Assembly (NCBI GenBank): GCA_002726335.1
Contig: PBSR01000207.1
Coordinates: forward strand, 1 to 30,691
Length of the DNA stretch: 30,691 nucleotides
Reading direction: 5' to 3'
From: Gemmatimonadaceae bacterium
Lineage (GTDB): Bacteria; Latescibacterota; UBA2968; UBA8231
The notes below the pieces were generated by a model that was given only the letters and a program-made list of their open reading frames with translations, was not told the origin of the DNA and searched no databases. Position numbers and translations under genes: made by a program. Below, piece by piece: positions 1 through 30,691 of the stretch (position 1 is its first letter; every line of letters begins with the position of its first letter).

Positions 1-1478
1 AGCCCGTCGTCCTGCCGGTGCGGATCCCGTTGCTGCTGTCTCAGGGCGCCGAAGGCATCGCCCCGACGATGACGACGAAGATCATGCCCCACAACCTGAT
101 CGAACTGCTCGAAGCGCAGGTCAGCTACATGAAGGACAAGCCCTTCGAGGTGTTCCCGGACTTTCCCACCGGCGGCATGGTGGACGTGTCCAACTACGAA
201 GACGGCAACGGTAAGATCCTCGTGCGGGCCAGGCTCGATGCCTCGGACGAGAAGCGTATCGTCGTGCGCGAGATTCCGTACGGCACGACGACGGAAGCGC
301 TGATCAACTCCATCGAAGATGCGGCGCGCAAGAACAAGGTGAAGGTTGCCGCCATCCAGGACTTCACCGCCGAGAATGTCGAGATAGAGATCAAGCTGCC
401 CCGCGGCGTCTATGCCGCTGACGTGGTGGATGCCCTGTATGCCTTCACCGACTGCGAGATGTCGATCTCGGTGGCGCTCCTCGTCATCGATGGTGACCTG
501 CCGCGTATCATGACCGTCACCGAGGTGCTGCAGCACAACGTCGACCGCCTCGTCGATATCCTCAAAGCCCAGTTGCGGGTTGAAAAGGGAGAAATCGAAG
601 ATCGGATCCACGCCCGCACGCTGGAGCAGATCTTCATCGAGCAGCGCATCTATCAGGGAATCGAGCAGGAGAAGACCCAGGACGGGGTCGTGCAGGCCGT
701 CTTCGATGGCCTGAAGCCCCATGCGAAGCAGATCAAGCGAGAGGTCACGCGCGATGACGTGGACACGCTGCTGCGTATCCCGATCCGACGCATCTCCCTC
801 TACGACATCGAGCGCGCCAAGAAAGAAATGCGCGAACTGAAGGCACGGCTCAAGCAGATCCGCCACGATCTGAAGGAGATCGTCCCCTTCACGATCGGTT
901 ACCTCGGGGCGTTGATCGACAAGTACCGCGACCGGTTTCCACGGCGCACGGAGATCACCTCCTTCGAAAAGGTCGATGTGCGCGAAGCGGCCAAACGGGA
1001 TCAGAAGCTCTGCTACGACAAGGCCACCGGGTATCTCGGACACCAGGTGGACGGCACCTTCATCGCCGACGTGTCGCTCTACGATCGAATCCTCGTCGTG
1101 CGCAAGGACGGCACCTACTCGGTCGTCGACGCGCCCGACAAGCTCTTTGTCGGCAAGGGTATGCAGCACTGCGGTTTCCCCGACAAGGAGCAGATCTTCA
1201 ACGTCGTCTTCCGCGACAAGAAAGGGGCGACGAAGATCAAGCGCTGCAAGGTCGAGGGGTTTATCCTCAACCGCGCCTACGAGCTGGTGCCCGCCGGTGG
1301 GACGTTGCTCAGGTTTACGCTTAATAACGAGGCCACGGTGGAGTTGGAATACAAACCGGCCCCACGCCTGCGCGTGCTCGAAGAGCAGTTCGCCATCAGC
1401 GAGTACCCCATCCAGGGGGCCAAGGCCAGTGGCGTGCAGTTGAGCAAGAAGGATGTGAAGTCCGTCCGTATGGCCTGA
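1..1478 (+). CDS. parC: DNA topoisomerase IV subunit A (ParC-type), 5' truncated by window edge
   Basis: The reading frame is open from base 3 (PVVLPVRIPLLLSQGAEGIA) to the stop at 1476-1478, so the start and the catalytic tyrosine lie outside the window. The visible part holds the rest of the breakage-reunion core (LLLSQGAEGIA..TKIMPHN), the long coiled-coil arm around IERAKKEMRELKARLKQIRHD, and a short C-terminal beta region beginning near FIADVSLYDRILVV. There is no GyrA box (QRRGGKG), which favours ParC over GyrA. Topo IV A binds and cleaves DNA and decatenates chromosomes with ParE. The protein ends in KKDVKSVRMA and a terminator follows. ParC versus a Bacteroidota-style second GyrA cannot be fully separated here. 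Confidence 0.85.
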   Translation, partial: PVVLPVRIPLLLSQGAEGIAPTMTTKIMPHNLIELLEAQVSYMKDKPFEVFPDFPTGGMVDVSNYEDGNGKILVRARLDASDEKRIVVREIPYGTTTEALINSIEDAARKNKVKVAAIQDFTAENVEIEIKLPRGVYAADVVDALYAFTDCEMSISVALLVIDGDLPRIMTVTEVLQHNVDRLVDILKAQLRVEKGEIEDRIHARTLEQIFIEQRIYQGIEQEKTQDGVVQAVFDGLKPHAKQIKREVTRDDVDTLLRIPIRRISLYDIERAKKEMRELKARLKQIRHDLKEIVPFTIGYLGALIDKYRDRFPRRTEITSFEKVDVREAAKRDQKLCYDKATGYLGHQVDGTFIADVSLYDRILVVRKDGTYSVVDAPDKLFVGKGMQHCGFPDKEQIFNVVFRDKKGATKIKRCKVEGFILNRAYELVPAGGTLLRFTLNNEATVELEYKPAPRLRVLEEQFAISEYPIQGAKASGVQLSKKDVKSVRMA

Positions 1479-1504
1479 GTAACAGGTGAGAACCATGCGC
1501 CCCG

Positions 1505-1545
1505 AGGGGGGGCGGTTGACGCGCAGTCGACCGTCCCCTTTTTCT
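1505..1545 (+). terminator. Rho-independent terminator after parC
   Basis: A GC-rich stem (CGGTTGAC, GCGCA loop, GTCGACCG, extended by GGGG/CCCC with one mismatch) is followed directly by CCCCTTTTTC. This is the standard intrinsic terminator layout on the plus strand. It leaves only about 30 nt before the next start codon, so the peptidase must use read-through or a very compact promoter. Confidence 0.75.
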
Positions 1546-1573
1546 GTATCGTGAAGTCTACGCCAGGGAGCAG

Positions 1574-3400
1574 ATGATGAACTGGGATCTTGCCAGCTTT
1601 TTTCCCACCTTCGGTGGTGACGAGATGCGCGCCTTCAAGGTGGCACTGACCACCGACCTCGAGGCCCTGCAGTCACGAGCCGGAGCCCTCGACACTCTAG
1701 ACTCCGACAACGCCGACAGCTGGGAAGGCATCCTGGTGGATGGCGAGGATCTGATGCGTCGTCTCTATCACATGGGCGCCTACCTGGGTTGCCTGACGGC
1801 GGCGGACACGGCCAGCGAGGAATACAAGAAGGAGGAGGCCGCCTTCGCCCAGGTATACGCCGAGGCAGAGAAGCTGGATGTCGAGCTGATGCGCGGTCTG
1901 AAGGCGGCCACCGACGACGCCATCGACGAACTTACGGGACGTCCGACGCTGGCAGGATGTGGGTTCTATGTGCGGCGTCTGCGTGATGATGCACAGAAGA
2001 CGATGAGTCCCGCCGAGGAACGCCTGTCGGCCGATCTCGGCGTCGATGGTCTGCACGCCTGGGGGCGGCTGTACGACACGCTGTCCGGTCGCCTCGAGTT
2101 CGACATGCAATGGCCTGACGGTCGCACCGAAAGACTGCCCATCGCCCAACGGCGTTCGTTGCTGGCGCGCGCCGATCGTGCGGTCCGCCAGGCCGCTTTT
2201 GCCGGTGGGAATGCCGCCTGGGAAGAGGTGCAGGACACCACCGCGGCAGCACTCAACGCCATCGCCGGCACGCGACTGTCGCTGAACCGCCATCGCGGCG
2301 TCGATCATTTTCTCGACATCGCCCTGTTCCAGGCCAAGATCACCCGGCGCTCCCTCGACGCCATGTTCGAGGCGATCCACAGTCGCGCCGATCTGGCACG
2401 GCGAATCCTGCGTTTGAAAGCCGATGCCATGGGCACCCAGGGGGTGGCCTGGTACGATCTGGAGGCCCCCTTGCCGATGCCAGGGGAAGAGCGGACTCTC
2501 TCCTGGGATGAGGCCAAAGCCCAGGTGCAGGATGCGTTTTCGGCTGCCTACCCGGCGCTGGGATCGTTCCTAGGAGAGATGTACGAGAAGCAGTGGATCG
2601 AATGGGAACCCCGCCAGGCAAAGCGACCTGGCGCTTTCTGCACAGGATCGTTGCTGACGATGGAGCCGCGCATCTACATGACGTTCCAGGGCAGCCCGGG
2701 TGATGTACGCACGCTGGCTCATGAAGCTGGCCACGCCTTCCATCATCACGTCCTGCGCCAGACTCGCCCCTACTGCCACGACTACCCCATGACCCTGGCC
2801 GAGTCGGCTTCCACCTTCGGCGAGATGATCCTCACCGAAGGGATTCTGTCCGATCCGGCCGTGAGCGATGAGGACAAGCTGCGCGTCCTCGACATGGAGA
2901 CCGCCCACGGCGCCGTCTACCTGATGGACATACCGGTGCGTTTCGAGTTCGAGCGGGCCTTCCACGAGGAGCGTCAGGCGGGGGAGGTCGAGGTGAGTCG
3001 ACTGCGCGAGCTGATGACGCAGACCCAGCAGCGTCTGTTCGGCGATACCCTCGAGGAAGGGGGTGACGACCCTCTGTTCTGGGCGTCGAAGCTCCACTTC
3101 TACATAACAGGCGTCACGTTCTACAATTTTCCCTACACCTTCGGCTTCCTGCTCAGCCGTGGTCTGTTCGCCCGCTTCCGCGAGGAGGGGGACGCCTTCC
3201 TGCCCCGCTACGAGGAGTTTCTGCGTAGCACCGGTTCGGACACGGCGGAGAACGTGGCACGCGAGTCGCTCGGTGTGGATATCGAGTCTCCCGAGTTCTG
3301 GGTCGACGCCATCGACACTCTGGGAGACGCGGTGGAGCAACTGGAAGGCCTCTGGGGCCGCCTCGGCAAAGGGGCCGCGGGAAAGGAGCGAACCTCATGA
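1574..3400 (+). CDS. M3-family oligoendopeptidase (zinc metallopeptidase)
   Basis: 608 residues, the usual length for PepF/M3 oligoendopeptidases, which cut short peptides in the cytoplasm. The zinc site HEAGHAFHHH begins at H383, with H383 and H387 as ligands and E384 as the base. The third ligand region is the downstream ESASTFGEM segment. The N-terminal two thirds is helical and acidic, as in the family, and there is no signal peptide. ATG at 1574 is preceded by AGGGAGCAG; a second ATG follows immediately at 1577. The stop overlaps the start of the next gene (ATGA), so the two are probably co-translated. The family call is firm; the exact substrate range is not known. Confidence 0.9.
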   Translation: MMNWDLASFFPTFGGDEMRAFKVALTTDLEALQSRAGALDTLDSDNADSWEGILVDGEDLMRRLYHMGAYLGCLTAADTASEEYKKEEAAFAQVYAEAEKLDVELMRGLKAATDDAIDELTGRPTLAGCGFYVRRLRDDAQKTMSPAEERLSADLGVDGLHAWGRLYDTLSGRLEFDMQWPDGRTERLPIAQRRSLLARADRAVRQAAFAGGNAAWEEVQDTTAAALNAIAGTRLSLNRHRGVDHFLDIALFQAKITRRSLDAMFEAIHSRADLARRILRLKADAMGTQGVAWYDLEAPLPMPGEERTLSWDEAKAQVQDAFSAAYPALGSFLGEMYEKQWIEWEPRQAKRPGAFCTGSLLTMEPRIYMTFQGSPGDVRTLAHEAGHAFHHHVLRQTRPYCHDYPMTLAESASTFGEMILTEGILSDPAVSDEDKLRVLDMETAHGAVYLMDIPVRFEFERAFHEERQAGEVEVSRLRELMTQTQQRLFGDTLEEGGDDPLFWASKLHFYITGVTFYNFPYTFGFLLSRGLFARFREEGDAFLPRYEEFLRSTGSDTAENVARESLGVDIESPEFWVDAIDTLGDAVEQLEGLWGRLGKGAAGKERTS

Positions 3401-4239
3401 GGGGTTCCATGCGTACCGAAGTCCTGCTGATTCTCGGCCTGGTTCTTGCAGCCTGCGGTCCTCCCCCTCGGACAGTGCCCGAGGCGGCTCCGGCACAGCT
3501 ACCCACTGCACCGGTGGTCAGTGTCCAGCCGCCGCCGACAGTGGTCGGCAATCCTGCGGCGCCTGGGTTCGATGCAGCCGGTTCCGACCACCGCGCCGTC
3601 GAACTGGCGGACCGGGTCATGGCGCGTCTCGGGGGACGGGCCGCGTGGGACAGCACACGGTACGTGACCTGGCGCTTCTTCGGCGGTCGCCGCCACGTGT
3701 GGGACAAGTGGACGGGGGATCACCGTTTCGAGACCGGTGACCTCACAGTCCTGTCAAACATCCATGATGGCAGCGGCCGTGCCTGGCAGGCAGGCGTGGA
3801 GATCACGGACGCCGATACCCTGGCAGCACGATTGCACAGAGCCCATGGCGCCTGGATCAACGACTCGTACTGGCTCGTCATGCCATACAAACTCAAGGAT
3901 TCCGGGGTGACGCTGACCTACCAGGGTGAAGGCATGACGGAGGAGGGGCTGCCCGCCTACATCCTCGAGCTCACCTTCCGTGATGTGGGCAGGACGCCAC
4001 AGAACCGCTACCAGGTGTGGGTGGACATCGACAACAGCCTCGTCCGTCAGTGGTCGTTCTACCGGGAAGCGTCCGACGAAGACCCCCGCTTCATCATGCC
4101 CTGGGCGAACTGGCAGTCTTTTGGCCACATCCTGCTGAATGACGATTTCGGCGCGAAGCGCCACACGGAGATCGCCGTATTCGACGAACTCCCGGAGGCC
4201 ATTTTCTCGAGTCCCGAAAAAAACTCGCCGAGCCGTTAA
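3397..4239 (+). CDS. Putative lipoprotein with LolA-like/DUF6503-like domain
   Basis: 280 residues. It starts with a lipoprotein signal (LGLVLAAC, lipidated cysteine near residue 20) and a Pro/Ala-rich linker of about 35 residues. The soluble domain (HRAVELADRVMARLGGRAAWDSTR.. to the end) contains W-rich beta strands (VTWRFFGGRRHVWDKW; NRYQVWVDIDNSLVRQW). That pattern resembles the outer-membrane lipoprotein-sorting/DUF6503 type of fold seen in FCB bacteria; this is recognition by pattern only. The start overlaps the peptidase stop. A second ATG at 3409 (MRTEVLL) also has a GAGGGG ahead of it and would leave a tidier signal peptide. Function unknown. Confidence 0.7.
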   Translation: MRGSMRTEVLLILGLVLAACGPPPRTVPEAAPAQLPTAPVVSVQPPPTVVGNPAAPGFDAAGSDHRAVELADRVMARLGGRAAWDSTRYVTWRFFGGRRHVWDKWTGDHRFETGDLTVLSNIHDGSGRAWQAGVEITDADTLAARLHRAHGAWINDSYWLVMPYKLKDSGVTLTYQGEGMTEEGLPAYILELTFRDVGRTPQNRYQVWVDIDNSLVRQWSFYREASDEDPRFIMPWANWQSFGHILLNDDFGAKRHTEIAVFDELPEAIFSSPEKNSPSR

Positions 4240-4308
4240 AGTTCACCCCTGCGCCGGCCGATAGAAGAAGGGAAGGCATCTTTTTCTTTCTTCTCGCGAG
4301 GCCGCCGG

Positions 4309-5133
4309 TTGCGTACCGATCCTGCCAGCAGCTCCCAGTTCTTGCCCGTGACGGGATTCTCCCAGTCCGGCCAGGACAGTCGACCCTCATCAGCACAGGT
4401 GATCTCGGCCGGCCTGGATCCGGCCTTCGCGGCGGCCGGAGAGTTGTCCCCTCTGACCGCCATCGGTGCCGTATTGCCACCGCCGTCGCTACTGCCCCGG
4501 ACGGTGGTGCCCGCCGCCGAGATCCTTGAGGGGGCAGTGACCGGGTCGACGCAAGATGCGACCGTGGTGGCCGACGCCACGGCGCCGGTGGAAACAGCTC
4601 TCCCGGGATCCTCCGACAGCGAGCTTTCCGACGACGAGCAGCGCCAGGTCGAAGAACTGCAACAGCGAGACCGCGAGGTGCGTCAACACGAGCAGGCCCA
4701 CATGGCCGCTGCCGGCGGCAACGCTCGCGGTGGCCCATCCTACGAATACCAGACGGGCCCTGACGGCAAGCGATACGCCGTTGGCGGCGAAGTCAGCATT
4801 GACACCTCGAAGGTGTCCGGGGATCCCCAGGCGACGATACGCAAGGCTCAGATCGTGTACCGAGCGGCATTGGCACCCGCTGAACCTTCGAGTCAGGACC
4901 GCAGTATCGCCGCGCAGGCCAAGAGCATGGAGATGGAGGCACGGCAGGAGTTGGCCAAGCAACAGCTGGAGGAAGGGTCGGGAGACTCACAGAGAAGTGA
5001 CGCGTCCAGTGGAGCGGCGGGTGGCGAGGCAGTGGCAGAACAGGGTGCCGGATCGGGCTATCCGGGAACAGGATCCTCAGGCACTCCCTCCCAGGGAGGG
5101 GACGCGGGCCTCCTACTGGATCTACTCGGCTGA
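4309..5133 (+). CDS. SprA-related putative metalloprotease family protein
   Basis: 274 residues from a TTG start. The first 100 residues are low-complexity Ser/Ala/Pro. They are followed by the conserved block DREVRQHEQAHMAAAGG, with HEQAH at residues 127-131, and then GPDGKRYAVGGEVSID and QATIRKAQIVYRAALAPAEPSSQD. These blocks are typical of the SprA-related family of putative metalloproteases. HEQAH fits an HExxH zinc site but catalysis is unproven for the family. The C-terminus is a Gly/Ser-rich tail. The start is uncertain because no strong ribosome binding site is visible and the disordered N-terminus gives no conservation to anchor it. A hairpin terminator follows. Confidence 0.75.
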   Translation: MRTDPASSSQFLPVTGFSQSGQDSRPSSAQVISAGLDPAFAAAGELSPLTAIGAVLPPPSLLPRTVVPAAEILEGAVTGSTQDATVVADATAPVETALPGSSDSELSDDEQRQVEELQQRDREVRQHEQAHMAAAGGNARGGPSYEYQTGPDGKRYAVGGEVSIDTSKVSGDPQATIRKAQIVYRAALAPAEPSSQDRSIAAQAKSMEMEARQELAKQQLEEGSGDSQRSDASSGAAGGEAVAEQGAGSGYPGTGSSGTPSQGGDAGLLLDLLG

Positions 5134-5153
5134 GCGACTGCAGCCGGCAAGGG

Positions 5154-5189
5154 AACGGGGGAATGGGGCAGCTGCGTCATTCCCCCGTT
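5154..5189 (+). terminator. Hairpin terminator after the SprA-related gene
   Basis: A perfect 12-bp inverted repeat, AACGGGGGAATG / CATTCCCCCGTT, with a 12-nt loop, followed by TCTCGTTCT. The T-tract is weak, but the position directly after a stop and before a new promoter supports termination. Confidence 0.6.
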
Positions 5190-5206
5190 TCTCGTTCTGC
5201 GCGAGT

Positions 5207-5235
5207 TTGATCGCTGCATCTCCTTTTTCTTAGAT
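5207..5235 (+). promoter_or_regulatory. Candidate sigma-70-type promoter for the Omp85 gene
   Basis: TTGATC (5207-5212), a 17-nt spacer, then TTAGAT (5230-5235), 29 nt before the GTG start at 5264. Box matches are moderate and spacing is ideal. It lies between a terminator and a gene, which is where a promoter is needed. Confidence 0.4.
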
Positions 5236-5263
5236 CAAGTGCCGTCACCAGGGAGATCTGAGA

Positions 5264-6592
5264 GTGGAGAGGCTGCGACTTTCAAGCTGTGGAGTGTGGC
5301 TGTGTCTTGCGGGTGTCGTTCTGCCCGGTTCCTTGTCGGCCCAACCCTACACCACCGCCGACGAGCTGTCGGGTCGGCGCGTGGAGCGCGTCGATCTGGT
5401 GGGGAACCGGTACACGCGGGTCCACATCATCGAGCGCGAACTGCGTACCCGCGTCGGCCAACCCCTCGCCCCAACGACGCTCGCCCAGGACCTGCAGCGC
5501 CTCGAGAATCTCGACATCTTCAGTTCCGTCCGCGTCGAGCTCCTGGCGGAGGGTGACGACGCCGTACACGTCACATACCATCTGCGCGAACTGCCGCCCG
5601 TCGTGCCGTACATCAGCTATGACGTCACCGACCAGGACGGCTGGTCCTTCGGTCCGGCCGTCAAGTCAGTAAACCTTCTCGGCCGAGACATCTTCCTCGC
5701 CGGGTACGCTCTCTTCGGGGGCCGCACCAGCTATCTGGTCGATCTCGTCCACCCGTGGATGATCGGTGACCATGTGTCCCTCGACCTCGATGCGTCGCGC
5801 ATCGTGCGGCAGAACGAGTTCGACGGGTTCGAAGAGACCTCGACAGAGCTCACGCCACGGCTGGGCACGTGGTTGGGCTCACGCGGCCGCGCCTCGATCG
5901 CATTTTCGTACCTGCAATTCAAGTCTGACCTGCCCGGGCACACCCTGTCCCCAACGGACGTGGACTACCTGTTTCGTGTCGGAGGCAGCCTCGGCTTCGA
6001 TTCGCGCGACGGCTGGTCCAACCCTTCTCAGGGATGGTGGGCGGAGGCGGACGCCTGGAAGACAGGCGGACCGCTGCCCGGAGATGGAGACTTCTGGACC
6101 CTGAACCTCGACGGGCGCCGCTTCCAGCCGTCGTTTTCCGGTCACACCATCGTGTTGTCCCAACTGCTTACGCTGCAGTCCGGTCGCATCAACAAGGAAC
6201 TGCCGCAATACATGGATTACCACCTCGGTGGGGCCAACACTCTACGCGGTTATACCGTCGATGATCTGGGCCACGACCTGTTCGGACCGCAGCAACTGCT
6301 GTCCACCGTGGAGTACCGAGTGCCCCTCGTGGAGCCGACGGAGATCACCGTGTTCGGCATGAGTGCCGACCTCGGCCTCGGTGGTACCTTGTTCGTCGAC
6401 GGCGGACTGGCGTGGACGAAGAGCGACGAGTTCAGCTTCGATCGAGCCCGATTCGGCGCTGGTGGCGGTCTGCGTCTGTTGCTGCCCGCCGTCGACATGA
6501 CCCGCCTGGAGGTGGGCTACGGCCAACAGGGCTGGGTTGTTCACTTCGCCACCTTCTCGAAAATGCGGGCTCAACGCCTGCGCTCGAGGTAG
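5264..6592 (+). CDS. Omp85/BamA-family outer-membrane protein with a single POTRA domain
   Basis: 442 residues with a signal peptide ending at LSA-QP (around residue 27). One POTRA-like domain spans roughly residues 35-110 (RRVERVDLVGNRYTRVHIIERELRTRVGQPL..; FSSVRVELLAEGDDAVHVTYHLREL). A beta-barrel of the surface-antigen D15 type follows, including NTLRGYTVDDLGHDLFGPQQLL and a Gly-rich closing region. BamA proper has five POTRA domains, so this is a smaller Omp85 relative (TamA/ShlB-like or FCB-type translocator or assembly factor) of unknown client. The start is a GTG with AGGGAG upstream. The last residues (RAQRLRSR) lack the usual terminal aromatic residue. Confidence 0.85.
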   Translation: MERLRLSSCGVWLCLAGVVLPGSLSAQPYTTADELSGRRVERVDLVGNRYTRVHIIERELRTRVGQPLAPTTLAQDLQRLENLDIFSSVRVELLAEGDDAVHVTYHLRELPPVVPYISYDVTDQDGWSFGPAVKSVNLLGRDIFLAGYALFGGRTSYLVDLVHPWMIGDHVSLDLDASRIVRQNEFDGFEETSTELTPRLGTWLGSRGRASIAFSYLQFKSDLPGHTLSPTDVDYLFRVGGSLGFDSRDGWSNPSQGWWAEADAWKTGGPLPGDGDFWTLNLDGRRFQPSFSGHTIVLSQLLTLQSGRINKELPQYMDYHLGGANTLRGYTVDDLGHDLFGPQQLLSTVEYRVPLVEPTEITVFGMSADLGLGGTLFVDGGLAWTKSDEFSFDRARFGAGGGLRLLLPAVDMTRLEVGYGQQGWVVHFATFSKMRAQRLRSR

Positions 6593-6609
6593 CGCATACG
6601 GCTTTTTTT
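6579..6609 (+). terminator. Weak hairpin terminator after the Omp85 gene
   Basis: A 6-bp stem TGCGCT / AGCGCA overlaps the stop codon and is followed by TACGG and CTTTTTTTC. The stem is short and is separated from the T-tract, so efficiency is doubtful. Confidence 0.4.
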
Positions 6610-6734
6610 CTATATACTGTAGCTCATAAACAGATAAAGAGATCCTTTTATAGGGTGAACAAGATTCCTGTACAGGAGGCTGGCCGTGCTGGTTGGCACG
6701 TACCCGTCTCAAGTCAGCCAACGGGAGGGTAATA
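6593..6734 (+). promoter_or_regulatory. Leader region of the NO-reductase operon
   Basis: 142 nt, AT-richer than its surroundings at first (TATATACTGTAG near 6611), where a promoter would be expected, although no good -35/-10 pair is visible. It contains a 10-bp palindrome CCTGTACAGG (6667-6676) and an inverted repeat GTTGGC / GCCAAC (6692-6697 and 6717-6722) just ahead of the GGGAGGGT ribosome binding site. No FNR/DNR-type box (TTGAT-N4-ATCAA) is seen. The palindrome is the best operator candidate. Confidence 0.35.
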
Positions 6735-6887
6735 ATGGCAGACGAACGCGAGGAGATTCCCTTGGGGCAGCGGCTGTATGAACGGCCCATCCTGCTCCTG
6801 GTGGTTGGGATGGTCGTCATGTTGGGGTTCTACACCATCTGGGGCATGATCGAGATCACCAGCCTGCCCCAGGCCACACTACCCTAA
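6735..6887 (+). CDS. One-helix small subunit of heme-copper reductase (CbaD/subunit IIa-like)
   Basis: 50 residues with one transmembrane helix (PILLLVVGMVVMLGFYTIWG) preceded by a charged N-terminus (MADEREEIPLGQRLYER). ATG at 6735 follows GGGAGGGTAATA, a strong ribosome binding site, and is preferred over an upstream in-frame start at 6693. In Thermus thermophilus ba3 oxidase the one-helix subunit IIa gene (cbaD) precedes subunits II and I in the same order, and IIa replaces the first helix missing from the short subunit II. Position, length and topology match, but sequence similarity cannot be tested here. The next gene starts 15 nt downstream. Confidence 0.7.
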   Translation: MADEREEIPLGQRLYERPILLLVVGMVVMLGFYTIWGMIEITSLPQATLP

Positions 6888-6902
6888 GGAGGGAGGATAA
6901 CG

Positions 6903-7466
6903 ATGGCAGTAGGACGTATGCAGTCGGGGATTCTCTCGCCTCCAGGCGTATGGTGGACCCCCGCCAACAAGCAGGAGAAGCTCTGGGTCACGATCGCCTT
7001 TGTCTGGTGCATGATCCTTTTCGCAATGATGCCCCTCTGGCACATCAAGGGTGGGCAGAACCCCTCGGGAATCCGGGCCAAGGTCACAGCCGAGGCCTTT
7101 ACGGCCCGGGTGAACCAGTTCGTTGCCGACTATCAGGTCGGGCAGGAGCAGGGCATACCCGTAGTCGCCCCGCCGCCCGGCAGCGATGTGTATCTGGTGG
7201 CTCGCATGTGGCAGTGGTATCCGGTGGTCAAGCTGCAGGAGGGCGCCAACTACACGCTGCACCTGTCGTCGTCGGATCTCAACCACGGTTTCAGCCTCTT
7301 TCCGCTCAACATCAATGTTCAGGTCGTCCCCGGGTATGACTACGGCCTGCGCGTCACCCCGAACGAGGCGGGTGACTTCAGAATCATCTGTAACGAATTC
7401 TGTGGCATCGGCCACCATCTGATGGTCGGCAAGATCATCGTCGAAAAGGAAGGGGGGACGCAATGA
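6903..7466 (+). CDS. CuA-containing subunit II of a B-type heme-copper reductase (NorS/CbaB-like)
   Basis: 187 residues, short like ba3-type subunit II, with one N-terminal membrane helix (around residues 23-46) and a periplasmic cupredoxin domain. All CuA ligands are present: H128 (SDLNHGF), C163, E165 (backbone), C167, H171 and M174 in CNEFCGIGHHLM. The subunit can therefore take electrons from a cytochrome c or cupredoxin and pass them to subunit I. The stop overlaps the start of subunit I (ATGA), implying coupled translation. Gene order IIa-II-I-SCO matches both cba oxidase operons and the norS-norY-senC operons of ammonia oxidizers. The partner's active site argues for the latter. Confidence 0.85.
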   Translation: MAVGRMQSGILSPPGVWWTPANKQEKLWVTIAFVWCMILFAMMPLWHIKGGQNPSGIRAKVTAEAFTARVNQFVADYQVGQEQGIPVVAPPPGSDVYLVARMWQWYPVVKLQEGANYTLHLSSSDLNHGFSLFPLNINVQVVPGYDYGLRVTPNEAGDFRIICNEFCGIGHHLMVGKIIVEKEGGTQ

Positions 7467-9193
7467 GCGCATCCGTGCAAGCTCTGGCAGATCGCTTTCG
7501 CGTCTGCTCGGTGACCGGACTCAAGGTCGACAGGAATGCCGAGAACCTCATCAAGATCAACGCCGTTGTCGCCGTTGTCTGTCTGCTCATCGGCTCGCTG
7601 GCTGCTGTCGGAATCGCCCTGACCCGTTGGGAGGCCGTACACCTGCTGCCAGCGGATCTGTTCTATCGATTCCTGACCGCCCACGGCCTCAACATGCTCA
7701 TCTTCTTTATCGTCTTCTTCGAGATGGCATTGCTCTACTTCGCCGGGCCGGTGCTGCTCAACAGCCGTCTGCCGGCGCCCAAGCTGGGTTGGGTCTGCTT
7801 CGTGCTGATGATCATCGGTATGGTGATGACGAACACCATGGTCTTCATCGGCAAGGCGGATGTGCTCTTCACCTCGTACCCGCCACTCAAGGCACACCCG
7901 CTCTACTACCTGGGCATCATCCTCTTTGCTGTCGGCGCGTTGCTGGTCTCCTTCCACTTCATCGCGACCATCATCATCGCCAAGAAGGAAGGCAGCTATG
8001 AAGGCTCGATGCCGCTGGTCACCTTCGGGGCCCTGACGGCGGCGATCATCGCCGTGATCACACTCGTACACGGCGCTCTCATCTACGTCCCGACGTTGCT
8101 GTGGTCGATGGATCTGATGCCGATGGACGCGCAGATCTACCGGCTGATCTTCTGGGCGCTGGGTCACAGTGCGCAGCAGATCAACGTAGCAGCCATGGTG
8201 GCGGTCTGGTATTTCCTGGCCGCCGTGACGGTGGGTGGCGTGGTGGTCAACGAGAAGATCAGTCGTACGGCCTTCGTGCTCTACGTGCTCTTCATCTCGC
8301 TGGCCTCGGCGCACCATCTGCTGGTCGATCCCGGAATGGGACCGGCGTGGAAGGTGTGGAATACCAGTTACGCCATGTACCTGGCGGTGCTGGCCAGTAT
8401 GATCCACGGATTCACGGTGCCTGCCGGAATCGAGATGGGCCAACGCCTGCGCGGTTACGTCAACGGCACGTTCGAATGGTTGCGCAAGGCGCCGTGGGGT
8501 GACCCCGGTTTCTCCGGGATGATCTTCTCCGTCATCATCTTTGGCTTCTTCGGTGGTATCACCGGAGTCACCATCGGTACCGAGCAGATTAACATCATCG
8601 CCCACAACACGATGCGACTGCCGGGTCATTTCCACGCCACGGTAGTGGGAGGTACGGCGCTGTCCTTCATGGCCGTCACCTACTACGTCCTGCCGTTGAT
8701 CTTCCGCAGGCGTATCGCTTTCTGGCCGCTTGCCCGCATACAGCCGTATCTCTTTGCCGGCGGCATCACGACGATGGCCATGTCGATGACTTTCATGGGT
8801 GTCTTTGGCATACCGCGTCGGCACTGGGATACCAGCTTTTCGGGTGCCCCGTTTTCGGTCGATTTCCATCCGGTAGTCAATCTGCTGCAAGCCGGACTCG
8901 GAATCGGCGCCATGGTTGCGGCCACGGGGGCGCTGATCTTTATCGCCATCGCCGTGGTGACCGTGTTCTTCGGTAAGACCTTTACCGAGGAGGACATCGC
9001 CAACAAGGTCGCCGGGTTGCCTTCGGGCGTACTCTCGTTGCCGAACCAGGTGCACGAGGGGGAAGACATGGAGCGCGTACACACCAAGGGTGCTCCAGGT
9101 ACAGTGATTCTGGTGTTTATCTTCCTGGCGTGTTTCGTCATCTACTACTTCGCCAACTGGAAGATGCTTTCCTTCCTCTGGAAAATCGGTTGA
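7463..9193 (+). CDS. Heme-copper reductase subunit I without the catalytic Tyr: sNOR-like nitric oxide reductase (NorY-like)
   Basis: 576 residues, about 12-13 membrane helices. Metal ligands are intact: H74 (TAHGLNML, low-spin heme), H235 (LGHSAQQIN, copper or non-heme iron), H284 and H285 (SAHHLLVDPG), H389 and H391 (LPGHFH, hemes). A/B-type oxygen reductases carry a cross-linked tyrosine four residues after the helix VI histidine; here that position is Q239 (H235-S-A-Q-Q). The C-type alternative tyrosine, six residues before the HH pair, is also absent (I278; nearest is Y274). Missing both tyrosines is the hallmark of NO-reducing members. With nirK downstream and SCO adjacent, an sNOR-type NO reductase (2 NO to N2O) is the best reading. 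An atypical oxygen reductase is the alternative. Confidence 0.8.
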   Translation: MSASVQALADRFRVCSVTGLKVDRNAENLIKINAVVAVVCLLIGSLAAVGIALTRWEAVHLLPADLFYRFLTAHGLNMLIFFIVFFEMALLYFAGPVLLNSRLPAPKLGWVCFVLMIIGMVMTNTMVFIGKADVLFTSYPPLKAHPLYYLGIILFAVGALLVSFHFIATIIIAKKEGSYEGSMPLVTFGALTAAIIAVITLVHGALIYVPTLLWSMDLMPMDAQIYRLIFWALGHSAQQINVAAMVAVWYFLAAVTVGGVVVNEKISRTAFVLYVLFISLASAHHLLVDPGMGPAWKVWNTSYAMYLAVLASMIHGFTVPAGIEMGQRLRGYVNGTFEWLRKAPWGDPGFSGMIFSVIIFGFFGGITGVTIGTEQINIIAHNTMRLPGHFHATVVGGTALSFMAVTYYVLPLIFRRRIAFWPLARIQPYLFAGGITTMAMSMTFMGVFGIPRRHWDTSFSGAPFSVDFHPVVNLLQAGLGIGAMVAATGALIFIAIAVVTVFFGKTFTEEDIANKVAGLPSGVLSLPNQVHEGEDMERVHTKGAPGTVILVFIFLACFVIYYFANWKMLSFLWKIG

Positions 9194-9197
9194 GGAA

Positions 9198-9249
9198 AGG
9201 GCGCGAGATGAGGTGGCTCGTCGGGCCAGACGAGCCACCTCAGCGCCCT
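9198..9249 (+). promoter_or_regulatory. Long intercistronic hairpin between NO reductase and SCO genes
   Basis: A perfect 13-bp inverted repeat GAGGTGGCTCGTC / GACGAGCCACCTC (9210-9222 and 9229-9241, 6-nt loop) is extended at its base by AGGGCGC / GCGCCCT across small bulges. No T-tract follows, so it is more likely an mRNA-stabilising or processing element that lowers expression of the downstream genes than a terminator. Confidence 0.6.
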
Positions 9250-9266
9250 GCAGCAGGCAGTAGACT

Positions 9267-10202
9267 ATGACCGCAACGCGCGAGCCGGCGCCCATCCTGC
9301 CTGTTATCCTGCTGCTGTTCTGGGCCGCCATCAGCATGACTCTGTGGGCGATGGCGTTCTACCACGCCCCCGCGGCTACGCCCGAATGGTTGCTGCGGGC
9401 ACAGTCAGCCTGTTTCGGTACGAGCGAAACCGGGTTGCCTGACACCTACGGCTGGATGGTGCTCGTACTCGGGCCGGTGTCCCTCCTGGCAGGACTGCTC
9501 GTCGCCCTGGGAGGGGAACTGCGCCAGGGCTCAGAGGCTCTGATCGCCTCGGCCAGTGGCAAGATGTTGCTGGGCGTCGTACTGGCCACCCTGCTGGCAG
9601 AGGGGGTCTGGGTCAGCGGACGGATCGATGCCGGGGTCCGGGTGGCGGCGACAGAGTATCGGTTCGAAACGATCGACGAACTGCCGCTGGATTACCCGCG
9701 CATGCATCTGGATGTGGCGCCCTTTCTGCTGACGGATCAGCACGGCGCACAGGTTTCTCCGGTGGCATTGGGTGACAAGGTAGTTCTCCTCACCTTCGCT
9801 TTCGCCCACTGCAAGACGGTCTGTCCGGTCATTCTGGAAAACGTGCTGCAGGCGGCCGGGAACTTCCCGCCCGAGAAGGTCGAGGTGCTGGTGGTTACGT
9901 TGGATCCCTGGCGTGACACCCCGAGTTCGCTACCGGCTCTGGCCAGCCACTGGCGCCTGGGCGAAAACGCCCATGTTCTTTCCGGATCCGTCGACGATGT
10001 CGTCGCCGTGCTGGACGGCCACAAGGTTCCCCGACAGCGCGATGGCAAGACGGGGGATGTCACCCATCCGGCGCTGGTCTACGTGCTCGATACGACAGGG
10101 GTCATCGCCTACGGCTTCAACAATCCCAGCGTCAAGTGGCTCAGCACGGCAGTGGAACGGCTGCTCGAGCCGTCTGATCTGGCGGTTGACATCAGTCGAT
10201 GA
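9267..10202 (+). CDS. SCO1/SenC copper chaperone with extra N-terminal membrane helices
   Basis: 311 residues. The C-terminal half (from about residue 145) is a SCO thioredoxin fold with copper ligands C182 and C186 (FAHCKTVCPV) and H267 (DVTHPALVY). SCO proteins insert or maintain copper in CuA and related centres. Unlike a usual SCO with one anchor, this one starts with about three membrane segments (PVILLLFWAAISMTLWAMAF; WMVLVLGPVSLLAGLLVAL; MLLGVVLATLLAEGVWVSG). It directly follows the CuA enzyme genes, as senC does in norSY-senC operons. The ribosome binding site is weak and sits just after a long hairpin. The stop overlaps the start of the next gene (ATGA). Confidence 0.85.
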   Translation: MTATREPAPILPVILLLFWAAISMTLWAMAFYHAPAATPEWLLRAQSACFGTSETGLPDTYGWMVLVLGPVSLLAGLLVALGGELRQGSEALIASASGKMLLGVVLATLLAEGVWVSGRIDAGVRVAATEYRFETIDELPLDYPRMHLDVAPFLLTDQHGAQVSPVALGDKVVLLTFAFAHCKTVCPVILENVLQAAGNFPPEKVEVLVVTLDPWRDTPSSLPALASHWRLGENAHVLSGSVDDVVAVLDGHKVPRQRDGKTGDVTHPALVYVLDTTGVIAYGFNNPSVKWLSTAVERLLEPSDLAVDISR

Positions 10203-12304
10203 GCGCGGCACACGAAGAGTCCCCTTTCCAGCAGGCGGGTCTGAGTCAGGACGCATCGACGCAGCGCCCGGGCATGACAGAACTGCTGGCCCGCCTTGTA
10301 GTCCCGATCAACCACATCTTCGACCGGGCCTATCAGTCCAGATACAATCCCTTCTACCGCAGTGGCACCCTGGCGGTGGGCCTGCTGGCGATCGTCTTCG
10401 TCACGGGTCTGTATCTGCTCTTCTTCTACGACGTGGCCGCGCCTTACCAGTCGGTACGGGATATCCAACTCCAAGTCTGGATCGGACGTTGGATGCGGGC
10501 CCTGCACCGGTACGCCACCGATGCCTGTGTCGTAGCTGTGGCTTATCACATCCTGCAGGGTCAGGTACAGGACAAGACCTGGGGACCCAGAATGCTGGCG
10601 TGGGTCACCGGCGTCATCCTGTTGATCGTTCTGTGGATCTCCGGGTGGACCGGCTACGTGATGGTCTGGGACACGCAGGGTCAGTTGTTGGCCCTCGCCG
10701 GGGCGAAGATGATGCAGAGCGTACCCTTCCTGCGCGATTCGCTCGGTCAAGCCTTTAACGGCAGCACACCCGTGTCAGCATCATTCTTCTTCATGAATCT
10801 CTTCCTGCACATCGCGCTGCCCCTCGGTATGATCTTCGGCCTCTGGGTGCACACGGCGCGGTTGGCTCGCAGTGTCTGGTTTCCCCTCAGACCGATCATG
10901 TGGGTCACCGGGCTGGCCCTGCTGGCACTGTCCGTTTTCTGGCCGGCGCCGATGTTGCCAGAGGCCGACCTGTTCAAGGTGACCGGAGTGGTCGAAGTCG
11001 ACTGGTTTTTCGGCTTCTGGCTGCCCGTCTTCTCGGCCCTGTCACCCCAGCATTCGCTGGTATTCATGTGCGTCGTCCTCCTGATCGGTCTGTCGCTGCC
11101 GTGGTGGTGGCGACCGCGCAAGGGGCGAGAGCCCGAACGGTCCGTCTCTGACGAGGACAGATGCACCGGCTGTCGGCAGTGCTCACTGGACTGCCCGTAC
11201 GAAGCGATCTCCATGGTGCCGCGCGACGACGGCCGGCTGCCGCATTCCCGTGTCGACCCCAAGCTCTGCGTCAGCTGCGGTATCTGTTCGGCCTCCTGCG
11301 ATCAGCTGGCAATTGGCCCTCCGCACAGCATCGGGGCAACTCAGATGCTGTCCCTCGGAGAATTCACCCGGTCCGCCGCGCAAGGGGCTCACGGAACGGG
11401 GGTGATCGCCATCGTCTGCGAGCACAATCCCGGGGCGCGCCGTCACCTGGAGGGCTATGCCGCCCGGCACGACGGGGTGCAAGTCTACCCGACAGGCTGC
11501 ATCGGCACATTACATACGCGGATCCTGGAGCAACTGCTGAACGAGTGCGGTGGGGTGTTTGTCTGGGGATGTCCCACGCGCAACTGTCTGACGCGCGAGG
11601 GCGTGGAGTTGCTCAACCTGCGCACCTTTCACAAGCGTCCACCCTCCGTGTCGAGGCGGATCGAGAAAAACCGCCTGGAACTGGCACCGTACTCGTCGGC
11701 GGAGCGCAAGCAGGTCTTTGCCAGGCTGGACGCCTTCAAGAGCCAGCTTGAGAGCCCGGCCAGCCCCGGGACTGCCTACCGCGAGCCGGCCAGAGGCCTG
11801 CGCTATCTCAAGGCCGCTCTGGCCACGGTCTTTCTGCTGACTGCGACGGGGGCACTCAGCCGCGTGACGATGGGTGAGGAACCCACCGAGGGAGTTCTGC
11901 GCCTCGGAGCTCACATCCCGGGCCTGGTGATCGAAGACTGCCGCACGCTCAGTGCTGAGGAACTGGCCAGCCGGCCGCTGCACATGCGTCGACCGCAGGA
12001 GTGCGTCAGGATCACTCCCACCTACATCCTCACCGTGAAGGTAGACGGAGAACTGGTGGTGCGCCGGGAGATCTACCACGCCGGGGTGCGTTCCGACCGC
12101 CCGCTGTTCCTGGATGAAGAGGTGGCCGTGCCACCTGGCACACACCGTTTCGTCGTCGATCTCAGACCGGAGGATGAGGATCTGGAACAAGCGCCACGGA
12201 TGGATTTCGAAACAGAGGTCGTCGTCGAAGCGGGCGCGATCTATCTGGTGGGGTACGATCCGCAGGCAAAGACCATGCAGTTGATGGACAATCCAGGACG
12301 CTGA
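10199..12304 (+). CDS. Cytochrome b / 2[4Fe-4S] ferredoxin / FlpD (MvhD-like) fusion protein
   Basis: 701 residues in one frame. (1) Cytochrome b N-terminal-type membrane domain, residues ~25-300, with two bis-histidine heme pairs, H103/H117 with H204/H218, each pair spaced by 13 residues. (2) Two 4Fe-4S motifs, CTGCRQCSLDC (C322-C332) and CVSCGICSASC (C357-C367). (3) An FlpD/MvhD-like domain, ~390-485 (VIAIVCEHN.., YPTGCIGTLH, FVWGCPTRNC). (4) A further membrane helix near 538-557 and about 140 exported residues with no recognised fold. MvhD/FlpD domains pass electrons between Fe-S modules in hydrogenase, formate dehydrogenase and Hdr systems. With cytochrome b, the protein could link a cytoplasmic donor or the quinone pool to the NO/nitrite chain. 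Domains are clear; the role is inference. Confidence 0.8.
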   Translation: MSAAHEESPFQQAGLSQDASTQRPGMTELLARLVVPINHIFDRAYQSRYNPFYRSGTLAVGLLAIVFVTGLYLLFFYDVAAPYQSVRDIQLQVWIGRWMRALHRYATDACVVAVAYHILQGQVQDKTWGPRMLAWVTGVILLIVLWISGWTGYVMVWDTQGQLLALAGAKMMQSVPFLRDSLGQAFNGSTPVSASFFFMNLFLHIALPLGMIFGLWVHTARLARSVWFPLRPIMWVTGLALLALSVFWPAPMLPEADLFKVTGVVEVDWFFGFWLPVFSALSPQHSLVFMCVVLLIGLSLPWWWRPRKGREPERSVSDEDRCTGCRQCSLDCPYEAISMVPRDDGRLPHSRVDPKLCVSCGICSASCDQLAIGPPHSIGATQMLSLGEFTRSAAQGAHGTGVIAIVCEHNPGARRHLEGYAARHDGVQVYPTGCIGTLHTRILEQLLNECGGVFVWGCPTRNCLTREGVELLNLRTFHKRPPSVSRRIEKNRLELAPYSSAERKQVFARLDAFKSQLESPASPGTAYREPARGLRYLKAALATVFLLTATGALSRVTMGEEPTEGVLRLGAHIPGLVIEDCRTLSAEELASRPLHMRRPQECVRITPTYILTVKVDGELVVRREIYHAGVRSDRPLFLDEEVAVPPGTHRFVVDLRPEDEDLEQAPRMDFETEVVVEAGAIYLVGYDPQAKTMQLMDNPGR

Positions 12305-12320
12305 ACCTGATCATCTCGAA

Positions 12321-12350
12321 ATCCCGTCAGGAAGATGGGGTGTTTTTTTT
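12321..12350 (+). terminator. Intrinsic terminator or attenuator just ahead of nirK
   Basis: An 8-bp stem ATCCCGTC / GATGGGGT (two G-U pairs in RNA), loop AGGAA, then GTTTTTTTT. This is a convincing intrinsic terminator. It ends only 27 nt before the nirK ATG, with no room for a normal promoter between. Confidence 0.75.
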
Positions 12351-12377
12351 CATGGCAGAAGTTGAGAGGGAAATGAC

Positions 12378-13808
12378 ATGAAGTTCGCTCGCTCGTTGCA
12401 TCGTGCCCTGCCTCTGGGCATGGTGGCAGCCGCACTGACCTTCGCCTCGATGGCGCAGGCGCAACAGATCAGCAGCGTGATCAAGGGGCGCGAGGTGGCC
12501 ATCACCACCTATGCTCCAGAGGTGCCGCCACCCATCACACGAGCACACAACTCGATCGTCGTCGTGGAACTCGAGACCGTCGAGGTCAATGGTCGTCTGG
12601 CCGATGGTGTGGAGTACACCTTCTGGACCTTCGGTGGGCGCGTACCGGGTAAGATGATCCGCGTACGTGAAGGCGATCTCGTGGAGTTTCATCTGAGCAA
12701 CCACCCGAGCAGCAAAATGCCGCACAATATCGATCTGCACGCGGTGACCGGCCCGGGCGGTGGCGCCACTTCCTCCTTCACCACACCCGGACACACCTCT
12801 GTGTTCTCCTTCCAGGCCATCAATCCCGGTCTGTTCGTCTACCACTGCGCCACCGCGCCGGTGGGTATGCATATCGCCAATGGCATGTACGGGCTGATTC
12901 TGGTGGAGCCCAAGGAGGGCATGCCTCAGGTGGACCGTGAATACTATGTGATGCAGAGCGAGTTCTACACCGCGGGCGCCCATGGCGACGCCGGGCTGCA
13001 GCCCTTCGACATGGCCAAGGCGCTGCGGGAACAGCCGGACTACGTCGTCTTCAACGGCTCCGTGGGAGCCATGATGGGGGACAACGCTCTGCATGCTGAG
13101 GTGGGCGAATCGGTGCGCCTCTACGTGGGCAACGGTGGTCCGAACCTGGTCTCGTCCTTCCATGTGATCGGTGAGATCTTCGACAGGGTGTACCCGGAGG
13201 GCGGCTTCAGTGTCCACGAAAACGTGCAGACGACGCTGATCCCATCCGGCGGATCCGCAATGGTGGAGTACCGGCTTCAGGTTCCCGGGAACTACATCCT
13301 CGTGGACCATTCCATCTTCCGTGCCTTCAACAAGGGCGCGTTGGGTGTGATGACCGTCACGGGAGAGGACAACAAGACGGTTTATTCCGGCAAGGTGATG
13401 GAAGAGATCTACCAGCCGGAAGGCGGTGCAGCACAATCGATCCAGGTTGCCGGCGACCCCGTAGTAGCCAGCAACAAGGCAGAACGCGTCGAGTTCGGTC
13501 AGCGTGTCTACAACCAGATCTGTACGGCCTGTCATCAGACGAGCGGACTCGGTGTTCCCGGAGCATTCCCGCCGCTGGCTGAATCGGACTACCTGAATGC
13601 CGACAAGGGTCGCGCCATCGACATCGTCATCAACGGTCTGAGTGGGCCTGTCACGGTCAACGGCAAGGAATACAACGGTCAGATGCCCGCTTGGCAGCTC
13701 GCCGATGAAGACATCGCCAACGTGCTGACCTTCGTGTACGACTCGTGGGGGAATGCCGGCTATGAGGTCACGCCGGAAGACGTGGCCAGGCAACGCAAGA
13801 CCGATTGA
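12378..13808 (+). CDS. nirK: Copper nitrite reductase NirK fused to C-terminal cytochrome c
   Basis: 476 residues; signal peptide to about AQA-Q (residue 28). Two cupredoxin domains contain the full NirK set. Type 1 copper: H116, C157, H165, M170. Type 2 copper: H121, H156, H311. Catalytic D119 (MPHNIDLHA) and H262 ([10 protein letters not shown]) are present. The [16 protein letters not shown] spacing is the AniA/class II type. Residues ~370-470 form a cytochrome c domain with CTACH (C382, C385, H386) and probable axial M436 (GQMPAW). The enzyme reduces nitrite to NO in the periplasm, and the fused heme would feed the type 1 copper. ATG at 12378 has GAGAGGG seven nt upstream. The nirV frame overlaps its stop. 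Confidence 0.95.
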
Positions 13809-14689
13809 TCCAGGCTGGGTACAGGGCTGTGCACCAGGAGAACCGTCTACTGGTGCTCCTGGTGCCGGTCATTCTGGTACTGGCTGCCTGCGCGCACATC
13901 GGGACACAGCCTGAGATACCGGCGTCTGACAGCATGATCGCCATCCCGGCCGGCGTGTATCGGTCTCTGTATCGCTCGAGCGAACTGAACCCACAGGGGC
14001 CGCTGGACGATGCCCCTGTGGGTCTGCCCCCCGGCCAGGAGCCGGTCGGGTCATTTCATCTTGATGCCTATCAGGCGACCAACGCCGACTACCTGGCCTT
14101 CGTGCGGGAGCAGACCAGATGGCGGCGCTCACAGGTAGTGCGGCTCTTCGCCGACTCCCAGTATCTGGCGACCTGGAAGGAGGACCTGGCACCAGGTCCG
14201 CAAGCGCCGGCACATTCGCCGGTGGTGCACGTATCCTGGTTCGCTGCCAAGGCCTACTGCCAGTGGCAGGGCAAGCAGCTGCCCACCACGGCTCAGTGGG
14301 AGCTTGCCGCGGCAGCATCGGAGACCGATCCTGATGGGACTCGAGATCCCGGCTTCACACGACGCATCCTCGACTGGTACGGACGACCCGCGCCAGAGGT
14401 CCCGACCGACGTCGGCTCCGTCTACCGCAACCTGTGGGGAGTGCACGACCTGCACGGATCCATCTGGGAATGGACTCTGGACTTCAACACGGCGCTGGTC
14501 TCCGGTGAGTCTCGAGGGGATTCGGGGCTGGAGCGGAACCTGTTTTGTGGGGCGGCGTCGATCGGGGCCGCCGACACCAGCGACTACGCCGCCTTCATGC
14601 GCTACGCTTTCCGCAGCAGTCTGCAGGCTGACTATACGGTCTCCAGTCTCGGCTTTCGCTGCGCCCGGGCAGGAGCAAACGTCAGATGA
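13805..14689 (+). CDS. nirV: NirV: FGE-sulfatase-like (SUMF1) lipoprotein linked to nirK
   Basis: A formylglycine-generating-enzyme fold ([58 protein letters not shown]) immediately downstream of nirK, the usual place for nirV in denitrifiers. A lipobox (ILVLAAC) suggests membrane anchoring in the periplasm. The two cysteines that catalyse formylglycine formation in true FGE (from the CxxxxC before AARS) correspond to A262 and Y267 in [13 protein letters not shown], so FGE chemistry is unlikely. The role of NirV is not settled; maturation or assembly of NirK is the usual guess. The listed TTG start overlaps the nirK stop; GTG at 13829 ([10 protein letters not shown]..) gives a cleaner signal peptide and may be the true start. 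Confidence 0.8.
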
Positions 14690-15345
14690 TAAAACCAGGC
14701 AAGCCCATGGGTGACACACCGCGGCTCTTTGTCATGCTCAGTCTCCTGAGCCTGTCGGGAGGAGCGATGGCGGAGACCGGGCACGACCACCACGAGCAGG
14801 CGCCGTCCGAGTTGGCCCCGGATCCGCGACCGGCAGGGATGGCGGAAATGTCCATCTACCAGCTCGGATCAACCTGGCGCGATGATCGGTCTGTGGCATG
14901 TCCCATCGATACGCTCTCTGGTCAGCCCGTGGTCCTGGCGATGGTTTACACCAGTTGCGAGTACGTTTGCCCGATGCTGCTGGAAGACATGAAGCAGATC
15001 GAGATCCAGCTCGAGCCGGCGGCACGCAAGGCAATCACCTTCGCACTGTTCTCCTTCGATCCTGAGCGCGATTCACCGGTTGCTCTGGCCACCTACCGAA
15101 TCCAGCAAAGTCTGGACGCGCAGAACTGGAGACTGTTCACCGGGGCCCCCAATGATATACTTGAACTTGCAGCCGTCCTGGGGGTCAGGTACAAGCCAGA
15201 CGGCTACGGCGGCTTTTCGCATTCCAACATCATCACCGTACTCGATGCCGACGGCATCGTGCGTCATCAACAGGTCGGGCTGCGACAGCCGACCGACGCG
15301 ATTGTGACCGTCCTCAAAGATCTCTCAGAAAGCGAGAAGAAATGA
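14686..15345 (+). CDS. Second SCO1/SenC-family copper chaperone
   Basis: 219 residues: signal or anchor segment at residues ~12-29, a His-rich stretch (GHDHHEQ), then a SCO thioredoxin fold with C91 and C95 (YTSCEYVCPM) and H179 (GFSHSN), the copper ligands. It overlaps nirV (ATGA) and is followed, with a 4-nt overlap, by the cytochrome gene. Being in the nirK half of the cluster, it may serve NirK, leaving the membrane-embedded SCO for the CuA site. That division of labour is inference. Confidence 0.85.
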   Translation: MIKPGKPMGDTPRLFVMLSLLSLSGGAMAETGHDHHEQAPSELAPDPRPAGMAEMSIYQLGSTWRDDRSVACPIDTLSGQPVVLAMVYTSCEYVCPMLLEDMKQIEIQLEPAARKAITFALFSFDPERDSPVALATYRIQQSLDAQNWRLFTGAPNDILELAAVLGVRYKPDGYGGFSHSNIITVLDADGIVRHQQVGLRQPTDAIVTVLKDLSESEKK

Positions 15346-15971
15346 AGAACCCGATCATTGCCTCTGTGACTCTGGTGCTGTGCCTTGCCGCGGCGACGAA
15401 TACCGAGGCTGCCGGCAATGCAGAGACCGGCAAGGCCCTCTACGCCATCTGCGTCGCCTGCCACGGTGTCAACGGCGAGGGCAACACCCTGTTGAACTCA
15501 CCTGTCATCGGCGGGCAGGAAGAGTGGTACGTCACGAGAGAGTTGCAGTACTTCAAGACAGGGATCCGGGGGACCGATTCGCTGGACGTATTCGGCGCCC
15601 AGATGCGTCCGATGGCGATGACCCTGACCAGTGAACAGGCCATCGCCGATGTCGCCGCCTATGTGACCTCCCTCAAACCGCCGGTTCCGCCGACCACCAT
15701 CAAGGGGGACGTTGCAGCAGGTAAGGCGGGTTTCGCCCTGTGTGTCGCCTGCCACGGCGCCAAGGGTGAAGGCAACATCGCCTTCAATGCACCGCGTCTG
15801 ACCGGACAATATGACTGGTATATGGCGCGGCAACTGGCGAATTTCAAGGCCGGCATCCGCGGGTCTAAGCCGGAGGATACCTTCGGTATGCAGATGCGGC
15901 CCATGGCCATGACTCTGATAGATGAAGCTGCCATCAATAACATGGCGGCGTTCATCTCCACACTGAAGTAG
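15342..15971 (+). CDS. Periplasmic diheme cytochrome c (cytochrome c4-like)
   Basis: 209 residues with a signal peptide (cleavage near TEA-AG, residue ~24). Two similar class I domains each carry CVACHG (C37/C40/H41; C134/C137/H138) and a methionine-rich axial region (FGAQMRPMAMTL; FGMQMRPMAMTL). The duplication is close enough to look like a direct gene-internal repeat. Such c4/c553-type proteins shuttle electrons in the periplasm; here it is the obvious donor for NirK and for the CuA subunit. It is the last gene of the cluster before a strong hairpin. Confidence 0.9.
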   Translation: MKNPIIASVTLVLCLAAATNTEAAGNAETGKALYAICVACHGVNGEGNTLLNSPVIGGQEEWYVTRELQYFKTGIRGTDSLDVFGAQMRPMAMTLTSEQAIADVAAYVTSLKPPVPPTTIKGDVAAGKAGFALCVACHGAKGEGNIAFNAPRLTGQYDWYMARQLANFKAGIRGSKPEDTFGMQMRPMAMTLIDEAAINNMAAFISTLK

Positions 15972-15982
15972 GGACTGGATCC

Positions 15983-16029
15983 GGCGCTACTGGTTGCGGT
16001 GGGGCCGGTCCCTCGCAACCAGTAGCGCC
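15983..16029. terminator. Bidirectional hairpin between converging cytochrome and sigma genes
   Basis: A perfect 16-bp inverted repeat, GGCGCTACTGGTTGCG (15983-15998) and CGCAACCAGTAGCGCC (16014-16029), with a 15-nt loop, placed exactly between two converging stop codons. There is no long T-run on either side. The location strongly implies transcription separation. Confidence 0.7.
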
Positions 16030-16032
16030 GCC

Positions 16033-16881
16033 CTAATTCCGCGAGAATTCCCCGAGCCGGTCGCCGCAGCTGTCCCGAAGCTTGTCGAGGGCGCGATTGC
16101 GCAGCTGGCGGATGCGCTCACGGGTGACGCCGAGATCATCGCCGATCTCCTCCAGGGTTTTCGGCTCGCCGTCCCCCAGCCCGAAGTAGGCGCGAACGAT
16201 CCTGGTCTCTCGATCATCCAGCACGCCGAGACACGACGAGATCGTGCTGCGCATCTCGTCTTCATCGAAGCGGTCCTCGATCCCGGCTTCTCCCGGGGCG
16301 GAAAAGACGGCCTGCAGAGGCGTGTCTTCGTCGGGGTAGGCCGGTGCGTCGAAAGAGAGATCCTGCTGGCCGACGACCATGGCGTTGTGGGTCCGCTCGG
16401 CGCTGATATCGACTTGTTCGGCAATTTCTGCGTACGTCGGGTTCCGACCCAGGACCTGCGACAACGCGCTGGTCTGCTTCTCGATCTTCTGCAGGTCGTT
16501 GATCTGGCTCATGGGCGGGCGGGCGATCCGGCCTTGCTCGGCCAGGGCCTTGAGGATCGCCTGACGGATCCACCACACGGCGTAGGTGATAAACTTGAAA
16601 CCGCGGGTCTCATCGAAGCGCTTCACCGCCTCGAGGAGGCCGACGTTGCCCTCAGAGATCAGTTCGACCAGGGACAGGCCGTAGTCCTTGTAGCCACGAG
16701 CGACACTGACAACGAAGCGGAGGTTGGCGGTGATGATCTGCTGGCGTGCCGCCTCGTCACCTGCCCGGGTCCGCGTGAACAGGTCGAACTCCTGTGAACG
16801 GCTCAGTGGCTCGGTATTCTTGATCTCTTTCCAGTAGAGTTCCACGGCCTCTACCGTACTCGGGGTTTTGACAGCGGCCAT
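16033..16881 (-). CDS. RNA polymerase sigma-70 factor, short RpoD/SigA type
   Basis: 282 residues containing region 1.2-2 ([50 protein letters not shown]), region 3 ([17 protein letters not shown]) and region 4 ([43 protein letters not shown]). Region 1.1 and the non-conserved insert of proteobacterial RpoD are missing, giving the length of Bacteroidota-type primary sigma factors. It could be the housekeeping sigma or a group 2 relative. The ribosome binding site CAGGAGG lies just before the ATG, and an inverted repeat lies about 40 nt upstream of the start. Confidence 0.85.
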
Positions 16882-16919
16882 ACTCGCCTCCTGTAACGCG
16901 TTGATTATTCTTCAGTTAA

Positions 16920-16937
16920 GATCCTCTGCGGAGGATC
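16920..16937 (-). promoter_or_regulatory. Inverted repeat in the sigma-factor 5' region
   Basis: GATCCTC-TGCG-GAGGATC, perfect 7-bp arms, 39 nt upstream of the sigma-gene ATG. It could be a protein-binding operator or a leader hairpin. A TTGACG (minus strand, near 16963) further upstream is a possible -35 box, but no convincing -10 was found. Confidence 0.35.
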
Positions 16938-17047
16938 AATCACCCAAAGGGCAACTTTAACGTCAACGTGAAGGTGCAATATAGAAGCTCCGCCGCACCT
17001 TGGCAAGCAGAGTTCCGATTATCAGACGCCGGAACGCCGTTCAGGAT

Positions 17048-17494
17048 TCAATCAAGACCCGGACGACGTCTCCGAGTCTTCTTCTGAGAGTTCTTTTTCT
17101 TGGAATCCAGGCGGCGCGCCACGGCGGCGCGGCCCGGGCGGGTCTTGCGTCGCGGGGGCGCGGGGGGTCTCAGAGCGGCGGCCATGGTTTCGGCGAAGCG
17201 GGCGATGCAGTCCACTCGATTCCGCGTCTGGGATCGGTGCCGGGAGGAGGCGATGACGAGCTCTCCGTCCGCATTCAGCCGCGACTGCAGCCTTGTCCGA
17301 CAGCGGTCACGCAGGGCCTCCGGAAGAGAGGGGCTGCCGGTCAGGTGGAAGCGCAGCTCCACGCGGGTGCTCGTCTTGTTGACGTGCTGTCCTCCTGGCC
17401 CCGGACTGCGCACGAAGGCGAAGTCGAGTTCGGCCAATGGGATGCGCACGCCGCCGGGTAATTCGACCGCGTCTGGAAGATGGAGAGAGGACAT
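17048..17494 (-). CDS. arfB: ArfB/YaeJ-type peptidyl-tRNA hydrolase (ribosome rescue)
   Basis: 148 residues from ATG at 17494. The GGQ catalytic motif is at residues 34-36 (SPGPGGQHVNKTSTRVEL), followed by the release-factor-like fold. The C-terminus is a long basic tail (RRLDSKKKNSQKKTRRRR), which in ArfB inserts into the mRNA channel of stalled ribosomes. The protein frees peptides from non-stop ribosomes without a stop codon. An alternative TTG start at 17521 would add nine residues; ATG is preferred because a TATACT box lies only 9 nt upstream of it. Divergent from the oxidoreductase gene. Confidence 0.9.
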   Translation of the reverse strand: MSSLHLPDAVELPGGVRIPLAELDFAFVRSPGPGGQHVNKTSTRVELRFHLTGSPSLPEALRDRCRTRLQSRLNADGELVIASSRHRSQTRNRVDCIARFAETMAAALRPPAPPRRKTRPGRAAVARRLDSKKKNSQKKTRRRRPGLD

Positions 17495-17547
17495 GGAAGG
17501 CAGTATACTTACGCCCCCCAATCAATACCACAGGAAAGACGGTTCAC

Positions 17548-18732
17548 ATGCCCGCCAAATACACTGCAGCTATCGTCGGTTGCGGTTCCATCGCGCACGC
17601 GCACATGGATGGCTACGCCCTCGTCGAGGACATCGAAGTTATCGCGATCGCCGACCCCGTGGCCAACGCTCGGTCTCAGTACATCGATCAATACGCTGAG
17701 CTGAATCTGCAGCAGTTTGCCACGGTCGAGCAGATGCTGGATACAGCCCGGCCGGACATCGTCAGCGTCTGCACCTGGCATCTGCTGCACCCGGCGCCGA
17801 CCATCGCCGCCGCCGCGACGGGAGTGAAAGGTGTGATCTGTGAAAAACCCATGGCCATCGGCATGGGCGCCGCAGACAGCATGGTCGAAGCCTGCGAAGC
17901 GAGCGGTACGAAGCTCGTCATCAGTCACCAGCGGCGGTTCACCAAGGGCTGGGAGAAGGCCCGGGAGTTGTTGCAGGACGGCGCCATCGGTCAGCCTCAG
18001 TTGGTGACCAACAAAGTCGCCGAGGGGCTGACGAACTGGGGCACCCATTCCATCGACGGCTCGCGCTTCGTCCTCGGTGACCCACAGCCCCAATGGGTCA
18101 TGGGCGCCGTCGAGCGCCGCACCGATCGCTACGAACGTGACACGGCCATCGAGGACGCCTGCCTCGGCCTGGTCCACTTCGAGGGCGACATCCAACTGTT
18201 CATTCAGTCCGATCTGATGCGCGAAGGCGCCACGGCCGGATCCTTCCAGATCAAGGGCACCGAGGGAATGATGGAGGTCAGCGAGACAAGCGTGCGGTTG
18301 ATGAACGCGACCTCGAAAGGTTGGCACGAGGTGGAACTCGGCGCCGGGGAGGGTGACCGCGCCATCGGCGGCAACACCAACGCCGCCCAGGTGCGGGAGC
18401 TGCTGCAATGGCTGGAGGGTGACGTCGACGAGCACCGAGGTTGCGGACGCCAGGCGAGAGTCACCGTGGAGATCATGATGGGCCTGTACGAATCGGCACG
18501 GCGCAAGCAGATCGTCAACTTTCCGCTGCAGGAGAAGGCCTATCCTCTGGAGTCGATGATCGCCGAGGGTGGATTGCCGGTGGAAATCGAGGGCCGTTAC
18601 GACATTCGCGGCTTCCTCAGCTGGGATGGTGTCGATCCGACGCGTTACAAGGAACTGGCCGACGAGGGCAAGGGGCATCACCAGATCATGCGACAGATCC
18701 ACGGCGAGATGGAAGAAGCTGCCGAGGGCTGA
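17548..18732 (+). CDS. Gfo/Idh/MocA-family NAD(P)-dependent oxidoreductase
   Basis: 394 residues from ATG at 17548, with AGGAAAG 10 nt upstream. N-terminal Rossmann fold with GCGSIAHAH (G11, G13) for dinucleotide binding, the family EKP motif (E99-K100-P101), then the alpha/beta substrate domain (TNWGTHSIDGSRFVLG). Members oxidise or reduce sugars, inositols and related polyols; the substrate cannot be read from sequence. The creatininase-family gene follows 5 nt later, so the two probably act in one pathway. Cytoplasmic; no signal peptide. Confidence 0.9.
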   Translation: MPAKYTAAIVGCGSIAHAHMDGYALVEDIEVIAIADPVANARSQYIDQYAELNLQQFATVEQMLDTARPDIVSVCTWHLLHPAPTIAAAATGVKGVICEKPMAIGMGAADSMVEACEASGTKLVISHQRRFTKGWEKARELLQDGAIGQPQLVTNKVAEGLTNWGTHSIDGSRFVLGDPQPQWVMGAVERRTDRYERDTAIEDACLGLVHFEGDIQLFIQSDLMREGATAGSFQIKGTEGMMEVSETSVRLMNATSKGWHEVELGAGEGDRAIGGNTNAAQVRELLQWLEGDVDEHRGCGRQARVTVEIMMGLYESARRKQIVNFPLQEKAYPLESMIAEGGLPVEIEGRYDIRGFLSWDGVDPTRYKELADEGKGHHQIMRQIHGEMEEAAEG

Positions 18733-18737
18733 CGCTG

Positions 18738-19553
18738 ATGTATTCCGTATCCTACGATGGCTCCAACAAGAAGGTGCTGTGGCAGGAGCTGCTGCGGCAC
18801 GAGTTCGAGGCCGCCCTCGAGCAGGCGCCCGTCGTCATCATACCCATCGGCTCCGTCGAGCAACACGGTCCCCACTGTCCGATGGACGTGGACATCTCGG
18901 CGCCGTTCCACATGGCGGTTGAAGTGGCGCGGCGCATCGAAGAATGGCCCGTCATCGTGGCCCCACCCATCTGGTCAGGCTTCACCCACTACAACATGGG
19001 TTTCGCCGGGACGATCTCCCTGCGCCTGGAAACGTTCCAGTCCCTGGTGGCCGACGTCTGTCGCAGCATTCACGCCAATGGCTTTGAGCGCATTATCACC
19101 GTCAACGGCCACGGCGGCAACGCGGCCCCCTGCAGGGCGGTCAGCTGGCAACTCGCAGAAGAGGACATCTTCACCCTGAGCTTCAGCTGGTGGGACGCCG
19201 TGGAAGCGGAGCTGCAGGCCTGGAGCTCCACCGACGAGGGTGTCGGCCATGGGGGCGAGTGGGAGACGGCGGTGCAGCTGCATCTGCGAGCCCACCTGAT
19301 CGATATGTCACGAGCCCAGGCGGACGATACCCTCACCGCACCTTTCACCGGCGATCTCGCCTTCGCCCAGTTTGCCGAGCGACGGCGGGATACGGCGGCG
19401 GGGACCGGTATCATGGGGGACGCTCTGGCAGCATCGGCGGAGAAGGGCAAGCGTATCTACGACCTGGCATGCGACCGGCTCGAAGCCCTGGCGCGCCAAT
19501 ACCACGGTCTTCCCGTCCGTCACTACCGGCAGTTCGGCAGCCATTGCCGGTAG
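18738..19553 (+). CDS. Creatininase-family metal-dependent amidohydrolase
   Basis: 271 residues. Metal-binding motifs of the creatininase fold are complete: E41, H43 and D52 in GSVEQHGPHCPMDVD, H125 in NGHGGN, E174 in HGGEWET. The family includes creatinine amidohydrolase and enzymes acting on cyclic amides in cofactor and sugar-lactam pathways; the true substrate here is unknown. ATG at 18738 is 5 nt after the oxidoreductase stop, with no strong ribosome binding site of its own, suggesting translational coupling. Alternative starts further upstream overlap the previous gene and are unlikely. Confidence 0.88.
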   Translation: MYSVSYDGSNKKVLWQELLRHEFEAALEQAPVVIIPIGSVEQHGPHCPMDVDISAPFHMAVEVARRIEEWPVIVAPPIWSGFTHYNMGFAGTISLRLETFQSLVADVCRSIHANGFERIITVNGHGGNAAPCRAVSWQLAEEDIFTLSFSWWDAVEAELQAWSSTDEGVGHGGEWETAVQLHLRAHLIDMSRAQADDTLTAPFTGDLAFAQFAERRRDTAAGTGIMGDALAASAEKGKRIYDLACDRLEALARQYHGLPVRHYRQFGSHCR

Positions 19554-19555
19554 AC

Positions 19556-19596
19556 AAAAAAAGTGACGCCCCGCCGGTAGGATCCGACGGGGCGTC
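19556..19596 (-). terminator. Hairpin terminator acting mainly on minus-strand transcription
   Basis: GACGCCCCGCCGG / CCGACGGGGCGTC, 13 bp with one mismatch and a 6-nt loop. Seven A residues (19556-19562) stand on its plus-strand left side, so read on the minus strand it is a stem followed by a U-run. It would stop transcripts coming from the O-antigen-ligase-like gene and also separate the creatininase transcript. Confidence 0.65.
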
Positions 19597-19855
19597 GCCA
19601 GGTTCGACTAGAAACCGTTAAGAACAAGAGCGCCTGGATGGGGCGCGGCCCGCCATTGCGGGCTTTGAGGCATGTCGCCGGCGGAGTGGGTAGCTCCGTG
19701 GGTTCCGGCAAGCAGACTATTGAGCCAGTCGATCGGAATAGGGTGTCAAGGTTCGACGTAGTAACAAGTAGTCTTAGTAAGTGTTATCGGTGATCCTTCG
19801 AGTTCCTTTACCAGAACCTCTGATGACAGGGACACGTGCACCGTAAGAGAGGTGT
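19597..19855. other. Intergenic stretch without a recognised gene
   Basis: Together with the preceding terminator this is a 302-nt gap. It holds one small hairpin (GCCCGC-CATT-GCGGGC then TTT, near 19649-19667) and an AT-richer part around 19720-19800. No tRNA, 4.5S, 6S, tmRNA or RNase P signature was recognised, and short open frames here lack ribosome binding sites. Confidence 0.5.
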
Positions 19856-21241
19856 CTACCGTGTATCTTCGCACGGCTCAGGGACCCGAGAACCACAATA
19901 TATAGTGATACCAAGTAGTATCCAAAAACATCCCGCAGTTGCAGGCAAAAAGAACGGGTAACTCACCAGACCATGGATGAGCACCGAGCTGCAGGCGCCA
20001 AGGGCACCCCAGTGAAGCCAGCCGGTTCCCCTCCAGAACGCACGGGCAGAGATCCACACCCAATAGAATACCAGTATCGTCCATGGGACCGTGCCGGCGA
20101 GCCCGGTCTCGGCCAGCGAGTGCAGCCATTCGTTGTGGGCGAAGCGGGTGATGTCCAGCCGATCGAGGCGGGAAAGCGTGGCCACTCGAGGATCCTGTGA
20201 CATTCCCGCCACCGCCGTTGCGCAGGCCAGCTGGTACCCCCCCGGGCCGACGCCGAACAGGGGTCGAGCCAGGAAGATCTCCCACCCGGCACGCCAGAGA
20301 ACTCGTCTGTGCAGGACGGTCACATCAGACTTCGCCGCCTCGCCTGCGATGTTCGGCAGCGCTTCCAGGCGCTGGCCGACGGATACCTGGCCTGTGGGGC
20401 CCTGCATGATCGGCTGTTCCTGCAGCAGCCGGGTGACCCCCGTCGATGCCAGTGCCAGCAGCAGGAGTGGCAGCCAGGCTGGCCGCTGCGATCGCAGATG
20501 CAGTGCCCGGGCAGAGCAGACGATGGTTACGAGGCTGCCTGCGGCTGCCGCCCAGATCGCGCCCCGGCTGCCTGCCAGCAGCAAACCGGTGTAGATGGTC
20601 ACGACGAAACCGCCCTGCAGCAGCCCGAGGCCCCAGTGCCGTCGGGCGGATCGACACGTCAACCGCACATAGCCGGCCAGCGCCAGGGGCAGGGCGAGGG
20701 CGGCGAAACTGCCAAGGTGATTGGGGTTGTCGAAGGGGCCCACAACACGACCGGGAAACTCGTCCAGTCGTCCCAGTGGATCGGCGCTGACATGCTGCAG
20801 GGCAGCATGGAGTGCGGTGATGGTGGCGGCCCCCACGAGCCAGTGGCCGACCCGGGTCCCACTTCCGGATTTTCCCACGCGGGCACCGAGCCACAGCAGT
20901 GCTGCCGAAAGGGTCGGTGGAAGCAGGGCATGGAACTCCCATGACTGGTGCATCCACGCCGACACCAGCAGGCCCAGCAGCCAGGAAATCGCCAGCCACC
21001 ACGCAACACGAGGCAGGCCTGAGGCTGATCCCTCACCAATGGCGGCCCACGCCGCGGCGGACAGGATCGCCAGGGTTACGGCCACAGCCAGTTCGGCCCT
21101 GTCGACGAACACCGGGTGGGCCAGGGCCACCAGGCAGAGCCCTGCCCCGACCGCCAGGCCGAGCCGCCCGGTGTGTGCCTGGCGTTGCTTTTGCACCCGA
21201 TCTCGCCTACCTTTTCCAGTTCGCTTCAGTATCTGTTCCAC
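19856..21241 (-). CDS. O-antigen ligase/polymerase family membrane protein (Wzy_C)
   Basis: 461 residues, about ten or more membrane helices. Family marks are FDNPNHLGSFAALALPLALA, LLLAGSRGA, and the large periplasmic loop ending in HNEWLHSLAETGLAG. Members join or polymerise undecaprenyl-linked sugars at the outer face of the inner membrane (WaaL, Wzy, PglL). Which acceptor is used cannot be told. The gene stands alone between the creatininase gene and rpsR, not in a visible glycan cluster, although a Wzz-like gene occurs at 28.7-30.3 kb. Confidence 0.85.
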   Translation of the reverse strand: MEQILKRTGKGRRDRVQKQRQAHTGRLGLAVGAGLCLVALAHPVFVDRAELAVAVTLAILSAAAWAAIGEGSASGLPRVAWWLAISWLLGLLVSAWMHQSWEFHALLPPTLSAALLWLGARVGKSGSGTRVGHWLVGAATITALHAALQHVSADPLGRLDEFPGRVVGPFDNPNHLGSFAALALPLALAGYVRLTCRSARRHWGLGLLQGGFVVTIYTGLLLAGSRGAIWAAAAGSLVTIVCSARALHLRSQRPAWLPLLLLALASTGVTRLLQEQPIMQGPTGQVSVGQRLEALPNIAGEAAKSDVTVLHRRVLWRAGWEIFLARPLFGVGPGGYQLACATAVAGMSQDPRVATLSRLDRLDITRFAHNEWLHSLAETGLAGTVPWTILVFYWVWISARAFWRGTGWLHWGALGACSSVLIHGLVSYPFFLPATAGCFWILLGITIYCGSRVPEPCEDTR

Positions 21242-21252
21242 GTCCTGCAGGA

Positions 21253-21483
21253 GTGTCCGACATCGCCAGGGTAAATCGCAAAGAATTCACGGCGAAGCTC
21301 AAGCCCGAAGAGATCGATTACAAGCGTCTCGACGTGCTGTCCCGGTTCCTCACGCCAATCGGCAAGATCGAACCCGCTCGCCGCACGGGTGCCAGCCGCA
21401 CCCAGCAGACACGTATCGTGCGCGCCATCAAGCGTGCCCGCTATCTCGGCTTGCTGCCGTACACGATCAACGACACACGCTGA
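21253..21483 (+). CDS. rpsR: 30S ribosomal protein S18
   Basis: 76 residues (SDIARVNRKEFTAKLKPEEIDYKRLDVLSRFLTPIGKI..). The core has the S18 signature: DYKRLDVLSRFLTPIGKIEPARRTGASRTQQ..IKRARYLGLLPY. S18 sits in the platform of the small subunit beside S6. The only usable start is GTG at 21253, and AGGA lies immediately against it, too close for normal Shine-Dalgarno spacing. The usual neighbours rpsF, ssb and rplI are absent; the gene is divergent from the O-antigen-ligase-like gene and heads a short run with the shell-protein gene. Confidence 0.93.
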   Translation: MSDIARVNRKEFTAKLKPEEIDYKRLDVLSRFLTPIGKIEPARRTGASRTQQTRIVRAIKRARYLGLLPYTINDTR

Positions 21484-21513
21484 ACCGCTGAGCGCCGCGA
21501 GGTCGGCGCCCAT

Positions 21514-22002
21514 ATGTCCGATTCCGCCATCGGGCTCATCGAGACGCGCGGCCTGATCGGCGCCCTCGAAGCAGCCGATACCGCCGCCAAAGCGGCCGAC
21601 GTCCAACTGCTGGGTGTCGAGCGTGTTGGCGGCGGTCTCGTTTCGGTCCGGTTTCGCGGCGACACCGCGTCGGTACAGGCCGCAGTCAGTGCCGCCAGCG
21701 CCGCCGTGCTCAAGGTCTCTGAACTCGTCAGCGCGCACGTGATTCCGTCGCCCGCGATCGATGTCGAAGGGACGTTCCCCGAGAGATCGTCGTCACCGGT
21801 ACCCCCAGCACCACCGACACCCGCCGTCGCTCCACCCCAGGACCTTGAGTCTCTTCCGGTCACGCGTCTGCGGCAGCTTGCCCGTCAGACCGCTGGCATC
21901 TCTCTCCAGGGACGAGAGATCTCCCGGGCCAACAAGAACCAACTGCTCGACGCACTGGGAGCCGCTTACGGCGGCGCCTGGCAAGAAAGTGACAGGAGCT
22001 AG
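21514..22002 (+). CDS. Solitary bacterial microcompartment (BMC) shell-domain protein with C-terminal extension
   Basis: 162 residues. Residues 4-90 are a single BMC domain of the PduA/EutM hexamer type (AIGLIETRGLIGALEAADTA; LGVERVGGGLVSVRFRGD; VSELVSAHVIPSPAIDVEG). A Pro-rich linker (~95-110) leads to a helical segment (DLESLPVTRLRQLARQTAGI; REISRANKNQLLDALGAAY) that resembles Rho-N/SAP-like helix-turn-helix pieces. BMC-H proteins tile protein shells around enzyme sets. No other shell gene or typical cargo is in this window. It follows rpsR by 30 nt, with GAGGT about 10 nt before the ATG. The domain call is firm; the function of the extension is unknown. Confidence 0.85.
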   Translation: MSDSAIGLIETRGLIGALEAADTAAKAADVQLLGVERVGGGLVSVRFRGDTASVQAAVSAASAAVLKVSELVSAHVIPSPAIDVEGTFPERSSSPVPPAPPTPAVAPPQDLESLPVTRLRQLARQTAGISLQGREISRANKNQLLDALGAAYGGAWQESDRS

Positions 22003-22003
22003 C

Positions 22004-22357
22004 ATGGAACGTATGTGGGATTCGATCAAACGCAGCCTGCAGGACGGTGCCGCCATCGCCTTCGACAAGGCGGAGGGACTCACCCAGGTGGGGCGGGCGC
22101 GCCTCGACATTGCCGCGGCAAAAACACGCATGTCTCGGTTGAGGGGTGAACTGGGAACCACCGTGTTCAATCGAATCGAGGCGGGACAGGGAGCAGGTAT
22201 CGGCGATGACGACGAGATTCGGGACCTGTGTGATCGCATCCGCGAGGCCGCCGCGGCACTCGATGCTTCAGAAGAGGAGTTCGAGCAGGTGCGTCGCGAC
22301 CTGCAGGCGGAAGACTCCGACCCCGCAGAAACGGAGGGGTCACCCCTCGGTACGTGA
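22004..22357 (+). CDS. Small helical hypothetical protein
   Basis: 117 residues, almost wholly predicted helix with heptad-like spacing (MERMWDSIKRSLQDGAAIAFDKAEGL; KTRMSRLRGELGTTVFNRIE; IRDLCDRIREAAAALDASEEEFEQVRRDL) and an acidic tail. ATG at 22004 follows ACAGGAGC, a good ribosome binding site, directly after the shell-protein stop. The tight spacing suggests co-expression with the BMC protein. No family recognised; the pattern resembles small coiled-coil or phage-shock-like helper proteins, but that is only appearance. Confidence 0.75.
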   Translation: MERMWDSIKRSLQDGAAIAFDKAEGLTQVGRARLDIAAAKTRMSRLRGELGTTVFNRIEAGQGAGIGDDDEIRDLCDRIREAAAALDASEEEFEQVRRDLQAEDSDPAETEGSPLGT

Positions 22358-22360
22358 CCA

Positions 22361-22430
22361 CCCGCCCACAGCAAGGGCGGGATAGGGGACTCAAAAAGGG
22401 TGGGCCACGGCAAGGTCTACCCCTTTTTCT
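22361..22430. terminator. Pair of hairpins between converging genes
   Basis: First hairpin CCCGCCC / GGGCGGG (22361-22367 and 22375-22381). Second, AAAAAGGG (from 22394) pairs with CCCTTTTT (to about 22430) and provides U-runs in both directions. The second hairpin overlaps the end of the lysine-rich minus-strand ORF. Confidence 0.6.
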
Positions 22431-22632
22431 TTTTTACCACCTTCTTCTTCTTCACCGTCCCTGTCCCTACCTTCTTCTTCACCGTCCCGACCTTCTTCTG
22501 CACCTTCCCCTTGACCTTCTTCTTGACCTTTTTCTTGGGTGCTGCCGCCGGGTCCATCGGCAGGTCGCCGATGTCATCGTCGAGGTCGTCGGGTGCCTCC
22601 TCTTCGGCGAACATGGCTTCCGCCTCGTTCAT
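22417..22632 (-). CDS. Lysine-rich tail ORF (KKKV repeats), possibly read through from the upstream gene
   Basis: 71 residues from ATG at 22632: an acidic segment (EEEAPDDLDDDIGDLPMDP) and then a run of KKV/KKKV repeats to the C-terminus, similar in style to histone H1-like nucleic-acid-binding tails. The frame continues upstream without a break for 19 codons (VLSEDEEAERAEEQLQLE) to a TAG, which is the stop of the 22690-23574 gene, in the same frame. The GGAG before ATG is directly adjacent to it, so independent initiation looks poor. It may be the severed C-terminus of the upstream protein, a read-through extension, or a separate small protein. Confidence 0.5.
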   Translation of the reverse strand: MNEAEAMFAEEEAPDDLDDDIGDLPMDPAAAPKKKVKKKVKGKVQKKVGTVKKKVGTGTVKKKKVVKKKKG

Positions 22633-22689
22633 CTCCAGCTGCAGCTGCTCCTCGGCGCGCTCCGCCTCTTCGTCCTCGGACAGAACCGG

Positions 22690-23574
22690 CTAGGAAAAGA
22701 AGAAGTCCTCCACGGCAACTGAGAGCAGGTCAGCCTTGAGGTAGCGCTCGAAAGTCGTTGCCACGATGTGACCGCAGACGGGCGGCAAGTCCGGCTGCTG
22801 CTCATGCACGATGAGTTCCACCAGCTCGTGCATGAGCAATGTTTCGATCAGGCTGATCTGCTCGACGCCACCCACGGCGCCGGCGTCGGCGTCCCACTGA
22901 TCGCATGATTTGCGTACCGCGGGTACGATGTTGATGTCGCCCTCCCGTTCAAAGGCGATCACCCGGGCGTCGGCGATGGGCTGCAGGACCGTGGAGCGCA
23001 CGTCCTTGAAGGGGTGGCCGATGAGGCGGAAGGGTTCGGTGTTCGTCGGGTTGAGTCGGTCGGAGACGACGCGGCCAGCCTGGGCCGGGCGGGCAACGAT
23101 AAAGTCGAGCAGGCTGTCGGCGGTGGGTGACCAGATCTGTGACAGACGACGGGCCCGGCTCGCCGTTACGATGTTGGCGTCTTCGCCTTCCTGCTGTTCG
23201 GCGAAGATGTCCGAGATCAGCTTCTTCTTTTCGTCGGGACCGGCGGCACTGCGGAACTTGAAGGCGCCCAACTGCTGCAGCATGCTGACGCGGCCCTTGA
23301 TTTCGGGAGGGCCCATGTCGAGCAGCGCCTCATAGAACGTGACGTAGCCGTCCTCTTCTGCCCATGTCCGGAAGTCGTCCGGGCTCCGCTTGAGGGTGTC
23401 CATCTTACCGTAGATGGTGCGCACCAGAGTGGCAAAGTCACCCTCGATGGCATCCGGGTTCGCCTGATTGTAGAGGACCTCGGGCTCGCCCGCGTCCTCG
23501 AAGATTGACAGAACATCTTCCGACGGAGGCGTGCGGCCCGCATACCAGGGACGAGCGGTGCGACCTTTGCTCAA
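22690..23574 (-). CDS. Hypothetical protein ending at an in-frame TAG
   Basis: 294 residues from TTG at 23574, chosen because GGAG sits 8 nt upstream; an ATG at 23637 adds 21 residues but has no ribosome binding site. No family recognised. Visible features: an acidic N-terminal part (EDVLSIFEDAGEPEVLYNQANPDAIEG), a helical middle (PDEKKKLISDIFAEQQEGED), and a C-terminal segment SLIETLLMHELVELIVHEQQ that looks like a zinc-site helix but lacks the HExxH spacing. The stop is TAG, and the frame beyond stays open through the acidic and lysine-rich ORF at 22417-22689. Cytoplasmic by appearance. Confidence 0.65.
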   Translation of the reverse strand: MSKGRTARPWYAGRTPPSEDVLSIFEDAGEPEVLYNQANPDAIEGDFATLVRTIYGKMDTLKRSPDDFRTWAEEDGYVTFYEALLDMGPPEIKGRVSMLQQLGAFKFRSAAGPDEKKKLISDIFAEQQEGEDANIVTASRARRLSQIWSPTADSLLDFIVARPAQAGRVVSDRLNPTNTEPFRLIGHPFKDVRSTVLQPIADARVIAFEREGDINIVPAVRKSCDQWDADAGAVGGVEQISLIETLLMHELVELIVHEQQPDLPPVCGHIVATTFERYLKADLLSVAVEDFFFS

Positions 23575-23692
23575 CGAGATTCTCCGGGTCGGTCGTGCGG
23601 TGACGAAGGGGAATGCGGGAATATGCCTCTGACGCATATTCTATCGGCAGCGGCAGCCAATCCGTTGAAGATAGGCCAGCGTCGATCCTGGC

Positions 23693-24742
23693 TCAAGCTG
23701 CCTCCCACAGACGCAACCCGTGGCGGCTCAAGTAGATGGGCAGGCTCTGAAAACCCGGTCTGGCAGCCTCGATGGCGCGCACGAGCTCGCGCTTTTGCCA
23801 GGACAGGCTCCCGGTGAGCAGGGTGAGTGAGCCGCCGTCGCCACCGGCGCCGTTGACCTTCCACCCCAGAGCTCCGTGGTCACGAGCCAGGTCGATGACG
23901 GTCTGGGCGTCGGCCCCCACCAGATCGGCGTGTAGCCGGGCCTGGGCATCGGTGTTGTCGACCATGGCCTGACCGAGTGCGGTGAAGTTGCCGGCGTACA
24001 CGGCGTCGCGGGAAGCGTGCGCCGTGCGGCGCAAGGCGTCCAGCTTGGGATTGTCCGGCCCGGCACCCTCGAGTTCGGCGATGACCTTCTCGTGCACAGC
24101 TGACGAGGAATGTGCCTTGCCGAGGAAGATGAGCACGAGACGCCGCTCCAGTTCCCACCAGACGCTGTTGTTCACCTGGATCTGCGACACGGCGGCATGG
24201 GGGTACTGGAACATCTCGATGAAGTTGATGCCGCCGAAGGCGGAACAGAGCTGATCCTGGATGCCGCACTGCTGGCCGAGCATCTCGGTTTCGATCTTCT
24301 GCGCCGTCAACGCGACCTCATACGGCGTCATCTGCCCCGGCGAGAGCATATCGAGGGCCCCGATGACGGCGACTGTAACCGCTGCGGATGTACCGGTGGA
24401 ACAGCCAGCGGGTGCGTCGCAGTAGATGGTCAACTCGAAGGCCGCGTCCTCGGGTACCCTCATGTATTCCACCGCGGCCTCGAGCAGCGGGTGATGGGTC
24501 CAGTCCCCGTCGTTCCCGGCCACGGCGAAGCGTTCTCCGTAGTTCTCCGCGTGGATGACGACACGATTCTCCACTTCGCCGCGGTCAAAGACCTGAATCT
24601 GTACTTCGGCGTACGGATAGACACCGATATTGAAGATCGTCCCGTGCTCCGCGAACCATGTGTCCGTCCAGCCGCCGTTGTCACAGATGCGGATGGGAGC
24701 GACGCTGTGGATGATGCGCTGAGGCCTGCGTTCGGTGCTCAT
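23693..24742 (-). CDS. GHMP-family sugar kinase (heptose/fucose-kinase-like)
   Basis: 349 residues from ATG at 24742 (MSTERRPQRII). An N-terminal substrate motif (SVAPIRICDNGGWTDTWF), the GHMP phosphate-binding loop DAPAGCSTGTSAAVTVA (around residues 109-125) and the C-terminal GAGGDGGSLTLL motif are all present. The DNGGWTDT stretch resembles the D-glycero-D-manno-heptose-7-phosphate kinase and L-fucose kinase branch, enzymes that make nucleotide-sugar precursors. The exact sugar is not determined. An upstream in-frame start at 24799 would run into the promoter of the divergent kinase gene. No partner nucleotidyltransferase is nearby. Confidence 0.85.
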   Translation of the reverse strand: MSTERRPQRIIHSVAPIRICDNGGWTDTWFAEHGTIFNIGVYPYAEVQIQVFDRGEVENRVVIHAENYGERFAVAGNDGDWTHHPLLEAAVEYMRVPEDAAFELTIYCDAPAGCSTGTSAAVTVAVIGALDMLSPGQMTPYEVALTAQKIETEMLGQQCGIQDQLCSAFGGINFIEMFQYPHAAVSQIQVNNSVWWELERRLVLIFLGKAHSSSAVHEKVIAELEGAGPDNPKLDALRRTAHASRDAVYAGNFTALGQAMVDNTDAQARLHADLVGADAQTVIDLARDHGALGWKVNGAGGDGGSLTLLTGSLSWQKRELVRAIEAARPGFQSLPIYLSRHGLRLWEAA

Positions 24743-24803
24743 CTCTATTGAATACGACGGGGGAGCGAAACGCGCAATGTCGCCGGTGGTGGTCCACACC
24801 TTC

Positions 24804-24832
24804 TTGACGCTCCCCGGGGTGACGTGTATTCA
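24804..24832 (+). promoter_or_regulatory. Sigma-70-type promoter of the two-component operon
   Basis: TTGACG (24804-24809), exactly 17 nt, then TATTCA (24827-24832). Transcription should begin near 24839, past the first in-frame ATG at 24835. This supports the second ATG (24862) as the real start of the kinase. Confidence 0.5.
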
Positions 24833-24861
24833 TCATGCTATCCCGGCAGGAGCACGATCGT

Positions 24862-25652
24862 ATGGTTGATGGACAGCACGAAGAACAGACTCGACTCCTC
24901 GAAGAGATGGTCAGGCAGCGCACGCAGGAGATAGAGAGAGTACTGGGCCGGCGGGGGCAGACGGAAAGGGTGGCGGCCATCGGCAAGCTGGCCGCAGGCG
25001 TTGCCCACGAGATCAACAACCCCACCGGCGTGTTGATGATGAAGCTCAAGTTCCTCCTCTCCATCGCCGCTGCGGAGGGACTCTCCGAACGGGCCGTAGC
25101 CACTCTCAACGTCGCTGTGGAACAGACGGAGCGTATCGACGGCATCGTCGAGAGCCTGCTGGACTTCAGCCGCCCCGCCGAGGGCACGCCCCGCCGGCTC
25201 GACGTCAATCATGTGATTCATGGCGCCCTGCACCTGGTAGCTGACAGATCTGCCGATGCCGAACCGGCCTGCGCCTGGCACCCGGGGGACGATCTGCCCG
25301 TCGTCGAGGCCGATCCCAACGAGCTCGAACAGGTCTTCGTCCACCTCATCAGCAACGCCGTCGATGCGGCTGGTCCGGACGGGCGGATCGTCGTCGGCAG
25401 CAGCTTTGCCGACGGTGTGGTGACCGTATCGGTTGCCGATGACGGCCCGGGGATCCCCGACGATTTCCGCGAACGGATCTTCGATCCCTTCTTCACCACC
25501 AAGAAGGGCGGTGAGGGCACTGGACTCGGTCTGGCGATTGCCAGTGGGATCGTGCAGAAGCTGGGGGGGACGATCACCGTTGCCTCCAGGCGGCAGGAGG
25601 GCACAACGATGACGGTGTGCCTGCCGGCGTCAACAGAGCCGGGGGTCGACCG

Positions 25653-25656
<4 letters not shown>
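24862..25656 (+). CDS. Soluble sensor histidine kinase (NtrB-type), no sensory domain
   Basis: 264 residues from ATG 24862, which has AGGAG about 10 nt upstream; ATG 24835 lies inside or before the predicted transcription start. After a short coiled coil (EEQTRLLEEMVRQRTQEIERV) come the H-box GKLAAGVAHEINNPTG (phospho-accepting H49), N-box HLISNAVDAA, G1 DDGPGIPDDF, F-box FDPFFTTK and G2 GEGTGLGLAIASG. No membrane segment, PAS or GAF domain is present, so the signal must come through a partner or through the coiled coil. The gene overlaps the response regulator by ATGA and so forms a cognate pair with it. Confidence 0.9.
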
Positions 25657-27023
<1,367 letters not shown>

Positions 27024-27037
27024 CGAGGACTACAAGG

Positions 27038-27055
27038 TGCCGCAACTATGCGGCA
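27038..27055. promoter_or_regulatory. Candidate enhancer (UAS) palindrome for the NtrC-type regulator
   Basis: TGCCGCA-ACTA-TGCGGCA: perfect 7-bp arms, 4-nt spacer, 15 nt after the regulator's stop and about 190 nt upstream of the sigma-54 promoter. Size, symmetry and distance fit an NtrC-family enhancer. An AT-rich tract (27075-27120), unusual in this GC-rich sequence, lies between and may help DNA bending. No second perfect copy was found. Confidence 0.55.
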
Positions 27056-27245
27056 GTGACGTCGGTTTGAGCAACTGTGTCTAACTCCATATTAAACAGT
27101 TAAATATACGGATTCGAATACAGCAGTGGCGCGGATGTGCGGCGCCGAGCCGGTGGCTTCTGTCTACTGAAAGCCCGTTCCTCTGTGAGCATATGTGACT
27201 GCAGGGCAACGAGATCCGGATGGATCAGTGCCGTTCTCGAACCGG

Positions 27246-27261
27246 TGGCACGGGGCTTGCA
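27246..27261 (+). promoter_or_regulatory. Consensus sigma-54 (-24/-12) promoter
   Basis: TGGCAC-GGGGC-TTGCA matches the consensus TGGCAC-N5-TTGCA at every defined base. Transcription would start near 27272 on the plus strand, 268 nt before the amidase ATG. The adjacent upstream gene encodes a sigma-54 activator. This combination makes chance occurrence unlikely. Confidence 0.8.
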
Positions 27262-27271
27262 AAGATCCCAA

Positions 27272-27535
27272 CTGAAAACGCCGTCTCCCATCGATAGAGG
27301 CAGGAGGCGTTCGTCGAGAGGATCGTAACGGTCTGCCGCTGGCGCGGTGGTGGGAATCGTTCCCGCGGTCCGGCGCCGCACCGAGTTGGACCATCCGCCG
27401 TTCCCGGCGGCGGCCGTTGCTACTCACGACTTGATCCGGGACCCGTCACAGGCCGACGGGTCCTCGATCACCACAGAGTTGCGGACGACGTCTCCCTCAG
27501 GATCCCCCCGGCGCGCCCTCGCCGGGGGGATCCTC
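27272..27535 (+). ncRNA. Hairpin-rich sigma-54 transcript: structured leader or small RNA
   Basis: About 264 nt between the predicted sigma-54 start and the amidase gene contain no convincing ORF but several clean stems: GGGAA-TCG-TTCCC (27352-27364), CCGCCG-TTCC-CGGCGG (27395-27410), GGACCCGTC / GACGGGTCC (27439-27463), and a 14-bp stem (27500-27533). It can be read as a structured 5' leader of the amidase mRNA or, if the last hairpin terminates, as a stand-alone small RNA. No known riboswitch class recognised. Boundaries are inferred from the promoter and the last hairpin. Confidence 0.45.
27500..27533 (+). promoter_or_regulatory. 14-bp perfect hairpin covering the amidase ribosome-binding region
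   Basis: GGATCCCCCCGGCG (27500-27513), loop CGCCCT, CGCCGGGGGGATCC (27520-27533). The 3' arm contains the only purine-rich tract (GGGGGGA) at ribosome-binding distance from ATG 27540. What follows is TCTATTATG rather than a T-run, so masking of initiation is at least as likely as termination. Confidence 0.6.
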
Positions 27536-27539
27536 TATT

Positions 27540-28433
27540 ATGTGGGTCATGCATAACATCTCGCGCGACCACATCGTTTACAGCCTCGACCGGCAGCATG
27601 CACCCGTCCTCGCAATTGATCCAGGTGAGCGGATCGTGCTCGAGACCTGGGACGCCCGCAGTGGCACCATCAACTCCGACGCGGATCTCCTGCTCCGGCC
27701 CCATCCTGTGGGATCGAATCCGGCGACGGGTCCCATTCATGTCCGTGGCGCCGAGCCGGGTGACGCCCTCGCCGTTCACATCGAAGCCATCGACCTGGCA
27801 CCCTCAGGATTTCTGGCAGTGAAGAAGGGCGAGGGTCTGCTGGCGGCACGGGCGGAGGAGTTTGCCACACGCATCGTGCCGATCGTTGATGGCACCGTGC
27901 ATTTCGGCGACCTGCGTTTCCCCGCCCATCCTATGGTTGGCGTGATCGGTACTGCCCCTGCCGGTGAGGGCATTTCCACAGGATATGCCGGATCCCACGG
28001 GGGCAACATGGACAACAAGCACATCGGTCCCGGGGCCACCGTCTATCTGCCGGTGACCGTCCCCGGTGCCGGTCTCGCGCTGGGGGACGTGCACGGCGCC
28101 ATGGGAGACGGCGAGATCACCTTCATCGGCCTGGAGATCCAGGCGGAGGTGACAGTTCGGGTGGAACTGCAGAAGGGCAATGGTGTCCGGAGACCGCTGA
28201 TCGAGACGGCCGATCACTGGGTGACCACGGGAGACGGCGAGTCTCTGGCAGCGGCGGCCCGTCTGGCGGCCGATCAGATGGTGGATCTGCTGCAGGCGCG
28301 GCTCGGCCTGTCCTTTGAGGACGCCTACATGCTCATGAGCGCCGCCATCGACGTGCAGATCTGTCAGTGCTGCGAGCCGGGGGAGTTTCCCGTGACAACG
28401 CGAGCGGTGGTGTCGAAGGGGATATTGCCCTGA
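27540..28433 (+). CDS. Acetamidase/formamidase family protein
   Basis: 297 residues. FmdA/AmdA family features: the beta-rich N-terminus (ERIVLETWDARSG), SNPATGPIHVRGAEPGDALAVHI, the GGNMDNKHIGPGATVYLPV block, and LALGDVHGAMGDGEI, followed by the C-terminal SFEDAYMLMSAAIDVQICQ. Family enzymes hydrolyse formamide or short amides to the acid plus ammonia, in the cytoplasm. The gene follows a sigma-54 promoter and long leader, which suits nitrogen-type control. ATG 27540 is used here; ATG 27549 (MHNISRDH) is an alternative with an even weaker binding site. Substrate not determinable from sequence. Confidence 0.92.
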   Translation: MWVMHNISRDHIVYSLDRQHAPVLAIDPGERIVLETWDARSGTINSDADLLLRPHPVGSNPATGPIHVRGAEPGDALAVHIEAIDLAPSGFLAVKKGEGLLAARAEEFATRIVPIVDGTVHFGDLRFPAHPMVGVIGTAPAGEGISTGYAGSHGGNMDNKHIGPGATVYLPVTVPGAGLALGDVHGAMGDGEITFIGLEIQAEVTVRVELQKGNGVRRPLIETADHWVTTGDGESLAAAARLAADQMVDLLQARLGLSFEDAYMLMSAAIDVQICQCCEPGEFPVTTRAVVSKGILP

Positions 28434-28551
28434 CGGCACCGCGTGCAGATGATGCCGCGTCTGGCTGCATCTGACGAACATCTGACACCAGAGGATGGCT
28501 TCTTGGTCCGAATGAGGGAAATCGGACCCGTGCCGAAAGTTAAATCTGTGA

Positions 28552-28680
28552 CCATATGTCGGTGCAGACCGCGTGCAGGTCATCCTCGGGCATCGAGACA
28601 TCGGCATGACGCGGAGATACGCCGAGACGCGGCCTGAGGCGCTCAGAGAGGCTATTGCGGCTGGCTCCATTTTGCGTGCG
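28552..28680 (+). pseudogene. Tyrosine recombinase (integrase) C-terminal remnant
   Basis: A short frame opening right after a TGA reads GADRVQVILGHRDIGMTRRYA and then ETRPEALREAIAAG. This is the C-terminal catalytic end of phage/Xer-type tyrosine recombinases: the LGH..T..RY box with the histidine and the nucleophilic tyrosine, and the usual following helix. Everything upstream (catalytic arginines, core-binding domain) is missing. An 11-bp direct repeat ACCGCGTGCAG occurs at its start (28568) and 130 bp earlier (28438). A decayed insertion, not a working gene. Confidence 0.7.
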
Positions 28681-28707
28681 TGTTTCCAAGCAGACATCTT
28701 GCGCGAC

Positions 28708-30306
28708 CTACAAGTCGGCTGCCGCCGCGCGCCGCCGGCGCGCCTGGCGTACGTACTCGATCAACAGGGATCCAAACGTAGACAGTAGAAGACCGGCGCC
28801 GATGGCGATGGTTGCTCTATGCGGTTCCCGGTCTTGTAGAATCGGCCGTACTTCCAGCGCCTGGGTGAGGACGCGCATGTCGCCGGCAGACTTCTCCCAG
28901 ACTATGCGCGCCTCTTCGAGAAGTTTGGAGAAACGGGCAATGGTGTTGTTGTAATTGTCTCGATCGCGGACGAGCCTCTGCTCGTACTGCGTTCTGTTAG
29001 CCAGTTCTCCCTTTATGGCATCGAGCGAATCGCTAAGAGACAGAAACTGCCTGTGGTGGTATTCCATCTGCCGCTTGAGGATTTCCTCTTGCACCGTGAT
29101 GGAATCCATCACCACGATGCTCTGGCTGTACTTCTCGGCAGAGAGTAGGTGTTGATCGATAATTAGCTTCCGCCGCTGCAGTATAGTCAGCGCATCGGCC
29201 GAAATTCTTGTGTTGCCTTCTGCGTCCTGCTCTTGAGATGACTTCTCCTCTTCGACTAGTTTTAGTTTGAATTCAGAGTATTGAAGGCGAGCCTCTGAAA
29301 GCTGATCCGATAGCGCTACATACGTCGGATTAAGTACTCCTCCAAGGACTGGTTCGTGGTTACTGAGCTCTTGTTCGAGGTTGCTGATCCCCGTGACGAT
29401 GCGGGTACCTTCGTCGCCCCTCTTCTGGTTTATAATTGCCCTCTTCTGGTTCATAATTGCCGCGACATCGTGCTTGGCATCGTACTGTTGCAAAGAAATC
29501 ATGATCTGGCTGTCGATGTAGGCTTGGGCAAGCAGCACCTTGTTGATGGTTGGCTGCGCGTCCATTTGAGCAAGTCGACGGAATAGCTGGCTGTCGAGTG
29601 AAGAAAGTATCAGGCCCATTCCCTGGAGTTCCAGGTCGAGTTGCTCGATCTGGCTTCTCGTGTTGATCTGTCGCCTATTCTGAGCAATCACCGCAGTATC
29701 TAACGCCGCGCGCTGGATTACCAGAAAGCCAATGGCACTCTGCGTTCTGAAACGGCGCAATTCCGCTTCAGTGCAATCGAGTTTGGCAAGGGCGATATCG
29801 TACTGGTCTTCCACCCAGTCGTAGTAGCTGCCCGCTTCCTCCAGAGTCAGGTCGCCATTGCGCGCAACGAACAATGCGGCCCAGGTGTTTACCAGGGGAA
29901 TGGGCAGTGTGGGATCGTTTGACCGCACGGCCAAACGGATGCCAGGATCGAGCACCTGTACTTGTAGCAAGCCATCCATTCCCGATAGCGGTATTCGTAG
30001 GTTGAGCGAATCTATCAGCGCCTGCTTGAGATCGTCTGCCAAGGCAAGTGCCTGAAAGAAGCCACTGGTCTGGGACACTGAGGGTATGTCTGTGTAATCT
30101 CCAGACGTCTGTGAAGTCGGCAGATGTTTGATCATCAATACCACATCGGCTTCATATAGCGTCGGCGGAGGAGCCGGCCGGAACGTCCAGCCAAATCCCC
30201 CGCATACCACCGTTACGGCGAGTATGAACCACTTGTACTTGAGCAGGACTTCGATATAATCGTAGAGCTCGATTTCACGCTCGATTTCACGCTCGATTTC
30301 GCTCAT
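28708..30306 (-). CDS. Wzz/BexC-like polysaccharide chain-length or export protein
   Basis: 532 residues with the polysaccharide co-polymerase layout: an N-terminal membrane helix (~27-47, KWFILAVTVVCGGFGW), a large periplasmic coiled-coil domain (many QLDLELQ / EEEKSSQEQ stretches), and a C-terminal helix (~500-522, ATIAIGAGLLLSTFGSLLIE) followed by a basic tail. No tyrosine-kinase domain. These proteins set glycan chain length or assist export. GGAG lies 8 nt before the ATG. Base composition is visibly less GC-rich than the rest of the window, and it lies between an integrase remnant and transposase fragments, suggesting acquisition. It has two internal tandem duplications, at codons 3-11 and in AIMNQKR/AIINQKR. 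Confidence 0.75.
   Translation of the reverse strand: MSEIEREIEREIELYDYIEVLLKYKWFILAVTVVCGGFGWTFRPAPPPTLYEADVVLMIKHLPTSQTSGDYTDIPSVSQTSGFFQALALADDLKQALIDSLNLRIPLSGMDGLLQVQVLDPGIRLAVRSNDPTLPIPLVNTWAALFVARNGDLTLEEAGSYYDWVEDQYDIALAKLDCTEAELRRFRTQSAIGFLVIQRAALDTAVIAQNRRQINTRSQIEQLDLELQGMGLILSSLDSQLFRRLAQMDAQPTINKVLLAQAYIDSQIMISLQQYDAKHDVAAIMNQKRAIINQKRGDEGTRIVTGISNLEQELSNHEPVLGGVLNPTYVALSDQLSEARLQYSEFKLKLVEEEKSSQEQDAEGNTRISADALTILQRRKLIIDQHLLSAEKYSQSIVVMDSITVQEEILKRQMEYHHRQFLSLSDSLDAIKGELANRTQYEQRLVRDRDNYNNTIARFSKLLEEARIVWEKSAGDMRVLTQALEVRPILQDREPHRATIAIGAGLLLSTFGSLLIEYVRQARRRRAAAADL
29420..29461. repeat. 21-bp tandem duplication inside the Wzz-like gene
   Basis: CTCTTCTGGTT(T/C)ATAATTGCC occurs twice in direct succession with one mismatch. 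It encodes AIMNQKR followed by AIINQKR, keeps the frame, and fits the periplasmic coiled coil (exactly one heptad). Confidence 0.85.
30268..30300. repeat. 12-bp tandem repeat at the 5' end of the Wzz-like gene
   Basis: About 2.7 copies of CTCGATTTCACG, encoding the EIER/EIER/EIE start of the protein. The unit preserves the frame; copy-number change would lengthen or shorten the cytoplasmic N-terminus by four residues per unit. Confidence 0.8.
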
Positions 30307-30360
30307 AAGAAGGGCTCCAGAACCTGCAAGACTTCGTGTGTATATGGTCCGGGGTTCATG

Positions 30361-30498
30361 TCAGAGTAACGGCACTCGGTCCTCGTACATGATGGCGAAT
30401 TGGTTAAGGGCCTTCTTCCAGTCTTTCACCGGCCGTGTCCAGCGTCTGGCGATGTTCTGTAGGGCCAGATACAACAGCTTGATCGCCGCCTCGTCGTG
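30361..30498 (-). pseudogene. IS256-family transposase, C-terminal fragment
   Basis: The minus-strand frame reads HDEAAIKLLYLALQNIARRW, then TRPVKDWKKALNQFAIMYED and a TGA at 30361. This is the well-known C-terminus of IS256/mutator transposases (DEAAIKLLYLAL.NI..RWT.P..W..ALNQFAI). Just upstream the similarity stops abruptly near 30498, where sequence unrelated to IS256 begins. The DDE catalytic part is absent, so the element is dead here. Confidence 0.8.
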
Positions 30499-30530
30499 AC
30501 CTACCCCGACATATGTATCCACATCCAGAG

Positions 30531-30691
30531 TTAGGATGTGGCTGCGAATTTCGGTTTGATGACCACCGGTGCGGGTGGCCGATTTCGCAATGCGCTGTGA
30601 GGTCGGCGGTGATCGTAGAGCCGCCTCCAGGCATCGGTCAACACCTTCACCTCTGGCACACTTGAAAAGACCTCACCTTTAAGTAATTCAT
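30531..30691 (-). pseudogene. IS3-family transposase (OrfB, rve integrase core) C-terminal end, cut by window edge
   Basis: The minus-strand frame from the window edge reads ELLKGEVFSSVPEVKVLTDA, then WRRLYDHRRPHSALRNRPPA and a TAA at 30531. LLKGEVF..., W..LYD..RPHSAL and PPAP are the hallmark of the IS3-type OrfB C-terminus, just after the last catalytic Glu. It may belong to an intact element beyond the window; only the C-terminus is visible, so intact versus remnant cannot be decided. Confidence 0.75.

Follow-up and report, generated by a model that had tools for sequence, protein, structure and literature searches.

Gene Organization of the Locus

The window analyzed here, a stretch of 30,691 nucleotides of contig PBSR01000207.1, carries a run of eight genes at positions 6903-15971. 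Every gene of the run lies on the plus strand, neighbours are joined by five 4-base overlaps, and the whole run probably forms one operon.

The first gene (6903..7466) encodes a CoxII-like subunit (PF00116; TIGR02866 below cut-off) in which the CuA motif is intact (CNEFCGIGHHLM plus an upstream His). The best PDB match of this subunit is the CuA domain of T. thermophilus ba3. The product of the second gene (7463..9193; PF00115, 225 bits) has as its closest solved relative the ba3 oxidase, a B-family haem-copper enzyme (E 2.2e-43), and in the alignment of the two the active-site Tyr of ba3 stands against a Gln in the motif GHSAQQIN. This motif is kept across relatives, its QQ and N being invariant in an alignment of 29 rows. 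The pair is thus predicted from sequence to be a B-family (ba3-like) NO reductase. B-family NO reductases make N2O. Table A4 of PMC8756737 lists Gln at that active-site position for eNOR and Asn for sNOR; as far as these sources go, the gene order of the window resembles sNOR, whereas its active-site Gln is the residue listed for eNOR. No electron donor of this reductase type was named in the accessible parts of the literature searched.

The third gene (9267..10202; PF02630) codes for a SCO1/SenC protein with Cys-x3-Cys kept and overlaps by 4 bases the fourth gene (10199..12304), whose 701-aa product is the subject of this study. Downstream lie the genes for a NirK copper nitrite reductase with a C-terminal cytochrome c domain (12378..13808; TIGR02376, 360 bits; PF00034), an FGE-sulfatase-type protein (13805..14689; PF03781, 122 bits), presumably NirV-like, a second SCO1/SenC protein (14686..15345; PF02630) and a diheme cytochrome c (15342..15971; PF00034 in two stretches). 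The order CoxII-like, NOR-like, SCO, 701-aa gene and NirK-cytochrome c agrees with the original prediction, which had set the fourth gene between NO-reductase/SCO genes and nirK.

Domain Structure of the 701-aa Protein

The fourth gene is a single uninterrupted frame, and its parts follow each other on the plus strand as a fusion of cytochrome b, two 4Fe-4S sites, FlpD, a membrane helix and an exported tail. The diheme cytochrome b core, helices A-D, occupies residues 46-221 (10334..10861), where Pfam Cytochrome_B scores 61.7 bits against a cut-off of 27.2; its four haem His (H103, H117, H204, H218) form two pairs 14 apart, and its C-D loop is cytochrome-b6-like. Two further cytochrome b membrane helices lie within residues 231-303 (10889..11107), modelled at 231-247 and 283-303. 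They are followed by two 4Fe-4S sites with invariant Cys, a Fer4 pair at about residues 317-371 (11147..11311; PF00037/PF12838), and by the FlpD/MvhD domain at residues 403-518 (11405..11752; PF02662, 30.3 bits against a cut-off of 22.3). In the latter we found C407, C434, C458 and C463, which we take to be the Cys of an Mvh/Hdr-type FlpD domain. A seventh membrane helix (residues 532-553; 11792..11857) leads to the tail (11864..12301).

The AlphaFold2 model (pLDDT 89.7, pTM 0.88) consists of six cytochrome b helices, a head of ferredoxin and FlpD parts, the helix 532-553 and a beta-rich tail. Judging by topology, the head should be cytoplasmic and the tail exported.

The redox ligands are strongly conserved. 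In an alignment of 40 sequences the four haem His, the eight Fer4 Cys and the four FlpD Cys were all invariant. In a set of 85 cores (84 from the fetched loci described below, plus the window) the four haem His were kept in 85/85 and the Fer4/FlpD Cys in 79-85, the lowest being C463 with 79, where up to two gapped rows are scored as misses in the Cys counts; an Asp in the loop after helix E was conserved in 82 of the same 85. The four-part fusion that had been proposed from the letters of the DNA is therefore upheld by the Pfam scan, the invariant ligands and the AlphaFold2 model, which also places a helix where an extra one had been expected ahead of the tail.

Relatives and Their Loci

A protein search with the 701-aa query gave 601 proteins at E ≤ 0.001 among 7998 candidates scored, a set that may contain single-domain matches. 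The window's own record aside, the best 120 of the 601 are 37-74% identical to the query, and most of them align over more than 90% of it, tail included. This excludes a chance assembly of the fusion; by sequence, the 701-aa protein belongs to a conserved family. With a relative from a Defluviimonas plasmid as query, 4427 proteins were found, again possibly with single-domain matches among them, and the best 120 were 70-100% identical; the named proteins among these 120 are mainly from Rhodobacterales. The order on the plasmid is CoxII, CoxI, heme o synthase, SCO, core, tail and hemerythrin.

Gene neighbourhoods were compared in 80 loci from GTDB contigs, the best 80 of at least 162 confirmed candidates, and in one more locus (L081). 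A reductase subunit (>300 bits) was present inside the fetched piece in 67 of these 81 loci, and a SCO-type match likewise in 67. A NirK-like match above 150 bits was found in 8/81, many loci ending at a contig edge. For the 14 loci with no reductase in the fetched piece, eight genomes carry one elsewhere in the assembly at more than 500 bits (that of G380 read through three stops). A ninth, G376, has a reductase piece at a contig edge, while G374, G378, G250, G381 and G382 gave no or weaker reductase matches (L067, 107 bits). Where the core lies away from the reductase, in L013, L021, L065 and L067, no SCO gene was seen alongside, the view being limited by contig ends. In L067 and L065 the core gene lies amid housekeeping or radical-SAM genes. 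One ORF family recurs in ten loci, and its one scanned member is an Rrf2 regulator.

Co-Occurrence of the Core and the Reductase

How closely is the core tied to NO reduction across genomes? Two profiles were run on the same genome sets (in Gemmatimonadota at E ≤ 1e-60 for the core and E ≤ 1e-80 for the reductase); the names of the surveyed groups are inferred. Among 298 Gemmatimonadota genomes, the core matched in 67 and the reductase in 87 before exclusion. Twenty of the latter, with a best reductase match of about 273-311 bits, were set apart as presumed other oxidases, and the 67 kept had more than 500 bits, apart from one 317-bit contig-edge piece beside a core. Both genes were then present in 64 genomes, the core only in 3, the reductase only in 3 and neither in 228, that is, the reductase occurred in 64/67 genomes with the core versus 3/231 without it (Fisher odds ratio 1621). 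If the 20 genomes are counted, none of which has the core, the reductase-only class rises from 3 to 23 (23/231). In 61 of the 64 pairs both genes lie on one contig, all divergent and 0.9-8.6 kb apart, with a median gap of 1349 bases.

The pattern recurs in two other groups. In Bdellovibrionota (n = 45) the core matched in 6 genomes and the reductase in 7, with 5 having both, 1 the core only, 2 the reductase only and 37 neither. In Nitrospirota (n = 198) each profile matched in 14 genomes (both 12, core only 2, reductase only 2, neither 182). Stop codons fall within 11 of the 14 reductase matches, which may reflect the shorter length of these proteins relative to the profile. For the three groups together (n = 541) this gives 81 genomes with both, 6 with the core only, 7 with the reductase only and 447 with neither, where the survey centres were picked for having the core and relatedness inflates significance. 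The phylum of G001 was dropped as a survey group, the core profile having matched in 1 of its 64 genomes, G001 itself. In the reductase-only genome G276 the core was not seen in the stretch inspected.

The tie to NO reduction that had been proposed is thus strongly supported, and a lack of linkage in relatives, which would have spoken against it, is confined to the 6 exceptions in 87 core genomes. Its extension to denitrification fared less well. The linkage to nirK is much weaker, as the count in the 81 loci shows, so that NO reduction is the theme and not the whole of denitrification. Since relatives in the surveyed groups nearly always co-occur with the reductase, the protein is probably a dedicated partner in electron transfer or maturation. 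A counter-case is provided by plasmids of Thermus and Thermomicrobium. Their reductase is of the same type (45-50% identity, GHGAQQVN, CuA intact), yet the flanks fetched, 6-7 kb to either side, contain neither core nor SCO. The core is therefore not needed for catalysis everywhere; it is typical of the surveyed groups and not universal.

The Predicted Exported Tail Domain

The tail, 146 residues, is modelled as a beta-sandwich (pLDDT 94.3) in which a Cys-bounded loop carries a His-Met. No Pfam match was found for the window tail at E ≤ 10, the FixG-type C-terminal domain included, nor for six scanned tails bar one insignificant match, and comparison with the PDB gave no convincing relative. 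A profile search restricted to short proteins found 110, and a Pfam domain (FlpD) in one of them only. The tail had been described as having no recognised fold; this stands as far as Pfam families and PDB relatives are concerned and gives way where the fold itself is confidently modelled.

Among the 84 cores of the fetched loci, 28 have the tail fused; for 52 it is encoded by another ORF of the locus, and for 4 the fetched piece contains no tail. With a tail ORF present in the locus for 52 of the 84, the tail is more than a chance attachment. A second core copy in L069 is counted in the 52, and the tail of its locus belongs to the other copy. In Gemmatimonadota, a tail match occurs in 67/67 core genomes, in 66 of them as a separate gene within 270 bases of the core; in G169 the sole tail match is on a different contig from the core. 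Two of 69 tail genomes in this group have no core, G292 and, with a weak tail match, G158. G194 has an extra tail copy away from the core, ahead of a hemerythrin gene, and no clear partner was seen in the tail surroundings of G292 and G194. On a tree of 78 cores the fused or split state changed five times, with at least three changes forced by well-supported branches; this tree omits L011, L016, L034, L048, L064, L070 and L071, and rows of 380 residues or fewer were set to be dropped. One of the five changes is the tail-less L069 copy.

Conservation of residues was counted in an alignment of 57 tails and not in the 85-core alignment, where tail-less cores misalign. Both Cys are present in 55/57 tails and both absent in 2/57 (L010, L063); the His is kept in 55/57 and the Met in 56/57, the two Cys-less tails included. 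As the Cys are kept or lost jointly while the His-Met persists, a structural disulfide is suggested. The simplest reading of the tail sequences would be a disulfide-closed loop that presents the His-Met. The same joint loss weakens the idea that the Cys pair ligates copper.

Possible Function of the Protein

A clue to the cytoplasmic partner comes from five loci (L069, L074, L075, L078, L079) in which a NuoF-like protein directly adjoins the core. The L069 protein scores 458 bits with TIGR01959, under its cut-off, and passes the cut-off of Pfam Complex1_51K, and the other four were called by similarity to it. In L069, L074, L078 and L079 the NuoF-like gene lies between two core copies, the second one in L074 being partial, and in L075 the fetched contig starts inside it. 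NuoF adjacency was seen only in a Nitrospirota-type branch; L079, titled Deltaproteobacteria, clusters with Nitrospirota on the core tree. This arrangement suggests NADH as the cytoplasmic partner in the five loci themselves, and not directly for the window. The original prediction had offered a low-potential cytoplasmic donor or a quinone as the source of electrons, and the donor gains support here.

We lean tentatively, at a little less than an even chance, to the view that the 701-aa protein passes electrons across the membrane as a dedicated partner of the B-family (ba3-like) NO reductase. An NADH-type cytoplasmic flavoprotein would dock on the FlpD/ferredoxin head, or quinol would reduce the haems; the two haems would form the path to the other side, and there, in the periplasm, the tail would dock the CuA subunit or SCO. 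In this way the reductase would be supplied with electrons, or its copper held in the reduced state, without the involvement of cytochrome c. We count in favour of this role the near one-to-one co-occurrence, the adjacency to the reductase, the 4-base overlap with SCO in the window, the conserved redox ligands, the NuoF neighbours, the pairing with the tail and the recurrent ORF family with its Rrf2 member. Against it stand the 6 surveyed core genomes without reductase, the five genomes from the 14 reductase-less loci that gave no or weaker reductase matches, the presence of the core in just 1 of 64 genomes in the phylum of G001, the Thermus and Thermomicrobium plasmids without core, the absence of a cytoplasmic partner gene from the window's eight-gene run and the limitation of NuoF to the Nitrospirota-type branch; moreover, the diheme cytochrome c of the run could serve as a conventional electron donor to CuA.

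Copper maturation is rather unlikely, and electron supply is favoured over it by a modest margin. Here the protein would be a reductive maturation factor like CcoG of cbb3 oxidase, delivering electrons at the periplasmic face that generate Cu(I) or hold the Cys of SCO/CuA in reduced form during assembly of the reductase, with the tail as a docking or copper site. The SCO match in 67 of 81 loci, the translational overlap of SCO and the 701-aa gene in the window, the near-invariant His-Met and the joint absence of core and SCO from the Thermus and Thermomicrobium clusters in the fetched stretch are all consistent with this. CcoG, as far as PMC7558416 describes it, is likewise linked to an oxidase; it combines two 4Fe-4S clusters with a C-terminal domain that is periplasmic and Ig-like, and which donor serves it physiologically is unknown. 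However, the tail has no FixG/CcoG Pfam match, its Cys pair looks like a structural disulfide and not like a copper ligand pair, and the cores of L013, L021, L065 and L067 were found with no SCO, within the limits of their contig ends. A copper reductase would also not need two b haems and FlpD.

Electrons might also flow towards the cytoplasm, which we regard as improbable. Quinol oxidized on the periplasmic side would then reduce the haems and clusters and, through FlpD, an NAD- or ferredoxin-linked flavoprotein, the other electron possibly going to CuA. The cytochrome b fold with its cytochrome-b6-like C-D loop, the Asp conserved past helix E, an iron-sulfur head that would lie on the cytoplasmic side and the five NuoF neighbours fit such a flow, but the run contains neither a Rieske-type split site nor any other that is proven, and inspection by eye, not an alignment, shows no preserved PEWY motif, the signature of true Qo sites. 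Its narrow and boldest form, less probable again, is quinone bifurcation, in which quinol electrons would be split between CuA and NAD or ferredoxin, the latter branch running from the two b haems over three iron-sulfur sites to a NuoF-like flavoprotein. If this were true, NO reduction would drive the formation of low-potential reductant.

A redox or NO sensor signalling through the membrane, raised earlier as an alternative, has nothing in its favour except the mixture of redox centres with an exported domain and is very improbable, for no signalling or DNA-binding domain stands among the family matches listed (Pfam; 25 of 51 NCBIfam), the protein is paired nearly one to one with a single enzyme, and the regulator near these loci is a separate Rrf2 protein.

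Such a near one-to-one partner, with its FlpD head, two haems and accompanying tail domain, opens a testable question: What feeds the reductase, and can it be NADH or quinol without a bc1 complex? Genetics is feasible, because relatives occur in named Rhodobacterales, some of them apparently isolates (Defluviimonas, Tabrizicola, Marivita). The finding also draws attention to a tail domain for which Pfam holds no family.

Similarity to Known Systems

In the accessible parts of the literature searched we found no description of the 701-aa protein together with the reductase, and an earlier mention in Murali 2024 PNAS is possible. In Table A3 of PMC8756737, RME88945.1 appears, without comment there, as a protein containing cytochrome b6 and FlpD domains.

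Several known systems share single parts with the protein. The C-terminal ferredoxin and MvhD/FlpD module of HdrA2 is matched by residues 312-519, which align to positions 569-770 of NF040770 with 52 bits, under the cut-off of the model; 40/40 relatives match it too. In contrast to HdrA2, the 701-aa protein lacks the HdrA flavin domain and ties the module to a membrane cytochrome b. The FlpD domain and its Cys set are common to the Mvh/Hdr systems, yet the Pfam/NCBIfam scan of the run's eight proteins found no Hdr, hydrogenase or formate dehydrogenase. With cytochrome bc complexes the protein has the diheme cytochrome b in common, scoring under the NCBIfam cut-offs for cytochrome b6, bc1 cytochrome b and ExtP; the same scan of the eight proteins gave no Rieske or c1 partner, and the protein has an iron-sulfur head instead. 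CcoG/FixG of the cbb3 oxidase clusters, so far as the sources describe it, shares the two 4Fe-4S clusters and the linkage to an oxidase, whereas the 701-aa protein adds the diheme cytochrome b and FlpD and has no FixG Pfam match.

The arrangement of genes resembles that of norSY-senC-orf1 (sNOR) and the CuA-NOR clusters of nitrifiers and Bacillus, in which, according to the portions of PMC4940428 and PMC3475470 at hand, CoxII-CoxI-SCO is followed by a further gene, as in the window. In the Bacillus CuA-NOR cluster, however, the position taken here by the 701-aa gene is occupied, as described there, by a gene for a small protein in which 4-6 helices are predicted.

Genomic surroundings of the core gene and of the reductase

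At five fetched loci (coordinates within each piece) the core gene adjoins a NuoF-like flavoprotein gene: L069 (12024-13418), L074 (6664-7974), L075 (1-1221), L078 (5053-6360) and L079 (7780-9090). In four of the five, two core copies flank it; the arrangement has the look of a module that works with NADH in genomes of the Nitrospirota type. Elsewhere, a lactonase-type beta-propeller gene (L021, 8679-9824) adjoins a core gene, and a lone core gene (L067, 9134-12034) has RseC/MucC and SmpB genes nearby; the latter genome gave only a weak reductase match.

The tail gene is immediately followed by a hemerythrin gene in two genomes distant from each other (L081, 11140-11544; L087, 7321-7716), in L087 apart from the cytochrome b core.

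The NirK nitrite reductase of the window (12378-13808) carries a C-terminal cytochrome c domain and may therefore hold its own donor haem.

The core gene was not found in the stretches fetched around the same-type reductase on a Thermomicrobium plasmid (L082) and on Thermus plasmids (L083, L084). The Thermus copies neighbour genes for an Rrf2 regulator, DUF542, and nitrite reductase or multicopper oxidase.
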